The position numbers and the translations under genes were made by a program. Below, one piece after another: positions 1 to 64,000 of a stretch of DNA of 64,000 bases; the stretch's first letter is position 1, and each line of letters opens with the position of its first letter. The DNA comes from Melioribacteraceae bacterium (GTDB lineage Bacteria > Bacteroidota > Ignavibacteria > Ignavibacteriales > Melioribacteraceae), in contig JAEINS010000004.1 of the NCBI GenBank assembly GCA_016342755.1, forward strand, positions 124,001-188,000, in the 5' to 3' direction. The notes beneath the pieces are model-generated. The model had not been told where the DNA came from, did not search any database, and worked only from the letters and a program-made list of their open reading frames with translations.

Positions 1-231
1 CGATGAGATATAGCCACTTAGTAGTAAATAATATTTTGCCCATTGAGCTTGGTTGATAATAGTTGAACCACCATTTTTGTTCGTTTGCTCCTGTTCTTTC
101 TCGGAAATATTCATATTTAAAATCGGTAAATCTATAACTTCAGATGGGGATCCTGAACCACCCAATTCAAGAAGTGAATCAACTAAGGGAACAAAAAATC
201 GTAAAAACTTAGGTTTTATTTCTTTGCTCAT
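1..231 (-). CDS. Mrr N-terminal-domain protein (5' part only, cut by window edge)
   Basis: The first 77 codons of a minus-strand gene that continues beyond the left edge. The start ATG (229-231) has a GAGGATATA ribosome-binding sequence directly upstream. The peptide begins MSKEIKPKFLRFFVPLVDSL, then a LELGGSGSPSEVIDL segment, and later QAQWAKYYLLLSGYI. A helical start, an 'LGGS' winged-helix turn and an 'xxAxxYLxxxGYI' helix is the pattern of the Mrr N-terminal DNA-recognition domain (Mrr_N) found in type IV restriction proteins. The nuclease domain would lie outside the window, so restriction activity is not shown. It diverges from aceE across 234 bp. Confidence 0.6.
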   Translation of the reverse strand, partial: MSKEIKPKFLRFFVPLVDSLLELGGSGSPSEVIDLPILNMNISEKEQEQTNKNGGSTIINQAQWAKYYLLLSGYISS

Positions 232-308
232 TATATCCTCAAAGTTTAAATATAGTACCCACTTCACTAAACTTACTCATTTTACATTCATAAATCAATT
301 TGAATAAA

Positions 309-327
309 AAAGGTTCGCGAATCCTTT
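309..327. repeat. Small hairpin in the Mrr_N/aceE intergenic region
   Basis: AAAGG and CCTTT flank a TTCGCGAAT loop. It superficially resembles a tRNA T-arm (GGTTCG..AATCC), but the loop is 9 nt and no acceptor, D or anticodon arm is nearby. The rest of 232-465 is AT-rich and shows no gene; the promoters of both divergent genes should be here. Confidence 0.25.
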
Positions 328-465
328 CCCTGTGATTAGAATCTAATCTTAATAAGCATAATTTTATAGGATGCGAGATGTTATTTTATTAACTTTGGAA
401 AGTTAAATAACACTTTTTATCCGATTAAGAATTTTTATAGTAAAAATAAATTGTAAGGTTATAAA

Positions 466-3141
466 ATGAGCGAATTAAATAAAAATGAGCTTGAGTTGAT
501 TAAAGAAGAAGAGACGAGAGAATGGATTGAATCGCTGGAATATGTAATGCAGAACGGTGGTCCGGAAAGGGTAAAAGAACTGCTTCATGATCTTGATACA
601 TACGCGCATGAAGCCGGTGTAGACTTACCATTTACAGCTAACACTCCATTTGTAAACTCAATTCCTCCACATCAGCAGCCAGGTTTTCCGGGAAGTAGAG
701 AAATAGAAAGACGTATAAAATCTCTTATCCGATGGAACGCAATGGCAATGGTTGTCAGATCAAATAGAGAATCTGCCGGTATAGGCGGGCATATTTCTAC
801 CTTTGCCTCGGCCGCAACTTTATATGAAGTTGCTTTTAATCATTTTTTCAAAGGTAAAGATAATAATCAGCGTGGCGATCAAATCTATTTTCAGGGTCAT
901 GCGGCTCCGGGCGTTTATGCAAGAGCCTTTTTAGAAGGAAGACTCTCAATAGAACAGCTTCAAAATTTTAGAAGAGAATTAGCTCCCGGCGGCGGACTTT
1001 CATCATATCCGCATCCTTGGTTAATGCCTGACTTCTGGGAATTCCCAACAGTATCAATGGGATTAGGTCCTATAATGGCAATCTACCAAGCCAGGTTTAA
1101 TAGATACTTAGAAGACCGCGGATTATTAACTCCTGCCGATACAAATGTCTGGGCGTTTTTAGGCGACGGTGAAACAGACGAGCCTGAAGCACTTGGTGCT
1201 ATCTCACTAGCTTCAAGAGAAAAACTTGATAACTTAGTTTTTGTAATAAACTGCAACCTTCAAAGATTGGATGGACCGGTTAGAGGTAATGGAAATGTTG
1301 TTCAGGAACTGGAAGCTAGTTTTAAAGGTGCAGGTTGGAATGTTATAAAAGTTCTTTTAGGAAGTGAATGGGATGAAATTCTTAAGAAGGACAAAAAAGG
1401 TCTTCTGATGAAACGCTTTGCCGAAACAGTTGATGGTGCTTCTCAGAAACATTCAATTCAGGACGGAGCATACTTAAGAGAGCATTTCTTTGGCAAGTAT
1501 CCTGAACTAAAAGAATTGGTTGCAGATCTTACTGATGAGCAGATAGAAAAATTGAAACGTGGCGGTCATGATCCGTTGAAGGTTTATTCAGCGTATAAAG
1601 CAGCTACAGAACATAAAGGTCAGCCAACAGTTGTTTTAGCGAGAACTGTAAAGGGTTACGGACTTGGTGAAGCTGGTGAAGGTAAGAATATTACACACTC
1701 ACAAAAAAAATTGAACGAAGAAGAATTAAAACATTTCCGTTCACGATTTGGTATTCCTATTTCGGACGAAGAAATTGCAAATGCACCATTTTACAAGCCT
1801 GCTGATAACAGTTTAGAAATTAGATATCTAAAAGAAAGACGTCAGGAACTTGGCGGATACGTTCCAAAAAGAATTTTAAGAAACTCTCCGTTAAGCACAC
1901 CTTCTGATGCCCTTTTTGAAGAGTTCTACAAGGGAACCGGAGAACGTGAAGCTTCAACTACAATGGTTATGGTAAGAATATTAACTAAGCTTCTTAAAGA
2001 CAAAGAAGTTGGCAAGCTGATTGTTCCTATTGTTCCGGATGAAGCTAGAACATTTGGTATGGAAGCTTTATTCCGTCAAGTTGGTATTTACTCGCATCCA
2101 GGTCAGTTATATGAGCCGGTTGATAGCGATAGTCTTCTATATTATAAAGAAGCAAAAGACGGACAGATATTAGAAGAAGGAATTACAGAAGCAGGATCAA
2201 TGTCTTCATTTATTGCTGCTGGTACTGCTTATTCAACACACGGCGTTAACATGATTCCATTTTTTGTATTTTATTCAATGTTCGGATTCCAAAGAATTGG
2301 CGATCTTGCCTGGGCTGCGGCTGATATGCGTACTAAAGGGTTTATGTTCGGCGGAACCGCTGGCAGAACTACTTTAGCCGGTGAAGGTTTACAGCATCAG
2401 GACGGACAAAGTCATTTACTGGCTTATCCAATTCCAACTCTTAAAACTTACGATCCTGCATTCGCATTTGAGTTAGCAGTAATTATTCGCGACGGTATCT
2501 ACAGAATGTATGAGAAACAGGAAGACCTTTTCTACTACATAACAATAATGAATGAAAATTATATACAACCGGAAATGCCTGCCGGTGTTAAGGAAGGTAT
2601 TCTTAAAGGGATGTATAAATTTAAGAAGTCGAATAAAAAATCTAAAGTTAAAGCTCAACTAATTGGCAGCGGTACAATTCTAAACGAAGTGTTAAAAGCT
2701 TCTGAAATATTGGAAAAAGATTATAATGTGTCTGCCGATATCTGGAGTTTAACAAGCGTAAAAGAACTTCATCTTGATGCCCAGGAAACTGAAAGATGGA
2801 ATATGCTTAATCCAGATAAAAAGGCTAAAACTCCTTATATAGCTGAAATTACTAAAGACGAAAAGGGTGCATTCGTTTATGCGTCAGATTATCTGCAGTT
2901 CTCAGGCGATTCATTAGCAAAATGGTTACCAGGCAAGTTAACTACAATGGGTACTTTTGGATTTGGCAGAAGTGAATCCAGGGAATCATTAAGAGACTTC
3001 TTTGAAGTTGACGCGAAACATATTACATATTCAACTTTATATGCGCTTTATACTGAAGGAAGTATCAAAAAAGATGTTTTAACAAAAGCTCAGAAAGCTT
3101 TAGGTATTAATCCGGAAAAATTAAATCCGGCAAAATCATAA
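466..3141 (+). CDS. aceE: Pyruvate dehydrogenase E1 component, homodimeric type
   Basis: Thiamine-diphosphate E1 of the pyruvate dehydrogenase complex, decarboxylating pyruvate and acetylating the lipoyl groups of E2. At 891 residues it matches the single-chain AceE family (about 885-890 aa) rather than the split alpha/beta type. Visible signatures are the TPP/Mg motif GDGETDEPEALG followed about 30 residues later by NCNLQRLDGPVRGNG, the N-terminal 'SAGIGGHISTFASAATLYEV' block, and 'EGLQHQDGQSHLLA' in the second half. The start ATG is preceded by TAAGG at suitable spacing. aceF follows within 24 bp and lpdA further on, so the whole complex is encoded together. Confidence 0.96.
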   Translation: MSELNKNELELIKEEETREWIESLEYVMQNGGPERVKELLHDLDTYAHEAGVDLPFTANTPFVNSIPPHQQPGFPGSREIERRIKSLIRWNAMAMVVRSNRESAGIGGHISTFASAATLYEVAFNHFFKGKDNNQRGDQIYFQGHAAPGVYARAFLEGRLSIEQLQNFRRELAPGGGLSSYPHPWLMPDFWEFPTVSMGLGPIMAIYQARFNRYLEDRGLLTPADTNVWAFLGDGETDEPEALGAISLASREKLDNLVFVINCNLQRLDGPVRGNGNVVQELEASFKGAGWNVIKVLLGSEWDEILKKDKKGLLMKRFAETVDGASQKHSIQDGAYLREHFFGKYPELKELVADLTDEQIEKLKRGGHDPLKVYSAYKAATEHKGQPTVVLARTVKGYGLGEAGEGKNITHSQKKLNEEELKHFRSRFGIPISDEEIANAPFYKPADNSLEIRYLKERRQELGGYVPKRILRNSPLSTPSDALFEEFYKGTGEREASTTMVMVRILTKLLKDKEVGKLIVPIVPDEARTFGMEALFRQVGIYSHPGQLYEPVDSDSLLYYKEAKDGQILEEGITEAGSMSSFIAAGTAYSTHGVNMIPFFVFYSMFGFQRIGDLAWAAADMRTKGFMFGGTAGRTTLAGEGLQHQDGQSHLLAYPIPTLKTYDPAFAFELAVIIRDGIYRMYEKQEDLFYYITIMNENYIQPEMPAGVKEGILKGMYKFKKSNKKSKVKAQLIGSGTILNEVLKASEILEKDYNVSADIWSLTSVKELHLDAQETERWNMLNPDKKAKTPYIAEITKDEKGAFVYASDYLQFSGDSLAKWLPGKLTTMGTFGFGRSESRESLRDFFEVDAKHITYSTLYALYTEGSIKKDVLTKAQKALGINPEKLNPAKS

Positions 3142-3165
3142 GAAAATAATTTGATGAGAATAAAT

Positions 3166-4782
3166 ATGAGTTTAGAATTTAAATTACCCGAACTTGGTGA
3201 AAATATAACTTCGGCTGATGTGATTAAAGTTCTTATATCGGTTGGTGATAAAGTAGAGGTTGAACAGCCGGTTTTAGAGATTGAGACTGAAAAAGCTACG
3301 ATTGAGGTTCCTTCTTCAATTGCGGGAAATGTATCGGAAGTTTTAGTTAAGGATGGCGATAATATCAAAATTGGTCAGCTTATCTTTAAGACTTCAGGTA
3401 CTGAAGCTGCAAAGCCTGAAGTAAAAGCAGAGCCAAAAAAAATTAAGGCAGAAACCGTTCCGGTCGAGACAAAATCAGCTGCTGTTAAAACATCCGGCGG
3501 AACAGTTGAGTTTAAACTTCCCGATCTGGGCGAAAATATATCGAGCGCAGAGATTACAAAAGTACTTGTGAAAGCTGGCGATACGATTAGTGAAGGACAA
3601 AATGTAATTGAAGTTGAAAGTGAGAAAGCCGCATTGGAAGTACCTTGCGATTATGCCGGTGTTGTGAAAACTGTTAAGGTTAAAGAAGGTGATAAGGTTT
3701 CTTCCGGCGATGTTATTTTGGTTATTGAATCAACATCCGTTAAAGTTGAAGCACCAAAAACCGTTTCAGCACAGCAGGTTCCACCGCAGGCAGTTAATCC
3801 AAAACCTCCCGTATTTGTAAATCATATTCCTGAGGCTCCTCCTGTAAAAAGAGAAGTTATAAAATTTAAGGTTGTCCCGGCAGCTCCTTCTGTTAGAAGA
3901 TTTGCCAGAGAAATTGGAATTATGATTGAAGATGTAACCGGAACAGGCCCGGGAAAAAGAATTACAGTTGAAGATGTTAAAAAATATTCAAAACGTAAAA
4001 ATGAATTAACTGATAAAAATTTAGGCGGAAACGCTTCGCTAGGAATTGTTCCACAAAAACTGCCCGACTTTACTAAATGGGGTGATGTTGAAGTTAAGAA
4101 GATGAGTAATGTCCGTAAAAAAACTGCGGAACATCTTTCATATGCATGGGCTTCAATTCCTCACGTTACACAATTTGATAAAGCAGATATAACTGAGTTA
4201 GAGCAATTACGAAAGCAGTTTGGCAAGTTAGCTGAAAAAGTCGGCGGTAAACTTACTATCACCGCGATTCTGTTAAAAGTTCTTGCATCCGCGTTTAAGA
4301 AATTTCCTCAGTTCAACTCAAGTGTTGATATGCAGAATCATGAAATTATTTATAAAAATTATGTAAACATTGGTATTGCTGTGGATACTGACCGAGGTTT
4401 AATTGTACCTGTTATCAGAGACGTTGATAAAAAGAATATTGTTCAATTAGCAAAAGATCTGACAGATATTTCTGTTAAAGCACGAAACAATAAAATTACT
4501 CTTGAAGATATGCAGGGCGGTAATTTCACAATTAGTAATCTTGGCGGAATTGGCGGAACTTCGTTTACACCGATTGTTAACACTCCGGAAGTCGCTATAC
4601 TTGGAGTCTCCAGAGGTGCTATGGAGCCGGTATATAAAGATGGAAATTTTGTTCCAAGATTAAAATTGCCATTATCATTATCGTATGATCACAGAGTTAT
4701 TGACGGTGCTGACGGAGCAAGATTTATTCGCTGGGTTTGTGAAGCTTTAGAAAATCCTTTACTTTTAGTTTTAGAAGGTTAG
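3166..4782 (+). CDS. aceF: Pyruvate dehydrogenase E2, dihydrolipoyl acetyltransferase
   Basis: E2 core of the pyruvate dehydrogenase complex, moving the acetyl group to CoA. About 538 residues in the order: lipoyl domain 1 (lipoyl Lys in ETEKATIEVP), lipoyl domain 2 (ESEKAALEVP), Pro/Ala/Val-rich linker, peripheral subunit-binding domain (APSVRRFAREIGI...GPGKRITVEDV), and the catalytic domain ending with the HRVIDGADGA motif (HxxxDG active site). I chose the ATG at 3166 (MSLEFKLPELGE) because it opens directly on the lipoyl fold and has GAGAA upstream; in-frame TTG 3151 and ATG 3154 would add 4-5 residues. Probably cotranscribed with aceE. Confidence 0.93.
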   Translation: MSLEFKLPELGENITSADVIKVLISVGDKVEVEQPVLEIETEKATIEVPSSIAGNVSEVLVKDGDNIKIGQLIFKTSGTEAAKPEVKAEPKKIKAETVPVETKSAAVKTSGGTVEFKLPDLGENISSAEITKVLVKAGDTISEGQNVIEVESEKAALEVPCDYAGVVKTVKVKEGDKVSSGDVILVIESTSVKVEAPKTVSAQQVPPQAVNPKPPVFVNHIPEAPPVKREVIKFKVVPAAPSVRRFAREIGIMIEDVTGTGPGKRITVEDVKKYSKRKNELTDKNLGGNASLGIVPQKLPDFTKWGDVEVKKMSNVRKKTAEHLSYAWASIPHVTQFDKADITELEQLRKQFGKLAEKVGGKLTITAILLKVLASAFKKFPQFNSSVDMQNHEIIYKNYVNIGIAVDTDRGLIVPVIRDVDKKNIVQLAKDLTDISVKARNNKITLEDMQGGNFTISNLGGIGGTSFTPIVNTPEVAILGVSRGAMEPVYKDGNFVPRLKLPLSLSYDHRVIDGADGARFIRWVCEALENPLLLVLEG

Positions 4783-4798
4783 ACTATAAAACTTTAAA

Positions 4799-4825
4799 GA
4801 TAACATCTTAAGTAAAGATGTCATC
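4799..4825. repeat. GATRACATCTT hairpin after aceF
   Basis: GATAACATCTT (4799-4809) and AAGATGTCATC (4815-4825) form an 11-bp stem with one mismatch and a 5-nt loop. The arm nearly equals that of the hairpin after prfA at 10147-10173 (GATGACATCT), suggesting a shared palindromic repeat. No strong T-run follows on the plus strand, so terminator activity is uncertain. Confidence 0.55.
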
Positions 4826-4843
4826 TCTCTTGATAAATTATGT

Positions 4844-4902
4844 TGTCATTTCTAACGAAGCGAGAAATCTGTTCTCACTTATGTTATTCTTTAGAAATGA
4901 TA
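4844..4902. repeat. Imperfect inverted repeat with TGTCATTTC-type ends
   Basis: TGTCATTTCTAA (4844-4855) is answered by TTAGAAATGATA (4891-4902), giving 11 of 12 paired positions around a 35-nt interior. The TGTCATT/AATGACA ends recur inside the repeat at 43157-43268. It lies in the 201-bp aceF-lpdA gap and looks like a degenerate dispersed palindrome. Confidence 0.45.
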
Positions 4903-4930
4903 TTTAAGATAAGTTAAACGAGTTATATTT

Positions 4931-4965
4931 AAACCTCGTAGGTTTTCAAAACCTCCGGGGTTTTT
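4931..4965 (+). terminator. Tandem A/T-capped hairpins before lpdA
   Basis: AAACCT-CGT-AGGTTT (4931-4945) is followed at once by AAAACC-TCCGG-GGTTTT (4948-4964) and a T-run. This would work as an intrinsic terminator or attenuator between aceF and lpdA, and may itself be a dispersed repeat. lpdA's AGGAGA ribosome-binding site begins about 5 bases after the T-run. Confidence 0.5.
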
Positions 4966-4983
4966 ACATAGGAGATTATAAAA

Positions 4984-6399
4984 ATGGTCGTTAATACTAA
5001 AGTTGCTATTTTAGGAGCGGGACCTGGTGGTTACACAGCTGCATTTTTGGCAGCCGATTTAGGAATGGACGTAACTTTAATAGATCTTGAAAAAAATCCG
5101 GGCGGAGTTTGTTTATACAAAGGATGTATTCCTTCGAAAGCCTTACTTCATATTGCAAAACTTTTAGAAGAAACTAAACACGCTAAAAAATGGGGTATCG
5201 ATTTTGGCGAACCTCAAATTGACATTAAAAAGGTTAAACGTTTTAAGGATAAAGTAATTGCTAAACTAACCGGCGGCACAGGACAGTTAGTTAAACAAAG
5301 AAAGATAAATTATATTCAGGGTCGCGGACAGTTTATAAATTCAACTACAATTCAGGTAGAAAAAGTTGACGGTACAACTGAAGAGGTTGTTTTTGAAAAA
5401 GCTATTCTCGCAACAGGATCCGAACCTGTAAGAATTCCGGGATTATGGATAGATTCTCCAAATGTAATTGATTCAACCGGGGCTTTAGAATTGAATGATG
5501 TGCCGGAAAAGATGCTTGTACTTGGCGGCGGAATTATTGGTCTCGAAATGGCTACTGTTTATGCCTCGCTCGGATCAAAAGTTTCTGTTGTGGAAATGAT
5601 GCCTCAGTTAATTCCTGGTGCCGATCTTGACCTGGTTTCTGTTCTTACAAGAAGTCTAACTCCAAGACTTGATAAAATAATGCTTAATACAAAAGTTTTA
5701 AGTGTTGAAGAGACAGATGAAGGAATTAAGGTTACTTTTGATGGCGAAAAGGTAAAAGAAAAAGTTCAGGTGTTTGATAAAGTACTTATGTCTATCGGAA
5801 GAAGACCTGTTACTAAAGGTTTAGGAATCGAAAATACTCAGATTCAAATTGATGAAAAAGGTTTTGTGATTGTTGATGATCAGCTTAAAACCTCTGATGC
5901 AAATATTTACGCAATTGGTGATCTGGTTGGAAATCCGATGCTGGCTCATAAAGCTTCCGCTGAAGGAAAAGTAGCCGTTGAACATATTGCCGGACACAAA
6001 GTAGCATTCGATCATGTTGTAATTCCATCTGTTGTTTATACCGATCCTGAACTTGCATGGGCTGGTTTAACTGAAAACGAAGCTGCAGAAAAAGGAATTA
6101 ATGTTGAAGTTCAGAAATTTCCATGGGCTGCAAGCGGAAGAGCTGTTACAATGGATAGAAATGACGGCATGACTAAAATTCTTGCTGATCCCGAAACCGG
6201 AAGAATTATGGGAATGGGATTAGTTGGTCCGGGTGCCGGAGAAATGATTTCAGAAGGCGCATTGGCAATTGAAATGGCTGCTCTTGTTAAAGATGTTGCT
6301 CTCACAATTCATCCACATCCAACAATTTCGGAAACTGTTATGGAAACAGCCGAAATGTTTTTTGGACAAAGTACGCATATCTATAAACCTAAAAAATAA
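4984..6399 (+). CDS. lpdA: Dihydrolipoyl dehydrogenase (E3)
   Basis: FAD-dependent E3 that reoxidises dihydrolipoamide of the pyruvate dehydrogenase E2 with NAD+. The 471 residues fit the family. An N-terminal FAD fold (AILGAGPGGYTAAFLAADLG) is followed by the redox-active disulfide as GGVCLYKGCIPSKALL; the usual sequence is CLNxGC, so the CLYKGC spacer is a variant with spacing kept. Then come a central NAD-binding GGGIIGLE, the second FAD motif (IYAIGDL) and the C-terminal HPHPTISE active-site His/Glu. AGGAGA lies upstream of the ATG. It is separated from aceF by 201 bp with hairpins, so it may have its own promoter. Confidence 0.95.
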   Translation: MVVNTKVAILGAGPGGYTAAFLAADLGMDVTLIDLEKNPGGVCLYKGCIPSKALLHIAKLLEETKHAKKWGIDFGEPQIDIKKVKRFKDKVIAKLTGGTGQLVKQRKINYIQGRGQFINSTTIQVEKVDGTTEEVVFEKAILATGSEPVRIPGLWIDSPNVIDSTGALELNDVPEKMLVLGGGIIGLEMATVYASLGSKVSVVEMMPQLIPGADLDLVSVLTRSLTPRLDKIMLNTKVLSVEETDEGIKVTFDGEKVKEKVQVFDKVLMSIGRRPVTKGLGIENTQIQIDEKGFVIVDDQLKTSDANIYAIGDLVGNPMLAHKASAEGKVAVEHIAGHKVAFDHVVIPSVVYTDPELAWAGLTENEAAEKGINVEVQKFPWAASGRAVTMDRNDGMTKILADPETGRIMGMGLVGPGAGEMISEGALAIEMAALVKDVALTIHPHPTISETVMETAEMFFGQSTHIYKPKK

Positions 6400-6423
6400 A
6401 GTTTATTTCATTCTCGATTTTTC

Positions 6424-6451
6424 AAAAGGTCTGTTAAAGCAGACCTTTTTT
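6424..6451 (+). terminator. Intrinsic terminator of lpdA
   Basis: A perfect 10-bp stem AAAAGGTCTG / CAGACCTTTT with loop TTAAAG, running into six T residues, 25 bp after the lpdA stop. Confidence 0.85.
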
Positions 6452-6481
6452 GTAATTTATATTCTATGAAAGAAGAATAGC

Positions 6482-6937
6482 ATGAAAACTATAAATCTGA
6501 TTTGCCCTGTTTCTGATAAAAAAGCCAACGCTGCCGAATTAAGAATAATGGCTTTTTTAACCAGCCTGTTGATAATTGCGTATTTAATAACCTATAATCC
6601 TGTTTTTATACTTTTAGCCGGATCCGATTTATTTATCAGATCAATTATGAAACCTGAATATAGCCCGTTTAAGTGTATGGCATCTAAAATATTTAATTTG
6701 TTCAATTTTAAAAAGAAAACTACAGATCTGGCTCCAAAAATTTTTGCCGCAAGATGCGGAGTCTTCATTTCAATTTTAACTTTGGTTTTTCATTTTCTAG
6801 GATTTACTATAACCAGCTACACAGCCGCGGCAATTTTTCTTAGTTTGTCGTTATTAAATTCCTTATTTGGAATTTGTGTCGGTTGTTTTATATATACTTC
6901 TTTGGTTTTTTCATTTTATCAAAAAAGGGAAAAGTAA
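6482..6937 (+). CDS. DUF4395 family membrane protein
   Basis: A 151-residue polytopic membrane protein of unknown function. It starts with a short cytosolic 'NLICPVSDKKANAAELRIMAF' segment, then hydrophobic segments at roughly 22-45, 85-105 and 112-145, and ends with the family's hallmark Cys-x-Gly-Cys stretch (GICVGCFIYT). Proline-led openings of the 'CPVxxKxANAxxxR' kind and the terminal CVGC are typical of DUF4395. It follows the lpdA terminator with its own AGAAG ribosome-binding site and faces the CheW gene convergently. Function is not known and I infer none. Confidence 0.7.
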   Translation: MKTINLICPVSDKKANAAELRIMAFLTSLLIIAYLITYNPVFILLAGSDLFIRSIMKPEYSPFKCMASKIFNLFNFKKKTTDLAPKIFAARCGVFISILTLVFHFLGFTITSYTAAAIFLSLSLLNSLFGICVGCFIYTSLVFSFYQKREK

Positions 6938-6976
6938 AACCAGTAATTAAATTAGTTGATGATGATTCTTACATTC

Positions 6977-7789
6977 TTAAGCATAACTGGCAACAGTATC
7001 GCCATTAAGAATGTAATTTTCATCAATAACAATTATAATGGATTCATCATTTTCAATTTCAGCAATACCTTTTATAAGTCTCTGATCATTAATTTTCATG
7101 ATCTCTGAACTTTCCCCGGTTATAACTTTTTCTTCAATATTCTGGACAGAAATAACTTTATCAACCGTAATTCCAATTCTGCTATTATTAACCTCAATTA
7201 TAATTGCGAGCTCCTGACTCTTCTTTTTATAAGCTTTTTTGCATTCGGCAAATAATGAAATCATTTCGGAAAGTTCTTTTTCTCTGGTATTATTTATAAT
7301 TTCCCTGGCAAAATCAAAATCACCTTCATGTTTCGCTTTTTCAATTTCTGCGGCAATTGCATGAATTGCCTGATGAGGAGAATTAAACCTTTCAAGAATA
7401 TCCCTTAAAACAATACTTTCAGTTTCAAAATTATCGTACCACAAACCAAAAGCACATTTATGAGGATCTGTAGTTAGTGTAAATGAAGTGTTCTGTTCAA
7501 CTGATTCTTCTAGTGCCATAAGCCACGATTTATGCTCTTGTTCCCGTTTATCCATCATATCATCAAATTCTTTAATATCCTCCCGGACACTTTTTATTCC
7601 CATCATCATTCTAAGATCCGCAATTTGTACAATTTGTCCGCGTAAGTTTATAATACCTCTAATATGATCCGGATAATTCGGTATTGATGATACATCAGGA
7701 AGTTTAACTATTGATTGAACATGTTTACTTGAAACAGCAAAAACTGAGTCATTTATTGAAAATAAAACCATTGGAAAATCATTTTCCAT
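6977..7789 (-). CDS. CheW-like chemotaxis coupling protein with inserted CZB zinc-binding domain
   Basis: A 270-residue protein in which a CheW fold is split. Residues 1-70 are the first CheW subdomain (MVLFSINDSVFAV...IRGIINLRGQIVQIADLR) and about 195-262 the second (ELAIIIEVNNSRIGITVDKV...QRLIKGIAEI). Between them is an insert of about 120 residues with chemoreceptor zinc-binding features: HKSW (His86), HKCAFGLWYD (Cys112), and SPHQAIHAI (His139, His143), the expected 3His-1Cys ligand set. CZB domains respond to Zn or oxidation of the zinc-bound Cys; here the sensor would sit in the adaptor rather than the receptor. I chose the ATG with AGAGG upstream; an in-frame upstream start would add 25 unlikely residues. 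No receptor, CheA or CheY gene is nearby. Confidence 0.85.
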   Translation of the reverse strand: MENDFPMVLFSINDSVFAVSSKHVQSIVKLPDVSSIPNYPDHIRGIINLRGQIVQIADLRMMMGIKSVREDIKEFDDMMDKREQEHKSWLMALEESVEQNTSFTLTTDPHKCAFGLWYDNFETESIVLRDILERFNSPHQAIHAIAAEIEKAKHEGDFDFAREIINNTREKELSEMISLFAECKKAYKKKSQELAIIIEVNNSRIGITVDKVISVQNIEEKVITGESSEIMKINDQRLIKGIAEIENDESIIIVIDENYILNGDTVASYA

Positions 7790-7916
7790 TACTAAAACCT
7801 CTTTTTTATTATTAGCCCAATATGCAAAACATTTTATAATAAGATTAATCGTCCTTTTGCGCAAAAAGTTTAGTGGAAAAATTATTGCATTTAATTTACT
7901 AATGAATTATTATTAT

Positions 7917-7942
7917 GAGTTAGTTTGCTAGTACACTAATTC
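7917..7942 (+). promoter_or_regulatory. Candidate GntR operator (26-bp near-palindrome)
   Basis: GAGTTAGTTTGCTAG followed by TACACTAATTC reads as an imperfect palindrome centred on CTAG (half-site GARTTAGTnT). It lies 24 bp before the GntR gene and about 130 bp before the divergent CheW gene. YtrA-type GntR regulators usually bind such a site for autoregulation, so this is the likely operator. Confidence 0.5.
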
Positions 7943-7966
7943 AATAATGAAATTAGAATGTAAAAA

Positions 7967-8350
7967 ATGGATTTTAGCTCAAATAACGCTATCTATATCC
8001 AGATAGCTGAATATATCTGCGAAAACATTATTCTCAAGAAATGGAATACCGGAGAACGAATTCCTTCAGTTAGAGAATTATCCGATACTCTTAAAGTAAA
8101 TCCTAATACGATAATGAAAACTTTTACTTTTCTTCAGGAAAAAGAAATTATCTCTAATAGAAGAGGAATTGGATATTTTGTTTCTGATGCCGGTTTTTCT
8201 AATGCAAGGAATTACAAAAAAGAAAAATTTATAAATACTGATCTCGAAAACTTTTTCAATTCAGTATATTTATTAAATATAGACTTTAATGATCTTAAGA
8301 ATATTTATGAGGATTTCAGGGCAAAGTTTGAGAAAGACAAACAAGCTTGA
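7967..8350 (+). CDS. GntR-family (YtrA-like) transcriptional regulator
   Basis: A 127-residue regulator. Residues 1-72 are a GntR winged helix: IYIQIAEYICENIILKKWNTGERIPSVRELSDTLKVNPNTIMKTFTFLQEKEII, with the diagnostic 'G..IPSVRELS..L.VNPNT' helix-turn-helix. Only about 45 residues follow, too few for an FCD, UTRA or aminotransferase domain, which places it in the short YtrA group. YtrA genes normally precede an ABC transporter; none follows here, and the downstream gene is a convergent kinase. A palindromic operator lies just upstream. Its target is unknown; the divergent CheW-CZB gene is the nearest candidate. Confidence 0.85.
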   Translation: MDFSSNNAIYIQIAEYICENIILKKWNTGERIPSVRELSDTLKVNPNTIMKTFTFLQEKEIISNRRGIGYFVSDAGFSNARNYKKEKFINTDLENFFNSVYLLNIDFNDLKNIYEDFRAKFEKDKQA

Positions 8351-8370
8351 AAAGAATAGAATTTGTTAAA

Positions 8371-10047
8371 CTAGAATTTATTTTTTGAAACTGTAAAATG
8401 AAAATGAGAACCTTTTCCCTCTATGCTATCGGCCCAGATTTTACCGCCATTTTTCTCCACAAAATCTTTACAAAGTAAAAGACCCAAACCAGTTCCGCGT
8501 TCATTTTTTGTACCGTGCGTTGTAACATGTTCTTCAAGTTTGAAAATTTTACTTAACGTTTTATCCGTCATTCCAACACCGTTATCACTAATGCTAAATT
8601 TAACTTCTTTACCAATAACTTCAGCAGAAACTAAAATTAAACCATGTTCGTTAGTGTATTTAATTGCGTTCGAAATAAGATTTCGCAAAACAGTCAGAAT
8701 CATGTTTTCGTCAGCGTAAATAGTAAGATCTTTATCAATATGCTTATTTAAGACAATATTTTTTTCGGTTGCCAAAATCTTGAAAGTATAAAATATTTCA
8801 CTCACCATATCTTTAACTTTACAGGTTTTAGGAGTAAATTCAATTCTATCACGCTGAATACGAGCCCACTCTAAAAGATTATCCAGCAAATCGAATGTGT
8901 TTTTGGCGGCGTTATCAATTCGTGAGGCAAAATCTTTTATCTCGGAAGGTTCAAGCTCCTCAAGTTCGTGAACCATTAATCCGGTATAACCCAGCAGAAT
9001 ATTAAAGGGATTTTTAAGATCGTGTGCTATAATTGAGAAAAATTTATCCTTGTTTATATTAAGTTCTTTAAGGCTTTCTTCCGACTTAGCCAGCTTATCA
9101 TTAACATTCTTTAACTTTTCTGACTGATCTTTTAATCGTGCCTGATGAATTTGCAGTTCGTTAACATATCGTTTTAATTCAGTCTCGGCTACTTTACGTG
9201 TAGTAACATTCCTTAAAATCATTAGAAACTGACTATTTTCGATGGGAACTAGTCTGGCTTCTTCATAATGTTCAGTTCCTTTTTTAAGAAATTTGTATTC
9301 AATTCTCTGTGTTGAATTATCTTCTTTACATTTTTCTATATAATAAATTAAACCCTTAGAGAGTATTTTAGGAAAAATCTGAAATATGTTTTCGCCAATA
9401 ACTTTATTACTGTTAAAAATAGGATTATCTTTTCGCGATGAATGATAATCAACTATTTCTCCTGTTTCTTCAAATCTAATAACTATATCGGGAATTGCTT
9501 CAAGAATTGCTCTTATTTTTTCTTCACTGAATTTAAGTTCTTCTTCAGTATTTTTTCTTCCTGTTATATTTTGCGCGTTTATAAAAACTTCGTTAACTGA
9601 TCCGTCTTCAGATAGAATTGGAGCAAAATGAAATTCATACCAGAGAACTTTGCCTCTAAAAACATACTTAACTTCAGCATCACTTGCGTAATCGCCTTCA
9701 AAAGCTTTAACTATGTTTTCTTGAAATTTTTCCAGATCTTCATCACGGATGTATTTAAAAACGGATTCACCTTTTTCTAGTTTCTTGCTAAAAACGAGTT
9801 TAATCCTCTTATTAACTGTTTCATTAAAAGCTTTTATCTTAAATTCATTATCAATTAGAAGGTAGGATTGTGTATTATTTTCGAAAACTGCTTTTAATTT
9901 TGATGTGATTTTGGAAAGAGCTTTCTTAGTAAAATCAATATTTTCCTTCGATTTCAACTTTTCGTTTTCTTCGCGGAGTCTTACAATTTCTTCTAATAAC
10001 TCTTCTTTTGACAGTTCCAGGTTTTCTATTTCCAAAATCCTATACAA
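8371..10047 (-). CDS. PAS-domain sensor histidine kinase
   Basis: A 558-residue cytoplasmic sensor kinase without membrane segments. The order is an N-terminal coiled coil (about 8-50), PAS 1 (about 50-170, ending in a PAC-like VFINAQNITGRK), PAS 2 (about 175-290), a coiled coil, a HisKA domain with H-box FFSIIAHDLKNPFN, and an HATPase domain with N-box LRNLISNAIKYT, G1 DNGVGM and G2 GTGLGLLLCKDF. It should autophosphorylate on His in response to a PAS-sensed cue; no response regulator is adjacent. The N-terminus is uncertain: the longest frame starts at TTG with no obvious ribosome-binding site. The kinase fragment at the window's right end has a very similar C-terminus. Confidence 0.88.
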   Translation of the reverse strand: MYRILEIENLELSKEELLEEIVRLREENEKLKSKENIDFTKKALSKITSKLKAVFENNTQSYLLIDNEFKIKAFNETVNKRIKLVFSKKLEKGESVFKYIRDEDLEKFQENIVKAFEGDYASDAEVKYVFRGKVLWYEFHFAPILSEDGSVNEVFINAQNITGRKNTEEELKFSEEKIRAILEAIPDIVIRFEETGEIVDYHSSRKDNPIFNSNKVIGENIFQIFPKILSKGLIYYIEKCKEDNSTQRIEYKFLKKGTEHYEEARLVPIENSQFLMILRNVTTRKVAETELKRYVNELQIHQARLKDQSEKLKNVNDKLAKSEESLKELNINKDKFFSIIAHDLKNPFNILLGYTGLMVHELEELEPSEIKDFASRIDNAAKNTFDLLDNLLEWARIQRDRIEFTPKTCKVKDMVSEIFYTFKILATEKNIVLNKHIDKDLTIYADENMILTVLRNLISNAIKYTNEHGLILVSAEVIGKEVKFSISDNGVGMTDKTLSKIFKLEEHVTTHGTKNERGTGLGLLLCKDFVEKNGGKIWADSIEGKGSHFHFTVSKNKF

Positions 10048-10138
10048 TAAGTTTATATTAATTTGACACCCTAAGCAGTTTTTAAATTACTTAAAAATAT
10101 TCAAAAATAATAGAAAATAATTTATTTACTAAGGCAAG

Positions 10139-10173
10139 AAAAAAACGATGACATCTATGTGAAAGATGTCATC
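10139..10173 (-). terminator. Intrinsic terminator of prfA
   Basis: On the minus strand GATGACATCT (10173-10164) pairs perfectly with AGATGTCATC (10156-10147) across a 7-nt loop, then runs into GTTTTTTTC. It lies just after the prfA stop. The arms match the hairpin behind aceF at 4799-4825. Confidence 0.85.
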
Positions 10174-10180
10174 AGTAAAA

Positions 10181-11257
10181 TTATATATCGGCATTTAATC
10201 TTTCAGTTTTGTCAGCAATCTTCATCTTTTCCACAACTTCATCAAGATCGCCTTCCATAATATTTGTTAAATTATACATAGTTAAGTTTATTCTATGATC
10301 GGTTACACGATTCTGAGGCCAATTGTAAGTTCTAATTTTATCACTTCTATCGCCGCTTTTAACCACCATTTTTCTCTGGGCAGCCATTACACTATTCTGC
10401 TTTTGTGTTTCTAAATCATAAAGTCTGGCTTTAAGAACCTTCATTGCTTTTTGTCTGTTTTTAAGCTGAGATCTTTCGTCCTGGCATTGTACTACAAGTC
10501 CTGAAGGAATATGTGTAATTCTGATTGCCGTTTCAACTTTATTTACATTTTGTCCGCCAGCACCGCCGCTTCGGTAAACATCTATTCTTAAATCACCCGG
10601 ATCTATTTCAACATTAACATCTTCAACTTCAGGCATAACAACAACAGATGCAGCCGAAGTATGAACTCTCCCGCTGGCTTCAGTTGCGGGAACTCTCTGC
10701 ACTCTGTGAACTCCGTTTTCAAACTTAAGATCACCGTAAATACCTTGTCCGCTTAACTGAAAGATAACTTCTTTTATTCCGCCAATACCGCCCATTTCGT
10801 TTAGATCAACAATCTCTAATTTCCAGCCTCTAATTTCGGCATATCTTGTGTACATTCTATACAAGTCAGCAGCAAACAAACCAGCTTCTTCACCACCGGC
10901 ACCGGCTCTAATTTCAACAATTACGTCTTTATCATCATCAGGGTCTTTGGGAATAAGAAGAAGTTTAATTTCATCCTCAAGATTTTCTTTTGTTTCTTTC
11001 AGTTCTTCAAGCTCAGCTTTTGCCATCTCAACTAATTCACCATCTTCACCAGCGTCTATAATTTCTCTGTTGCCTTTAAGGTTAGTTGTCACTTCAACAT
11101 ACTTATTGTAAGCTTCAACAACATCCATAAGATCGCTTCTTTCTTTACTCAACTTTATCATCAAGGCCTGGTTCGAAACAATTCCCGGATCTGAAAGCTG
11201 GGTTTCAATCCTGTCAAACTTCTCCTTAATAGCCTTTAACTTATTTACAAACTCCAT
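10181..11257 (-). CDS. prfA: Peptide chain release factor 1
   Basis: Class I release factor that reads UAA/UAG and hydrolyses peptidyl-tRNA. The 358 residues are the normal RF1 length. The RF1-type block HRVQRVPATEASGRVHTSA is present (RF2 would show SPF), and the catalytic GGQ sits in YRSGGAGGQNVNKVETAIR, where its Gln is the usual methylation target. The N-terminal part is the helical domain 1 (KLKAIKEKFDRIETQLSDP). GAGGAT precedes the ATG. It is followed by its own terminator. No prmC is adjacent. Confidence 0.96.
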   Translation of the reverse strand: MEFVNKLKAIKEKFDRIETQLSDPGIVSNQALMIKLSKERSDLMDVVEAYNKYVEVTTNLKGNREIIDAGEDGELVEMAKAELEELKETKENLEDEIKLLLIPKDPDDDKDVIVEIRAGAGGEEAGLFAADLYRMYTRYAEIRGWKLEIVDLNEMGGIGGIKEVIFQLSGQGIYGDLKFENGVHRVQRVPATEASGRVHTSAASVVVMPEVEDVNVEIDPGDLRIDVYRSGGAGGQNVNKVETAIRITHIPSGLVVQCQDERSQLKNRQKAMKVLKARLYDLETQKQNSVMAAQRKMVVKSGDRSDKIRTYNWPQNRVTDHRINLTMYNLTNIMEGDLDEVVEKMKIADKTERLNADI

Positions 11258-11331
11258 ATCCTCACCTAAAAAATTGAACTTTAAATATACTAAAGATATA
11301 CCTCAATAACTAAGATAATGAACTGCTTTAA

Positions 11332-12675
11332 TCATGCTTGTTTCCGTAAAATCTCCAAATATTTTAGCTGAATATCTTTGTCTGGAATTTTACTTTCACG
11401 CTCAATTTTAAAATGAGTACTATTCAACTGAAACATACTATCCAGCGCATCAAACATACTAACTGACGGGAAACCATTATCCCGCAAAAAATGAATGAAT
11501 TTTAGTGTGCGAAATCCATCAAACCAAAGAGATTTTTGCCTCTGAATCTGTTCGGCCTTGCCGGAATTTGCTAGAATTTTATCCCAGGCTTTTTCAAACG
11601 ATTGTTCTATTAAAAAACTTTTTACTGCCGGATTAATTTGTCCGGCCAGTTCCATGTATCTTTCTGATGTGAAATTATCAGCCGCTAGAAAAACATTAAG
11701 CCATTCTTTAAGCATTCTAAAAGAACCCGGATTATAAAGAAGATACTCGTTTTTAGCATGTGATAAATAACGGTTTACACGCTGCCCGGTTCCAAAAGGA
11801 ACTCTCCACGAACCTCTGCCCGAAGGAAATACAGTTGCGGTTCTTATCGATTGAACCTTTACATTTTTAGCAAGTTTTTCCATAAAATAAAAATCTTCAG
11901 CAGCTTTTCTTTTATTCATACCCTGTATTTTTATATAACTTTCATAATCACAAGCCATAGTTGAACCTATTGTATGAAAGCCGTATGGAGATTTTGCATA
12001 CTTTAATCCCAGGACATAATTGCGCAGAAAAATTTCGTAACAGATTATTGCAAGTTGTTGCTCTTCTGAACCGTTGTGACTATGATGAAAATTAACATAC
12101 GCGGCAAAAAGATTTCTACTTGTAAATTCTTTATTGATTTCTGTAATGTAGTTTTGTGAGACAGTGCAGTCAGCATCCAGACAGACTATAACTTTTTTTG
12201 AACTGCTTTCATAATTAAAAACTGTTAAAGCCAAATCCATTCCGGTTTTTCTTGCGACACCGACACCACCGTCTTTTTGCGGCATCTCGTTTCCAGAAGT
12301 ACTCATATCAACAAGCCCAAAATTCAATCCAGAATTAAGAATTTTACTGTTTAGCTCATTTTCCTCTTTATTTATAATACTTTTAAAAAGCTCTATTGAG
12401 TTTTTATTATCAGCTTTAACTGTTATTTCCGCGTCAGGCAGGTTGTTAATTGCAAAAACAATTAACGTTTCATCGAAGTATTTTTTATCATTTTCAGCCA
12501 GCGAATCTAAAAGAAGTTTAATATTCTCAAATTCAGCAATTGCAGGAATTACAATAACTGTATTATAAAATTTACTCTCAGAAAGCTCTAAACACCATTT
12601 AGAGTCAGAATACTTCTTAAAATATTTTTTCACTTTAAAAGGAAGTGTTTCGTCATTTATATTTTTAATTATCAT
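11332..12675 (-). CDS. Family 2-like glycosyltransferase
   Basis: A 447-residue cytosolic GT-A fold protein. The fold starts at YNTVIVIPAIAEFENIKLLLDSL (about 40-62) and carries the acidic metal/nucleotide-sugar motif in KVIVCLDADCTVSQNYI, preceded by a GGVGVARKTGMDLAL substrate helix. No membrane segments are seen, so it differs from processive synthases. The acceptor and sugar are unknown. I chose the ATG at 12675 with AGGGA upstream; a possible start 11 codons earlier lies inside a near-perfect palindrome and seems non-coding. It is the last gene of a minus-strand set with miaA and a CNB-GAF sensor. Confidence 0.7.
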   Translation of the reverse strand: MIIKNINDETLPFKVKKYFKKYSDSKWCLELSESKFYNTVIVIPAIAEFENIKLLLDSLAENDKKYFDETLIVFAINNLPDAEITVKADNKNSIELFKSIINKEENELNSKILNSGLNFGLVDMSTSGNEMPQKDGGVGVARKTGMDLALTVFNYESSSKKVIVCLDADCTVSQNYITEINKEFTSRNLFAAYVNFHHSHNGSEEQQLAIICYEIFLRNYVLGLKYAKSPYGFHTIGSTMACDYESYIKIQGMNKRKAAEDFYFMEKLAKNVKVQSIRTATVFPSGRGSWRVPFGTGQRVNRYLSHAKNEYLLYNPGSFRMLKEWLNVFLAADNFTSERYMELAGQINPAVKSFLIEQSFEKAWDKILANSGKAEQIQRQKSLWFDGFRTLKFIHFLRDNGFPSVSMFDALDSMFQLNSTHFKIERESKIPDKDIQLKYLEILRKQA

Positions 12676-12695
12676 TTTGAATAATTCCCTAACGC

Positions 12696-12718
12696 AGGAA
12701 CCGGACATGTCCGTTCCT
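12696..12718. repeat. 23-bp near-perfect palindrome between miaA and the glycosyltransferase
   Basis: AGGAAC-CGGACATGTCC-GTTCCT pairs almost completely around a central ACATGT core. Lying in a 61-bp gap, it may act as an intercistronic hairpin or be a member of a palindromic repeat family. Confidence 0.55.
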
Positions 12719-12736
12719 ATTAAAAGATCTGAAAAT

Positions 12737-13648
12737 CTAACTTAAAAAGTCTCTGTCAATAATTTTTTGCGCGGTTTCAAAATCCGGACCTTCAATCCAG
12801 TTTATTTCAACACCCTCTTTTTCCATTTTGCGAAACCATGTCATTTGCCGTTTAGCAAACTTATGAATTGAACTATTAAGCTTCTGAAACATATCGTTAT
12901 AATTTAATTCGCCCTTTAAATACATTCCTAAAAATTTATACTCCAGACCAAAAAACATCATTTTTTCATAGGAAACACCTTCGTGTAAAAGTCTCTTTGC
13001 TTCTTCAATCATTCCATTTTCTAATCTTGCTTTTAATCTTTTTGTAATGCGCTCTTTAATAATTTCCCGATCCAGCTTTACGCCAATTACAACCGCGTCA
13101 ATATCAGGCCGATTTAACAAAACTTTGTTCTGTTCATCTTCGGCAATTATAATCGCATTTATAACACGTTCCTTGTTCAAAAGGTCAGTAGTATTATGTA
13201 AATTTGGGTTTACTCTTTTTAGTTTTTCCTGAAGTTCTTCAATTTTAAGTTTGTTTAGCTGGGCAATTCTTTTTTCACTAAAATCCGCATATGATAATTC
13301 ATATTTTTTTAGCAACGAGTGAATATATAATCCGGTTCCCCCGGCAAGGATTGCGGTTTTTTCCTTTTCTTTAATATCATTAAATGCATGAACAAATAAT
13401 TCATTAAATCTAAAAAGATTAAACTCATCAGTTTTCGGATCAAGTTTATCAATTAGATGATATGGAATTTGTTTCCCTTCAATTGTATAATCATCAAGAT
13501 CTTTGCCGGTTCCAATATCCATCCCTTTATATATTTGTCGTGAATCCGCTGAAATGATTTCACCGTTGTAACGGGATGCAATCTTAGATGCTAATCTGGT
13601 TTTACCTACTGCGGTTGGACCTAAAATGACTATTAAATTTTTAGACAT
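12737..13648 (-). CDS. miaA: tRNA dimethylallyltransferase
   Basis: Transfers dimethylallyl to N6 of adenine 37 in tRNAs reading UNN codons. The 303 residues carry the P-loop ILGPTAVGKT, the substrate motif GEIISADSRQIYKGMDIGTG, AGGTGLYIHSLL, and the C-terminal YAKRQMTWFRK-like motif as FAKRQMTWFRKM. Length and all motifs are normal. The start ATG follows the stop of the upstream sensor gene by about one base, so the two are cotranscribed. Confidence 0.95.
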   Translation of the reverse strand: MSKNLIVILGPTAVGKTRLASKIASRYNGEIISADSRQIYKGMDIGTGKDLDDYTIEGKQIPYHLIDKLDPKTDEFNLFRFNELFVHAFNDIKEKEKTAILAGGTGLYIHSLLKKYELSYADFSEKRIAQLNKLKIEELQEKLKRVNPNLHNTTDLLNKERVINAIIIAEDEQNKVLLNRPDIDAVVIGVKLDREIIKERITKRLKARLENGMIEEAKRLLHEGVSYEKMMFFGLEYKFLGMYLKGELNYNDMFQKLNSSIHKFAKRQMTWFRKMEKEGVEINWIEGPDFETAQKIIDRDFLS

Positions 13649-13649
13649 T

Positions 13650-15692
13650 TTAAAATAAAGTGTTTACTGGTGAAAATGTGATTGTAATCTTTACTCCGGC
13701 ATTACGTCTGTTTTGCACCAATATATCGCCCTTAAGTTCGCTAACAATCTTTTTGCAGAATGTCAATCCTAGTCCGGCGTGTTCAGGTTTTTCGAAAGAA
13801 TAAAAGGGATCAAAAACATTTTTCAAATTACTGTTGGGAATTCCACAGCCAAGATCCTTAAATATAATCTTAATTTTCCCTTCAGATTTTTTTGTTATTA
13901 TTTCTATCGCGCCGCCTTCAGGCATTGCTTCCACCGCGTTCTTAACTATCTCTGAATAACACTGATAGAATAATTTTAAGTCAAGTTTTACTAATACACT
14001 TTCATCAAATTTATTTTTAATTGATGAATTATTTTCTTCCAGATATGTATAAACTTTTTGCGAGAAGTCTTCCAGTACATTATTTAAATTAACCGTTACA
14101 GGACGGGCTATAATTGAGGAATCAACAAAAGAAACGGTTGTCATTATAAGCTCTGTTACATCGCTAATCTGATTATTCAACATCAAGATTACTTTTTCTG
14201 CATCCTCCGGAAGTCCTTTGTTTTTAAGGTGTTCAGCATATCTTTTACTGATAAGCATTGGTTTTTTAATTTCTCTTTGCAAAAAATGGGCAAACTTGTT
14301 AAATGTTATGTCTGAACTTTTGTTTAATTCTCTTTCCAGGCTTGTTATCTGATTTATTTTAGGAACAACTATTTTGCCCAATAAAAAAAGCTTTAATTCA
14401 TCATCTGTGGTAAAAACATTTTCACCTTTATCCATAAGCTGAATGACAGCCACACAATTATTATCGCCATCTATAAAAGGGAAGTATAAAGAACTTTCGT
14501 CGGGAAACTCTAATTTAAGTTTTAGAATTTCATGATCTTCTTCTATTTTATCATTTTCCTCAAACAATACGGGCTTTTTATTTTTGGCAATCCAGCCGGT
14601 TATTCCAGCATCAAAATCAAGTTTCACTTCAAGACCTTTGTGCCCTTTAGAAGATCGTGTAAATAAAGTGTTCTCTAAATTATTTACAAAGTAGAGCACA
14701 ACATTCTTTGCGTCATTAATTGTTTCAACCGCAGTTACTATACTTTTCTCCAAACTTTCTAAATCATTGCTCGATATAATTGTAGAAATGTTTTCCAAAA
14801 TTAATTTTGAATATTCAGCTTCCAGATCCGTTTTCTGCTCATGAATAACATTTTGCTCCGGTGAAGTTTCATCGGATGATTCTTCTAATGCATAAGAATC
14901 ATCTATAATTATATCGTCACTTGATGTATAATCGCCAACTTCCGACGTTGGAATCGGCATTTCTTCGGTTGTTTCATATTTCTCGTAGTAATCAGAACTA
15001 TTCTCAATATAGTTCTCGCCAAATTCTACTTTGTTAATCTCTTCATAAAGTAACGCTTCATCAATGTTTAAACTGCTCTTTTCTTTAATATCATTGGCAA
15101 TATTACTTATGAATTCATCTTCGTCAATATCTATTATAGGTTCCTCGTCTTTTTCATTTTCGTTATCTTCATCATCAAATACCTCCAATTCATCGTCGGC
15201 ATTTTCTATTTCTGCTTTTTCTAATTCAGCAATGTCAGGTTCGATTATTATTTCGTCGGGTAATTTAGGTTTTCTGTTTTTATCATCTTCAAAAATTAAG
15301 TTATCTAATTGATTAAGATTTTCCTTTATATCAGGATTCTGCTCAATTAAATAATCAAGAACTTCTGGCTTCAGTTTAATGAGATATGAATCCGTTATAG
15401 CAACAGAAGTAGAAACACGCTTAGAATTGGCAGTATATTCATGTTGACCAAAAAACTGATTATCAGAATGAATAATTGATGTTTTTCTATTTGCGGCAGA
15501 TTTTATGAGTATATCGATTTCACCACTTATAATTAGATAAATTGCATCAACTTCCGAATTTTCATGATATATAATCTGTCCTTCGGAAACTGTTATTAGT
15601 TCTCCAACAACTTTATCTGAGTCGAAGTATTCGAAATCAATATTGTCAAAAAGTTTAGTATCACTTAACGTTTGAAGGATATGCTTTTCCAT
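13650..15692 (-). CDS. Cyclic-nucleotide-binding/GAF protein with HATPase domain and degenerate H-box
   Basis: About 680 residues. A cAMP-receptor-like cyclic-nucleotide-binding fold at about 10-130 (GQIIYHENSEVDAIYLIISGEIDILI, FFGQHEY), a very acidic low-complexity linker at about 135-290, a GAF domain at about 295-450 (ITGWIAKNKKPVLFEEN), a HisKA-like helical pair, and an intact HATPase (N-box YSEIVKNAVEAMPEGG, G1 DLGCGIP, G2 GLGLTFCKKIV). Where histidine kinases have F-x-HExxxP, this reads FLQREIKKP: Arg replaces the phosphoacceptor His. A His three residues earlier (FAHFL) is off register. It may be a signalling ATPase or phosphatase rather than a true kinase. The start is ATG 15692; a TTG 7 codons earlier is possible. 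It is tightly followed by miaA. Confidence 0.8.
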   Translation of the reverse strand: MEKHILQTLSDTKLFDNIDFEYFDSDKVVGELITVSEGQIIYHENSEVDAIYLIISGEIDILIKSAANRKTSIIHSDNQFFGQHEYTANSKRVSTSVAITDSYLIKLKPEVLDYLIEQNPDIKENLNQLDNLIFEDDKNRKPKLPDEIIIEPDIAELEKAEIENADDELEVFDDEDNENEKDEEPIIDIDEDEFISNIANDIKEKSSLNIDEALLYEEINKVEFGENYIENSSDYYEKYETTEEMPIPTSEVGDYTSSDDIIIDDSYALEESSDETSPEQNVIHEQKTDLEAEYSKLILENISTIISSNDLESLEKSIVTAVETINDAKNVVLYFVNNLENTLFTRSSKGHKGLEVKLDFDAGITGWIAKNKKPVLFEENDKIEEDHEILKLKLEFPDESSLYFPFIDGDNNCVAVIQLMDKGENVFTTDDELKLFLLGKIVVPKINQITSLERELNKSSDITFNKFAHFLQREIKKPMLISKRYAEHLKNKGLPEDAEKVILMLNNQISDVTELIMTTVSFVDSSIIARPVTVNLNNVLEDFSQKVYTYLEENNSSIKNKFDESVLVKLDLKLFYQCYSEIVKNAVEAMPEGGAIEIITKKSEGKIKIIFKDLGCGIPNSNLKNVFDPFYSFEKPEHAGLGLTFCKKIVSELKGDILVQNRRNAGVKITITFSPVNTLF

Positions 15693-15887
15693 AAGACCAA
15701 TTATATTATACAATTATAAATAGCTATCAAGTAGAATAATAAAATTATTGGGCAATTTCAATTTGGAAATTATACCAAAATATGATTAACAATATAAAAT
15801 TACTCGGCAGATAAAGTTATGAAACTTGAAAATCTTGGTTATTTAGATTAAGTTTTGATAAACACTTCTAAAAAATTGAGACCAAAA

Positions 15888-18164
15888 ATGAAATCGTTTA
15901 TGACCTTTTTTCTAATTTTAGTTATTCCAATTTTAATCTTTTCGCAAAATAAATTAATAGAGGGAATAATATTAAACAGCAATAATGACACTCCGATTAA
16001 GGAAGTTAATATTTTAATACAGGACTCAAATAAAGGAACAGTTACAAATTCCAAAGGAGAGTTTAAGCTTGAAAATGATTTTAACAAACCTGTTATTTTA
16101 AAAATTTCTTATGTCGGTTTTAAAACAGAATCAGTGAACGTAAGCCCCGGACAGACAAATTTAACTGTTTATTTAACTCCACTGGTAATTCCAATTGGCG
16201 AAACAATTGTTACATCGGCAAGATATCATCGGCAAATAAAAGATATTCCGTTTCCCTTAGAAATAGTGGATAGTGAAGAGATTGAGAAATCATCCGTTGT
16301 GTCATTGTCAGATGCGCTTGATAAAAAACCGGGACTTTCAATTTCACGGGATGGAATCTGGGGAACTCACATTAACATAAGAGGATTAAGCAAAAATAAT
16401 ATAGTTACGCTTATAGATGGGAATAGAATTGAAACCGGGACTTCAATTGCCGCCGGTATGTCTATGATTGATTTAAACGATGTTGAACGAATTGAAGTTA
16501 TTAAAAGCGCGTCTTCTCCTCTTTACGGTTCAGGAGCACTTGGCGGGGTTGTAAATATAATTTCTAAGGAGAGCCAATATGATAGCGCGTTTTTCCTTAC
16601 AGGATCCGTGAGCAGCAATTATAACAGCGTTAACAGCAGTAGAAGCGGAAATATATTTTTGAAATCGGGAGGAACAAACTGGTTTGCAAAGATTAATGGG
16701 ACTGTGAGAGAAGCAGCAAACGTGGAAACACCAAAGGGTGAATTAGAAAACAGTCAGTTTAAGGATAATAATATTTCAGCAAGTATCGGAGTTCAGCCTT
16801 TTGAAGATCATGAAGTTGTGTTGAAGTTACAAAGATTTTATGCTGAAGATGTTGGTATTCCCGGAGGAGCACCTTTTGCGGAACCGGCAAAAGCAAGATA
16901 TCCTGAGGAAAAGAGAGAGCTTTACAGTGTAGAATACCGGATAAATAATCTGGTAAAATCAATGTCTAATCTTTCTATAAAGTATTTTCATCAGCTTATT
17001 AATCGCAGAGTAGAACTAATTCCAAATGCCAACACAATTGTAAAACCCAATGCTGATCATAATATAAATGGGATACAGCTGCAAACAGAATGGACATTAG
17101 GCAAAAACAATTTATTTATTGCCGGCATTGATGCATGGAATAGACATTTGCGTTCATGGAGGACCAAGGAAATTAAAGCTAAAAATCAGATTATTGGCGA
17201 AAGACCTGTTCCTGTATCCGATTACAGAAGTATAGGAGTTTTTGCTCAAGATGAAATACAAATTATAAAAGACAAACTCAGTTTAACATTAGGCGGAAGA
17301 GCAGATCAAATAAATGTAAAAAATGATGATTCGTATAATCCGGATTATATAATTGTGAACGGAGTTAAAAATGATTCGCCTCCAACAAAAATGCTATTGT
17401 GGAAAAGCAGCGAAGAAAATGATATTTCTTACAGTGCCAATGCCGGATTTCTATTTAAGGCTATAAATGATATTGATTTGACATTAGATATTAGTCATTC
17501 GTTCAGATCACCTTCTCTCGAAGAACGGTATCAATTTATACAGTTAGGCTCAATTACTTATTTGGGTAATTCCGATCTTGATCCCGAAAAAGGTACGTTT
17601 TTTGATTTTGGAGTCAGAGTCTGGAAACCAGCGTTTTCATTTACGGGGAATGTTTTTGTAAATTATATGAACAACCTGGTAATTGATGAATGGCAGAATG
17701 ATCAGCTATATGTAAAGAATAATGTGGGTAAAGCAAGATTATACGGATTTGATTTTTCAATCAATTATAATATATATAAAGATTTTGTTTTATATTCCAG
17801 TGCTTCGTATGTACGTGGTGAAGATACGGAAAATAATTTGGATCTTCCCGAAATACCTCCGCTAAACGGTAGATTAGGTCTTAGATTTAACGCTGCTGAA
17901 TATGCATCTTTAGATATATCCGGTTCATTCTCTAGTGATCAGGAAAAGGTTTCTAAGAGTGAGTTGTCTACCGCGGGATATTCTCTTTTCGATTTAAGCA
18001 TAAATTCTTTTCCCATAAAATTGGGCAGTATTAAACTAAATCTTTTCGCCGGAATCCAAAACATATTTGATAGAGGTTATAGAAATCATTTGTCAACCTA
18101 CAGAGGAATTATTAGATTAGAGCCAGGCCGAAATATATTCGCAAAAGCCGTAATCAATTTTTAA
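15888..18164 (+). CDS. TonB-dependent outer-membrane receptor
   Basis: A 758-residue outer-membrane importer. An N-terminal signal peptide (MKSFMTFFLILVIPILIFSQ) is followed by a carboxypeptidase-D regulatory-like beta domain (about 22-105: EGIILNSNNDTPIKEVNILIQD...ILKISYVGF), typical of Bacteroidota-type receptors. Then come the plug (about 110-230, with NIRGLSKNNIVTLIDGNRIE and SSPLYGSGALGGVVNII) and a 22-strand barrel ending on the aromatic F of AKAVINF. The plug resembles siderophore, cobalamin or heme receptors (BtuB/FepA-like) more than SusC. No SusD gene is adjacent. The ligand cannot be told. ATG 15888 with GAG upstream places the signal peptide at the N-terminus; a TTG 11 codons earlier does not. 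Confidence 0.9.
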   Translation: MKSFMTFFLILVIPILIFSQNKLIEGIILNSNNDTPIKEVNILIQDSNKGTVTNSKGEFKLENDFNKPVILKISYVGFKTESVNVSPGQTNLTVYLTPLVIPIGETIVTSARYHRQIKDIPFPLEIVDSEEIEKSSVVSLSDALDKKPGLSISRDGIWGTHINIRGLSKNNIVTLIDGNRIETGTSIAAGMSMIDLNDVERIEVIKSASSPLYGSGALGGVVNIISKESQYDSAFFLTGSVSSNYNSVNSSRSGNIFLKSGGTNWFAKINGTVREAANVETPKGELENSQFKDNNISASIGVQPFEDHEVVLKLQRFYAEDVGIPGGAPFAEPAKARYPEEKRELYSVEYRINNLVKSMSNLSIKYFHQLINRRVELIPNANTIVKPNADHNINGIQLQTEWTLGKNNLFIAGIDAWNRHLRSWRTKEIKAKNQIIGERPVPVSDYRSIGVFAQDEIQIIKDKLSLTLGGRADQINVKNDDSYNPDYIIVNGVKNDSPPTKMLLWKSSEENDISYSANAGFLFKAINDIDLTLDISHSFRSPSLEERYQFIQLGSITYLGNSDLDPEKGTFFDFGVRVWKPAFSFTGNVFVNYMNNLVIDEWQNDQLYVKNNVGKARLYGFDFSINYNIYKDFVLYSSASYVRGEDTENNLDLPEIPPLNGRLGLRFNAAEYASLDISGSFSSDQEKVSKSELSTAGYSLFDLSINSFPIKLGSIKLNLFAGIQNIFDRGYRNHLSTYRGIIRLEPGRNIFAKAVINF

Positions 18165-18185
18165 TCACTTTAAATTATAAATAGA

Positions 18186-18680
18186 ATGAATAATATTAAT
18201 TTTAGACAAATTGGAACTATTTATACACCATTTAATTCATTAGAAAATATGCCTATACAACCGGCAGCAGCCGATGGTGTAAAAGGAACTGTAGAGGTAT
18301 TCCCGGAATTTACAGAAGGATTAAGTGATCTGGAGGGTTTCTCTCATATATACCTCATTTTTCATCTTCATTTATCTACTGATTATAGACTAAAAGTTAA
18401 ACCGTTTCTTGATGACGAATTAAGAGGTGTTTTTTCAACCCGTGCTCCTAAAAGACCCAATCCCATTGGTATTTCGGTGGTTAAACTTATAAGTGTAAAA
18501 AATAATATTCTTGAAGTTGAAAACTTAGATATATTTAATGGAACTCCTTTGTTGGATATAAAACCGGCTATTCCGGATATGTATAATTTGGAAAACTGTA
18601 AAATTGGATGGATTGAAAAAAGCAAAAACACAATTAAAGAAAAGAAATCGGATGGTAGATATTTATGGACAAAGGTATGA
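18186..18680 (+). CDS. trmO: TsaA/TrmO-like tRNA N6-methyltransferase
   Basis: A 164-residue protein of the TsaA fold family, whose studied member TrmO methylates N6 of threonylcarbamoyl-A37 in tRNA using SAM. Visible family features are the opening QIGTIYTPF, GTVEVFPEFTEGLSDLEGFSHIYLIF, the SAM-binding STRAPKRPNPIGISVVKL, and FNGTPLLDIKPAIPDM. It ends soon after and lacks the C-terminal extension of E. coli TrmO, as in shorter archaeal and bacterial forms. It starts 21 bp after the TonB receptor and could be cotranscribed with it. Confidence 0.85.
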   Translation: MNNINFRQIGTIYTPFNSLENMPIQPAAADGVKGTVEVFPEFTEGLSDLEGFSHIYLIFHLHLSTDYRLKVKPFLDDELRGVFSTRAPKRPNPIGISVVKLISVKNNILEVENLDIFNGTPLLDIKPAIPDMYNLENCKIGWIEKSKNTIKEKKSDGRYLWTKV

Positions 18681-18796
18681 GATTTATTTTTATGCGATAA
18701 AAATAAATATAAGTAAAAAAACACTTGCTATAATAATTAATATTTTGTTATTTTAGTCCGATTAGGGAAAAATAATTCGGGCATAAAGTGGCGCTT

Positions 18797-19201
18797 ATGA
18801 AATCCTTTAAAAAATATTATCCGTTTTTTATAGTGTTATTAATTTCAATCTTAAATACTGGTTTTAGCGAACCGGCTAATTATAGCTGGCTTGGTATTGT
18901 CCTGGTCATTATTTCTATAATTTTAATTTTCGAATATTTGGAAAAGACTCAGTCAAAAAGATCTAAATTTTGGAGCTGGAATTTTCCTGGCAAATTTAAA
19001 CATTCATTCAAGTTTAGCATATTCTACGGTGCGCCAATTTCAATAATTCTTTGTTTTTTTATCTATAACAAAGCTGAGCCATTGGATTTATTTCTATTCT
19101 TAATTGTACCGGTAATGGCAGTTTTTGGCTGGGTAGGATTTAATGATTGGATAGTTTTAAAAAAAATAATGTATGAAAACAAATCTAATGTTAAGCTATA
19201 A
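18797..19201 (+). CDS. Small membrane protein of unknown function
   Basis: About 134 residues with four hydrophobic segments: roughly 8-25, 31-49, 74-91 and 97-120. A basic, Trp-rich cytosolic or interfacial loop lies between (KTQSKRSKFWSWNFPGKFKHSF). I recognise no family. An in-frame GTG three codons upstream is an alternative start and neither has a clear ribosome-binding site. It sits alone between trmO and a small VOC-fold protein. Confidence 0.55.
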   Translation: MKSFKKYYPFFIVLLISILNTGFSEPANYSWLGIVLVIISIILIFEYLEKTQSKRSKFWSWNFPGKFKHSFKFSIFYGAPISIILCFFIYNKAEPLDLFLFLIVPVMAVFGWVGFNDWIVLKKIMYENKSNVKL

Positions 19202-19290
19202 CTTTAAAGATTCTCTGTTTTGTAAAATTTATTTGCCAAAAAAGTGATCCCAAATTATTATCTTAGAAATATAACAACCGGAGTTAATTA

Positions 19291-19602
19291 ATGAAGTATC
19301 ATCATACTGGCATTCCTACAACAATTCCTCAAAAAGATGAAGTTTATTTAGAAAAATACGATTTACACTGCACTGATCATGAATCCAATTCGTTTGGAAT
19401 ACAATGGATGCGTTACGGAACCAACTGTACTCTTCCAAAAGTTGTTCAGGAAGTTGCTCATGTAGCTTTTCAGGTTGAGGATATTACCGAAGCTTTAAAA
19501 GGAAAGGAAGTATTAATTGAACCTAATAGTCCAAGCGAAGGAGTTATTGTCGCGTTTATTATAGAGAACGGCGCCCCTATAGAATTTTTACAATACTTAT
19601 AA
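19291..19602 (+). CDS. Glyoxalase/VOC-fold-like small protein
   Basis: A 103-residue protein built as one beta-alpha-beta-beta-beta unit pair: MKYHHTGIPT at the start, then AHVAFQVEDITEALKGKEVLIEPNSPSEGVIVAFIIENGAPIEFLQ. The 'HVAFxVxD...G..VAFI...GAPIEFLQ' pattern is that of vicinal-oxygen-chelate proteins; His5 and the Glu in PIEFLQ are likely metal ligands. The half-length fits a dimeric VOC enzyme or binding protein. The substrate is unknown. GGAG precedes the ATG. Confidence 0.65.
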   Translation: MKYHHTGIPTTIPQKDEVYLEKYDLHCTDHESNSFGIQWMRYGTNCTLPKVVQEVAHVAFQVEDITEALKGKEVLIEPNSPSEGVIVAFIIENGAPIEFLQYL

Positions 19603-19716
19603 ATTATATCGAAAGGAATTACCATCTGGGAAACTGGTTATATCAGGGTGTTTCTACCCTTCGACCAGACTCAGAGTGATATCACAAATTTAATTGTACA
19701 TTTTATTAACAGTCTA

Positions 19717-19745
19717 ATCCGACTCTGCTAAAGTCGGTTTTTTTT
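19717..19745 (+). terminator. Intrinsic terminator after the VOC protein
   Basis: Stem CCGACT/AGTCGG with a 7-nt loop, followed by eight T residues. The region before it (19603-19716) holds a short ACCCTTCGACC/CAGAGTGATA stretch that looks like a decayed dispersed repeat, and no gene. Confidence 0.75.
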
Positions 19746-19873
19746 ATTCAATTTTGCCATTATTTAAATAAACCTTAAATAGCTGAATGTTATCAAATTA
19801 AATCTTGTACAATAAATTTAATTTCTGTAATTTATCTTCCAATGACTTATCAGTCACATTTTGGGAGTATATA

Positions 19874-20641
19874 ATGAAAGCATCGAATCTTGAATTTGAA
19901 GATGAATCATTTAAAACCTACTTAAAAGATTCATTAGGTATACTTGAAGTAAAAGAAGACGCATATTCATCACTAACCCAGATTAATGAGGGATTTAAGG
20001 TAATTGACTGGTTTGAAGAACTTAAAAGGAAAAGCAGTGTCTTGGGGATTTTAGTTTTAAGTGATCCCAAATTTAATTGTAAAATTCTTTATGAAAAATT
20101 TTTAAGTTTAATAAGCGGCGAAAATCTTGTAGAATCGGAGCCTCATAAAATTCAAACCCTCAATACCGAATTAAGAAGTAAACAAATAAACATGCTTCAT
20201 AATTTAACTTTAAACACCTTGGAATTTCCAAAACTGGTGATATCCTTTATAAATGGCTGTGTTGTAACTCCGTTTATTGGAACAACTCTGGCATCCGATA
20301 TTAAAATTGCTACAAAAGACACAATCTTTTCATTTGCCCATAAAAAATACGGATTGCATCCTACAGGGGCTATTCCGTTTTTCTTATACGAAAGTTTAGG
20401 TTATTCCCGGACAAAAAAACTTCTGTATACTAAAAACGAAATTACTGCAAATGAGTTATTAGAATTAGGATTAATTGATAAGGTAATTGAAGAATATAAC
20501 TTTGATGAAATTTTTGAATATGCAAATAAGATGGTTCAAGAAAATTCAAATATTGCAACAACTAAAGAACTGATAAATAAATCACTTCTCGATCAATACA
20601 AAGAGTTTATGGAACTTGAAGAACACATGGTCTTTTCATAA
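19874..20641 (+). CDS. Divergent crotonase (enoyl-CoA hydratase/isomerase) family protein
   Basis: A 255-residue crotonase-fold protein. The core is recognisable: FPKLVISFINGCVVTPFIGTTLASDIKIATKDTIFSFAHKKYGLHPTGAIPFFL, equal to the family's 'NG.a.GGG..La..cD.riA' and 'pe..lGl.P..G' blocks. The normally glycine-rich oxyanion-hole segment reads TPFIGTT, and neither classical hydratase Glu is obvious, so the reaction is unclear; it may be a specialised thioesterase or decarboxylase-like member. I chose the ATG with GGGAG upstream; the frame opens 23 codons earlier at a TTG. No beta-oxidation partners are nearby. Confidence 0.7.
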   Translation: MKASNLEFEDESFKTYLKDSLGILEVKEDAYSSLTQINEGFKVIDWFEELKRKSSVLGILVLSDPKFNCKILYEKFLSLISGENLVESEPHKIQTLNTELRSKQINMLHNLTLNTLEFPKLVISFINGCVVTPFIGTTLASDIKIATKDTIFSFAHKKYGLHPTGAIPFFLYESLGYSRTKKLLYTKNEITANELLELGLIDKVIEEYNFDEIFEYANKMVQENSNIATTKELINKSLLDQYKEFMELEEHMVFS

Positions 20642-20647
20642 AACAGA

Positions 20648-20681
20648 AAAACCCAACTTTTTAGAAAAGTTGGGTTTTTTT
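20648..20681 (+). terminator. Bidirectional intrinsic terminator between crotonase and fba
   Basis: AACCCAACTTTT and AAAAGTTGGGTT pair perfectly across a 3-nt loop, with T-run on the plus strand and A-run before the stem. It lies between two convergent genes and can serve both. Confidence 0.85.
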
Positions 20682-20702
20682 ATACCAATAATAATTTATA
20701 AC

Positions 20703-21731
20703 CTAAACACCTAATGTAGTGCCTTCGCCTCTTAAATCACTAATAGCTTCTAAAACTCTGGCTTTCATTCCATTCATAGCTAGTTTCAAATAACCACGAG
20801 GATCGTACATTTTCTTGTTGCCAATTTCACCGTCAACTTTAAGAACGCCATCATAGTTTTTTAACATGTGATCAACTATCGGACGAGTAAACGCATACTG
20901 TGTATCAGTATCAACATTCATTTTAATTACACCATAATCCAAAGTTTCTCTAATTTCAGCTAAAGAAGAACCAGAACCACCGTGGAATACTAAATCGAAA
21001 GAAGCAGCTTCGCCGCATTTTGCAACAACTGCATCCTGACCTTCTTTAAGAATAGAAGGGCGTAATTTTACATTACCTGGTTTGTAAACACCATGAACAT
21101 TGCCAAAAGTAGCAGCAAACATATAACGTCCGCCTTCAACTTCCGCTAATCTTTCTTGTACGTAAAGCATATCTTCAGGAGTTGTATATAATTTATCAGC
21201 AGGAGCATCTTCGTTAGAAACACCATCTTCTTCGCCGCCAACAACACCGGCTTCAACTTCTAAAATAATTCCTAAATCTTTACATTCTTTTAATAATTCA
21301 ACTGATACATCCATGTTATCTTTTAAAGGAATAGCAGAACCATCAAACATATGCGAATTAAATAATGGTTTATCACCTTTTTCAACTCTTTTTCTCGATT
21401 CGGCTAATAACGGCTTTAAGAAAGATTCAACTTTATCAGCCTGACAGTGATCAGTGTGAAGCGCGATATTTATATCATATCTTTCAGCTATTAAATGAAC
21501 ATGGTTAGCAATTGAAATTGCACCAATAACAGCATCTTTTAATGCACCTGACGCGAATTGACCGCCGCCGGTAGATACTTGAATAATACCATCTGATTTA
21601 GCTTCAGCAAAAGCTTCGATACATGCATTAGCACTAGCTTCGCTTGTTACATTAATTGCAGGATAAGCAAATTTATTTTTCTTCGCGTTATCAAGCATTT
21701 TACAATACTTTTCATAATTTACAACAGGCAT
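20703..21731 (-). CDS. fba: Class II fructose-bisphosphate aldolase
   Basis: Zinc aldolase of glycolysis and gluconeogenesis splitting fructose-1,6-bisphosphate into DHAP and glyceraldehyde-3-phosphate. About 342 residues, as in the class IIA form. Zinc and active-site motifs are visible: ALHTDHCQ (catalytic Asp and metal His), FNSHMFDGSA, LEVEAGVVGGEEDGV (metal Glu), TFGNVHGVYKPG (metal His), DLVFHGGSGSS (metal His plus phosphate site) and MNVDTDTQYAFT. The ATG at 21731 is preceded by AAGGAG; a longer frame adds 12 residues without merit. Single gene facing a bidirectional terminator. Confidence 0.95.
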   Translation of the reverse strand: MPVVNYEKYCKMLDNAKKNKFAYPAINVTSEASANACIEAFAEAKSDGIIQVSTGGGQFASGALKDAVIGAISIANHVHLIAERYDINIALHTDHCQADKVESFLKPLLAESRKRVEKGDKPLFNSHMFDGSAIPLKDNMDVSVELLKECKDLGIILEVEAGVVGGEEDGVSNEDAPADKLYTTPEDMLYVQERLAEVEGGRYMFAATFGNVHGVYKPGNVKLRPSILKEGQDAVVAKCGEAASFDLVFHGGSGSSLAEIRETLDYGVIKMNVDTDTQYAFTRPIVDHMLKNYDGVLKVDGEIGNKKMYDPRGYLKLAMNGMKARVLEAISDLRGEGTTLGV

Positions 21732-21926
21732 TTTATTCTCCTTTTTAAATAAGTAAATTTTTCGCATTTAGAATAATTTTAAGATCCCAAATATACCTAA
21801 ATTAGTTATGAATTCAAATTACTTCGGATTACAAAACAATTGTAAAACTATGTTTACAATAAGTTAATAAGGTTTATTTCGGGAAGGATATTACTTATTT
21901 TAGATGATTCAATTTGGAGAGTTAAT

Positions 21927-22577
21927 GTGAAGAAAAACAATAAAACAAAAGCTGTAGTATTCGATCTTGACGGAACACTTGTTCAATCGCACGAAACAAT
22001 TTATTATTCCATGATGAATGCTTTCAAAGCACTTAATATTCATGCTGAAGTTCCTTTAGAGGAATTTAGTGATTTCATAGGATTGCATTTTGATGATATA
22101 TTTAAAAATTTCGGAGTTACAGTTCCAGACTTCGAAGAATTTTTAACCATCTACAAAGAGTTTTATGCGGAAAATTTAAATACTTCAAAATTATATCCGG
22201 GTGTAGTAGAAATTCTAGAATCCCTGAGAAAACAAAAAATTAGGATTGCTCTTTTAACTACAAAGGGGCAGGATCAGGCCGAGTTTATTTTAAAACATTT
22301 TGAACTTGATAAATATTTTAACATGATAATGGGACGGACTCCGGCAATTGAAGTAAAGCCTTCTCCCGAATCACTTTTTATAATATGTCACGAATTTAGA
22401 GTCGAGCCGTCTGAAATAATTATGGTCGGTGATTCTGAAATGGATATTAGATGCGGAAAAAATGCCGGCTCAAAAACATGCGCGGTTTCATTTGGCTACA
22501 GGACTGTTGAAGCTATAAAAAAAGAGAAGCCGGATTTTATAATAAACGAACTTTTGCAGATTGAAAAACATCTATAG
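21927..22577 (+). CDS. HAD-superfamily hydrolase, phosphoglycolate-phosphatase-like
   Basis: A 216-residue HAD phosphatase with motif I VFDLDGTLVQS (nucleophile and acid Asp), an alpha-helical C1 cap at about 20-80, motif II IALLTTKG (Thr), motif III Lys in VKPSPESL, and motif IV VGDSEMDIRCGKNAG. This is the Gph/beta-phosphoglucomutase-like layout, but the specific substrate cannot be read from sequence. It starts at GTG with GGAGAG at proper spacing. It opens a five-gene cluster (HAD, metallophosphoesterase, MOSC, GAF protein, DUF493) with gaps of 21 bp or less. Confidence 0.85.
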   Translation: MKKNNKTKAVVFDLDGTLVQSHETIYYSMMNAFKALNIHAEVPLEEFSDFIGLHFDDIFKNFGVTVPDFEEFLTIYKEFYAENLNTSKLYPGVVEILESLRKQKIRIALLTTKGQDQAEFILKHFELDKYFNMIMGRTPAIEVKPSPESLFIICHEFRVEPSEIIMVGDSEMDIRCGKNAGSKTCAVSFGYRTVEAIKKEKPDFIINELLQIEKHL

Positions 22578-22598
22578 ACGCAATACTGAAAGGATTTT

Positions 22599-23807
22599 AT
22601 GAGCTGGGCTCTTAGATTATTAATAGCTGTTTTATTGTTTTTCGTATTTGAATTATATCTTTTTAAAAAGATAACGGGCGCAATAAAAAATTTATTCAAA
22701 AATTTTGATCGTAAAAAGTTAAGGTTTGTCCGGTTACTTTTGCTTATCTACTTTAATTTTTATCCGATGTACGGAATATTTTTGCGTATAAGCGGAAGCC
22801 GTAATTTACAGCTTCCCGAAAATAGTTTTACTGACTATTTTATTATTTATCCATTCTGGCTGCTTGTAATGTTTGTTTTTCAGATTTCAATTTTAACACT
22901 TCCGTTTGATCTTCTTAAACTTGCACTGTGGAAGTTTTATAAAAAAGCGAAAAACAAAATTGTAGTTTGGGAATCGGGATATGTCTTAGCATTATCCGTT
23001 GTTTTTTTATTCTACATCCCGGCCAGAGTTATATATGATTATAATACAGTTGATACCAGAATTGTAGAATATGAAAAAGAAAAGCTGCCGGAAGCTTTAA
23101 AGGGATTTAAAATTGGTCTTATCTCCGATGTTCAGGCCGACAGGTATACTGATAAAAAACGATTTGATAAGTTTATATCGGTCTTAAACGAAGCAGAGCC
23201 GGATTTAGTTTTAATTGCCGGTGATATTATAACCAGTACACCGGATTATATTGAATCTGCTGCGGAATCTTTAAGCGAAATTAAAACGGTTTATGGAACA
23301 TACTCATGTGTAGGCGACCATGATAACTGGGCTTACAGAGGTGATTATAAAAGAAGTTTACGGGAAGTTACAGCGGCATTAAAGAACGCCGGAATACCAA
23401 TGATTGATAATGACAGAATTAAACTAAACGTAGATAGTGCAAAAATTGGAGTTACGTTTATAACTGATAATTATGTTACACGTGTTAAAAGAAAAACGAT
23501 TGATAGTCTTTCTAATGATAATTGTGATCTGGAAATATTTTTAACACATCAGCCAAATGAAGATATAGTTAACGCGGCAAGAGAAAATAATTATGATCTC
23601 TTTTTTGCCGGACATACACACGGCGGACAGATTACGTTATTATTCCCATTTTTTAAGCCATCTATTACACATGTTGAAACTAATTACGTACGCGGAGATT
23701 TCTGGTTCGATAAAATGCTGATGATAGTTACACCCGGACTCGGAATGTCGCTTGCTCCGATCAGATATAACTCAACGCCGGAAATTACGATCATAAAATT
23801 AATTTAA
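22599..23807 (+). CDS. Membrane-anchored metallophosphoesterase with altered metal motifs
   Basis: A 402-residue protein of the YkuE/YaeI-like group. The first 155 residues hold about four membrane segments (3-25, 45-66, 80-106, 125-145), then a calcineurin-like domain: GLISDVQADRYT, LIAGDIITS, VGDHDNWAYRG, LTHQPNE and FAGHTHGGQI. Compared with the family's D-x-H and GNHD motifs, the first His is Gln (DVQ) and the Asn is Asp (GDHD); the remaining His and Asp ligands are present. Gln at the first position also occurs in some class III Mn-dependent phosphoesterases, so it may still be active. AAGGA precedes the ATG. Confidence 0.8.
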   Translation: MSWALRLLIAVLLFFVFELYLFKKITGAIKNLFKNFDRKKLRFVRLLLLIYFNFYPMYGIFLRISGSRNLQLPENSFTDYFIIYPFWLLVMFVFQISILTLPFDLLKLALWKFYKKAKNKIVVWESGYVLALSVVFLFYIPARVIYDYNTVDTRIVEYEKEKLPEALKGFKIGLISDVQADRYTDKKRFDKFISVLNEAEPDLVLIAGDIITSTPDYIESAAESLSEIKTVYGTYSCVGDHDNWAYRGDYKRSLREVTAALKNAGIPMIDNDRIKLNVDSAKIGVTFITDNYVTRVKRKTIDSLSNDNCDLEIFLTHQPNEDIVNAARENNYDLFFAGHTHGGQITLLFPFFKPSITHVETNYVRGDFWFDKMLMIVTPGLGMSLAPIRYNSTPEITIIKLI

Positions 23808-23817
23808 CGGGATTAAA

Positions 23818-24633
23818 ATGAACGAAATAATATTAAGCGGAATTTATATTTATCCGGTAAAATCTCTTGGCGGAATATCACTTGAATCATCTGAAGTTGT
23901 AGAGCGTGGTCTTAAATACGACAGACGATGGATGCTTGTTGATGAAAACGGATTATTTATAACACAGAGAAAATTTTCTAAGCTGGTTCATTTCAAATTA
24001 AGTTTCGCTGAAAACGGATTTGAAGTTTTACATAAAACCACAAATGATAAAATTGTGATTCCGTTTGAAACTGATTCAACTGAAACAATTACTGTAAATG
24101 TGTGGAACGATTTTGTTAAAGCTAAAGTTGTATCAGAAAAAATCTCTAATTGGTTTACAAAAAAACTTGATATGAAGTGTAATCTGGTATTTATGGATGA
24201 AGATTCTATTCGCAAAGTTGAAAATAAACCGTGGGTAACTGATGAGATTGTGAGTTTTGCTGATGCTTATCCGTTTTTAATAATTAGTGAAGAATCTTTA
24301 ACTGACTTAAACAGCAGATTAATTGATAAAGTTGAAATGGATAGATTTAGACCTAATTTTGTTGTAACGGGCTGCAATGCATATGAAGAAGATGAGTGGA
24401 GCGAATTTAAAATTGGCGGACTCAATTTTAAAGGAGTTAAGTCTTGTGCCAGATGTGTAATTACAACCATTGATCAAAATTCCGGCGAGAAAAATTCGGA
24501 AACCTTAAATATTTTATCAACCTTTAGAAATACTGATAACAAAATTATGTTTGGGATGAATCTATTGCATTTATGTAACGGAAGATTATCTTTGTACGAC
24601 AAAATTGAAGTAATTAAAAGAAAGATAATATGA
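23818..24633 (+). CDS. MOSC domain protein (YcbX/mARC-like)
   Basis: A 271-residue molybdenum-cofactor sulfurase C-terminal-domain protein. An N-terminal MOSC beta-barrel (IYPVKSLGGISLESSEVVERGLKYDRRWMLVDENGLFITQR, residues 9-50) is followed by the MOSC domain with DRFRPNFVV and the cofactor-ligating Cys in GVKSCARCVITTID. Relatives (YcbX, mARC) reduce N-hydroxylated compounds using Moco. No ferredoxin domain is fused, so electrons must come from a separate protein. Its stop overlaps the next gene's start by four bases (ATGA type), so translation is coupled. Confidence 0.88.
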   Translation: MNEIILSGIYIYPVKSLGGISLESSEVVERGLKYDRRWMLVDENGLFITQRKFSKLVHFKLSFAENGFEVLHKTTNDKIVIPFETDSTETITVNVWNDFVKAKVVSEKISNWFTKKLDMKCNLVFMDEDSIRKVENKPWVTDEIVSFADAYPFLIISEESLTDLNSRLIDKVEMDRFRPNFVVTGCNAYEEDEWSEFKIGGLNFKGVKSCARCVITTIDQNSGEKNSETLNILSTFRNTDNKIMFGMNLLHLCNGRLSLYDKIEVIKRKII

Positions 24634-27065
24634 TTAAAAATAAAAACGAGTTTTATGTAGACTATAAAACAAACGAAAATTCTCTAGTTTGCGACTTGAA
24701 TTTATTCCCATTTGAAACAAAGTTAAGCTTTGTGCCGTTAATAAAATTTTGGGAAACTGCTCTTGAATCAGACAATTCAATTGTAAAGAATTTAACAAAA
24801 GATCTGTTTAATGAAATAAATAAAAAGGAAGAATTTTCTAAACCGATAGAAGATTTATCTGTTCTAAAGAAAAACGATTATATAATTGAAACACTAATGA
24901 GTGCTATCTATCCTTCATCCCAGTTAAGTTCAATTATTTCAGTCTCCGTTCCGCCATTTAAAATGGAACCCTTTTATGCAACCCCGACTTTCGAGGAGTT
25001 TTTTAAGCAAAACTGGATGTCTGAACTTGTTAGTAATGTTAAGGATAGTAAAAAATTACTAATGAGTAAAATTATTAGTGCTTATTCATTAATTCTTCAA
25101 AAATTATATGGAATACATTTAGATGAAATTCATCCTATGCAGGCTAAAGTTATTGATAAAGAATCGGGCTTAGGCAGATATTACCAACTAATTTTAGATC
25201 CCCGGTTTGTTGATGTTGAGACGGTTGGGGAATTGCCTAAAATAGACGAGGATAAATTAAAGGATATTAAAAGGGATATTTGGAATTTTGATAAATGGAA
25301 AGATTTTCTTGATCCTAAAAGTTTTATAATAACAGGGCTTTCAACCGTTAATTTTGTTGATGTTACAGAACAGCAGACATTATCTCTTTTAAGGCACGAA
25401 CTTCTGGATAGTGATGCAATAAGTTCATTCGACCGTGTTAAATCGATTAGAGATAAATTACGAACGTTAACAAATATGCCAAATATACGAATTGGCTTAG
25501 TTGCGTTTCCGTCAACAAGTTCTTCCTTTTTTAAACAGGCAACCAAAATTGGCGAAAGTTTTATTTTACAAAAACTTGGCCAGTTTGAATGCTCTGATAT
25601 GGCCGGATCGGTTTATGATGTAGCATTCCAGACTAAAAAGCCAGTTATAATTGAGTGTTTAGAAAGTTATGAAGGAAAAACAATTATTGAAGAAGAAATA
25701 TTAGGGCAGGATATTAAAAATTTAATGGTTGTTCCTTTACTAATTCAAAATTCAATTGTTGGTTTTCTGGAAGTTGGTTCAAAAACAGTCGGCGAAATAA
25801 ATCAGCTTACAGCAATGAGATTTCAAAAAATTTATTCTTTATTTGCTACTATTTTAGATAGAAGTCTTAAAGCAAATGAGAATAAAATTCAGGCTATAAT
25901 TAAAGAAAAATGTACTTCTCTACACTCTTCAGTTGAATGGAAATTTCAGGAGGCGGCTTATGAACAATTAGCCGGTGAAGAAAATGAAAAGATTTCGATG
26001 TTTGAAGAAATTGTTTTTGAAGGTGTATATCCTCTATTTGGTGTTTCCGATATTAGAGATTCTTCGATGCACAGAAATAGAGCTATCCAGGATGATTTGC
26101 TTGAACATTTAGAAGTTGTAAAGGATATTTTGAAGGAAACAGTTTCATATAAAAGTCTGCCTTATCTGGATGAACTTTCGTATAGAACGGGGAAGATATA
26201 CAACCGAATTAAAAACGGGTTAAATTCTGGCGATGAAATAAGCACAATAGATTTTTTACAAAATGAAATTGTAGATGTTTTTGAACATATAAGGAACTAT
26301 GATCCGGTTCTTGATGAAAGAGTTGCAGATTATTTGAAACTAATAAATCCGCACTTAAGAATTTTCTATAAAGAAAGAAAATCATACGAAGATAGTGTAA
26401 ATCAACTTAACGACGCGATTTCCGGTTTTGTGGATGAAGCAGAAAATGCCGCTCAGGAAATGTATCCTCACTATTTTGAAAAGTATAAAACTGATGGAAT
26501 TGAACATAGTATTTACATTGGCCAATCAATTGCGCCGACAAAACAATTCAGCAAAATGTACTTGCAGAATTTAAGATTGTGGCAGCTTATTTTAACCTGC
26601 GGAATTGCTTTAAAAGCTGAAAAGTTAAAATCGTCTCTCCCAATTCCTTTAGAATTAACACATTTAATTCTGGTTCAAAATGCTCCATTAGCAATCAGAT
26701 TTAGAACTGATGAGAAAAAATTTGATGTTGACGGAACATATAACATCAGATACGAAATAATGAAGAAAAGAATTGATAAGGCTTTAATTAAAGGAACGGA
26801 AGAAAGATTAACACAACCCGGGAAAATTGCGGTTATATATTCTCAGACCAAAGAGAAACTAGAATACAAAAAATATATAGAGTATTTACAGGCTCATAAT
26901 TATTTGAATGAAAATATTGAAGAACTTGAACTTCAGGATTTACAGGGTGTGCAGGGTTTAAAAGCTTTACGTGTTGATGTAAACATGAATACAGATGCGG
27001 ATAATATAATCCATTTAAAAAATAGAGTTGATGTTTCTGTAAATGAATTAGGAAATATTGTGTAA
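24630..27065 (+). CDS. Large GAF-domain protein of unknown function
   Basis: An 811-residue soluble protein. About 1-230 show no family I recognise but keep Phe/Trp-rich motifs (PPFKMEPFYATPTFEEFF). About 270-415 look like a GAF domain (VKSIRDKLRTLTNMPNIRIGLVAFP...MVVPLLIQNSIVGFLEVGSK). The rest, about 420-811, is mostly helical with long amphipathic stretches. No kinase, cyclase or HD signature is seen, so the output is unknown. Similar long GAF proteins occur in Bacteroidota-type genomes, from memory. It is translationally coupled to the MOSC gene and followed 13 bp later by a DUF493 gene. Confidence 0.7.
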   Translation: MIKNKNEFYVDYKTNENSLVCDLNLFPFETKLSFVPLIKFWETALESDNSIVKNLTKDLFNEINKKEEFSKPIEDLSVLKKNDYIIETLMSAIYPSSQLSSIISVSVPPFKMEPFYATPTFEEFFKQNWMSELVSNVKDSKKLLMSKIISAYSLILQKLYGIHLDEIHPMQAKVIDKESGLGRYYQLILDPRFVDVETVGELPKIDEDKLKDIKRDIWNFDKWKDFLDPKSFIITGLSTVNFVDVTEQQTLSLLRHELLDSDAISSFDRVKSIRDKLRTLTNMPNIRIGLVAFPSTSSSFFKQATKIGESFILQKLGQFECSDMAGSVYDVAFQTKKPVIIECLESYEGKTIIEEEILGQDIKNLMVVPLLIQNSIVGFLEVGSKTVGEINQLTAMRFQKIYSLFATILDRSLKANENKIQAIIKEKCTSLHSSVEWKFQEAAYEQLAGEENEKISMFEEIVFEGVYPLFGVSDIRDSSMHRNRAIQDDLLEHLEVVKDILKETVSYKSLPYLDELSYRTGKIYNRIKNGLNSGDEISTIDFLQNEIVDVFEHIRNYDPVLDERVADYLKLINPHLRIFYKERKSYEDSVNQLNDAISGFVDEAENAAQEMYPHYFEKYKTDGIEHSIYIGQSIAPTKQFSKMYLQNLRLWQLILTCGIALKAEKLKSSLPIPLELTHLILVQNAPLAIRFRTDEKKFDVDGTYNIRYEIMKKRIDKALIKGTEERLTQPGKIAVIYSQTKEKLEYKKYIEYLQAHNYLNENIEELELQDLQGVQGLKALRVDVNMNTDADNIIHLKNRVDVSVNELGNIV

Positions 27066-27078
27066 TTGGAGTTGTAAT

Positions 27079-27345
27079 TTGATTTTAGGTGAGAATACCA
27101 AAAAGCCGGTGATTAAATACCCTTGTCTCTGGACTTATAAAATGATTGGAAATGATGTTGAAAAGATGATTGACACTGTTGAAATGGTAATTGTTGACAG
27201 AGCTTATGAAATAATTCCTTCGAACGTGAGCAAGAATAATAAGTATTTTAGTCTTTCGTTAAAGATTAATTTAAACGATGATAATGAAAGGCAATTTATT
27301 TTTGAAACACTGCAAAATGCAGAGCATATCAAAATAGTTTTATAA
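27079..27345 (+). CDS. DUF493 (YbeD-like) family protein
   Basis: An 88-residue ferredoxin-fold-like small protein. It matches the YbeD pattern: YPCLWTYKMIGNDVEKMIDTV near the start ('FP..f.yKvmG' motif), a middle KNNKYFSLSLKINL strand ('kgnY.Svti.i'), and a terminal HIKIVL ('...v.mvL'). YbeD is an ACT-like regulatory fold of unclear role. The start is TTG 27079 with TTGGAG 8 bases upstream; a longer frame would begin inside the preceding gene's stop. Last gene of the HAD-to-DUF493 cluster. Confidence 0.8.
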   Translation: MILGENTKKPVIKYPCLWTYKMIGNDVEKMIDTVEMVIVDRAYEIIPSNVSKNNKYFSLSLKINLNDDNERQFIFETLQNAEHIKIVL

Positions 27346-27389
27346 TAAAAAATTTTAAAGTTGCTTCAAAAGGAAAAAAGTCATATTAT

Positions 27390-27528
27390 TAGTTATGTCA
27401 AATATTGAAATAACCTCTTGGTTAAGAATAGATATTACTCACAACATTATTCTTTTAATTTTTCAAAATTGGCATAATAAAAGATGTTGATAGCAATATT
27501 TAGTTATGGGGATATTTCAAATATTGAA
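27390..27528 (+). promoter_or_regulatory. Two TCAAATATTGAA sites upstream of the ROK regulator
   Basis: The palindromic 12-mer TCAAATATTGAA occurs at 27398-27409 and 27517-27528, each time shortly after an AGTTATG sequence. Exact repetition of a palindrome before a ROK-type repressor gene suggests an autoregulatory operator pair. The remainder of the 351-bp gap (27346-27696) is AT-rich, contains the hairpin at 27605-27642, and shows no gene I can support. Confidence 0.45.
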
Positions 27529-27604
27529 CAAACTATCAGCATACTTAGGAGTCTTATTTTATATATTCTGCTAATTTATTAGCGCTTGGTTTTTTTTATG
27601 GGGA

Positions 27605-27642
27605 AAAGGTACACCGGCAGTTAATAGCTGCCGGGAACCTTT
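27605..27642. repeat. Long two-part hairpin upstream of the ROK gene
   Basis: AAAGGT (27605-27610) pairs with ACCTTT (27637-27642), and inside it CCGGCAG (27614-27620) pairs with CTGCCGG (27628-27634) around a 7-nt loop. It is GC-rich against the AT-rich surroundings, about 55 bases before the ROK start. It could be a 5'-UTR control hairpin or a dispersed palindrome; related AAAGGTA...GCCGGCAG sequence occurs at about 32533-32557. Confidence 0.5.
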
Positions 27643-27696
27643 AATTGAGTCCAGAAAATTCGTATCCTAATTTTATTAATAATAAGTGTTTCCCCT

Positions 27697-28884
27697 ATGA
27701 TGCAATCTATGTTCACGAGTGGCAGTACAAAACTTGTTAAAAATCTTAACAAACATCACGTCTTAAATCTGGTTAGAATGCACACCGGAGTTACTGCAAG
27801 AGATATAAGTAAAATCACAAAACTTCAAATGTCAACTGTACTTTATACTTTAAGGTCGCTAAAAGAAGACGGGCTTTTAAAGGAAATTGGATATGGAAAT
27901 TCGACTTTGCATGGCGGAAAACCTCCAATTGTCTGGGATATTGCCGGTGAATATGGATATGTAATTGGCATTGGACTTATATCAAAAGAGGTTCGTGTTG
28001 TATTAATGGATTTCAATGAAAAGGTTCTATATAAAAAGAATTTTGCCGTTAAAAAATATAAAGACGCAAAAGATCTTACAGATCAATTAGTTTCAATTAT
28101 TAAGTTTATAATAAAAGAAAATAAAATTTCGTCAGAACGGGTTTTAGGTGTAGGAGTCGGTTTTTCCGGATTAGTTGATTTTTCCAGAGGAGTTGTTACT
28201 AAGGCAACTGGTTTTCATTTTGAAAATGTTCCTCTTAAAGAGATGCTTGAGAAGGAATTCGATTTTAAAATTGAAATTGAAAATAACGCAAACGCTGGTG
28301 CGCTGGGCATAAAATGGCTGCATGAAGAAGCAAAAACAATTCCGAATATTTTATATCTGACTGTCCATAAGGTTTTTGGTGCTATGGGAGTAGGACTTAT
28401 AATTGATCATAAACTTTTTCATGGCGCAAATTTTTCGGCTGGCGAAATTGGTTCTTTTTTAAGGATCAACAATTGGAAGAAAATTCTTAAAAGTGCAAAA
28501 AACAAAGTAGCTGATTATAAAGTGCTTGAAGCTTACAATAAACATAAAGATGAAGTAATTGATATTCCGACTGTAATAAAATTGGCAAAAACTAAAAATG
28601 AATCCGCTATATTTATTTTACGGGAAGTTGGAAAAGAAATAAGCCGGCAATTGGTGTTTCAAATAGATTTACTTGATCCGGATGTAATTTACATGGGAGG
28701 CGGTATGTGTGATGCTCAGGAATTTATTGATCCTATAATTAAAGAAAGAGTTCCTGCACAGGTAATTGCAAATTCATCTAAAGCCACACCTATAAAATAT
28801 TCTCCGTTTGGAATGTATTCTGTTGCTATGGGCGGAGCTGCTCTGATCTTTCAGTTTATCTTTGGAAAAAGTGAAAATTGCTGA
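27697..28884 (+). CDS. ROK-family transcriptional regulator
   Basis: A 395-residue ROK protein: a winged helix at about 15-75 (HHVLNLVRMHTGVTARDISKITKLQMSTVLYTLRSLKEDGLL) and a sugar-kinase-like ROK domain from about 85 (YVIGIGLISKEVRVVLMD, GVGVGFSGLVDFSRGVV, AGEIGS, GGGMCDA). Two features argue against kinase activity. The catalytic ENDAN motif reads ENNANAGALG, with Asn for the Asp base, and the CxCGxxGC zinc motif after AGEIGS is absent. It is likely a pure sugar-responsive repressor, like XylR/NagC-type members. The ATG at 27697 is chosen, though ATGs at 27700 and 27709 are also possible and no clear ribosome-binding site is seen. Confidence 0.88.
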   Translation: MMQSMFTSGSTKLVKNLNKHHVLNLVRMHTGVTARDISKITKLQMSTVLYTLRSLKEDGLLKEIGYGNSTLHGGKPPIVWDIAGEYGYVIGIGLISKEVRVVLMDFNEKVLYKKNFAVKKYKDAKDLTDQLVSIIKFIIKENKISSERVLGVGVGFSGLVDFSRGVVTKATGFHFENVPLKEMLEKEFDFKIEIENNANAGALGIKWLHEEAKTIPNILYLTVHKVFGAMGVGLIIDHKLFHGANFSAGEIGSFLRINNWKKILKSAKNKVADYKVLEAYNKHKDEVIDIPTVIKLAKTKNESAIFILREVGKEISRQLVFQIDLLDPDVIYMGGGMCDAQEFIDPIIKERVPAQVIANSSKATPIKYSPFGMYSVAMGGAALIFQFIFGKSENC

Positions 28885-28982
28885 TTATAATTATTTGTAC
28901 CTGATTCTGAGCTTAGTTTATATTCTGCAATTTTAGTATATTCATTTCGATTTATCAATTTCTAATTAAGCTAATTCTAGAT

Positions 28983-30026
28983 ATGAAAAGAAAAACATTT
29001 TTAAAAACCGCAGGCTCCGTCCTGGCTTTATCAACAATTCCTACTAATATTTTTTCTGAAACCTTACCAAATAAAATTAAACCAAAGAGATTAAAAAAAG
29101 GTGATACAATAGGGTTAGTTTCCCCGGGAAGCTTTATAACTGAAGATTCTCTTGAAGAAGCAATTGAAAGTCTGGAGCTGTTAGGTTATAAAGTTAAGTA
29201 CACCAATAGAATCCTTAATAAATACGGGTATCTTGGCGGTAAGGATAAAGACAGAGCTGATGATATAAATGAAATGTTCGAAAGAAAAGATATAGACGCG
29301 GTTGTTTGTGTAAGAGGCGGTTACGGCTGTGCGCGAATGCTGGATTATGTTGATTATGATTTAATAAAGAATAACCCTAAAATAATTGTTGGCTATAGTG
29401 ATATAACAGCATTGCTGTATGCTATTACCGCTAAAACGGGATTAGTAACATTTCACGGACCGGTTGGCATTTCAACTTTTAATGAATTTTCAGTCAGCTA
29501 TTTTAATGAAGTTCTTATAAACGCAAATAGTAATCTGGAATTATTAAGTGTAGTTGAAGAAGGAAAAGAAGATAATAATGAATACCAGATTATAAAAATT
29601 ACTGAAGGAACTGCTGAAGGTGAATTGGTTGGCGGTAACTTATCAATAATTGTTACAATGATTGGAACTGAATATGATATTGATTCAAAAGGAAAATTAG
29701 TTTTTCTGGAAGAAATTGGTGAGGAGCCTTATAGAGTTGATAGAATGCTTACTCATATGATTCAGGCCGGAAAATTTAAAGATGCTGCCGGAATTGTTTT
29801 GGGAGTTTTTAGAAATTGTGATCCTGATAAAGATGATCCTGAGTTTGAAGATTCATTATCGCTGATACAAGTTTTGGAAGACAGGCTGGGGAGTTTAGGA
29901 ATTCCGGTAATTTATGGATTATCATTTGGGCACATTAGCAATAAATTTACTTTGCCTTTTGGAATAAAAGCCAGGCTAAATGTAAGTCAGGAAAAACTCA
30001 CACTAATTGAAAGTGCGGTTGTGTAA
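28983..30026 (+). CDS. S66-family LD-carboxypeptidase (muramoyltetrapeptide carboxypeptidase)
   Basis: A 347-residue peptidase that trims the terminal D-Ala from tetrapeptide in peptidoglycan recycling. A leader of about 25 residues (MKRKTFLKTAGSVLALSTIP) resembles a Tat/Sec signal with a KRKTFLK motif. The catalytic domain starts at KKGDTIGLVSPGSFI and shows the nucleophile elbow GYSDITALL (Ser), LVFLEEIGEEPYRVDRML (Glu) and GLSFGHISNKFTLP (His), the complete Ser-His-Glu triad. Most S66 enzymes are cytosolic, so an exported one is of note. priA follows after 2 bp. Confidence 0.88.
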   Translation: MKRKTFLKTAGSVLALSTIPTNIFSETLPNKIKPKRLKKGDTIGLVSPGSFITEDSLEEAIESLELLGYKVKYTNRILNKYGYLGGKDKDRADDINEMFERKDIDAVVCVRGGYGCARMLDYVDYDLIKNNPKIIVGYSDITALLYAITAKTGLVTFHGPVGISTFNEFSVSYFNEVLINANSNLELLSVVEEGKEDNNEYQIIKITEGTAEGELVGGNLSIIVTMIGTEYDIDSKGKLVFLEEIGEEPYRVDRMLTHMIQAGKFKDAAGIVLGVFRNCDPDKDDPEFEDSLSLIQVLEDRLGSLGIPVIYGLSFGHISNKFTLPFGIKARLNVSQEKLTLIESAVV

Positions 30027-30028
30027 AT

Positions 30029-32494
30029 ATGTTTGCCGAAGTTGTTTTTCCTCTGCCATTTAGAAATTCCTTTACATATAAAATACCGGAAGAGTTTCTT
30101 GACGCGGTTGAAATGGGAGTGCGTGTTGTTGTTCCCTTTGGGAGAAGGATTTTAACCGGCTTTGTGATAAATGTGCTGGACGATTGCAAAGTTGAGGGGC
30201 GGATTAAAAACATTCAGGATGTTTTAGATACAGAACCAATCTTTAACAACGAATCTCTAAAGTTCTATAAATGGATTTCAGATTATTATTTAAGCTCTCT
30301 CGGAGAAGCGTTAAGAAATTCAGTTCCGTACGGTACCGAAGTTGAAACAAAGCGCAAGATAATTTCTGATATGGAATATTGTTATGATCTTTATGAATCA
30401 GAAAAGAAAAAAGATAGTACCCGTGGTAAGATATTAAGATTCCTTTCTGAAAAGGAAACTTGCAAACTAGCTTATTTGCAAAAAGTTGTAAAGAAGAAAA
30501 ATATTTATTCCATTCTAAAAACACTTCATAAAAATGGTGCTATAACAATTGTTGATGAGGTTGAAGGTGCCAAAGTAAGAGTTAAAAAAGTAAAAGCAGT
30601 TAAGCTTAATAAACCATTAGAAGAACTTTATGATTCAATAGGAACAATTGAAAAAAGGAGTCCGAAGCAGGCTTTAATACTTTTAGAAATGATATCTGCC
30701 AAAGGTAAAGAAATTCAATTATCCGATCTGCTAAAAAAAACTGAGTCTTCGGCATCATCTGTAGACGGATTAGTTCAGAAAGGTTATTTGGAAATTTTTG
30801 ATCTGGAAATTAAAAGAAATTATTTAGAAACCTACGATGAAGAACTTAAGAATATAATTTTAACAGATCAGCAAAGTAAAATTGTTACAACTGTTAATAA
30901 GTCCATAGATAAAGACGAATTTAAATCATTCCTTTTACATGGTATTACCGGAAGTGGTAAAACACAGGTATATATTGAATTAGCAAAAAAAGTTCTGGCA
31001 AAAAATAAAACCGTATTAATTCTTGTTCCGGAAATATCTTTAACTCCGCAAATGACTTCCCGATTGATAAATAATTTTGGTGACTCTGTTGCTGTTCTTC
31101 ATAGCCAGATGTCGATTGGTGAAAGATTTGATTCATGGCGAAGTATTGTAAATGGCGAAAGTACAGTTGTAGTGGGTGCAAGATCAGCTTTGTTTGCGCC
31201 GTTAAAAAATTTAGGTCTTATTGTTGTTGATGAGGAACATGATCAGAGTTATAAGCAATATGATATGGTTCCTAAATATCAGGCAAGAGATGCCGGAGTA
31301 ATAAGAGGCTGGATGGAAGGATGCCCGGTTTTATTAGGCTCTGCGACTCCGTCTATCGAGAGTATGTACAACGCTCTTATCGGGAAGTATGAATTGTTAG
31401 AACTTCCGGAAAGAATTGATGATGCAAAACTGCCTGATATAAAACTTGTTAACATTAAGATTGAGCAGAAGCAGAAAAGGATGGAAAATATATTTTCTAA
31501 TGCACTGCTTAAAAAAATTAAAGACAGAATTGAGAAAAATGAAGGTGTAATAATACTTCAGAACAGAAGGGGTTTTGCAACACAAGTTTATTGCGAAGAT
31601 TGCGGCGAAATTGAAATGTGCAAAGAGTGTTCTGTCGGGATGGTTCATCACATCAGTAAAAATATATTGCAGTGCCATTATTGCGGTGCTTCAAAACCGG
31701 TTCCTAAAGGATGTACAACATGCGGTTCTCTTAATATTAAATTTTTTGGAACGGGAACACAAAGGGTTGAAGATGAATTAGATTATTATTTGCCTGATGT
31801 AAACATTGAAAGAGTTGATTCTGATACGATCAATAAAAAAGGTAAAATGGGAATTCTTCTCAACAGTTTTAGAAAAGGTGAGATTGATGTTTTAGTAGGA
31901 ACTCAAATGGTTTCTAAGGGATTAGACTTCGCAAATGTAACATTAGTCGGAGTTATTTCGGCCGAAACAAGTTTGTGGATGCCCGATTTTAGAGCCGATG
32001 AAAGAACTTTCCAATTATTAACGCAGGTTTCTGGTCGTGCCGGACGAAGTAAAACAAAGGGTGAAGTAATAATTCAAACTCAGGATGATAAACATTTTGT
32101 ATTGCAAAAAGTACTTGGCAATGATTACAAAGGCTTTTATGAAAGAGAGATAAAACTTCGTGAAAAAATGGGTTATCCGCCATTTACAAGACTTTGCCTT
32201 ATTGAAGCTAAAGATCCTAAAGAGGGAAATGTTATTGGCGCTATGAAAGATCTCTATTCGTTATTAACCAAGTATAAAAGCGGATTAAAGATATCGCCTC
32301 CTACCGAGGCTGTTATTTTAAAGCTTAAAGGACAGTACCGATATCAAATTTTAATTAAAAGTTTTAGGAAGATTGATCCATCAGGAAGTGTACTTAGAAA
32401 AGTTGTATTAGATTCATTTATTGAGTTTAATAAAAGATCAAGATATAGAGATGTCCGTGTGTTTTTTGATATTGATCCGCAGAGTGTGTTATAG
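30029..32494 (+). CDS. priA: Primosomal protein N' (replication restart helicase)
   Basis: The 3'-5' superfamily 2 helicase that reloads the replisome at collapsed forks. 821 residues: an N-terminal DNA 3'-end-binding domain (AEVVFPLPFRNSFTYKIPEE...GVRVVVPFGRR), Walker A LHGITGSGKTQVY, the DEEH box in LIVVDEEHDQSYKQ, GSATPSIES, and eight zinc cysteines in CEDCGEIEMCKEC and QCHYCGASKPVPKGCTTCG. Then GTQMVSKGLDFANVTLVG and the helicase VI motif QVSGRAGR. Complete and of normal length for this phylum. Convergent with the Yip1 gene; the 104-bp gap contains a GCCGGCAG/CCGGC imperfect inverted repeat. Confidence 0.95.
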   Translation: MFAEVVFPLPFRNSFTYKIPEEFLDAVEMGVRVVVPFGRRILTGFVINVLDDCKVEGRIKNIQDVLDTEPIFNNESLKFYKWISDYYLSSLGEALRNSVPYGTEVETKRKIISDMEYCYDLYESEKKKDSTRGKILRFLSEKETCKLAYLQKVVKKKNIYSILKTLHKNGAITIVDEVEGAKVRVKKVKAVKLNKPLEELYDSIGTIEKRSPKQALILLEMISAKGKEIQLSDLLKKTESSASSVDGLVQKGYLEIFDLEIKRNYLETYDEELKNIILTDQQSKIVTTVNKSIDKDEFKSFLLHGITGSGKTQVYIELAKKVLAKNKTVLILVPEISLTPQMTSRLINNFGDSVAVLHSQMSIGERFDSWRSIVNGESTVVVGARSALFAPLKNLGLIVVDEEHDQSYKQYDMVPKYQARDAGVIRGWMEGCPVLLGSATPSIESMYNALIGKYELLELPERIDDAKLPDIKLVNIKIEQKQKRMENIFSNALLKKIKDRIEKNEGVIILQNRRGFATQVYCEDCGEIEMCKECSVGMVHHISKNILQCHYCGASKPVPKGCTTCGSLNIKFFGTGTQRVEDELDYYLPDVNIERVDSDTINKKGKMGILLNSFRKGEIDVLVGTQMVSKGLDFANVTLVGVISAETSLWMPDFRADERTFQLLTQVSGRAGRSKTKGEVIIQTQDDKHFVLQKVLGNDYKGFYEREIKLREKMGYPPFTRLCLIEAKDPKEGNVIGAMKDLYSLLTKYKSGLKISPPTEAVILKLKGQYRYQILIKSFRKIDPSGSVLRKVVLDSFIEFNKRSRYRDVRVFFDIDPQSVL

Positions 32495-32598
32495 AATTAT
32501 AGTTGTTCTCTTGAGGTTCCGATCCCGATCGAAAGGTATAAATGACAGCCGGCAGCATCTAAACATTGCTTGATAACTACCGGCAATAAATTAAAAAT

Positions 32599-33432
32599 CT
32601 ATTGAACAAACATTCCTAAAAATGGAACTGCTTTTGTAATGAAGTGGAAAACAATTCCAAATCCTAACCAGAGTCCGAAAATTAAAATAAAGTATTTTAC
32701 AGTACTTTCTGATTTGAACATTTTTGCAAAACCGATACTTATAAGCGCATAAAACCAGATAGAGAATATATCAAGACGGCTTACCAAAAATCCTACAAAA
32801 GTTGATTTATCCATGTCCAAGAAAGATGCAACATCAACACCTGTAAACATTCTGTTCATTGAAAGTGAGAGAATAACAATAACAATAACCTGTAAAATTA
32901 AAACATAATACGGAAGTCCATAAGCAACCATAGCACTTGCGTATGTTCCATCGCCACTTAACACAAACTTGACTAAAAGGAAATAAACTCCTGCCAACAC
33001 AAAGAAAAGTATAAAGGTTACAAAAAGAATTCCCACTCCGCTAAGTACAACTTGAATTCCTCCGCCCGACATGTTTTCCATTTGAGTTCTTGCCGCTTCT
33101 AAAGCCTGATCAGCCTGTTCTTGCGTCATAGTACCGCCATCAACCATCCCTTTATAGGCTTCTTCCATTTTTGTCATTTGTTTTTCAATAGTTTCATATT
33201 TTATCTGAGGATTGCTCATCAATAAATATTGAGATAAAATAGTAAAAACTATTATTCCGATAATTGGCAACAACCAGTCAATTGCCTTTGCCGGAGTTTT
33301 CGCCATGTCAGAAAAAGTAGCAGACGGCTCCGTAAATACACCAACAAGCTTATCAGTATGGGCTATTTCTAATTCTTCTTCATCAAATTCAGATGAATCA
33401 TTTTTAAGTTCATCATTATTTAATTCTTCCAT
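32599..33432 (-). CDS. Yip1-domain membrane protein
   Basis: A 277-residue membrane protein. A short acidic N-terminus is followed by the Yip1-type opening KLVGVFTEPSATFSDMAKTPAKAIDWLLPI and five hydrophobic segments (about 53-70, 130-160, 165-195, 215-240, 245-268). An extended helical loop (about 75-125) carries TKMEEAYKGMVDGGTMTQEQA. Bacterial Yip1 proteins have no firm function; some are tied to envelope maintenance. AGGGA precedes the ATG. It diverges from the tryptophanase operon. Confidence 0.8.
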   Translation of the reverse strand: MEELNNDELKNDSSEFDEEELEIAHTDKLVGVFTEPSATFSDMAKTPAKAIDWLLPIIGIIVFTILSQYLLMSNPQIKYETIEKQMTKMEEAYKGMVDGGTMTQEQADQALEAARTQMENMSGGGIQVVLSGVGILFVTFILFFVLAGVYFLLVKFVLSGDGTYASAMVAYGLPYYVLILQVIVIVILSLSMNRMFTGVDVASFLDMDKSTFVGFLVSRLDIFSIWFYALISIGFAKMFKSESTVKYFILIFGLWLGFGIVFHFITKAVPFLGMFVQ

Positions 33433-33475
33433 GTCAATCCCTTTATTATTAGTATTAAATAAATCTTAATTATAA

Positions 33476-33581
33476 TTGCCAATAAATTTAAGATAAAAAA
33501 AAATATTCTAAAACTAAACAATTTCAATTTAGAATTAAAAACATAAAGTTATAATAATAGTTGCCAATAAATTTAAGATAA
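33476..33581. repeat. 21-bp exact direct repeat in the Yip1/tnaA divergent promoter region
   Basis: TTGCCAATAAATTTAAGATA followed by A occurs identically at 33476-33496 and 33561-33581, 85 bp apart (about eight helical turns). Both copies lie between divergent gene starts, one about 45 bp from the Yip1 start and the other about 35 bp from tnaA. A duplicated promoter or operator is the simplest reading. Confidence 0.6.
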
Positions 33582-33615
33582 CCTAATTTTCGGTGACAAT
33601 TAAAATAGGTGATTC

Positions 33616-34989
33616 ATGAAAACAATAATTGAACCCTTTAGAATTAAATCAGTTGAGCCTATAAAGTTTACTTCTAAAGAAGAACGAACCGAAATTTTAA
33701 AAGATGCCGGATATAATCCATTTCTTGTTTCTGCTGAAAATGTAATAATAGACCTGCTTACAGACAGTGGAACATCAGCCATGAGCGCGAAACAGTGGTC
33801 TGGTATAATGGATGGTGACGAATCGTATGCCGGATCAAAAAGTTTTTTCAGATTTGAAACTGCTGTAAAAAAGATAACCGGAATGGAGTTTATTATTCCA
33901 ACACATCAGGGAAGAGCTGCCGAAAAAATTCTTTTCTCAATTTGCGGAGGTGAAGGAAAATCAGTTCCAAATAATACACATTTTGACACAACCAGAGCAA
34001 ATATAGAGTTTTCGGGAGCCACAGCGGTTGATCTGTTAAACGCCATTGGTAAACAGCCTTCTGTAAGAGCAGATTTTAAAGGTGATATGGATGTTGAAGC
34101 TCTTGTTAAATTTATTGAGGAAACCGGTGTTGAAAATATTCCTCTTGTAATGATTACAGTTACTAACAATTCAGGCGGCGGACAGCCGGTATCAATGAAA
34201 AATATTCGTGAAGTAAGCAATATTTGTAAAAAATATAAGCTCCCATTTTTTCTGGACGCGTGCAGATTTGCTGAGAATGCTTATTTCATTAAGCAAAGAG
34301 AATCCGGTTATGAAAATAAATCAGTTTTAGAAATTGCGCAAGAAATGTTCTCTTATGCTGATGGCGCGACAATGAGCGCAAAAAAAGATGCTCTTGTAAA
34401 TATCGGCGGATTCTTAGCAATGAACGATGATGCTTTGGCACAAAAATGTAGAAACTTATTAATAGTAACTGAAGGATTTCCAACTTACGGCGGTTTGGCT
34501 GGCAGAGATTTAGAAGCCGTTGCGCAAGGTCTTGAGGAAATTCTGGACGAAAACTATCTTCAGTATAGAATTAGATCTACCGCATATCTTGGCGAAAACA
34601 TGATTAAAGCCGGAATCCCAATTATAGAACCTCCTGGCGGACACGCAATATATATAGACGCTAAAGCATTTGCTCCCCATATCCCGCCGCATCAGTTTCC
34701 TGGTCAGTCTATTGCCTGTGAGTTATATATTCAAGGCGGAGTCAGGTCGGTGGAAATTGGCAGTGTAATGTTTGGTAAATATGATAAAGAAGGAAATGTA
34801 GTTTCACCTCCTATGGAATTAGTCAGACTTGCAATTCCAAGGCGCGTTTATACACAGAGCCACATTGACTATGTACTTGAAGTATTAACAGAAGTATTTA
34901 ATAATCGCGAAAAATTGAAAGGTTATGAGTTTACTTATGAAGCTCCTATGCTTCGTCACTTTACCGCGAAATTTAAACCAATTGATTAA
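33616..34989 (+). CDS. tnaA: Tryptophanase (L-tryptophan indole-lyase)
   Basis: PLP beta-eliminating lyase making indole, pyruvate and ammonia from tryptophan. 457 residues. The family is shared with tyrosine phenol-lyase, so discriminating positions matter. PLP Lys257 is in TMSAKKDAL; Asp124 (HFDTTR) takes the place of the lyase's Thr124; Ile381 (SVEIG) replaces Arg381, which binds phenol; His448 (MLRHFTAK) replaces Phe448. All three agree with tryptophanase. It leads a compact operon with DUF4905, AMMECR1, MEMO1 and DUF2520 genes. No TnaC-like leader peptide or tryptophan permease was seen nearby. Confidence 0.88.
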   Translation: MKTIIEPFRIKSVEPIKFTSKEERTEILKDAGYNPFLVSAENVIIDLLTDSGTSAMSAKQWSGIMDGDESYAGSKSFFRFETAVKKITGMEFIIPTHQGRAAEKILFSICGGEGKSVPNNTHFDTTRANIEFSGATAVDLLNAIGKQPSVRADFKGDMDVEALVKFIEETGVENIPLVMITVTNNSGGGQPVSMKNIREVSNICKKYKLPFFLDACRFAENAYFIKQRESGYENKSVLEIAQEMFSYADGATMSAKKDALVNIGGFLAMNDDALAQKCRNLLIVTEGFPTYGGLAGRDLEAVAQGLEEILDENYLQYRIRSTAYLGENMIKAGIPIIEPPGGHAIYIDAKAFAPHIPPHQFPGQSIACELYIQGGVRSVEIGSVMFGKYDKEGNVVSPPMELVRLAIPRRVYTQSHIDYVLEVLTEVFNNREKLKGYEFTYEAPMLRHFTAKFKPID

Positions 34990-34991
34990 TA

Positions 34992-35807
34992 ATGAAAATT
35001 AAGAAGACATTATCATTTAATTCTTCGAAAAATATTTGGAGACTTCTCTTGTCGGATACTAATAAATTGTTGATACAGACAATGGATAGTAAAACAAGGG
35101 AAGTTTTCTTCAATTACTTTGATTCCTATTCCGGGAAAACAATTTTAAAAAATTATCAGCCTGATGAAAAATATTTCGTCGGTGTTGAAGCTATTCAGAA
35201 TGATTTAATCTACTTTCATAAGTTTGCAAAACCAGATATGCCAAATCATAAAGGTATAATAGCATTTTCTGTGAGCTCAAAAGAAATACTCTGGGAAAAT
35301 GAAGAGCTCGAATTTTATTTTTTATTAAATGATAAAATTATCTGTAGAAAACAATTGTTTGATAGCTGGAATTATAAAGCCTTAGATTCTAAATCGGGTG
35401 TGTGTCTTGATGAGGAAATTAGTTATGATAAACTATTAGAGCTGAGGAAACAGCAAATTATTAATGGCAGTAATATTCTCCCGGTTAATTTTAATAATAC
35501 TAACCCTGACAATAGAACAGCAAGTGATTTTATTGAGGATGCGATTAATGCCGTAGATATAACCGGCTATCCGGAGTATGCCGTTTGTGATAATCTGCTG
35601 GTCTTTAATTATCACGAAAAACAGAAAAAAGGATATTTTGACAATCAGTTTTTTATAGTTGACTTAGTTAGAAAAAAAACTCTATATTCAGATAAAATCA
35701 ATTCCGGACTCCAAAATTTCGTCCCCGATTCTTTTTTCATTAAAGATGATTTAATATTTATATTGAAGAATAAAAATGAAGTAAAAGTACTTCAAATGAA
35801 AGAATAG
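34992..35807 (+). CDS. DUF4905-like protein
   Basis: A 271-residue soluble protein, probably a beta-propeller-like fold of short repeated strands. The opening (NIWRLLLSDTNKLLIQTMDSKTREVFFNYFDSYSGKTIL) and middle (LIYFHKFAKPDMPNHKGIIAFSVSSKEILWENEELEFYF) match the pattern I associate with DUF4905 of Bacteroidota-type genomes: 'W-R-L' start and 'hKGI-A' core. Function unknown. It follows tnaA by 2 bp and precedes the AMMECR1 gene by 8 bp. Confidence 0.6.
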   Translation: MKIKKTLSFNSSKNIWRLLLSDTNKLLIQTMDSKTREVFFNYFDSYSGKTILKNYQPDEKYFVGVEAIQNDLIYFHKFAKPDMPNHKGIIAFSVSSKEILWENEELEFYFLLNDKIICRKQLFDSWNYKALDSKSGVCLDEEISYDKLLELRKQQIINGSNILPVNFNNTNPDNRTASDFIEDAINAVDITGYPEYAVCDNLLVFNYHEKQKKGYFDNQFFIVDLVRKKTLYSDKINSGLQNFVPDSFFIKDDLIFILKNKNEVKVLQMKE

Positions 35808-35815
35808 AGATTAAA

Positions 35816-36391
35816 ATGGAACTAACATCCGCTGAAAAAAAAATTTTATTAAAAGCTGCCAGAAGCAGTATAAAATCATACTTATATGATACAGACAAGC
35901 CGCAGATAGATTATAACGAATTCCCGAAATTAAAAGAAAATCACGGTGCTTTTGTAACGCTTACAATAAATAATAATTTGCGCGGATGTATTGGATACAT
36001 AGTTGCTAATGATCCGGTATTTGAAACTGTTTGTACAGCTGCAATTCAGGCTTCTGCTAATGATCCAAGATTTCCGTCTCTTGCGAAAACCGAATTAGAA
36101 AAAATTGCTATCGAGATTTCAATTCTTTCAATTCCATTTAAAATGAATTCCTACGATGAAATTGAAGTTGGCAAACACGGATTGATTTTGAAAGAAGGTT
36201 ATAATCACGGACTGCTTTTACCGCAAGTACCTATTGAACATAATATGAACAAAGATCAGTATTTATCGGCTCTATGTAACAAAGCCGGTTTATATAGAGA
36301 CTACTGGAAAGAGAAAGTTTTAAATATAGAAATGTTTACAGCTACAGTGTTTTCCGAAAAAGAAATGGAGGAACAAAATGACAACAGTTAG
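35816..36391 (+). CDS. amrA: AmmeMemoRadiSam system protein A (AMMECR1-like)
   Basis: A 191-residue AMMECR1-domain protein. It shows GAFVTLTINNNLRGCIGYI (the invariant LRGCIG motif with its Cys), NDPRFPSL, IEISILS and GLLLPQVPIEHNMNKDQYLSALCNKAGL (the LLLPQV motif). The name comes from its frequent neighbours MEMO1 and a radical SAM enzyme; the biochemical role of the set is not settled. The amrB start lies within its last codons (14-bp overlap), so the two are translationally coupled. The radical SAM partner is not in this window. Confidence 0.9.
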   Translation: MELTSAEKKILLKAARSSIKSYLYDTDKPQIDYNEFPKLKENHGAFVTLTINNNLRGCIGYIVANDPVFETVCTAAIQASANDPRFPSLAKTELEKIAIEISILSIPFKMNSYDEIEVGKHGLILKEGYNHGLLLPQVPIEHNMNKDQYLSALCNKAGLYRDYWKEKVLNIEMFTATVFSEKEMEEQNDNS

Positions 36392-37196
36392 ACACGCGGC
36401 CGTTGCTGGAATGTTTTATCCAGAAAACCCGGAAGTGCTTTCAGAGACAGTTGATCTGATGTTAGATGAAACTAAATGTACAGAGCAATTCAAAAATATT
36501 TTTGGAATTGTTGCACCGCACGCTGGTTATATGTATTCGGGTAAAACCGCGGCTTGTGCTTATAATCTCCTTAAGGGAAAAGAAATTAATAGAGTGGTTA
36601 TAATTTCACCAAGTCATAGAGAATATTTTAAAGGCATATCTATTTTTGAAGGTGATGCTTACGAAACTCCGCTTGGAGAAGTTTTTATTGATGATGGTTT
36701 TAGAACTGAACTAACAAAGAATTCAGAAGTTATAATGGTTAATAATCATGGTCATCACGGAGAACACGCTCTGGAAGTACATATCCCGTTTTTGCAGAGA
36801 GTATTAAAAGATTTCACAATTGTGCCAATAGTTATGGGTGATCAGAGGCAACAGTTTATTGATGAGCTTGCAAAAAAACTAGCTCTGCTAATGGATAAAA
36901 AAACTATTGTGGTTGCCAGTTCAGACCTTTCACATTTTTACAACAAAAAAAATGCGGATCATATTGATTCAAAAATTGAAAAAAGAATTGCGAATTTTGA
37001 TTTTGAAGGTCTGCAACGTGATTTGGAAAATAAAACTTGTGAAGCCTGCGGCGGCGGCGCAATTGTAGCACTTATGAAAGCTGCTACAATTGCCGGTTAT
37101 AATAATTCAAAGGTGTTAAACAGATCAGATTCGGGAGATGTTTCAGGAGATAATTCAGAAGTAGTTGGATATCTTTCTGCGGTTATATATGGCTGA
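36378..37196 (+). CDS. amrB: AmmeMemoRadiSam system protein B (MEMO1-like)
   Basis: A 272-residue MEMO1 homologue, a fold related to class III extradiol dioxygenases. Motifs: RHAAVAGMFYPENPEVL at the start, GIVAPHAGYMYSGKTAACAY (His of the putative metal site), VIISPSHREYFKGISIF, HGEHALEVHIPFLQ, VVASSDLSHFYNKKNADHID and TCEACGGGAIVALM (conserved Cys). Human MEMO1 is reported to bind metals. A GGAGG ribosome-binding site is embedded in the end of amrA. Its last codons overlap the start of the DUF2520 gene. Confidence 0.9.
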   Translation: MTTVRHAAVAGMFYPENPEVLSETVDLMLDETKCTEQFKNIFGIVAPHAGYMYSGKTAACAYNLLKGKEINRVVIISPSHREYFKGISIFEGDAYETPLGEVFIDDGFRTELTKNSEVIMVNNHGHHGEHALEVHIPFLQRVLKDFTIVPIVMGDQRQQFIDELAKKLALLMDKKTIVVASSDLSHFYNKKNADHIDSKIEKRIANFDFEGLQRDLENKTCEACGGGAIVALMKAATIAGYNNSKVLNRSDSGDVSGDNSEVVGYLSAVIYG

Positions 37197-38085
37197 AATG
37201 GATGATGTTAAAATAGCTTTTATCGGAGCGGGAAAAATTGCCTACTCACTGGTTCCCGCTTTTATTGAAAAGGGATTTACTGTTCAGAGTATTATAAGCC
37301 GGGATATAAAATCAGCTAAAGATTTAGCGGATCAAAATCGTATAAAAAATTATTACGATAATATTGGGAATGATCTTATTGAAGCTGATCTCATTTTTTT
37401 AACAGTTCCCGACGATTCTATTGAGGTTGTTGTAAACGCGCTTTTAGAGACCAGGATAAGATTTGATAACAAAATAATTGTTCATACATCAGGTGCAAAA
37501 TCATCAAAAGATATATCCATGCTCGAATCAATTGGTGTTATAACTGCTTCATTTCATATTATGCAGACATTCCCGTTTTTACAAAGAGTTGCAATTGAAG
37601 ATTCCTACACCGCAATTGAAACACAAAATGAATCATGTTTTTCTTTGCTACAAAATATTTCTTCCAGACTAAACTTAAAACCATTTAGAATTGAAACTGA
37701 ACTTAAAGTAGTTTATCATCTTCTTGGTACAATTGCCTCCAATTTTTTAGTTGAGAAATTTTATAATATTGAAAATTGTTATAAAAAGATGAATGATGAT
37801 TTTCCAACATCCCATGATTTATTACTTCCTTTAATAAATAAGACCTTGGAAAACCTTATGAATAAAGGTTCCGAGAAATCATTGTCAGGACCAATTGAAC
37901 GTGGTGATTTAACAACAATCAAAAATCATTTAGCAGTTATAGAAGGCAATTCAGATTTCTCACTCAGTTATGCGGCGGTATCATTGAACCTGGTTAATCT
38001 TGCAGAAACGAAAGGTAGTATTGATAGGGTTAAAGCTAATGAACTTCGCAAATTCTTGAAACAAAAAATTAAAGAACTAATCTAA
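37189..38085 (+). CDS. Rossmann-like/DUF2520 dehydrogenase-like protein
   Basis: About 298 residues in two domains: an N-terminal NAD(P)-binding Rossmann fold (VKIAFIGAGKIAYSLVPAF with the GxGxxA dinucleotide motif, then FLTVPDDSIEVVV and IIVHTSGAKSS), and a C-terminal helical DUF2520 domain with the family's LSGPIERGDLTTIKNHL block. It resembles 6-phosphogluconate or pyrroline-carboxylate reductase-type dehydrogenases, but the substrate is unknown. The start is taken at ATG 37189, overlapping amrB by 8 bp; ATG 37198 is the alternative. Last gene of the tnaA operon. Confidence 0.82.
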   Translation: MAEMDDVKIAFIGAGKIAYSLVPAFIEKGFTVQSIISRDIKSAKDLADQNRIKNYYDNIGNDLIEADLIFLTVPDDSIEVVVNALLETRIRFDNKIIVHTSGAKSSKDISMLESIGVITASFHIMQTFPFLQRVAIEDSYTAIETQNESCFSLLQNISSRLNLKPFRIETELKVVYHLLGTIASNFLVEKFYNIENCYKKMNDDFPTSHDLLLPLINKTLENLMNKGSEKSLSGPIERGDLTTIKNHLAVIEGNSDFSLSYAAVSLNLVNLAETKGSIDRVKANELRKFLKQKIKELI

Positions 38086-38233
38086 AACACCTGTCACATT
38101 AACCATTTTCAAATTATATCAATAAATTCCCCCCATAATAGTTAATCCGTTATTAAATACTCTTGAATATCATACACATTCAAACTAACTTTAATTCTTA
38201 AAAATAATTTATGATATTGAAAAAGGGCTTATA

Positions 38234-41062
38234 ATGAAATCAGTTGTAAATGTTGTGTTAATAGTTTTGTTATTCTGTTCAACATGTTTTGGCGGAACCA
38301 AAATAATTAGTAAAAACGGTAAAAAATATCAGTCAAACAGTGTAATTGTAAAGTTCAAAAATATTGAGGGACTTAGAAACTTTTCATTAAACAGCCTGAA
38401 TAAAAAATCAGTTTCTGTATTAAAAAAACTTGGTGCCGAAAAAATAACTCAGATGTTTAACAACGAAGAAGTTTCAACAATTGAAGAAAAAGAATTGTTG
38501 AAAATTGGAACGGTTGAATTTTCTACTCCTTACGATCCTATATATTTCGCGAATAAAATTAGTAAGCTAGAAGAAATAGAATGGGCTGAGCCCGATTATA
38601 TATATGATTTAGCTTACGAACCAAGTGATCCCAAATATACAGACGGTACTCAGTGGTTTCTTAATATGATTGAAGCATCAAAAGCCTGGAATATTTCCAA
38701 GGGCAGTGAAGAAATAATAATTGGAATAATTGATACCGGAGTTGATTGGGATCATCCTGATCTTGCTACAAATATTTGGGCAAATTCTGAAGAAATTGCT
38801 GGAAATGGAATTGATGATGATGGTAATGGATACATTGATGATATAAGAGGTTGGGATTTTGGAGGATTAGACGGAACAGAAGACAATAACCCGATGGAAG
38901 ACAGATCAGACCATGGTACACACGTTGCTGGTTTGGCAAGTGGTGTTACAGATAATGGGGTTGGGATTGCTTCAATTGGTTTTAATTGTAAAATAATTCC
39001 TATTAAAGTTTCTAGAGATGATGTTCGTAATGAAAGTAATACTGCACTTGTAAGTTATGGTTATCAGGGTATAAAGTATGCGGTTGATAACGGAGCTAAA
39101 ATAATCAACTGTAGTTGGGGCGGTTCCGGTTATTCTAATTTTGGAAATTCAATTATAGAATATGCTTTATCAAAAAACGTACTTGTTGTTGCGGCAGCTG
39201 GTAATGATAGTGAAAATTCAATTATATTTCCTGCTGCATACGAGGGTGTTCTTTCGGTGGGCGCAACAGATTCTGATGATGTAAGATCATACTTTTCTAA
39301 TTATGGACTCGATTTAGATGTAATGGCTCCCGGATCAAATATTTATGCAACCTGGCAAAATGACGGTTATATAAGTGTTCAGGGTACATCAATGGCAGCA
39401 CCAATTACTGCCGGACTTGCAGGATTGGTAGCCGCAGCATATCCTCATTATAACGCTCTGCAAATTGGAGAGCAGATTAGAGTTAATACTGATAACATCT
39501 ATGCCGTGAATAATTTTTATGATAAACAACTTGGCAGCGGTAGAATAAATGCCTACAAAGCTTTGAAAAATGATTCATCGGTTTCAGTTAGAGCTACAAA
39601 GATTGCTGTAGTTGATGAAGTAGACGATAATCTTCTGTTGCCCGGGGAGATTGTTTATTTCGATTTGACTCTGACTAACTACCTTTTTAATACCAGCAAT
39701 CTGAAGGTTAAACTTTCTACGGAGAGCAGTTATATAGAAATAGTAAATAATAGTGCGGATGTTGGATATCTTTCTACTCTTCAGGAAAAGAAACTCCCGG
39801 ATAATTCATTTGTAATTAAAATTAGGCAGGATGCTCCAAATAATGAAAATGTTAAAATGCTGTTTGAATTTACCGATGGCGGGTATTATGGTTTTCAGTG
39901 GGTGAGTTTACTTATAAATCCTACTTATAGAACTCAGGTAGCTGAGAATGTTGCCTTAACTATTACAAGCAAAGGTGCTTTGGCTTATAATGATTTTCCG
40001 GAAAATACATTGGGCGATGGATTTTCTTACAAAGAGAATTCAAGTGTAATGTTCGAAGGAGCTTTGATGTATGGAACATCTTCTTCTGATTTAATGGATG
40101 CGGCCAGAGCCGGTGATAATCAGAGCGCGGATTTTGTCCGAAATATTCCGATAAGTATTTCTACTAACAGCGGTATAAGCGATTATGAAGGCTTTACAAG
40201 GTTTGAAGATGTAAATAGTTCGATCAAAACAGACTTATATTCGTATACATATTCTGATTCACCAAACGGGGATTTTATTATTCTTAGATATATTTTTAAA
40301 AATATTTCCGGGAGCGATATTTCAAATTTTTATGCGGGAATATTTTATGATTTTGATATTGGTGCATCTGACAAAGTTGAGTACGATAATACAGATAATT
40401 TTGGTTACTCCTATTCATACGAAGAACCGGGAACGCCCTACTATGGAACAGCACTTGTTTCCGGCGATGAATATGGTTTTTACGCTATGAATAATGGTGA
40501 TTCGGATTCAACACAAATTGAAATCTATAATGATTTTACAAAGGAAGAAAAGTGGAGAGCATTATCAAGCGGATTAACAAAGACCACTTCTGGTCCTGCT
40601 GATGCATCTATGGTTATCTCCGGCGGATCATATAATATTTCTGTGGATGATTCTGTAGTTGTCGCGTTTGTAATTGCTGCCGGTGATGATTTAGAAAAAC
40701 TAAAAAATACAATTTTACAAAGCAGAAGTACTTATAATGGCATAGTTACAAACACAAGTAATGAAGCAGAGATTCCGGCAATATTTTCGTTAGAGCAAAA
40801 TTATCCAAACCCGTTTAATCCCGCAACTACTATTGAATATTCAATCCCGGCGGGTGTAAGCAATGACCTCTCCGTGAAAAAAACAATTTTGACGGTTTAT
40901 GATTTACTGGGAAGGGAAATAAAAACCATAGTAAACGAAAATCAAAAACCGGGAAAATATAAAATCCGTTTTAATGGAAATGAATTATCAAGCGGAGTAT
41001 ATTTCTACAGTATAAAAGCTGGTGATTTTTACGATGTAAAAAAAATGATGCTGTTAAAATAA
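38234..41062 (+). CDS. Secreted subtilase (S8) with type IX secretion sorting domain
   Basis: A 942-residue secreted serine protease. Signal peptide at about 1-20 (VVNVVLIVLLFCSTCFGG), an inhibitor-like propeptide at about 25-130, and an S8 catalytic domain at about 135-455 with Asp in GIIDTGVDWDHPD, His in DHGTHVAGLASG and Ser in GTSMAAPITAG; the oxyanion Asn is in AAAGND. A large beta-rich middle of about 380 residues follows, then a C-terminal T9SS domain at about 860-942 (LEQNYPNPFNPATTIEY...LSSGVYFYSIKAG...KKMMLLK). All catalytic residues are present. Two further genes follow almost without gaps. Confidence 0.92.
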   Translation: MKSVVNVVLIVLLFCSTCFGGTKIISKNGKKYQSNSVIVKFKNIEGLRNFSLNSLNKKSVSVLKKLGAEKITQMFNNEEVSTIEEKELLKIGTVEFSTPYDPIYFANKISKLEEIEWAEPDYIYDLAYEPSDPKYTDGTQWFLNMIEASKAWNISKGSEEIIIGIIDTGVDWDHPDLATNIWANSEEIAGNGIDDDGNGYIDDIRGWDFGGLDGTEDNNPMEDRSDHGTHVAGLASGVTDNGVGIASIGFNCKIIPIKVSRDDVRNESNTALVSYGYQGIKYAVDNGAKIINCSWGGSGYSNFGNSIIEYALSKNVLVVAAAGNDSENSIIFPAAYEGVLSVGATDSDDVRSYFSNYGLDLDVMAPGSNIYATWQNDGYISVQGTSMAAPITAGLAGLVAAAYPHYNALQIGEQIRVNTDNIYAVNNFYDKQLGSGRINAYKALKNDSSVSVRATKIAVVDEVDDNLLLPGEIVYFDLTLTNYLFNTSNLKVKLSTESSYIEIVNNSADVGYLSTLQEKKLPDNSFVIKIRQDAPNNENVKMLFEFTDGGYYGFQWVSLLINPTYRTQVAENVALTITSKGALAYNDFPENTLGDGFSYKENSSVMFEGALMYGTSSSDLMDAARAGDNQSADFVRNIPISISTNSGISDYEGFTRFEDVNSSIKTDLYSYTYSDSPNGDFIILRYIFKNISGSDISNFYAGIFYDFDIGASDKVEYDNTDNFGYSYSYEEPGTPYYGTALVSGDEYGFYAMNNGDSDSTQIEIYNDFTKEEKWRALSSGLTKTTSGPADASMVISGGSYNISVDDSVVVAFVIAAGDDLEKLKNTILQSRSTYNGIVTNTSNEAEIPAIFSLEQNYPNPFNPATTIEYSIPAGVSNDLSVKKTILTVYDLLGREIKTIVNENQKPGKYKIRFNGNELSSGVYFYSIKAGDFYDVKKMMLLK

Positions 41063-41063
41063 A

Positions 41064-41408
41064 ATGAGTTCAAATAGAGAAATAGTAACAAAATCAATTA
41101 TACTGGCATTTTCAGCATGTATTTCTGCGTTCTCTTCCGGAATGCTGTTAAATAATTTTCTAAGAAACAGCAGTTTTATAGTTTTTATTCCACTATTTGT
41201 GTTTGTATTTATAATCTTGTTTGAACTGGTATACTTCATTTGTTCTGCTCTTTTAAGAAAAATTAGTTACTTTTATTCCCTTAATTCCAGAATAATAGGA
41301 TTGTTTAAAAAGACAAATGCCGGACAATTCAATTCTATAAATGATGAAGAAAAAGAAAGATTAAAAAATCTTATTAATGTTAAAAAGGAAGATCGGGGTA
41401 AAGAGTGA
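41064..41408 (+). CDS. Small two-TM membrane protein of unknown function
   Basis: 114 residues with two strong hydrophobic segments (about 8-30 and 37-62) and a charged cytosolic C-terminus rich in Lys and Glu. I recognise no family. It begins 1 bp after the subtilase stop and its stop overlaps the GTG start of the 5'-nucleotidase (GTGA), so it sits inside a three-gene transcription unit. Confidence 0.65.
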   Translation: MSSNREIVTKSIILAFSACISAFSSGMLLNNFLRNSSFIVFIPLFVFVFIILFELVYFICSALLRKISYFYSLNSRIIGLFKKTNAGQFNSINDEEKERLKNLINVKKEDRGKE

Positions 41409-43150
41409 AAAGGATTTTAATATTACTTCTTGTTTTAAGTGTAGTTGGTATAAACGCTCAAACAGTAAAATTAAAAATTATAGAAACCACAGATGTCCAT
41501 GGCTCAGTGTTTCCATACGATTTCAAAAATGATAAAGAAAAAAATGGATCTTTAGCTCAGGTTCATACTTATGTTAATGAAGAGCGCGCAAAAGAAGATC
41601 AGCATGTTTTACTAATTGATAATGGTGATATTCTTCAGGGAACACCCTTAGTTTATTATTATAACTTTGAAAAAACAGATGTTCCTCATGTTTATGCGGA
41701 TGTAATGAATTACATGAAATATGATGTTGGTACAGTTGGCAATCATGATATAGAAACAGGACATCCGGTTTACGATAAATTTAGAACTGAGATTGATTTT
41801 CCCTGGCTTGCGGCAAATGCTATTGATACAAAAACCGGCAAACCGTATTTTGAGCCTTATAAGATACTAGAAGTTGAAGGAATTAAAATTGCTGTTATTG
41901 GATTAATTACGCCTCACATTCCAAACTGGCTGCCAGAAAAAATTTGGGAAGGAATTGAGTTTGAAGATATGATTGAAACTGCTAAAAAGTATGTTGATCT
42001 GATAAAGCAAAATGAAAATCCGGATTTAGTGATAGGACTTTTCCACTCGGGCGGTGATTATAATTATAACGAACAGGATGCCGATACTTACAAAAACGAG
42101 AATGCTTCCCAGCTTATTGCCAAAAGGGTAATAGGATTTGATATAATATATGTTGGTCACGATCATAAAATTTGGAATAAAAAGGTTGAAAATAGTGACG
42201 GAGACAGTGTTTTATTTTTAGGCGCGTCAAGCAGTGCCAGAAATACAGCGGTAGCAAATGTTCTTTTAACTAAAGAAAATAATAATTGGGTTTCCGAATG
42301 TTCCGGTAAAATAGTTGAAATGAGTAATTATAAACCAGATTCTGTTTTTGTAGAAAAGTTCAAAAACTCATTTAAAACAGTTCGTGAATACGTAAACAAA
42401 CCAATTGGAAAATTAACGAAAGATATCTCAACTATCGATGCTATTTTAGGTCCTTCAGAATTTGTTGATTTAATTCATACAATTCAATTAGAACTTACAA
42501 AAGCTGATGTGTCTTTTTCCGCTCCGCTCAGTTTTAATACGACCTTAAATAAAGGCGATATCTATGTTAGAGATATGTTTAAACTTTACAAATATGAGAA
42601 TCTGCTTTATACAATGGAGCTTACCGGCAAAGAGATTAAAGATTATCTAGAGTATACTTATTTTCTCTGGTTCAGTAAAATGAATAACGCTGATGATCAT
42701 CTATTAAAATATGTTAAAGATGAAAATGGGGAAATAAAATATTCTGAAAGAAGTAAAGCACCAATGCTTGATGCAAGATTCTATAATTTTGATTGTGCCG
42801 CCGGAATTGATTATACAGTCGATTTATCAAAAGAACCGGGCAAAAGAGTTTCAATAATTTCTCTTAGCACTGGAAAACCTTTTGATGAAAATGTTAAATA
42901 CAAAGTCGCGTTAAACTCATACAGAGGAAACGGCGGCGGCGGGCATCTTATAAAAGGAGCCGGAATTCCGCATGAAGAATTAAGCAAAAGAATAATAACT
43001 TCAACAGAAAAAGATTTACGTTATTTTATGATGGAATGGATAAAAGATAAAGGTGTGGTTAATCCTGCATTGCTGAATAACTGGAAAGTAATTCCAGAAG
43101 ACTGGTATAAAAAAGCCAGAGAAAAAGATTATAAAATTTTATTTGAATAA
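41405..43150 (+). CDS. Exported 5'-nucleotidase / metallophosphoesterase (UshA-like)
   Basis: 581 residues. Signal peptide (RILILLLVLSVVGINAQ), then the metallophosphatase domain at about 22-285 with IIETTDVHGSVFPYD (metal Asp and His), LLIDNGDILQGTP (Asp), GTVGNHDIETG (Asn/His), IGLFHSGGD and YVGHDHKIW (His). The C-terminal 5'-nucleotidase domain (about 330-560) has SFNTTLNKGDIYVRDMFKLYKYEN and YKVALNSYRGNGGGGHLI for nucleoside recognition. Probably releases phosphate and nucleosides from extracellular nucleotides in the periplasm. It starts at GTG, overlapping the previous gene by 4 bases. Confidence 0.9.
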   Translation: MKRILILLLVLSVVGINAQTVKLKIIETTDVHGSVFPYDFKNDKEKNGSLAQVHTYVNEERAKEDQHVLLIDNGDILQGTPLVYYYNFEKTDVPHVYADVMNYMKYDVGTVGNHDIETGHPVYDKFRTEIDFPWLAANAIDTKTGKPYFEPYKILEVEGIKIAVIGLITPHIPNWLPEKIWEGIEFEDMIETAKKYVDLIKQNENPDLVIGLFHSGGDYNYNEQDADTYKNENASQLIAKRVIGFDIIYVGHDHKIWNKKVENSDGDSVLFLGASSSARNTAVANVLLTKENNNWVSECSGKIVEMSNYKPDSVFVEKFKNSFKTVREYVNKPIGKLTKDISTIDAILGPSEFVDLIHTIQLELTKADVSFSAPLSFNTTLNKGDIYVRDMFKLYKYENLLYTMELTGKEIKDYLEYTYFLWFSKMNNADDHLLKYVKDENGEIKYSERSKAPMLDARFYNFDCAAGIDYTVDLSKEPGKRVSIISLSTGKPFDENVKYKVALNSYRGNGGGGHLIKGAGIPHEELSKRIITSTEKDLRYFMMEWIKDKGVVNPALLNNWKVIPEDWYKKAREKDYKILFE

Positions 43151-43156
43151 AAAAAT

Positions 43157-43268
43157 GGAGTTGTCTCAAAACCACTTGTCATTCTTAGGTATTACTAGAA
43201 TAAAAACAAAACTTCGTACATTTACTATGCTCAGTTCGAAATGACATTTTCACTTTTGAGACAGCTCC
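43157..43268. repeat. 112-bp inverted-repeat element between convergent genes
   Basis: GGAGTTGTCTCAAAA (43157-43171) pairs with TTTTGAGACAGCTCC (43254-43268) at 14 of 15 positions, and inside it TGTCATT (43177-43183) pairs with AATGACA (43240-43246). No open frame is inside. It looks like a non-coding dispersed palindrome or MITE-like unit, and may also terminate both convergent transcripts. Confidence 0.65.
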
Positions 43269-43273
43269 TGGTT

Positions 43274-43591
43274 TTATAACTCAGATTTTAATCTATCAAC
43301 TTTGCCCCAACTGCCGCCGTTAAGTACTTCAGAAATGCCGCTGCTTTTTAACATCATCTTTGCGCTTGCACTTCTAGAGCCGGATGCACAGCAAACAATA
43401 ATTGGCTGACGCATTTTACTAATTTTTTTTTGACTTGATGAAATTTTATCCATTGGAATATTGATAGAACCTTTAATAGATCCCGATCTAAATTCCTCCG
43501 TTGTTCTAACATCAATAATACTTCCGTTTTTACTTAAAGCTTCTTTTAAAAGTGTGCTTTTATCTCCAAATAACAGATCTAACAATCCCAA
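43274..43591 (-). CDS. Rhodanese-like domain protein
   Basis: A 105-residue single-domain rhodanese. Features: IIDVRTTEEFRSGSIKGSINIPMDKI, and the active-site loop VCCASGSRSASA whose Cys accepts the sulfur; the C-terminal LNGGSWGKVDRL completes the fold. There is no signal peptide, so a cytosolic sulfurtransferase. It starts at TTG, supported by GGAG seven bases upstream. Its sulfur donor and acceptor are unknown and no sulfur genes are adjacent. Confidence 0.88.
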   Translation of the reverse strand: MGLLDLLFGDKSTLLKEALSKNGSIIDVRTTEEFRSGSIKGSINIPMDKISSSQKKISKMRQPIIVCCASGSRSASAKMMLKSSGISEVLNGGSWGKVDRLKSEL

Positions 43592-43678
43592 ATTTGCTTC
43601 TCCAAAGTTTTAATAATTAAAATGGTTAGATACAAAATAAAGATAAACGATTCAGATTAAAATCAGTTTTGTATATTG

Positions 43679-43706
43679 GTTACCAACGGATTAATCCATT
43701 GGTTAC
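43679..43706. repeat. GTTACCAACGGAT palindrome
   Basis: GTTACCAACGGAT (43679-43691) is answered by ATCCATTGGTTAC (43694-43706) with two mismatches. The arms closely resemble the perfect GTTAACCAATGGA hairpin after ccdA at 54973-55002, so the two are probably copies of one palindrome. It lies just before the cytosine deaminase gene. Confidence 0.6.
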
Positions 43707-43746
43707 ACTTATGCGGCTAAAAAAATCACTAAACTATTAGGAAAAT

Positions 43747-44196
43747 ATGATGAAAATAGAAAATCAGAAAATGCTGGAAGTAGCAATTGAAGAAGCCAGA
43801 CTTGGATTAGCCGAAGGCGGTATTCCAATTGGCGGGGCAGTATTTGATTCGGAGGGAAATTTGCTTGGGCGTGGACATAATCGCAGAGTTCAGGAGGATG
43901 ATCCTTCAATTCACGGCGAAACAGATGCTTTCCGTAAAGCGGGCAGACAAAAAACTTACAGAGACAAAATAATGGTAACAACTTTAGCACCATGTTATTA
44001 TTGCTGCGGATTAATTGTCCAATTCAAAATTGGGAAAGTAATTCTGGGAGAGTCGGTGAACTTTAAAGGCGGTGTAGACTGGCTTAAAGAAAAAGGTGTT
44101 GAAGTTGTTGATATGAATTCGAAAGAATGTGTAGAGATGCTTTCTTCATATATTGATAAAAATCCGGAAGTCTGGAATGAGGATATTGGCGAGTAG
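43747..44196 (+). CDS. Cytosine deaminase, yeast Fcy1-like zinc type
   Basis: A 149-residue CDA-fold zinc deaminase. Zinc site: IHGETDAF (His and catalytic Glu) and LAPCYYCCG (PCxxC). Beyond the general fold it resembles yeast cytosine deaminase in the details: GGIPIGGAVFDSEGNLLGRGHNRRVQ, GESVNFKGGVDWLKEKGVEVV, and a C-terminus reading NPEVWNEDIGE next to yeast's 'RPQDWFEDIGE'. The likely reaction is cytosine to uracil plus ammonia, unlike the larger CodA of E. coli. ATG 43750 is an equally good start (AGGA upstream). A terminator lies further downstream. Confidence 0.85.
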   Translation: MMKIENQKMLEVAIEEARLGLAEGGIPIGGAVFDSEGNLLGRGHNRRVQEDDPSIHGETDAFRKAGRQKTYRDKIMVTTLAPCYYCCGLIVQFKIGKVILGESVNFKGGVDWLKEKGVEVVDMNSKECVEMLSSYIDKNPEVWNEDIGE

Positions 44197-44336
44197 CTTT
44201 AGTTTGCATATAATTATTCTATATTAAATCATGATTAGATTTTTTGAAATTTACTAATTCAACAGATTATTATCTTACATTAACCTGAAAAGTATTAATT
44301 AGCATAAAAGAGTCTCAAATTGCCGGGTTTTTAAAC

Positions 44337-44365
44337 AGCTTCAAAAATAGTTGAAGCTTTTTTTT
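44337..44365 (+). terminator. Intrinsic terminator upstream of the GH30 gene
   Basis: AGCTTCAA/TTGAAGCT with a 6-nt loop followed by eight T residues. It ends transcripts from the cytosine deaminase side. The 140 bp before it show no gene. Confidence 0.85.
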
Positions 44366-44371
44366 AAACAA

Positions 44372-44412
44372 TTTAAATCTGACCAACTAATCTTTTATAT
44401 TTGCACTTGCCT
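44372..44412 (+). promoter_or_regulatory. Copy 1 of a 41-bp promoter-like repeat (GH30)
   Basis: Begins TTTAAATCTGACC and contains CTAATCTTTTATATTTGC. It matches 45940-45980 at 37 of 41 positions. TATATTTG (44396-44403) fits the TAnnTTTG -7 box of Bacteroidota-type primary sigma factors, and the GH30 start lies about 38 bases downstream. Confidence 0.55.
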
Positions 44413-44441
44413 GGTTAAAAAATTAAATGAGAGAAAAAGTA

Positions 44442-45905
44442 ATGATATTCAATAAAAATGATGAAAAAACAAGTTTTTATTTAGTTCTAATATTATTGAT
44501 GATATTTACAAATGTTACAGGATGTAAAGATTCCGGTGTAAATACTGAAAATCCTAAAAATGAAGGAGATACAAACAGCAATGTTGAGTTTTGGGTAACC
44601 GACGTAAGTAAAGACCTAAAGTTTGAAAAACAGCAGTTGGAAGATGTGACCGGGAATATTCTTAATACAAAAAAAATTGTTATAAATGCGGAGTCTGTTT
44701 TTCAGGAAATGGATGGATTTGGTTTTGCGTTAACCGGCGGAAGTGCTATGCATATTCATAATATGTCGGCTTCGGCACGGGCAGATTTGCTTAATGAGTT
44801 ATTCGATTATTCCGAAAACAATATTGGTGTAAGTTATTTAAGAGTCAGTATTGGAGCTTCAGATCTTGATGCGAAGGTTTTCTCGTATAACGATTTACCT
44901 AACGGACAAACAGATGTAAATATGGAACACTTTTCATTAGCGGAAGATCGTAATCACGTTATTCCCGTATTAAAAGAAATTCTACAGATAAATCCTGATA
45001 TCAAAATTCTTGGTTCTCCATGGTCGCCTCCCGTCTGGATGAAAACAAATAATAATAGTGTCGGCGGTAGTTTAAAACCAGTTTATTATGACGCGTACGC
45101 AAAATATTTTGTAAAGTATATTCAGGAAATGGAAAAAGAAGGTATCACTATCGATGCTATTACCGTTCAGAATGAACCACTTCATCCGGGCAACAATCCT
45201 AGTCTTTTAATGCCTGCCGATGAACAGGCCGCGTTTATTAAAAATAGTTTGGGACCGACTTTTAGAGACGCAAATATTGAAACAAAAATAATTATTTATG
45301 ATCATAATGCTGACAGAACTGATTATCCAATTTCAATTTTAAATGATCCTGATGCTAAACAATATATTGATGGATCGGCATTTCATCTTTACGGCGGAAG
45401 TATTAATGATTTAAGTCTGGTTCATGATTCACATCCCGACAAAAATTTATATTTTACTGAACAGTGGGTTGGTGCTCCGGGAAACCTTGCAGGTGATTTG
45501 CAATGGCATACTAATGAACTAATTATAGGCGCTACAAGAAATTGGTGTAAAAATGTTATTGAATGGAATTTAGCGGCAGACGCAAATCAGGATCCGCACA
45601 CACCCGGAGGCTGCGACAGATGTTTGGGGGCTTTAACAATTATTGGCGATAATGTCATCCGCAATTCAGCTTATTATATTATTGCGCATGCTTCAAAATT
45701 TGTCAGACCCGGTTCACATAGAATTGAATCTAACACAACATCGGAATTGCCTAATGTAGCTTTTAAAACAATTGATAATAAAATTGTTGTAATCGTTTTA
45801 AATAATAGTAATGCGGAAACAAAATTCTCCATTTCGGCTGATGGCAATAATGTTCATTCCAAATTATCGCCAGGTGCGGTAGGTACTTTTGTTATTAAAA
45901 ACTGA
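44442..45905 (+). CDS. Glycoside hydrolase family 30 lipoprotein
   Basis: About 487 residues. A lipoprotein signal (LVLILLMIFTNVTGC, lipobox Cys) is followed by a GH30 catalytic barrel: QEMDGFGFALTGGSAMHIHNM, IGVSYLRVSIGASDLDAK, GSPWSPPVWMKTN, acid/base Glu in TVQNEPLHPG, HLYGG, and nucleophile Glu in LYFTEQWVG. The C-terminal beta sandwich ends GAVGTFVIKN. GH30 covers glucosylceramidases, beta-1,6-glucanases and xylanases; the PGNNPSLLMPADEQ loop resembles the glucosylceramidase/beta-1,6-glucanase groups, but this is not decided. I chose the ATG with GAGAG upstream; ATG 44427 is also in frame. Confidence 0.88.
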   Translation: MIFNKNDEKTSFYLVLILLMIFTNVTGCKDSGVNTENPKNEGDTNSNVEFWVTDVSKDLKFEKQQLEDVTGNILNTKKIVINAESVFQEMDGFGFALTGGSAMHIHNMSASARADLLNELFDYSENNIGVSYLRVSIGASDLDAKVFSYNDLPNGQTDVNMEHFSLAEDRNHVIPVLKEILQINPDIKILGSPWSPPVWMKTNNNSVGGSLKPVYYDAYAKYFVKYIQEMEKEGITIDAITVQNEPLHPGNNPSLLMPADEQAAFIKNSLGPTFRDANIETKIIIYDHNADRTDYPISILNDPDAKQYIDGSAFHLYGGSINDLSLVHDSHPDKNLYFTEQWVGAPGNLAGDLQWHTNELIIGATRNWCKNVIEWNLAADANQDPHTPGGCDRCLGALTIIGDNVIRNSAYYIIAHASKFVRPGSHRIESNTTSELPNVAFKTIDNKIVVIVLNNSNAETKFSISADGNNVHSKLSPGAVGTFVIKN

Positions 45906-45939
45906 TCCGGGAAAAGCTTTATCTCTGTTAATAAATAAT

Positions 45940-45980
45940 TTTAAATCTGACCGGCTAATCTTTTATATTTGCGCATGCCT
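45940..45980 (+). promoter_or_regulatory. Copy 2 of the 41-bp promoter-like repeat (EamA)
   Basis: Same block as 44372-44412 with four mismatches. TATATTTG lies at 45964-45971 and the EamA ATG begins at 45975, only three bases later. If the box is a real -7 element the transcript would be leaderless. Confidence 0.5.
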
Positions 45981-46865
45981 ATTAAAAGACTAAAACAGAA
46001 AAAATATTTTCCAATACTAGTGCTTGTATTTTTAGCAATGATCTGGGGAAGTTCCTTTATCCTTATAAAAAAAGGATTATTGGCTTATTCGCCTATTCAG
46101 GTCGGCACATTAAGAATAATTTTTGCATGTCTGGTTTTGCTCCCGATTGCGTTAAAAAATATTAAAGGGAATTTAAAACCTCACTGGAAAAAATTTCTGG
46201 CTCTCGGTCTAATCTCAAATTTAATTCCTGCTATACTTTTTGCTACAGCCGAAACTGAACTTAGCAGTTCTTTAGCCGGGATGTTAAACGCACTTACACC
46301 GGTTTGTACAATAGTTGTCGGAGTTACGTTTTTTAAGTCAAAAATAAACCGTCCAGTTGCTTTAGGTTTGCTTATCGGATTAACTGGTTCAATAATAATT
46401 AGTTTTGTAGGCGGATCGGGCGAACTTGGAACTTTCAATATTTACGCTCTAATGGTAATTTTTGCAACTTTGCTCTATGGTATTTCTGGAAATATGATTA
46501 AGGATTATGTAAATACTTTTGATCCGGTTGTTCTAATTTCACTTACAACTTTAACAATAGGACCAATTTCTTTGGCAGTTTTACTTACAACCGATTTTGT
46601 ATCACAGACGGTTACTCATCCCGATGCATGGATTTCATTATTGTGTCTTTTTATTTTAGGATCAATTGGAACAGCACTTGCTTTAGCTGTTTTTAATAAA
46701 CTTATAAAAAGTACATCCGCTGTGTTTGCTTCTTCGGCAACATATTTAATTCCAATTGTTGCAGTTGGCTGGGGTTTAATTGATGGAGAAGTTCTATTCC
46801 CGCTTCATTTTGCCGGAATGGGATTCATTATTTTGGGTGTAATAATAATCAATAAATATAAATAG
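45975..46865 (+). CDS. EamA/DMT-family transporter
   Basis: About 296 residues with ten predicted membrane helices in two EamA repeats. The first repeat starts FLAMIWGSSFILIKKGLLAYSP (drug/metabolite-transporter signature) and the second, near residue 150, at IYALMVIFATLLYGISGNMIKDYV; the final helix is MGFIILGVIIINKYK. The substrate cannot be told. It starts at ATG 45975, immediately after a TATATTTG box, without a ribosome-binding site; an in-frame TTG lies two codons before. Confidence 0.87.
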   Translation: MPIKRLKQKKYFPILVLVFLAMIWGSSFILIKKGLLAYSPIQVGTLRIIFACLVLLPIALKNIKGNLKPHWKKFLALGLISNLIPAILFATAETELSSSLAGMLNALTPVCTIVVGVTFFKSKINRPVALGLLIGLTGSIIISFVGGSGELGTFNIYALMVIFATLLYGISGNMIKDYVNTFDPVVLISLTTLTIGPISLAVLLTTDFVSQTVTHPDAWISLLCLFILGSIGTALALAVFNKLIKSTSAVFASSATYLIPIVAVGWGLIDGEVLFPLHFAGMGFIILGVIIINKYK

Positions 46866-46959
46866 TTGAAAATCCGTATCTTTGTAGCATTAAAAATTAC
46901 TGAATAGAATTTATGGCATTCTGAAGAAATTATTGGGATGTCATTTTTTTATATATAAT

Positions 46960-48270
46960 ATGAATAAATCAAAATTTAATATCGCAAAGTTTCCATTCTT
47001 TTATGGATACATCATTTTAATAGTTGGAACTATTGGTGTAACTATGAGTTCACCCGGCCAAACTGTTGGTGTATCTGTTTTTACCGATTATCTTATAGAC
47101 GCGTTGGAAATTTCGAGAGATAATCTTAGTCTGGCTTACTTGTGCGGAACCCTGTTAAGTTCATTTTTAATAACTTCTGCCGGCAGATTCTTTGATAAGT
47201 TTGGTGCAAGGGTTACATCTGTTTTATCAGCAATTATGCTGGGTTTTTCACTTTACTTTTTGTCTGAAATTGAATGGGTGAGCAATACAATTTTTGGTTT
47301 AATAGGCAGTTCAAGAGAAATTATAATATTTACATTTTTGGTTATTGGTTTTTTTGCGCTTCGATTCTCCGGTCAGGGTGTTTTAACAATGGCCGCGCGC
47401 AACATGGTTATGTTATGGTTCGAAAAAAGAAGAGGTATGGCAAGTGCAGTTATGGGAATTGCTATATCATTCGGATTTTCATATTCACCAATTATATTCG
47501 ATCATCTTATTGAAGAGGGTAATTGGCAGTCCGCGTGGCAGCAGATTGCAATAGCTGTCGGTATTATATTTGCAATATTTGCATATTTTACCTTTAGAGA
47601 CAGTCCAAAAAAATATGGTTTAATTCCAGACGGAAAAGAAGTTGTTGTTAAAAATAAAAATCACCCAAAGTATGCACCTGATAAAAGTTATACATTACCC
47701 GAAGCACGGAAAAAATATAGTTTCTGGATATTTACTTTAACACTTTCTATGCACGCTTTATATATTACTGCTTTAACTTTTCATGTTGTAGATATTTTTT
47801 CTAATGCCGGATTAACCAGGGAAGATGCCATAAGTATCTTTTTGCCTTCGTCTGTTATTGCTGTAATATTCCAGCTTTCTAGCGGATATTTGGCAGATTT
47901 CATAAAACTGAAATACTTATTATTAGTTCAATTATTGGGATTATTAATTGCAATGATCGGGTTATCTATGCTTTCAGCCGGATTCCCGGTTTATCTTATT
48001 ATTCTTGGAAATGGTATTGGCGGCGGATTATTTGGTGTTGTTCATTCCGTAACCTGGCCAAGATATTTTGGCACTTTACATCTTGGAGCTATCTCGGGAT
48101 TTGCATCAAGCTGGGTTGTTGCCGGAAGCGCGATTGGTCCATATATGTTCAGTTATATCAAGGATTTTTCCGGTTCATATCAGATTGGCGGAATTGTATG
48201 TTTTATTGCCACTTTTATTTTATTCATACTTTCCTTTAAAGCCGATAATGTGAATTTGAAGGAAGAGTAA
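46960..48270 (+). CDS. MFS transporter, OFA/monocarboxylate-like
   Basis: About 436 residues, 12 membrane helices in two sets of six around a central cytosolic loop (GLIPDGKEVVVKNKNHPKYAPDKSYTLPEA). Between TM2 and TM3 is GRFFDKFGARVTSV (the MFS 'G..aDr.G.r' motif). The WFEKRRGMASAVMGIAISFG stretch is typical of the oxalate/formate antiporter and monocarboxylate group, which suggests an organic anion, but the substrate is inference. ATG 46960 is chosen; an in-frame TTG nine codons earlier is less likely. TATCTTTG at about 46876-46883 could be a -7 box. Confidence 0.85.
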   Translation: MNKSKFNIAKFPFFYGYIILIVGTIGVTMSSPGQTVGVSVFTDYLIDALEISRDNLSLAYLCGTLLSSFLITSAGRFFDKFGARVTSVLSAIMLGFSLYFLSEIEWVSNTIFGLIGSSREIIIFTFLVIGFFALRFSGQGVLTMAARNMVMLWFEKRRGMASAVMGIAISFGFSYSPIIFDHLIEEGNWQSAWQQIAIAVGIIFAIFAYFTFRDSPKKYGLIPDGKEVVVKNKNHPKYAPDKSYTLPEARKKYSFWIFTLTLSMHALYITALTFHVVDIFSNAGLTREDAISIFLPSSVIAVIFQLSSGYLADFIKLKYLLLVQLLGLLIAMIGLSMLSAGFPVYLIILGNGIGGGLFGVVHSVTWPRYFGTLHLGAISGFASSWVVAGSAIGPYMFSYIKDFSGSYQIGGIVCFIATFILFILSFKADNVNLKEE

Positions 48271-48362
48271 ATAACTGCGTATTATGTTAACACACAATAG
48301 CCTGTTAAATTAAATTCTCTAATTTCAAGGCTTACATTGCATTTATTCTCTCACTCTTTTTC

Positions 48363-48383
48363 CGTCACGGTGCGACCGTGACG
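48363..48383. repeat. Perfect CGTCACGG hairpin
   Basis: CGTCACGG-TGCGA-CCGTGACG, an 8-bp GC-rich perfect stem, 93 bp after the MFS stop. It could terminate the MFS transcript, though no T-run follows. The 346-bp gap 48271-48616 otherwise holds a short 32-codon frame (48396-48494) that I do not call, and the inverted repeat described next. Confidence 0.5.
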
Positions 48384-48421
48384 ACTTTGGAATTAATGAG
48401 TGATTTACTTGCATTCGTACC

Positions 48422-48606
48422 ACTTAACGACGTTTTGGCTAAAGCGTCCGCCGTTGAAACTTTTAAAGACGCAAACCCAAAATATTTTTATTAAATAACT
48501 AATTTATAAACTTGAACAGCTTTTATTAAACCACAAACTAACTTGCATAATCAAAAAACAAAATCAACCGAGCGTCTCGGCGGTCGCTTTGAGACAATGG
48601 TTATAC
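48422..48606. repeat. attC-like long inverted repeat
   Basis: AAAGCGTCCGCCG (about 48440-48452) faces CGGCGGTCGCTTT (about 48577-48589), 12 of 13 paired, around a 124-bp AT-rich interior. The outer edges read ACTTAAC (48422-48428, fits RYYYAAC) and GTTATAC (48600-48606, near GTTRRRY), the core sites of integron attC recombination sites. At about 185 bp it is longer than usual, the cores pair poorly, and no integrase is in the window, so this stays a candidate. Confidence 0.3.
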
Positions 48607-48616
48607 TGCTACTTAC

Positions 48617-49171
48617 TTATTGTAGTATTTTTATTTGAATGTTATCAATATTAGTTCCTATTTCATCGAGATCAATGTTGTATCTTTTAGCACCAGATAA
48701 TTGTAACTGTTTTATATAATAAATAATTTTGTTGTAACTAGTATTAATTGCTGATATTTCATTTTTAAATTCTTCTTTAAGCTGAACATTTATGTCGAGT
48801 TGGATCTGCAATTCGCGAAGTTGATTAAAAAGCATTTCCATTAATTCTTTTTCGTTCCCTAAATTGTTTTTTCTTTTTAAAATTATTTCTTTCAACAAAG
48901 TGCATTTTTCATAAATTTTTATTCTGCTATTTAACAATGTTTCTTCCAACTTTGATTTTTTGATATACTCGTACTTAACTGATTCTACTTTTGCAGTCAA
49001 ACTTTCTATATCTGATTTAGTAGCTAAGTTCTGAGCTTTTTTATTTACAAATTCTAAAGCGAACGAAATAAGTATAAATATTAGAAGAGCAACAAAATAA
49101 TGACGCCATAAACGTTTAGTTTTTTTATCGAAAATTTTTTCTATAATCGTTTCAATTTGTTTTATATCCAT
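48617..49171 (-). CDS. Membrane-anchored coiled-coil protein of unknown function
   Basis: 184 residues: a basic N-terminus (KIFDKKTKRLWRHYF), one membrane helix (about 25-43, VALLIFILISFALEFV), then a long helical, charged C-terminal part beginning NLATKSDIESLTAKVESVKYEY. The 'ATKxDIExLTxKVExVK' stretch is common in small accessory-genome proteins. No catalytic motif is seen. It is bounded by an attC-like inverted repeat on its 3' side and by direct repeats on its 5' side, so it looks like a recently acquired cassette or island gene. Confidence 0.6.
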   Translation of the reverse strand: MDIKQIETIIEKIFDKKTKRLWRHYFVALLIFILISFALEFVNKKAQNLATKSDIESLTAKVESVKYEYIKKSKLEETLLNSRIKIYEKCTLLKEIILKRKNNLGNEKELMEMLFNQLRELQIQLDINVQLKEEFKNEISAINTSYNKIIYYIKQLQLSGAKRYNIDLDEIGTNIDNIQIKILQ

Positions 49172-49223
49172 TTCTACACCAAAAAAATTATTTAATATAC
49201 CCTAAGATTTTACGCACATAACT

Positions 49224-49270
49224 AATATTAACCCGACGAGAAAAGAAATATTTTGGAATATTAGCCCGAC
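49224..49270. repeat. Direct repeat AATATTARCCCGAC x2
   Basis: AATATTAACCCGAC (49224-49237) and AATATTAGCCCGAC (49257-49270), 33 bp apart (about three helical turns), with a partial third copy, CTAATATTCGTC (about 49302-49314). They lie 50-100 bp upstream of the membrane coiled-coil gene and may be its regulatory sites. Confidence 0.45.
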
Positions 49271-49436
49271 AATATTTCCGTCTAACAATCCCTGGTATTT
49301 TTCTAATATTCGTCATAAGTTATTGAATTTATTCGTTTTATATTAAAATGAAAAAATTATTATCGCAGAATTTTATATCCCTAACGGATTTAATCTTAAC
49401 AAATGAGGTTGGAAAACACAAAAGAAAAATGACGTT

Positions 49437-49463
49437 CGGTCTGCTCCGGGAAGAACCAGACCG
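49437..49463. terminator. Hairpin after the SDR gene
   Basis: CGGTCTG and CAGACCG pair around a 13-nt loop. It lies 28 bp past the stop of the minus-strand SDR gene; ATTTTT follows on that strand seven bases later, so it is a plausible but weak terminator. No gene was accepted between 49172 and 49490. Confidence 0.45.
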
Positions 49464-49490
49464 GAATGCTTTTTATTTTATAAAGATTTT

Positions 49491-50462
49491 TTATTTAAAC
49501 TTTAATACCAACTCATCCATCAACTTTTCTAGTTCTTTATCAACTGTCCGGGTTGATTCATTTTCTTTGTACCATTTAACAATTTCTTTAGCACCTTTGG
49601 CAAAGGGAATTTCACACTTAAACTCAGGAGCAATTGATTTAATCTTGCTATTATCAAGAACCATGTTATAGGCTTTATCGCCAAGCAGTCCGTCGCCCCA
49701 GTCTTTATCGTGCTTCATTATATAGTCAGACGGAACATGTACAATCTTAGCCTCAACACCGGCGGCATTTGCCATAGTTTTACAAATCTGATCCCATGTT
49801 AAGTGTTCATCGCCTGTTATGTGGTAAGTCTCTCCAATAGTTTTTTTATTCCCTAATAATGGAACAAATCCTTTTGCAAAATCTTTATGATGTGTTAAAG
49901 TCCAGAGAGTAGTTCCATCACCATGAATAATAACTTCTTTACCTTTAAACAATCTTGCAAGCGTTGTATAATGACCCTGAAGTGGGATTGTAGTTTTATC
50001 GTAAGTGTGTGAAGGACGAACAATTGTAATTGGGAAATTTGTTTCACTATAAACTTTTTCTAAATACCGTTCGCATAAAACTTTGTTTTGCGAGTATTCC
50101 CAAACGGGATTCCAAATTTTATGTGTTTCATTTAAATTAATTGCCGGAGGTTTGGCATAAGCTGATGCGGAGCTTATAAAAATATATTGTGAAGTTATAC
50201 CGCTGAAAATTTCGAGATCACGTTTTACATGTTCCGGTGTGTAGGCAATCCAGCTAACAACAGAATCAAATTGATGTTCTTTTAACAATGATTTACACTG
50301 TTCAATATTATTTATATCAGCGGTAATTTGTTTAACACCGTCAGGAGCTTTTCTGATTGATTCTCCCCGGTTTAATAAAAATAAATCATAACCCTTTTCC
50401 AAACATAGTTCAGAACACGCCGAACTGATGATTCCTGTACCACCGACAAATAAAATCTTCAT
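49491..50462 (-). CDS. NAD-dependent epimerase/dehydratase (extended SDR)
   Basis: A 323-residue extended short-chain dehydrogenase. An N-terminal Rossmann motif VGGTGIISSACSELCLEKG (GxxGxxS form) is followed by LLNRGES, DSVVSWIAYTPEHV, FISSASAYAKP, and the catalytic Tyr/Lys in EYSQNKVLCE (YxxxK); then TIVRPSHTY and a substrate domain. The 'LNRG' pocket after the first strand resembles NAD-dependent sugar epimerase-like and isoflavone-reductase-like families. The substrate is unknown. AGGGATGG precedes the ATG. It diverges from the arsenic operon. Confidence 0.82.
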   Translation of the reverse strand: MKILFVGGTGIISSACSELCLEKGYDLFLLNRGESIRKAPDGVKQITADINNIEQCKSLLKEHQFDSVVSWIAYTPEHVKRDLEIFSGITSQYIFISSASAYAKPPAINLNETHKIWNPVWEYSQNKVLCERYLEKVYSETNFPITIVRPSHTYDKTTIPLQGHYTTLARLFKGKEVIIHGDGTTLWTLTHHKDFAKGFVPLLGNKKTIGETYHITGDEHLTWDQICKTMANAAGVEAKIVHVPSDYIMKHDKDWGDGLLGDKAYNMVLDNSKIKSIAPEFKCEIPFAKGAKEIVKWYKENESTRTVDKELEKLMDELVLKFK

Positions 50463-50561
50463 ACCATCCCTTCGCTTAAATTGTGATAATCTAAATCAAA
50501 TTTATTAAAGATAAAATAATTGTACAATTTTTAAAATTGTTTTTATCATAAAAATAATTTA

Positions 50562-50583
50562 CATTTCGTTAATTAACGAAATG
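50562..50583 (+). promoter_or_regulatory. ArsR operator 1 (perfect 22-bp palindrome)
   Basis: Core ATTTCGTTAATTAACGAAAT (50563-50582) with C/G at the ends makes a perfect 22-bp palindrome, ending 10 bases before the arsR ATG. The TACATTTC just at its left edge may be a -7-like promoter box that bound ArsR would cover. A related site precedes arsC. Confidence 0.8.
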
Positions 50584-50593
50584 ATGTGTGCAA

Positions 50594-50938
50594 ATGGAAA
50601 ACTTAATAAAAGTATTTAAGGCTTTATCCGATTCAAACAGAGTTAGAATATTAAAGATGCTGGAAAACAAAGAATTGTGTGTTTGCGAAATTAGTGATGT
50701 ATTAAAGCTGGCAAATTCTACAGTTTCAAAACATTTATCAATATTGCGGGATGCTGGTTTAATTAGTGATTTTAAGGATGGTAAGTGGGTTAATTATAGT
50801 TTAAGAGTTTCACCAGAAAGTGTTTATACAAAAGAACTATTGTCTCTTATTAAAAATTGGCTGCCGGATAATTCTGTAATTAAAGCGGATAAAAGCAGTC
50901 TTGGTTCCTGTGACCGAAATAATATTTGTAAAAACTGA
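50594..50938 (+). CDS. arsR: ArsR-family arsenic-responsive repressor
   Basis: About 114 residues; dimeric winged-helix repressor released by As(III)/Sb(III). MENLIKVFKALSDSNRVRILKML opens the family fold, followed by the metal-site motif ELCVCEISDVL (Cys29 and Cys31, the alpha-3 site) and the recognition helix LANSTVSKHLSILRDAGLI. Two more Cys sit near the C-terminus (SCDRNNIC) and could form a second or third ligand. I start at ATG 50594; GTG 50588 is in frame. First gene of the seven-gene arsenic operon, with its own perfect operator. Confidence 0.92.
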   Translation: MENLIKVFKALSDSNRVRILKMLENKELCVCEISDVLKLANSTVSKHLSILRDAGLISDFKDGKWVNYSLRVSPESVYTKELLSLIKNWLPDNSVIKADKSSLGSCDRNNICKN

Positions 50939-50952
50939 ATATTTGAATATAC

Positions 50953-50972
50953 ATTTCGACAAATAGCGAAAT
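50953..50972 (+). promoter_or_regulatory. ArsR operator 2 (upstream of arsC)
   Basis: ATTTCG and CGAAAT enclose ACAAATAG, giving ATTTCGACAAATAGCGAAAT; it matches operator 1 in both half-sites and length but not in the centre. It lies in the 54-bp arsR-arsC gap, again preceded by TACATTTC, so it may be a second ArsR-controlled promoter for arsC onward. Confidence 0.65.
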
Positions 50973-50992
50973 ATAATTTGAAGGAATAAATT

Positions 50993-51418
50993 ATGAAAAC
51001 GAAAATCTTAATACTTTGTACCGGCAATTCATGCAGAAGTCAAATGGCCGAAGGATTTCTAAATACATTAAGTGAAAATATAGAAGCATTTTCTGCCGGG
51101 ACAAAACCGGCTGAACAGGTTAATCCCTTTGCAATAAAAGCAATGAACGAAGTTGGAATAGATTTAAGTTCAAACAAACCTGAACACACAGATGCTTATA
51201 TAAATGAGTCATTCGATTATGTAATAACAGTTTGCGGAAACGCCCAAGAAAATTGTCCGGTTTTTTTAGGTGATGTTAAAGAGCAGCTGCATATTGGTTT
51301 TGATGACCCGGCAGACGCAACAGGAACGGATGAAGAAATTATGAGTGAGTTTAGAAGAGTTAGAGATGAAATTGAAAGAGATTTTAAAAAGTTTTACGAG
51401 GAAAGGATTAAAGGATAA
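50993..51418 (+). CDS. arsC: Arsenate reductase, thioredoxin-coupled (low-MW phosphatase type)
   Basis: A 141-residue reductase turning arsenate into arsenite. The P-loop CTGNSCR (Cys9 to Arg15) is the CX5R nucleophile motif, and the two resolving cysteines lie in VITVCGNAQENCP, as in the S. aureus-type thioredoxin-linked ArsC. The closing FDDPADATGTDEE block is typical. Its reductant could be the cytosolic thioredoxin pool or the mini-thioredoxin encoded four genes later. AAGGA precedes the ATG. Confidence 0.94.
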   Translation: MKTKILILCTGNSCRSQMAEGFLNTLSENIEAFSAGTKPAEQVNPFAIKAMNEVGIDLSSNKPEHTDAYINESFDYVITVCGNAQENCPVFLGDVKEQLHIGFDDPADATGTDEEIMSEFRRVRDEIERDFKKFYEERIKG

Positions 51419-51424
51419 ACAGAA

Positions 51425-52456
51425 ATGTCGAAAAAACGCCTGTCATTTTTAGATAGATATTTAACACTCTGGATCTTTGCCGCGATGTTTGTCGGAGTTG
51501 GTTCTGGATATCTGTTACCAAGGATAGTTGATTTCTGGAATTCATTTCAAAGCGGAACAACTAACATTCCAATTGCAATTGGACTAATTGTAATGATGTA
51601 TCCGCCACTTGCTAAAGTTAAGTACGAAGAACTCGGTGATATATTTAAGAACACTAAAATTTTAGGTCTATCATTAGTTCAAAATTGGGTAATTGGTCCT
51701 ATTCTTATGTTCTTATTAGCTATTCTGTTTTTGCAGGACTATCCCCATTATATGGCGGGTTTAATATTAATCGGACTTGCCAGATGTATTGCTATGGTTA
51801 TTGTATGGAATGATCTTGCCGATGGAGACAGAGAATATGCTGCTGGTTTAGTAGCCTTTAATTCAATTTTCCAGGTTTTGTTTTTCTCAGTTTACGCATA
51901 TTTATTTCTAACATATTTGCCTGGTCTTTTAGGATTACAAACCTTTGCGGTTAATATTACAATAGGTGAAATAGCTGAAAGTGTTTTAATCTATTTAGGA
52001 ATTCCATTTTTTGCGGGAATGATCACACGTTTTTCTCTTCTTAAACTAAAGGGAGACAATTGGTATCAAAAAGTCTTCGTTCCAAAAATTAGCCCGTTAA
52101 CACTAATTGCGCTGCTTTTTACAATTTTTGTAATGTTTTCTCTTAAAGGAGAAGCGATTGTAAAAATACCATTTGATGTAATTAGAATAGCAATTCCGCT
52201 GGTCATCTATTTTACGATAATGTTTTTCGTTTCATTTTTTATGAGTAAAAAAGTTGGAGCCGATTATAAAAAAAGTGTTACGCTTTCATTTACTGCGGCC
52301 AGCAACAATTTTGAATTAGCGATAGCTGTTGCAATAGCTGTTTTTGGTATAAACTCCGGTGAAGCATTTGCGGCGGTTATAGGTCCGCTTGTGGAAGTCC
52401 CGGTTTTAATAGCACTTGTAAATGCAGCTTTATGGATTAGAAAAAAATATTTTTAG
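51425..52456 (+). CDS. acr3: ACR3-family arsenite efflux permease
   Basis: A 343-residue arsenite/proton antiporter of the bile/arsenite/riboflavin transporter superfamily with ten membrane helices. Diagnostic parts: [43 protein letters not shown], the essential Cys in [19 protein letters not shown], and [19 protein letters not shown] with the conserved Asn-Asn-Phe-Glu of the discontinuous helix. It exports the As(III) made by ArsC. It follows arsC by 6 bp. Confidence 0.95.
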
Positions 52457-52524
52457 TTATAATAAATTTACAATTTTCACACTGAGATTAGTTGAAGTGT
52501 GGCATTTTACTCTACGGAAAAATT

Positions 52525-53538
52525 ATGAAAAAGTTAAGTTTAATATTATTGTCATTACCAGTATGGATTCTACTCTATTTTAATTTAGAATCAATTACCG
52601 ATTTTCTAATTTACAATTTATTAGGAATGGAAAAGGGAACACATCTAACAGAAACAGTCTGGTTCTTTGTTTTCGAAGTTCCTAAGGTTTTGCTCCTATT
52701 AGTATTGATAGTATTCGGAATCGGAATTATCAGAACATATTTTTCGCCGGAACGGACAAGAAAATTGCTTGGCGGAAAAAGAGAGTTTTGGGGAAATATT
52801 CTTTCAGCTAATTTGGGAATTGTAACTCCATTCTGTTCTTGTTCAGCTATACCTTTGTTTTTAGGATTTGTTGAAGCGGGAATTCCATTAGGTGTTACTT
52901 TCTCATTTTTAATTGCTGCGCCAATGGTAAACGAAGTTGCCATCGTTTTACTCTTTGGATTATTCGGGTGGGAAACAGCAGCTCTTTATTTAGGAACAGG
53001 ATTGCTGATCGCGATTATAAGCGGATGGGTAATTGGTAAATTAAAACTTGAACGTTACCTTGAAGACTGGGTAAAGAACATCGAGAAAAAAGATAATATA
53101 GAATACAATGAAATTAAATATTCATTTGAACAAAGACTGGACCTGGGAATTGATGCAGTAAGAGAAATAGTAGGAAAAGTATGGCTCTATGTTGTAATTG
53201 GTATAGCTGTCGGAGCCGGAGTTCACGGATATGTGCCGCAAAACTTTTTGGCAGAAATGATGGGCAAATCTGCATGGTGGTCGGTTCCAGCCGCAGTATT
53301 ACTTGGTATTCCTATGTACTCAAACGCGGCCGGCATTGTTCCAATTGTTCAGGCTTTAATTGGCAAAGGTGCTGCTCTGGGAACAGCTTTAGCGTTTATG
53401 ATGTCTGTAATCGCTTTATCACTGCCGGAAATGATTATACTTAAAAAAGTTTTAAAACTGCCATTAATACTGACTTTCATTGGTGTTGTTGGCTCAGGAA
53501 TAATATTAGTCGGGTTTATATTTAATTTAATTTATTAA
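52525..53538 (+). CDS. ArsP-like/DUF318 permease
   Basis: About 337 residues with eight or more membrane helices in two halves. The family motif TPFCSCSAIPLFLGFVEAGIPLGVTFSFLIAAPMVNEVA (about 92-130) is present, with its Cys-Ser-Cys, and repeats in the second half as GIPMYSNAAGIVPIVQALIGKGAALGTALAFMMSVIALSLPEM. ArsP members export trivalent organoarsenicals; other members are of unknown substrate. Its place directly after acr3 supports an arsenic role. ATG 52525 with GGA upstream is chosen over a TTG 11 codons earlier. Confidence 0.85.
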   Translation: MKKLSLILLSLPVWILLYFNLESITDFLIYNLLGMEKGTHLTETVWFFVFEVPKVLLLLVLIVFGIGIIRTYFSPERTRKLLGGKREFWGNILSANLGIVTPFCSCSAIPLFLGFVEAGIPLGVTFSFLIAAPMVNEVAIVLLFGLFGWETAALYLGTGLLIAIISGWVIGKLKLERYLEDWVKNIEKKDNIEYNEIKYSFEQRLDLGIDAVREIVGKVWLYVVIGIAVGAGVHGYVPQNFLAEMMGKSAWWSVPAAVLLGIPMYSNAAGIVPIVQALIGKGAALGTALAFMMSVIALSLPEMIILKKVLKLPLILTFIGVVGSGIILVGFIFNLIY

Positions 53539-53550
53539 AAGGAGATAAAA

Positions 53551-53790
53551 ATGATAGTTAAAGTATTGGGAACCGGATGCAAGAAATGTCAAAATCTTGA
53601 AACAAAAGTTAAAGAAGTTATTGCTAAAAACGATGTTAAAGCTGAAGTAGAAAAAGTTCAGGAAATTGCTGACATAATGAAATACAATGTAATGATGACA
53701 CCTGCTTTAGTTATAAATGAAAAAGTTGTTAGCACTGGTGTAATTCCAAAAGATGATGAAATTTTAACATGGCTGAAAGAGGGAAAATGA
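53551..53790 (+). CDS. Mini-thioredoxin (redox-active disulfide protein 2 family)
   Basis: A 79-residue glutaredoxin/thioredoxin-like cytosolic protein: MIVKVLGTGCKKCQNLETKVKEV with the CKKC active site at residues 10-13, a cis-Pro in MMTPALVINEKVV, and a short GVIP...EILTWL end. This is the MTH895/TM0996-like group often found next to DUF318 permeases. Probable thiol donor for the arsenic operon. AAGGAG precedes the ATG; its stop overlaps the start of the next gene (ATGA). Confidence 0.88.
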   Translation: MIVKVLGTGCKKCQNLETKVKEVIAKNDVKAEVEKVQEIADIMKYNVMMTPALVINEKVVSTGVIPKDDEILTWLKEGK

Positions 53791-54266
53791 AAAAGTTAAC
53801 TGTAGTTTTTTTTGCTCTTATTTTAGTTTTAACTGCTTGCGGTAAAAATGGAAATGTAAAAGAAGAATTAGTAACAAAAGAAGGTCATGATGTAGTGAAA
53901 TCGGAATGTTGTTCAGATTTAATTAAAACAGCAGAATCCGATTGCTGTGATGAAAAAATTACAGAAGGCGCAAAAGCAAAAGTTACATTTGTAGAACTTG
54001 GCTCTGTAAACTGCATTCCATGTAAAAAAATGCAGCCTGTTATGGAAGCCATTGAAAAGAAATATGGCGATCAGATAGAAGTAGTATTCCACGATGTTTG
54101 GAAACCTGACGAAAAGAAATATGCCGAGCAATATAAAATATCTTTAATTCCTACTCAGGTTTTTTTAGATGAAAACGGAAAAGAATTTCACCGACATGAA
54201 GGATTTTACCCGGAAGAAGAAATAAATAAAATCTTAAGCTCAAAAGGTCTTAAAGCGGGTAATTAA
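53787..54266 (+). CDS. Thioredoxin-like lipoprotein with vicinal cysteine pairs
   Basis: 159 residues. A lipoprotein signal (VVFFALILVLTAC, lipid Cys18), a linker with two vicinal pairs, Cys41-Cys42 (SECCSD) and Cys53-Cys54 (SDCCDE), then a thioredoxin fold with active site NCIPC (Cys76, Cys79) and cis-Pro in SLIPTQVF. It would act on the outer side of the inner membrane or on the outer membrane. Vicinal Cys pairs bind As(III) in the unrelated chaperone ArsD, so an arsenic-binding linker is possible but is inference. Coupled to the preceding gene by a 4-bp overlap and abutting ccdA. Confidence 0.85.
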   Translation: MKKLTVVFFALILVLTACGKNGNVKEELVTKEGHDVVKSECCSDLIKTAESDCCDEKITEGAKAKVTFVELGSVNCIPCKKMQPVMEAIEKKYGDQIEVVFHDVWKPDEKKYAEQYKISLIPTQVFLDENGKEFHRHEGFYPEEEINKILSSKGLKAGN

Positions 54267-54968
54267 ATGATTGAAGACTTATTTACTCTATTATATGAAG
54301 CTATAAACGGTACTGTCTGGATAGCTTTTCTAGCTTCATTTGTCTGGGGAATTCTTTCTATAATTCTCTCACCATGTCATCTTTCAAGCATTCCTCTAGT
54401 TGTGGGATTTATCAGTTCACAAGGGAAAGTATCTGTCGGCAGAACATTTATTATTTCGTTGGTTTTTTCAGTCGGTATACTTTTAACAATTGCGTTAATA
54501 GGTATTATAACTGCTTCTCTTGGCAGATTGATGGGTGATGTTGGAGTTTACGGGAATTATTTTGTTGCAGCTATCTTTTTTGTTGTAGGATTATATTTAT
54601 TAGATGTTCTTAAGCTGGACTGGAATACAAGCGGATTGCGACAGACAAAAAAGAGAGGACTTTTAGCTGCTTTAATATTGGGACTGTTATTTGGAATAGC
54701 TTTGGGTCCTTGTACATTTGCTTATATGGCGCCGGTTTTAGGAGTTGTGTTTAAAACTTCTCAGACAAATTTACTTTTAGCAACTGCCTATTTATTAGCA
54801 TTTGGACTTGGGCATTGTGCGGTAATTGTCGGAGCCGGAACACTAGCAGGTAAAATTCAGACTTATCTTAACTGGACTGAAAGCTCAAATACTATTTTGT
54901 GGATAAAACGAACCTGCGGAATTTTGGTTATAATTGGCGGAGTTTATCTAGTTAGTATTACTTTTTAA
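54267..54968 (+). CDS. ccdA: CcdA-like transmembrane thiol electron transporter
   Basis: 233 residues, six to seven membrane helices. The two redox cysteines sit in ILSPCHLSSIPLVVGFI (TM1) and ALGPCTFAYMAPVLGVV (TM4), as in CcdA/DsbD-beta. It carries reducing equivalents from cytosolic thioredoxin to an extracytoplasmic thioredoxin, here most likely the lipoprotein encoded directly before it (the stop and start abut). No cytochrome c maturation genes are nearby, so the context favours a role in arsenic or thiol handling. Last gene before a strong terminator. Confidence 0.9.
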   Translation: MIEDLFTLLYEAINGTVWIAFLASFVWGILSIILSPCHLSSIPLVVGFISSQGKVSVGRTFIISLVFSVGILLTIALIGIITASLGRLMGDVGVYGNYFVAAIFFVVGLYLLDVLKLDWNTSGLRQTKKRGLLAALILGLLFGIALGPCTFAYMAPVLGVVFKTSQTNLLLATAYLLAFGLGHCAVIVGAGTLAGKIQTYLNWTESSNTILWIKRTCGILVIIGGVYLVSITF

Positions 54969-54972
54969 TTTT

Positions 54973-55011
54973 GTTAACCAATGGATTTCTCCATTGGTTA
55001 ACAGTTTTTTT
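54973..55011 (+). terminator. Strong intrinsic terminator of the arsenic operon
   Basis: GTTAACCAATGGA (54973-54985) and TCCATTGGTTAAC (54990-55002) pair perfectly over 13 bp with a 4-nt loop, followed by a run of seven T residues. The arms resemble the palindrome at 43679-43706. Confidence 0.92.
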
Positions 55012-55408
55012 ATTTCTCAGCTACACAAAATGTTACGTTATCTCCACTCCATGTATCTCCGGCTGGCAGAACATCATCAAAAAAACTTAAGCTTTTAAAT
55101 GAATACCCTTTAAGTTCATTTCTTAAGTCATTATCCGAGAAAAAGTGAGTCCAGAAGCGGTAAATTTCAGTGTTATCATTTTGATCAATTATAATGTGCT
55201 GAAACAACACTACTTTATTTTCCTTGTAAAAAAATGATTCTGATAAACCTATGTATGGCTGATCTTTCCAAAATCCCGATTCAGTAACTTCCCAGTTTTT
55301 AGGAGCAATTTTGTCCTCAAGATTTTTATCGTTCATTGCATCAAATATTAAACGCCCGTCAGGCTTCAGAACATTATCTATTTTTTTTATCAATTCATTT
55401 ATATTCAT
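55010..55408 (-). CDS. C-terminal half of a SAM-dependent methyltransferase (probable remnant)
   Basis: 132 residues beginning MNINELIKKIDNVLKPDGRLIFDAMN, which corresponds to the middle of class I methyltransferases (the 'LKPGGxxxFD' strand), followed by the usual second half (YRFWTHFFSDNDLRNELKGYSFKSLSFFDDV). The SAM-binding GxGxG half of about 110 residues is missing and not found just upstream. AAGGA lies upstream of this ATG, so a short protein could still be made, but it cannot be a working methyltransferase on its own. Best read as a 5'-truncated pseudogene. Confidence 0.6.
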   Translation of the reverse strand: MNINELIKKIDNVLKPDGRLIFDAMNDKNLEDKIAPKNWEVTESGFWKDQPYIGLSESFFYKENKVVLFQHIIIDQNDNTEIYRFWTHFFSDNDLRNELKGYSFKSLSFFDDVLPAGDTWSGDNVTFCVAEK

Positions 55409-55563
55409 TTTATTATCCTTGTGTTTCAATAGAGTCTTCTTTTATATTCCTAAATATAAAACTGCAATTAGAAAATATCTCTATTATTAAATTTGTAATT
55501 GAATTTGGGTTTTTCAAATAGATAAACTCCACCTAAGTGGGAAGTTTACTATTTAAATTTAGG

Positions 55564-55581
55564 ATTCTTCTTTTGAAGAAT
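55564..55581. repeat. ATTCTTC hairpin downstream of GH9
   Basis: ATTCTTC-TTTT-GAAGAAT, a perfect 7-bp stem, 92 bp past the GH9 stop on the minus strand. No T-run follows; a weak terminator at best. The rest of 55430-55672 shows nothing coding. Confidence 0.35.
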
Positions 55582-55672
55582 GTTAGATATGTAAATTACT
55601 TTTTCATGACAAAACAAATATATAAAAATTTATTCAGATCACAATAAGATCAATAATTTTCTGTGATATAAA

Positions 55673-58600
55673 TTATTTTAATAGCAGCATTTTTTGTGAA
55701 CTGCTGAAAGCTCCGGCCCGGATTGAATAGATATAAACACCGCTTGCTAAATTTTTTGCGTTAAATGTTATTTCATATCCACCGGCATTTTTGGTTTCGT
55801 CGACCAATGTATCAACTAAATTTCCAAGAATATCGTATACACAAATTTTTACTTTTGATACTTTAGGGATATCATATTTTATTTTACAGCTAGGATTAAA
55901 CGGATTTGGATAATTGTAATAAAGTTTATAATCGTTTGGAAGCCGGGCAATATTATTTACACTTGTCGGGTCTTCTGATTTGCCCAAATATATATCATCA
56001 ATATAAACACTCATTTCTCCAACATTAACACCGTTTGTTTTAAACGTAACTCCAAATGATTGAACAGAGGAACCCTGAACACTTTCCGGGATATTAAGAG
56101 TAACTTCATTCCAATCGTTACCCTTTAGATCTTTGAAAGCAAAAGTTTCACTAATCCACTGCCATCCGGTGTGCATTAAATAATTTTGAATAATTCCGTT
56201 CTGTGTTGTATCTCTATTATTAACGGCTATCGCAGAATCAACTAGTTCTTGTGGAACCCATATATTGTAAGTTAAAGAATTAACATTATTATCTAAAGAT
56301 CCATTTCTTCTTAGTGCATTTTCAGTAGCGGCATTAAAATTACCTTCTATTTTATAACTGAATGAACCGCTTTTTGCAATAGCATCAGATTGACTTGCTG
56401 AAGGATTTCCGCCAGTACCACTAAAATCTTCTACACTCCAGTCATCAAATTGTGCGGCAGTCTCAAAATCATAATCAGCAGGAGCAGCTGCAATTTTATA
56501 TATAATATCATCTATATAAACACTGCTTTCGCCAACACCGGCATTTTCAATATTAAAAGTAAGTCCTGTTTCAACAATTGTAGAATTTATAACATCATCC
56601 GGTATTGTAAATGAAATCTTATTCCACTCATCACCCTGAAGGTCATACAGATCAACCCATTTACTTCTCCAGTCCCATCCGGTATGCATTAAATAATTCT
56701 GTATACCACCGGCCAGTGCCGAATCAACGGCCGCTGCTGCTTTTGATGAATCAACAAGTTCCTGGGGAATCCAGACGTAATAAATTATTGATTCAATATT
56801 TTCTGTCATTGCACCGGCCCGCTTAAATACTAAATCAGCACCAGTAATAAAATTACCACTCAGTTTTAGACTATTAAAACCATTAGTGGCTTTTGCTGAA
56901 GTTATAGACAGAGAAGGCACTCCGCCTTCTCCCCAATTGTCCACATTCCAGTCATCCATCTGTCCCGGATTTTCAAAACCATAATCAGCATCCTGATTTA
57001 CGGTATTTGCAAGAATATTAATCTTTACTGTATCTGTTGCTTTTTCGCCATTGGCATCTTCTACTTCAAGAATTATTTCATAATTACCTATTTCTAATTC
57101 GATAACAGGATTTTTTTCAGTGGATATTACTTCACCATTTAGAGTCCATTTGTAGCTTACAATATTACCGTTGCTTGTAAAACTTTTTGATCCGCTTAGG
57201 TTAACTTTTTCTTTCCCACTATCATCTTCATCAACTATTCTCTGATCCTGACCGGCATCTGCAATTAAAACATCGGTTGCAGCTCCGCCTGTTTTCGAAA
57301 GAGCGTATAGATAAGAATATAAAAGAGTTTTTCCCCGCATAGTCTGACGTGGAGTAAATTCGGAATGTGCCCACATATGCCTTGTGTTTATATATTTTGA
57401 AGCATGCGGCCATTGTTTATAGTCAGGATAAAACTTAACCAGTACTTTCTCCGGATTTCCACCAGCCATACTGCCTCCCCATCCTTCTGTATTTAAGTAA
57501 GGAGTATGTCCCGGATGCAGACCGGGAGAACCATCATCTCTTCCGGATGTATAACAGTTTTCAATACTTCTCTTGTTTTCCAGTTCGGTTGTAGCCGTTG
57601 TCATTTGTATCATGTTAAGCGGATTTCTTCCAAGTCCCCAGTCGGCTTCAAGAAGCAGTGCATCTAAGAAGGTTACTTTTTCAGATGCATTATCCGTTAA
57701 CGCATGAGCTAAAATAGTTCTAGGCATATCCTGACTTGACTGCCACCATGCATTTTCGCTGCTATATCCACGACGTGATGGTCTTTTATTAACGTTATCA
57801 GATTCTTTACTCTTGGCTTTGGCGACTATTGCTTCCTTTATATTATTATGTAGATCTGGATAATTTATTGTTCTTTTAGAAAGTAAATATGCGGCTAAAC
57901 CCCATATCTGATTATATGTATCCTGCTGATAAAAACTGGATGTCGGGGTAGTTACAACACAATCATTATTTATAACATCTTCATAAACAGTTTCGCCAGT
58001 AAGATTATAAAGATACGATGCAGCCATCATTTTATAATCAACTCCCCTTACACCTTCCATTTTTGTGGTTAACATTTGGTCTGATAAGTTGCTGGCATAA
58101 TTATAGGCAATAATTGCTGAATCTTGATATTCCGCTTTAAGATCTGTGTGACCGGATATTTGGAAGCAGTAAGCAAGTATAGAACTGTTAAGAGCGTTTG
58201 CCCATGCTGCCATTGCAGTATTACCAGCCTGATACATTTTATTACCATCCGGATTTGTGATTCCATGAGAGTAACCTTTATTGTAACGCAGATTTAACCA
58301 GAAATCAACTTCGTTTCTCGCTTCATCTAATATATCGGGTATTCCATTTCCGCTTTCTGCAATTCTTAAATCATCATCATCTAATGCACCATCTGTTATT
58401 AAATATGCAAGACACAGATCATAAATATTAACAACATGTCCTAAATGCCTGTCCCAGTCCAATGCATCACTATGCCCGCCTATGGCTCTTGGGTTTGTAG
58501 GACTGCCAGCCAATTTATATGCCGCCCATGCAGCAGGTTGATCCCATTTATCACCTCCGGCAAGTGAATTCCAGTTAGAGTGATAAGGATGCATCTCTGT

Positions 58601-59599
58601 TACATAAACTTTAAAGCTGGAAGGATCCTGATCCTGAATATATAATGGTCTTCTTGGAACAGGAGTCATATCAAGATTATCCTGACCAATTCTCATATAA
58701 AAATAACCCATTACAGAAAGTTTATATGGATCGTGATAAATATCATCTTTTATTTCAAAGTCTTCACTGCATCCAATACCTTCAACTGCTACTCTAAAAG
58801 TTCCGGTTTGATTAAATCCTGTAAAATCTACGTTCCAGACATCAGATCCGGTTAAGTTATGATTTTTTTCAGTCTTATTTTTCATCCAGAATGAAACAGA
58901 ACCAATCAGTTCAGACTGTTTTGTATCAACATTGTAGATATAAACATCATTCCCAAGAAAATCTGAGTAATCTCTATTACCACCGTCTCCTAAGAAATGA
59001 TATAAATCTGCCGACTTTACTCTTGAACTACTCATATAACCAACAAGATTAGTATGAATTGCTTCTGACGGATTATTAAAAATATCAAAAGTTAAGCTGT
59101 GTGTTGTTTTATCAGACTTAATTTTATCATTGATTTCAATTGTATAGGTTTTGTTTTCTTTAAGAGAATTTGGCAGTTTCAGATAGATAAAATGCTCGTT
59201 TGTATAATCAAAAATCCAGTCATCTGAGCCCCATTGTTTTTGCGACATTCCGTTCACCCTGGATTTTCTATAAACTATTTCGGGGAAGACACCCGCAGAA
59301 CCAAAATTGCTGTCGTCATCTGATTTAATTACCCAGTTACTAACGTCGGCTACATCAGATAAACTTAATGGGGAACCATAATATACAGCAAATGAGTTTT
59401 CTGCTTCAGAATGATGACCATGAAAAGCGTTAACACCAAGTCCGTCATCAACAAAATCTACAATTCCATCTTTGAAATTGAGCATAATATAATCTTTATC
59501 AACAACTTTAACCGTATCCAGCTTAGTTGCAGTTATTGTGTTCGAAATAATAAAAAATATGAAAAGAGTTAAGATAACCTTTGTATAATTCGTGCCCAT
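55673..59599 (-). CDS. Large secreted glycoside hydrolase family 9 enzyme with T9SS sorting domain
   Basis: 1308 residues. Signal peptide; a beta-sandwich N-domain before the catalytic part (about 190-290, HTNLVGYMSSSRVKSADLY, GTFRVAVEG); a GH9 (alpha/alpha)6 barrel at about 295-790 with GGHSDALDWDRHLGH (Asp pair), SGNGIPDILDEARNEVDFWL, GLGRNPLNMI and HSEFTPRQTM (candidate acid Glu); a PKD domain at about 800-885; two homologous domains of about 165 residues, each with 'NYLMHTGW' and 'VYIDDI'; and a C-terminal NYPNPFNP sorting domain. Several catalytic motifs deviate from classic endoglucanases (GGHSDALDW for GGWHDAGDY). AAGGAG precedes the ATG. Probably acts on beta-glucan-type polymers. Confidence 0.88.
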   Translation of the reverse strand: MGTNYTKVILTLFIFFIISNTITATKLDTVKVVDKDYIMLNFKDGIVDFVDDGLGVNAFHGHHSEAENSFAVYYGSPLSLSDVADVSNWVIKSDDDSNFGSAGVFPEIVYRKSRVNGMSQKQWGSDDWIFDYTNEHFIYLKLPNSLKENKTYTIEINDKIKSDKTTHSLTFDIFNNPSEAIHTNLVGYMSSSRVKSADLYHFLGDGGNRDYSDFLGNDVYIYNVDTKQSELIGSVSFWMKNKTEKNHNLTGSDVWNVDFTGFNQTGTFRVAVEGIGCSEDFEIKDDIYHDPYKLSVMGYFYMRIGQDNLDMTPVPRRPLYIQDQDPSSFKVYVTEMHPYHSNWNSLAGGDKWDQPAAWAAYKLAGSPTNPRAIGGHSDALDWDRHLGHVVNIYDLCLAYLITDGALDDDDLRIAESGNGIPDILDEARNEVDFWLNLRYNKGYSHGITNPDGNKMYQAGNTAMAAWANALNSSILAYCFQISGHTDLKAEYQDSAIIAYNYASNLSDQMLTTKMEGVRGVDYKMMAASYLYNLTGETVYEDVINNDCVVTTPTSSFYQQDTYNQIWGLAAYLLSKRTINYPDLHNNIKEAIVAKAKSKESDNVNKRPSRRGYSSENAWWQSSQDMPRTILAHALTDNASEKVTFLDALLLEADWGLGRNPLNMIQMTTATTELENKRSIENCYTSGRDDGSPGLHPGHTPYLNTEGWGGSMAGGNPEKVLVKFYPDYKQWPHASKYINTRHMWAHSEFTPRQTMRGKTLLYSYLYALSKTGGAATDVLIADAGQDQRIVDEDDSGKEKVNLSGSKSFTSNGNIVSYKWTLNGEVISTEKNPVIELEIGNYEIILEVEDANGEKATDTVKINILANTVNQDADYGFENPGQMDDWNVDNWGEGGVPSLSITSAKATNGFNSLKLSGNFITGADLVFKRAGAMTENIESIIYYVWIPQELVDSSKAAAAVDSALAGGIQNYLMHTGWDWRSKWVDLYDLQGDEWNKISFTIPDDVINSTIVETGLTFNIENAGVGESSVYIDDIIYKIAAAPADYDFETAAQFDDWSVEDFSGTGGNPSASQSDAIAKSGSFSYKIEGNFNAATENALRRNGSLDNNVNSLTYNIWVPQELVDSAIAVNNRDTTQNGIIQNYLMHTGWQWISETFAFKDLKGNDWNEVTLNIPESVQGSSVQSFGVTFKTNGVNVGEMSVYIDDIYLGKSEDPTSVNNIARLPNDYKLYYNYPNPFNPSCKIKYDIPKVSKVKICVYDILGNLVDTLVDETKNAGGYEITFNAKNLASGVYIYSIRAGAFSSSQKMLLLK

Positions 59600-59675
59600 A
59601 AACAGACTCCTTAAGCGATTAAGAATAAGGCTAAATATAAGAGAAAATTATTCAATTTTAAAATAACTTCTTTAA

Positions 59676-59705
59676 AACTCTAAAATTTTTCTCTGTTTTA
59701 GAGTT
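59676..59705 (-). terminator. Hairpin between the sorting-domain remnant and GH9
   Basis: AACTCTAAAA and TTTTAGAGTT pair perfectly over 10 bp around a 10-nt loop. On the minus strand it follows the broken sorting-domain gene and precedes GH9, as expected of that lost gene's terminator. Confidence 0.55.
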
Positions 59706-59763
59706 GTGAGGCTTTGTTTTATTTTGGGTAATTGCGAACTTCTAAATTATTATTTCCAGATTA

Positions 59764-59996
59764 TCAGAGTAAGATTATTTTTTTGTTTCTATAAAATCAG
59801 AGACTGCCAACTGATAAAAATAAATTCCCGAAACAAAATTGCCTGCATCAAATTGAATTTTATAACTTCCCGGAGCCTGATTTTCGTTTACAAGACTTTT
59901 AATTTTATTTCCAAGGATATCATAAATTTTTAACGAAACTTCATAATTATCATTTCGGCTGTAACGAGAAGACCTGGTATTATTAAGGCTTTTCAT
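59764..59996 (-). pseudogene. Orphan type IX sorting domain, remnant of a lost secreted protein
   Basis: The reading frame contains VSLKIYDILGNKIKSLVNENQAPGSYKIQFDAGNFVSGIYFYQLAVSDFIETKK, a T9SS C-terminal domain without any preceding catalytic part. It stops at TAA right after a run of seven A residues; one more A would continue it as ETKKIILL and stop at TGA, the normal ending of such domains. So it shows both loss of the N-terminal bulk and a probable 1-base deletion. The first 18 residues (MKSLNNTRSS...) look non-native. An AGGGG sequence precedes its ATG by chance or residue. Confidence 0.7.
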
Positions 59997-60066
59997 TTTC
60001 CCCTTTGCCTCAATTCATAGTTTTCATAAAAGTATGATATTAAAACCTATAAGCTAACCCAATAAA

Positions 60067-60417
60067 TTACTCGTATAAAACTTCCATTAATTCTGAGGTT
60101 CCAATCGATTTATCACCGCAAAGCCACTTCCATTCTTCTATCATTCTAAGTCTCCCGTCGGAAAGTGCTTCCGGTGTTGATAAACACTTTCCAACCATCA
60201 AATCACCATCTAAATTGATATGATGATATAAAAACTCAAATCTGCCGGAAGATAAAACTTTGCCTAATAAATGACCTTTAACAATTGTGCCGCCGGAATA
60301 CTCAGCCCAAATTTTTTCATTTTCCTGGTGATAAAGAAAAAGAGTTTCTGAACCAACTTCACTATTTTCTGTGTTAGAAACAGATCTAAAAATCTTATTG
60401 TTTAAATCGAATTCCAT
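60067..60417 (-). CDS. Small conserved beta-rich protein (often mislabelled N-acetylglutamate synthase)
   Basis: 116 residues, predicted mostly beta strands: KIFRSVSNTENSEVGSETLFLYHQ, IWAEYSGGTIVKGHLLGKV, FEFLYHHINLDGDLMVGKCLSTPE, GRLRMIEEWKWLCGDKSIGTSELME. From memory, this family occurs widely in Bacteroidota and Firmicutes and carries a doubtful 'N-acetylglutamate synthase' label; no acetyltransferase motif is visible. The barrel-like strand pattern suggests a small ligand-binding fold. Function unknown. Confidence 0.65.
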   Translation of the reverse strand: MEFDLNNKIFRSVSNTENSEVGSETLFLYHQENEKIWAEYSGGTIVKGHLLGKVLSSGRFEFLYHHINLDGDLMVGKCLSTPEALSDGRLRMIEEWKWLCGDKSIGTSELMEVLYE

Positions 60418-60688
60418 AGCTCATTACTTTTTATTATTTAATACTTTATCATTAGCAATTGTTGCGCCAATTATAGACTGCCTGTTTTATTAAGGGGAAA
60501 CTTTACTGAATAGAGATCATAACAGCACAATTTAAATTCAATAGAATTTTTTACCGGTAAATCTGTTTTCTGATTGGTATAATTTAACCATTAAAGATTT
60601 TTACTTCTCTTCATTTTGTGTTATTGCTTCAATTAAGAGAATATATTCTTTGCGGATTAAGTACCCGAAAAAGTTCTATATCACATAA
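60418..60688. other. Intergenic stretch without recognisable features
   Basis: About 270 AT-rich bases between two minus-strand genes. I see no frame with coding character, no strong hairpin and no RNA gene. It should hold the promoter of the 116-residue protein. Confidence 0.5.
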
Positions 60689-60916
60689 TTATTCCATTTC
60701 GCTTATTGTATAAAGATAAAAATCTTCAACTTTTTTTCTTGCCCAGGGTGTTTTCCTTAGAAATTTTAGACTCGATTGAACAGACGGATCACTTTGAAAA
60801 CAGCGGATATTAATTTCTCTGCCAAGTTCTTTCCAGCCATAATACTCAACAAGTTTATGAATAATTTTTTCTAAAGTTACTCCGTGAAGCGGATCATTAG
60901 ATTTATTTTCAGTCAT
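60689..60916 (-). CDS. VF530 (DUF2132) family small DNA-binding-like protein
   Basis: 75 residues matching the VF530 fold: [25 protein letters not shown], then [34 protein letters not shown]. The 'LHG.tLe.il..Lv..yGW..L...i.i.CF..dPsv.[13 protein letters not shown]..VE..Y' signature is complete. The Vibrio member binds DNA; the biological role is unknown. GAAGGA precedes the ATG. Confidence 0.9.
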
Positions 60917-60943
60917 AGGTTTAATTCCTTCAAATTGCTGTTA

Positions 60944-62452
60944 TTATTGTATTTTTTCAATCGCTTCTTTTACTAAAGGCATCATAACTTCATAACCTTT
61001 TAAGTTAGGATGAACACCGTCTTCAGAGTATTCTGATTTCATACCTTTTCTTTCGTCGGTCATCGATGAAAAATAATCCAGATAAAATATATCATTTTCA
61101 GCGGCATATTTTTTAATCATTTTATTCAGGGTAAAAATCTGTTCAGCCGGTTCAATTTCTGGTCGCCATCCATATTCAAACGCCGGAAGTACAGATGCAA
61201 GAATAACCTCTATATTATTAGCTTTTGCAAGTTCAGTCATAGAAATAATGTTTCCCGTAATTTCTTCAAGAGTTGTTGGACCGGTATTTCCGGCAATATC
61301 ATTTGTACCGGCTAAAATTACAACCGCCGTCGGATTAAGATCAATTACATCAGCTCTAAATCTTGCTAACATCTGCGGTGTAGTTTGTCCGCTTATTCCA
61401 CGGTCAATATACAGGTTCTCTGAAAAGAACTTTGGGCAATACCCAATCCATGCATCGGTAATTGAATCACCCATGAATACAACTCTTTTTCCTTTTTTAG
61501 ATTGATTTTTCAATTCTGAATTTTGTTTTTGATATCTTTCCAAATTTGCCCATCCATTAGTTTTTTCAGTTTTGGTCTTCACAATATTGTAGGTTATAAA
61601 TTTTTCACCGGATAATGTTTTATTTATAAAATCGGAAACATGATATTGATCTTTATTAAAATACTCACCGGCATAACCGTGTTTCCCGTCTTTAAATGTT
61701 GTTAGCTCACAAGTTCCGTTTAGTTCTTCTAAATGTTTGGCAATTGAGAGAGAACCAAAAAACATTAACCAGCCGGTAGAATTTGACGGACAATAATGAT
61801 GTGCGGCTGTAGCATAAGGAACTGTCGGGTCTTTATCGCCATGAAACATCATTGTCGGAATATTATTTCTATTAGTTATTAAATTTAAATCCATTATAGC
61901 ACCAGATCCTGCAATTAAGCCGGCATACTTAAAACTATTTGCTAACGGGTTTTTGTATAATTGCATTTCATCTCTATCCCAATACGCGGCGTGCAAAACT
62001 GTTTCGGCACCGGCACTGCTTCCGGCAATAAAAATTTTAGCAGTATCTATATTTATTTCACCTGCTTTGCCAATAAGATATGCTGTTGCCTGCCAAAGCT
62101 GATTTGCAGCAATCTGCATTGCCTTAACCTTCTCAGATGTAACTCCGTCGCAGCTAAAACTTTTCCCTTTCATGTAAAGAGTATATGATATTGACGCACA
62201 TGCAATATTTTCACTAATTAAGTGTTTCGCAAAACTGTGTCCTGCTGTTCTATTTCCTAAGGCAAACCCGCCGCCATGAACAAATATTACAAGAGGTGTT
62301 TTTACATTTAAATTAGCGTCAGGTAAAAACAAATCCATATAAAGACTTAAAGAGTCTTCTGAAAAATACGTGTATGTTTTAAATTCCTGGGCAGTAACAT
62401 TAAATGAAATAAATAGAATTAAAATTACTAATGTGTTTTTGAACTTTGTCAT
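60944..62452 (-). CDS. Secreted two-domain esterase: alpha/beta hydrolase fused to SGNH hydrolase
   Basis: 502 residues. A signal peptide (TLVILILFISFNVTAQ) is followed by an alpha/beta-hydrolase domain at about 25-285 with oxyanion motif VHGGGFALG, nucleophile elbow GSSAG (Ser), FHGDKDPTVPY (Asp) and KHGYAGE (His). After a short linker an SGNH hydrolase domain at about 320-502 shows block I GDSITD (Ser), block II GISGQTT (Gly), block III GTNDI (Asn) and block V DGVHPN (Asp, His). Both catalytic sets look complete. Candidate acetyl-xylan or other polysaccharide deacetylase-type esterase, by analogy and by the nearby GH9/GH30 genes. Confidence 0.88.
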   Translation of the reverse strand: MTKFKNTLVILILFISFNVTAQEFKTYTYFSEDSLSLYMDLFLPDANLNVKTPLVIFVHGGGFALGNRTAGHSFAKHLISENIACASISYTLYMKGKSFSCDGVTSEKVKAMQIAANQLWQATAYLIGKAGEINIDTAKIFIAGSSAGAETVLHAAYWDRDEMQLYKNPLANSFKYAGLIAGSGAIMDLNLITNRNNIPTMMFHGDKDPTVPYATAAHHYCPSNSTGWLMFFGSLSIAKHLEELNGTCELTTFKDGKHGYAGEYFNKDQYHVSDFINKTLSGEKFITYNIVKTKTEKTNGWANLERYQKQNSELKNQSKKGKRVVFMGDSITDAWIGYCPKFFSENLYIDRGISGQTTPQMLARFRADVIDLNPTAVVILAGTNDIAGNTGPTTLEEITGNIISMTELAKANNIEVILASVLPAFEYGWRPEIEPAEQIFTLNKMIKKYAAENDIFYLDYFSSMTDERKGMKSEYSEDGVHPNLKGYEVMMPLVKEAIEKIQ

Positions 62453-62479
62453 TTTTAAAATCCTTTGGTTTATAAATTA

Positions 62480-63589
62480 TTAGTCCGGGATTGAACCGAG
62501 ACCTGGTATAAACGTATGAAGCACAGCATACTTTAATTTGTGGCTGTTTACACGATATCTATTCATAAATACAATTACACAGATTTCCTCTTCCGGGAAT
62601 CTTGCAAAATTTGCCACAAAACCGGCAACCTGACCGCTATGACTTTGAGCTTTTAATCCCATATAAGAACGCACGCTCCAGCCAAATCCATAATTTGTAT
62701 TTACTCCGTTTGGTAAAACTGTTGAAGTCCACATTTCTTGTTTCGATTTTTCATTCAGAATTTTATCGGAGTACAAAGCTTCATCCCATTTAGCCATATC
62801 ATAAACTGAAGATAACAATCCTCCGGCACCAAGAGTGGAAGAAGTTTCCGTAGGAAATCTGTTTATTAGTTCACCGGTTTTGTTTTCCCAGTATCCTGAA
62901 GCACGTTTAGGAATAATATCTTCGGGATTAGCCATTCTGGTCTGGTGCATGTTTAACGGGGCAAATATTCTGGATTCTAAAATCTGACCAAGAGGTTTTC
63001 CTTCAATTCGTTCTACTATCATACTCAACAAATAAAAGGCGGTATTGCTGTAATAGTATCCTGTTCCCGGTTTAAAATCCATTGGCCGCGAATGCGCAAT
63101 TTTAATAACATCTTCGGGAGTTAACCGGAATCTATAAACATCGTAAGTTCTAATTTCCTCATAATCGGGAATGCCTGATGTATGATTCATAAGGTGTTTA
63201 ACGGTTACACCAAGCCATTCGCCCGGTAAAAAGGGGAGATAATCGTGTATGGAATCTTCCAGTTTTAGTTTGCCATCTTCTTTTAATAACAGAACCGCGG
63301 CAACTACAAACTGTTTGCTTATCGAACCAATCTCAAAAACAGTACTGTCAGATACCGGCACAGATAATTCAACATTTGCCATTCCATAAGGTTTTACATG
63401 AACTATTTTTCCTTTGGAGGCAACCGCGGCAAGTCCGCCCGGAACATTATTTATATTTAAATAATTGTTAATCCATTTATCAAGTTTTATTAATGCACTG
63501 TCCGAAGGTTCGGCAATTTGCGCAGTAACAAAAGAAGTAAAAACCAATATTAAGATAAAAACTCGTTTAATAAATTTACAGATAATCAT
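62480..63589 (-). CDS. Beta-lactamase-family (class C/S12) serine hydrolase
   Basis: 369 residues with a signal peptide (FILILVFTSFVTAQ). S12/class C motifs: GSISKQF (SxxK nucleophile Ser and Lys), YYYSNTAFYLL (YxN), and HSGQVAGF in place of KTG (HxG form). This HxG variant is common in esterases and D-aminopeptidases of the family rather than true beta-lactamases. Also GGLAAVASKGKIVHVKPYG at the start of the fold. Probably an exported esterase or peptidase; antibiotic resistance should not be assumed. GGAG precedes the ATG; 27 bp separate it from the two-domain esterase, so they may be cotranscribed. Confidence 0.87.
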   Translation of the reverse strand: MIICKFIKRVFILILVFTSFVTAQIAEPSDSALIKLDKWINNYLNINNVPGGLAAVASKGKIVHVKPYGMANVELSVPVSDSTVFEIGSISKQFVVAAVLLLKEDGKLKLEDSIHDYLPFLPGEWLGVTVKHLMNHTSGIPDYEEIRTYDVYRFRLTPEDVIKIAHSRPMDFKPGTGYYYSNTAFYLLSMIVERIEGKPLGQILESRIFAPLNMHQTRMANPEDIIPKRASGYWENKTGELINRFPTETSSTLGAGGLLSSVYDMAKWDEALYSDKILNEKSKQEMWTSTVLPNGVNTNYGFGWSVRSYMGLKAQSHSGQVAGFVANFARFPEEEICVIVFMNRYRVNSHKLKYAVLHTFIPGLGSIPD

Positions 63590-63663
63590 TCCATCTCCAT
63601 TTTATAACCCTAACTGAAAATGAAATTTAAAAAAAGGAATAAAGGAAAACAAATTATGATAAG

Positions 63664-63696
63664 AATAAGTCATATCGGGTTAGGATATGACTTATT
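63664..63696 (-). terminator. Hairpin terminator after the right-edge histidine kinase
   Basis: AATAAGTCATATC and GATATGACTTATT form a perfect 13-bp stem with a 7-nt loop, 10 bp past the stop of the minus-strand kinase; the following TTATTCTTAT is T-rich but not a pure T-run. Confidence 0.65.
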
Positions 63697-63705
63697 AAAT
63701 TATAC

Positions 63706-64000
63706 TTAAATTTCCCGGTTTGGCAATGTAAATATAAACCGCGTTCCCTGTCCAAGTTCACTTTCAATTGAAAGTTTACCTTTGTTTTTCTTTATGAACT
63801 CCTGGCATAAAATTAAACCAAGTCCGGTTCCGGATTCGTTATTAGTACCGGAAGTTGATTTTTTCTTTTCAATATCAAAAACGTTATTTACCTGCTCCCG
63901 GCTCATTCCAATTCCAGAATCAATAACAGATATTTCTGTTCCTTCAGCAACTGACTTAATATTAATTGAAATTGGCATATTGGGATTACTGAACTTAATA
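63706..64000 (-). CDS. Sensor histidine kinase, C-terminal end only (cut by window edge)
   Basis: The last 98 codons or so of an HATPase domain. The part before the first in-frame ATG still encodes the end of an N-box (IKFSNPN), so the gene starts outside the window. Then come DSGIGM (G1), a short F-box region, GTGLGLILCQEF (G2) and GQGTRFIFTLP. It is close to the C-terminus of the PAS kinase at 8371-10047 (GTGLGLLLCKDF, GKGSHFHFTV), suggesting paralogues. Sensor domains are not visible here. Confidence 0.88.
   Translation of the reverse strand, partial: IKFSNPNMPISINIKSVAEGTEISVIDSGIGMSREQVNNVFDIEKKKSTSGTNNESGTGLGLILCQEFIKKNKGKLSIESELGQGTRFIFTLPNREI

What the first reader, a model, noticed from the sequence alone, without database searches (positions are those of the whole stretch)
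50562..55011. Arsenic operon extended by a transmembrane thiol relay
Seven tightly packed genes with one strong terminator: arsR, arsC, acr3, ArsP-like permease, mini-thioredoxin (CKKC), thioredoxin lipoprotein and CcdA. Reduction and efflux of inorganic arsenic are standard. The addition of CcdA plus a lipoprotein thioredoxin implies reducing power is sent outside the inner membrane. It might keep a periplasmic arsenic-binding thiol reduced, or reduce pentavalent organoarsenicals before transport. Related ars clusters with thioredoxin and CcdA genes exist, from memory, in Bacteroides, so it may not be wholly new.
Basis: partly seen in the sequence, partly recalled or inferred. Interest (0 to 1): 0.6.

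Follow-up and report, generated by a model that had tools for sequence, protein, structure and literature searches.

The report
Arsenic operon with cross-membrane thiol relay
This is a real arsenic-resistance gene cluster that also carries a small machine which probably passes reducing power out through the inner membrane; clusters of this kind have been described before, and what the exported reducing power acts on is still unknown.

Summary
In detail: seven same-strand genes (arsR, arsC, acr3, ArsP-type permease, ArsE/MTH895 mini-thioredoxin, secreted thioredoxin, CcdA-type protein) lie between an ArsR-like operator and a terminator; the assembly has two exact operator copies, flanking arsR. 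The arsenic link is not chance. Intact thioredoxin and CcdA orthologs occur in the same 38 of 116 genomes (own included). In named relatives from many phyla, ars genes lie nearby in 48 of 48 loci of 12 kb or more, against 0 of 20 DsbD control loci; the steadiest companions are ArsE (46) and ArsP-type permeases (44), not Acr3 (36) or ArsC (21). [quoted passage not shown] The CcdA here is not ArsG (55 bits; cut-off 200) but a sister subfamily with two further, nearly invariant cysteines. Against an arsenic-only role: 7 of 17 loci in another set show no ars gene (5 cut by contig ends), and a split-Soret cytochrome is commoner in relay genomes (20 of 38 versus 13 of 78), though absent here. Best reading: a split-DsbD relay serving permease-linked arsenic detoxification; acceptor unknown.

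The parts
50563..50582 (.). palindromic ArsR-like operator ATTTCG-N8-CGAAAT, just before arsR
   Evidence: 0.04 expected in the window; one of two in the assembly; TTTCG-N8-CGAAA upstream of 31 of 37 arsR homologs
50588..50938 (+). arsR, ArsR/SmtB repressor with ELCVCE (recalled as the As(III)-site type)
   Evidence: (NF033788 90.6 bits, cut-off 55)
50953..50972 (.). second copy of the operator, between arsR and arsC
   Evidence: 11 of 37 arsR homologs also have one downstream
50993..51418 (+). arsC, arsenate reductase of the LMW-phosphatase type (CTGNSCRS, C-x6-C; recalled as thioredoxin-coupled)
   Evidence: TIGR02691 135.4, below cut-off 174.3; PF01451 75.4, cut-off 23.2
51425..52456 (+). 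acr3, arsenite efflux transporter
   Evidence: TIGR00832 457.6, cut-off 282.8
52525..53538 (+). ArsP_1-type permease with CSC motif (ATG at 52525; the ORF list gives an upstream TTG at 52492)
   Evidence: PF03773 249.7, cut-off 32.3; C104 and C106 invariant in the 20 proteins aligned
53551..53790 (+). arsE-like mini-thioredoxin (GCKKC), no signal peptide seen
   Evidence: TIGR00412 104.3, cut-off 62
53787..54266 (+). secreted thioredoxin, lipoprotein here (LTAC), CIPC active site, two CC pairs before the domain
   Evidence: CxxC in 38 of 38; the two CC pairs in 1 of 38; thioredoxins among solved structures
54267..54968 (+). CcdA-type membrane protein, PCHLS subfamily, C37/C149/C184/C217
   Evidence: 4 Cys in 38 of 38; best Foldseek match is CcdA 5vkv
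54971..55004 (+). intrinsic terminator

Best explanation
It is an arsenic-detoxification operon of ordinary core (ArsR control, ArsC reduction of arsenate, Acr3 export of arsenite) extended by a permease arm (ArsP-type permease plus ArsE) and a split DsbD. Electrons from the cell's thioredoxin system, perhaps through ArsE, cross the inner membrane on the cysteine pair of the CcdA-type protein and reduce the secreted thioredoxin, which then reduces something outside: thiols poisoned or oxidised by the exported arsenical, outward-facing thiols of the permease, or the arsenical itself. Shown: genes, families, operator sites, pairing, synteny, cysteine conservation. Inferred: that electrons flow, in which direction, that ArsE is a donor, that the arsenical is organic or inorganic, and what the acceptor is.
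For: Compact operon between ArsR-like operator and terminator. Thioredoxin and CcdA keep together: intact CcdA orthologs in 38 of 116 genomes and strong thioredoxin orthologs in the same 38 plus G006, where ccdA is also present but broken; in 37 loci the thioredoxin is the ORF before ccdA in 32 and one ORF away in 5, and ArsE directly precedes it in 33. Ars genes in 32 of 37 near-relative loci and 48 of 48 named loci of 12 kb or more, with ArsE 46, ArsP-type 44, Acr3 36, ArsC 21; 0 of 20 DsbD control loci. A thioredoxin of this kind passes 70 bits in 40 of the 48 and the other 8 have one at 59-70 bits just upstream of ccdA. Genomes with the relay have Acr3 above cut-off in 36 of 38 against 46 of 78 without it (Fisher p 2.9e-5, not corrected for kinship). 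Relay cysteines: thioredoxin CxxC 38 of 38; CcdA C37 and C149 in 38 of 38 and in 80 of 80 proteins from 79 named loci. The model's best Foldseek match is the electron transporter CcdA 5vkv, E 4.5e-3, probability 1.00. True ArsG loci have the same kinds of parts: a signal-bearing CxxC protein directly before a CcdA-like ArsG with two cysteines, 5 of 5.
Against: No expression or biochemical data. In a third set, 7 of 17 loci show no ars gene in the stretch fetched (5 of the 7 cut by a contig end), and one of them, L217, has no thioredoxin partner either in 16.5 kb. 17 of 37 loci carry at least one gene of a sigma-54 activator/split-Soret cytochrome module, as do all 5 without ars genes; the cytochrome is commoner in genomes with the relay (20 of 38) than without (13 of 78; Fisher p 1.3e-4), so the relay may serve more than arsenic. 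The plasmid copy in Sulfuricella has the pair beside an RND pump, with arsC some 6 kb away. The model is of moderate confidence (pLDDT 76.5), no PDB match reached E 0.001, its VIA Z for CcdA (5.9) is no better than for unrelated transporters, and Cys-Cys distances could not be measured.
Confidence: 0.58

Rival explanations
1. ArsEFG-like function in the published sense: ArsE and the thioredoxin (as ArsF) reduce an arsenical, and the CcdA-type protein (as ArsG) is the efflux permease for the product.
For: ArsE membership passes its cut-off. In true ArsG loci a CxxC protein directly precedes ArsG in 5 of 5, ArsE lies beside them in 4 of 5 (before in one, after in three) and an ArsP-type permease in 4 of 5. 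The literature lists ArsG among efflux transporters and ArsE and ArsF among genes giving resistance to organic arsenicals (PMC9144182, passages).
Against: The CcdA scores 55.2 against a cut-off of 200 for ArsG, while five true ArsG proteins found in 296 genomes of the phylum score 296-310; its cysteine motifs differ; cysteines invariant in the CcdA positions fit electron transfer better than transport (inference).
Confidence: 0.12
2. The redox genes only feed ArsC with electrons for arsenate reduction, as proposed in 2010.
For: ArsC is of the LMW-phosphatase type (recalled as thioredoxin-coupled) and stands in the operon; Castillo and Saier saw arsC in 7 of 8 such operons.
Against: ArsC is cytosolic, while the thioredoxin carries a signal peptide; ArsC passes the threshold in only 21 of 48 longer named loci (14 of 35 without the shared loci) and its cluster is in 17 of 37 near-relative loci, though 10 of the 37 have a second, weakly ArsC-like protein. 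The 2010 authors themselves doubted transmembrane flow for this reason. ArsE alone could still serve ArsC.
Confidence: 0.1
3. The relay is a general envelope redox or cytochrome-maturation unit that happens to sit in ars operons.
For: At least one gene of a split-Soret cytochrome/sigma-54 module in 17 of 37 loci, including all 5 without ars genes; the cytochrome in 20 of 38 relay genomes against 13 of 78 others; 7 of 17 loci of a third set without ars genes; CcdA proteins serve cytochrome c maturation (recalled).
Against: 48 of 48 longer named loci have ars genes against 0 of 20 DsbD controls; of the 5 near-relative loci without ars genes, 3 lie in genomes with an Acr3 gene 7-17 kb away on the same contig (G102, G065, G015); this genome has no split-Soret hit and keeps its own 594-aa-frame DsbD-type protein; 18 of 38 relay genomes lack the cytochrome.
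Confidence: 0.2

Closest known systems
[quoted passage not shown] passages read)
   Same: The same three kinds of redox gene in ars operons, 8 instances in 7 organisms, arsC present in 7 of 8.
   Different: The passages read propose service to ArsC and do not mention a CcdA subfamily, extra cysteines or a tie to ArsP; whether their CcdA proteins belong to the same subfamily was not checked.
ArsEFG (Chen, Zhang, Rosen 2019, doi 10.1021/acs.est.9b01187; seen only as a reference; biochemistry recalled)
   Same: ArsE family shared; a secreted CxxC protein directly before a CcdA-like membrane protein, mostly beside an ArsP-type permease (4 of 5 loci).
   Different: CcdA scores far below the ArsG cut-off and has different cysteine motifs; no ArsF-named family among the thioredoxin's hits; ArsE stands after ArsG in 3 of the 4 true loci that show it, before the thioredoxin here.
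DsbD / CcdA-ResA and ScsB-ScsC transmembrane thiol relays (functions recalled)
   Same: DsbD_TM family (PF02683), cysteine pair, periplasmic thioredoxin partner; ScsB-ScsC is also linked to metal stress.
   Different: Here separate genes inside an ars operon, with two additional conserved cysteines in the membrane protein.
SAO and Tso selenoprotein operons (PMC13188914, passages; primary papers not held)
   Same: Weak hits to SaoE (permease), TsoR, TsoX and TsoB.
   Different: All below cut-off; no selenocysteine codon needed in the window's genes.

Membership tests
ArsEFG cassette | ArsE: MTH895/ArsE family thioredoxin-like protein | tested here: met
   TIGR00412 104.3 bits, cut-off 62
ArsEFG cassette | ArsG equivalog NF040495 | tested here: not met
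   55.2 bits, cut-off 200; five members above cut-off in 296 genomes of the phylum score 296-310
ArsEFG cassette | ArsF family protein | tested here: inconclusive
   No family named ArsF among the thioredoxin's hits at E 0.001; whether the library has such a model was not checked
ArsEFG cassette | reduction and export of aromatic arsenicals | not testable with these tools
   needs bench work
CcdA/DsbD membrane electron transporter | DsbD_TM domain above cut-off | tested here: met
   PF02683 48.2, cut-off 27.1
CcdA/DsbD membrane electron transporter | two membrane cysteines in PC motifs | tested here: met
   C37 and C149 in 38 of 38 and 80 of 80 proteins
CcdA/DsbD membrane electron transporter | CcdA fold | tested here: inconclusive
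   Foldseek best 5vkv E 4.5e-3, probability 1.00; VIA Z 5.9, tied with unrelated transporters
CcdA/DsbD membrane electron transporter | electron transfer across the membrane | not testable with these tools
   needs redox-state assays
ArsP permease | PF03773 ArsP_1 above cut-off | tested here: met
   249.7, cut-off 32.3; NCBIfam SaoE 140.5 (cut-off 325) and SO_0444 95.1 (cut-off 300) not reached
ArsP permease | export of methylarsenite | not testable with these tools
   needs bench work; the family is broad
ars operon | ArsR, ArsC and Acr3 genes together | tested here: met
   ArsC is above its Pfam but below its NCBIfam equivalog cut-off
ars operon | induction by arsenic | not testable with these tools
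   needs expression data; only operator-like sites were found

The most novel reading that the evidence does not exclude
ArsEFG and the cassette found here are two branches of one principle: the CcdA-like member (including ArsG, now named an efflux permease) is not a pump but an electron conduit, and a secreted thioredoxin-like protein (ArsF or its counterpart here) does arsenic redox or thiol-repair chemistry outside the inner membrane in step with ArsP. In this subfamily a second conserved cysteine pair (C184, C217) would form a further relay or arsenic-sensing site.
Probability: 0.3. Interest if true: 0.6.

Novelty: new member of a known kind. Interest (0 to 1): 0.35.

Why it matters
If the relay reading is right, many uncultured bacteria treat arsenic partly outside the inner membrane, and the annotation of ArsG-like proteins as efflux pumps would need testing. 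The strong tie to ArsE and ArsP-type permeases rather than to arsenate reductase gives a concrete place to look for the acceptor.

Tried and rejected
Chance adjacency: rejected by the pairing and synteny counts. ArsG membership: rejected by score and motif. Lipoprotein anchoring as a defining feature: rejected, 8 of 38 by my eye on the N-termini printed (the script's own pattern also matched the active site in some rows, so its column is not used). Arsenic-binding CC pairs as a general feature: rejected, the window's two pairs are unique among 38 and L037 alone has another cysteine-rich stretch. Split-Soret cytochrome as the acceptor in this genome: not supported, no hit in G000, although the cytochrome is commoner in relay genomes. 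Sequence search of solved structures found nothing for the CcdA alignment (E up to 0.01) or the permease (E up to 0.1). VIA-align put CcdA 5vkv at Z 5.9 among unrelated transporters, so I lean on it little. Cys-Cys distances could not be measured: no model coordinates were found in the Python box. Searches for Sao/Tso and split-Soret literature gave one useful review. Limits of the control: the 20 DsbD loci come only from genomes that have the relay, 2 of them are under 12 kb (lengths), and in 5 (L195, L197, L203, L204, L205) the script itself did not recover the DsbD at its E limit, although one search had placed it there. On checking the draft I found the split-Soret association left out and a miscount of contig ends; I lowered the main reading from 0.60 to 0.58 and raised the general-redox rival from 0.18 to 0.20 for that reason.
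Full report
What is there. The window (G000:C30:124001-188000 of a 4.73 Mb assembly) holds seven genes on the + strand from 50588 to 54968: arsR, arsC, acr3, an ArsP_1-type permease, an ArsE/MTH895 mini-thioredoxin, a secreted thioredoxin and a CcdA-type membrane protein, closed by a 15-pair terminator.

Control. The palindrome ATTTCG-N8-CGAAAT stands directly before arsR and again between arsR and arsC: 2 in the window against 0.04 expected, and no third exact copy in the assembly (the backwards control pattern has 1). The core TTTCG-N8-CGAAA precedes 31 of 37 arsR homologs scoring 90 bits or more in the two locus sets, and 11 of these also have one just downstream of arsR (the two sets overlap). 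So the operon is plausibly under one arsenic-responsive repressor, with a second operator in front of the structural genes. ArsR carries ELCVCE, which I recall as the As(III) site of ArsR; induction is not shown.

The pair. Searching 116 genomes (own included) with the CcdA protein gives a gap between intact orthologs at 60% identity or more (38 genomes) and DsbD-like proteins mostly at 22-31%, apart from a few broken or partial copies. The thioredoxin domain at 130 bits or more is in those 38 genomes and in G006, where ccdA too is present but broken. In 37 loci around intact copies (window not counted) the thioredoxin is the ORF before ccdA in 32 and one ORF away in 5, and ArsE directly precedes the thioredoxin in 33. 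The distribution is patchy within genera (for example one of four g24 genomes), as for an accessory cassette.

The company it keeps. In those 37 loci (stretches of up to about 7.5 kb on each side, some cut by contig ends): ArsE 36, ArsP-type 28, Acr3 27, ArsR 27, ArsC 17, ArsM 13; at least one of ArsP, Acr3, ArsC, ArsM or the second ArsC-like family in 32. Of the 5 without, 3 lie in genomes with an Acr3 gene 7-17 kb away on the same contig (G102, G065, G015). A scan of named genomes returned at least 548 relatives, best 80 kept, with titles from Ignavibacteria, Planctomycetes, Verrucomicrobia, Gemmatimonadetes, Cloacimonadota, Calditrichota, KSB1, WOR-3, Aminicenantes, Elusimicrobia, Omnitrophota, Hydrogenedentes and others. 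Of the 48 loci of 12 kb or more, all 48 have an ars gene: ArsE 46, ArsP-type 44, thioredoxin 40, Acr3 36, ArsC 21, ArsM 10; the 8 without a thioredoxin at 70 bits have one at 59-70 bits just upstream of ccdA. Without the loci shared with the first set: ars 35 of 35, ArsE 34, ArsP-type 33, thioredoxin 27, Acr3 25, ArsC 14. In 20 control loci around DsbD of relay-bearing genomes no ars gene passed the thresholds. Genomes with the relay have Acr3 above cut-off in 36 of 38 cases, the others in 46 of 78 (Fisher p 2.9e-5; kinship not corrected).

Results against a purely arsenic role. In a third set of 17 loci, 13 of them more distant (CcdA 182-242 bits), 10 have an ars gene in the stretch fetched and 7 do not; five of those seven are cut by a contig end, and one, L217, has a shortened CcdA frame and no thioredoxin partner. 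In 17 of the 37 near-relative loci at least one gene of a module (sigma-54 activator, small protein, T9SS-tagged split-Soret cytochrome; NF047622 142 bits, cut-off 400) lies nearby; the activator is within two genes after ccdA in 13, and all 5 loci without ars genes have at least one module gene. The cytochrome is in 20 of 38 genomes with the relay and 13 of 78 without (Fisher p 1.3e-4), so there is a real association; but it is absent from the window's genome and from 18 relay genomes, so it is not a required partner. The one plasmid copy (Sulfuricella denitrificans pSCD, 54% identity) has the pair beside an RND efflux operon, with arsC about 6 kb and an arsenite methyltransferase about 7.5 kb away.

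The proteins. The CcdA-type protein keeps C37 (SPCHLSSIP) and C149 (GPCTFAYMAP) in 38 of 38 close relatives and 80 of 80 proteins from 79 named loci; C184 and C217 are in 38 of 38 and in 75 and 78 of 80; four more distant relatives (L163, L172, L174, L186) have only the first pair. Three ordinary CcdA proteins in the same phylum sample read SPCVLPIVP, and the five true ArsG proteins read SPCP(L/M)ATN and FCP(Y/T)SG, so this is a third, sister subfamily by motif and score; no tree was built. The AlphaFold model (pLDDT 76.5) has CcdA 5vkv as best Foldseek match (E 4.5e-3, probability 1.00, TM 0.51), but VIA-align does not separate it from unrelated transporters. The secreted thioredoxin has CxxC in 38 of 38 with a strongly conserved domain; lipid anchoring and the two CC pairs before the domain are features of this copy, not of the family. 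The permease keeps CSC in the 20 ArsP-type proteins aligned and in 28 of 29 near-relative ORFs.

Mechanism. The simplest reading is a DsbD cut into genes: cytosolic donor (cell thioredoxin or ArsE), membrane carrier (CcdA type), secreted acceptor thioredoxin. Because the steadiest neighbours are ArsE and ArsP-type permeases and not ArsC, I place the relay with the permease arm of the operon rather than with arsenate reduction. Direction, donor and final acceptor are inferred.

Prior work. Castillo and Saier (2010, PMC2963123; [quoted passage not shown] ArsEFG (Chen, Zhang and Rosen 2019) I saw only as a reference and in sentences of PMC9144182 that list ArsG among efflux transporters and ArsE and ArsF among organoarsenical resistance genes; its biochemistry is recalled. 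In five true ArsG loci of the phylum sample a CxxC protein with a signal peptide or lipobox (by eye; called ArsF by position) directly precedes ArsG in 5 of 5, ArsE is beside them in 4 of 5 and an ArsP-type permease in 4 of 5; ArsG keeps two cysteines in CcdA-like positions in 5 of 5. I found no paper on this CcdA subfamily in the searches; the library lacks most subscription journals. Verdict: real and arsenic-linked, but a member of a kind already described.

Noticed in passing
54885-55631; L074 6142-7285 (G000:C46): The tail of ccdA, the terminator and a convergent methyltransferase-like gene are duplicated on another contig (259 bp at 99%, 509 bp at 91% with gaps). The other copy has a 292-aa methyltransferase-like frame and only a remnant of ccdA; the window's copy of that gene (55010-55429) is a 139-aa frame lacking an internal stretch.
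   Followed up: partly
L158-L162: In five true ArsG loci the CxxC protein before ArsG has a signal peptide or lipobox (by eye) and ArsG has two cysteines in CcdA-like positions, which fits an electron conduit better than the present name 'efflux permease'.
   Followed up: partly
L034, L035, L037, L044, L045, L048, L049, L051, L054, L063: A recurring module near ccdA: PAS/sigma-54 activator with a cysteine-rich PAS region, a small protein without Pfam or NCBIfam hits, and a T9SS-tagged split-Soret cytochrome with C_GCAxxG_C_C domain. Associated with the relay at genome level; function unknown.
   Followed up: partly
L033-L037, L040, L043, L049, L056, L062: A second ArsC-like protein of about 208 aa lies downstream of ccdA in ten near-relative loci; the one tested matches TIGR02691 only weakly (53.6 bits, cut-off 174.3).
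   Followed up: no
L036 11156-12457 and similar: Two kinds of ArsP_1-type permease occur in these loci: about 340 aa as in the window, and about 430 aa with an insert; Castillo and Saier noted two such kinds.
   Followed up: no
55673-59599 (- strand): 1308-aa frame with a T9SS-like C-terminal tail (YNYPNPFNPS, by eye) near the operon, on the other strand.
   Followed up: no
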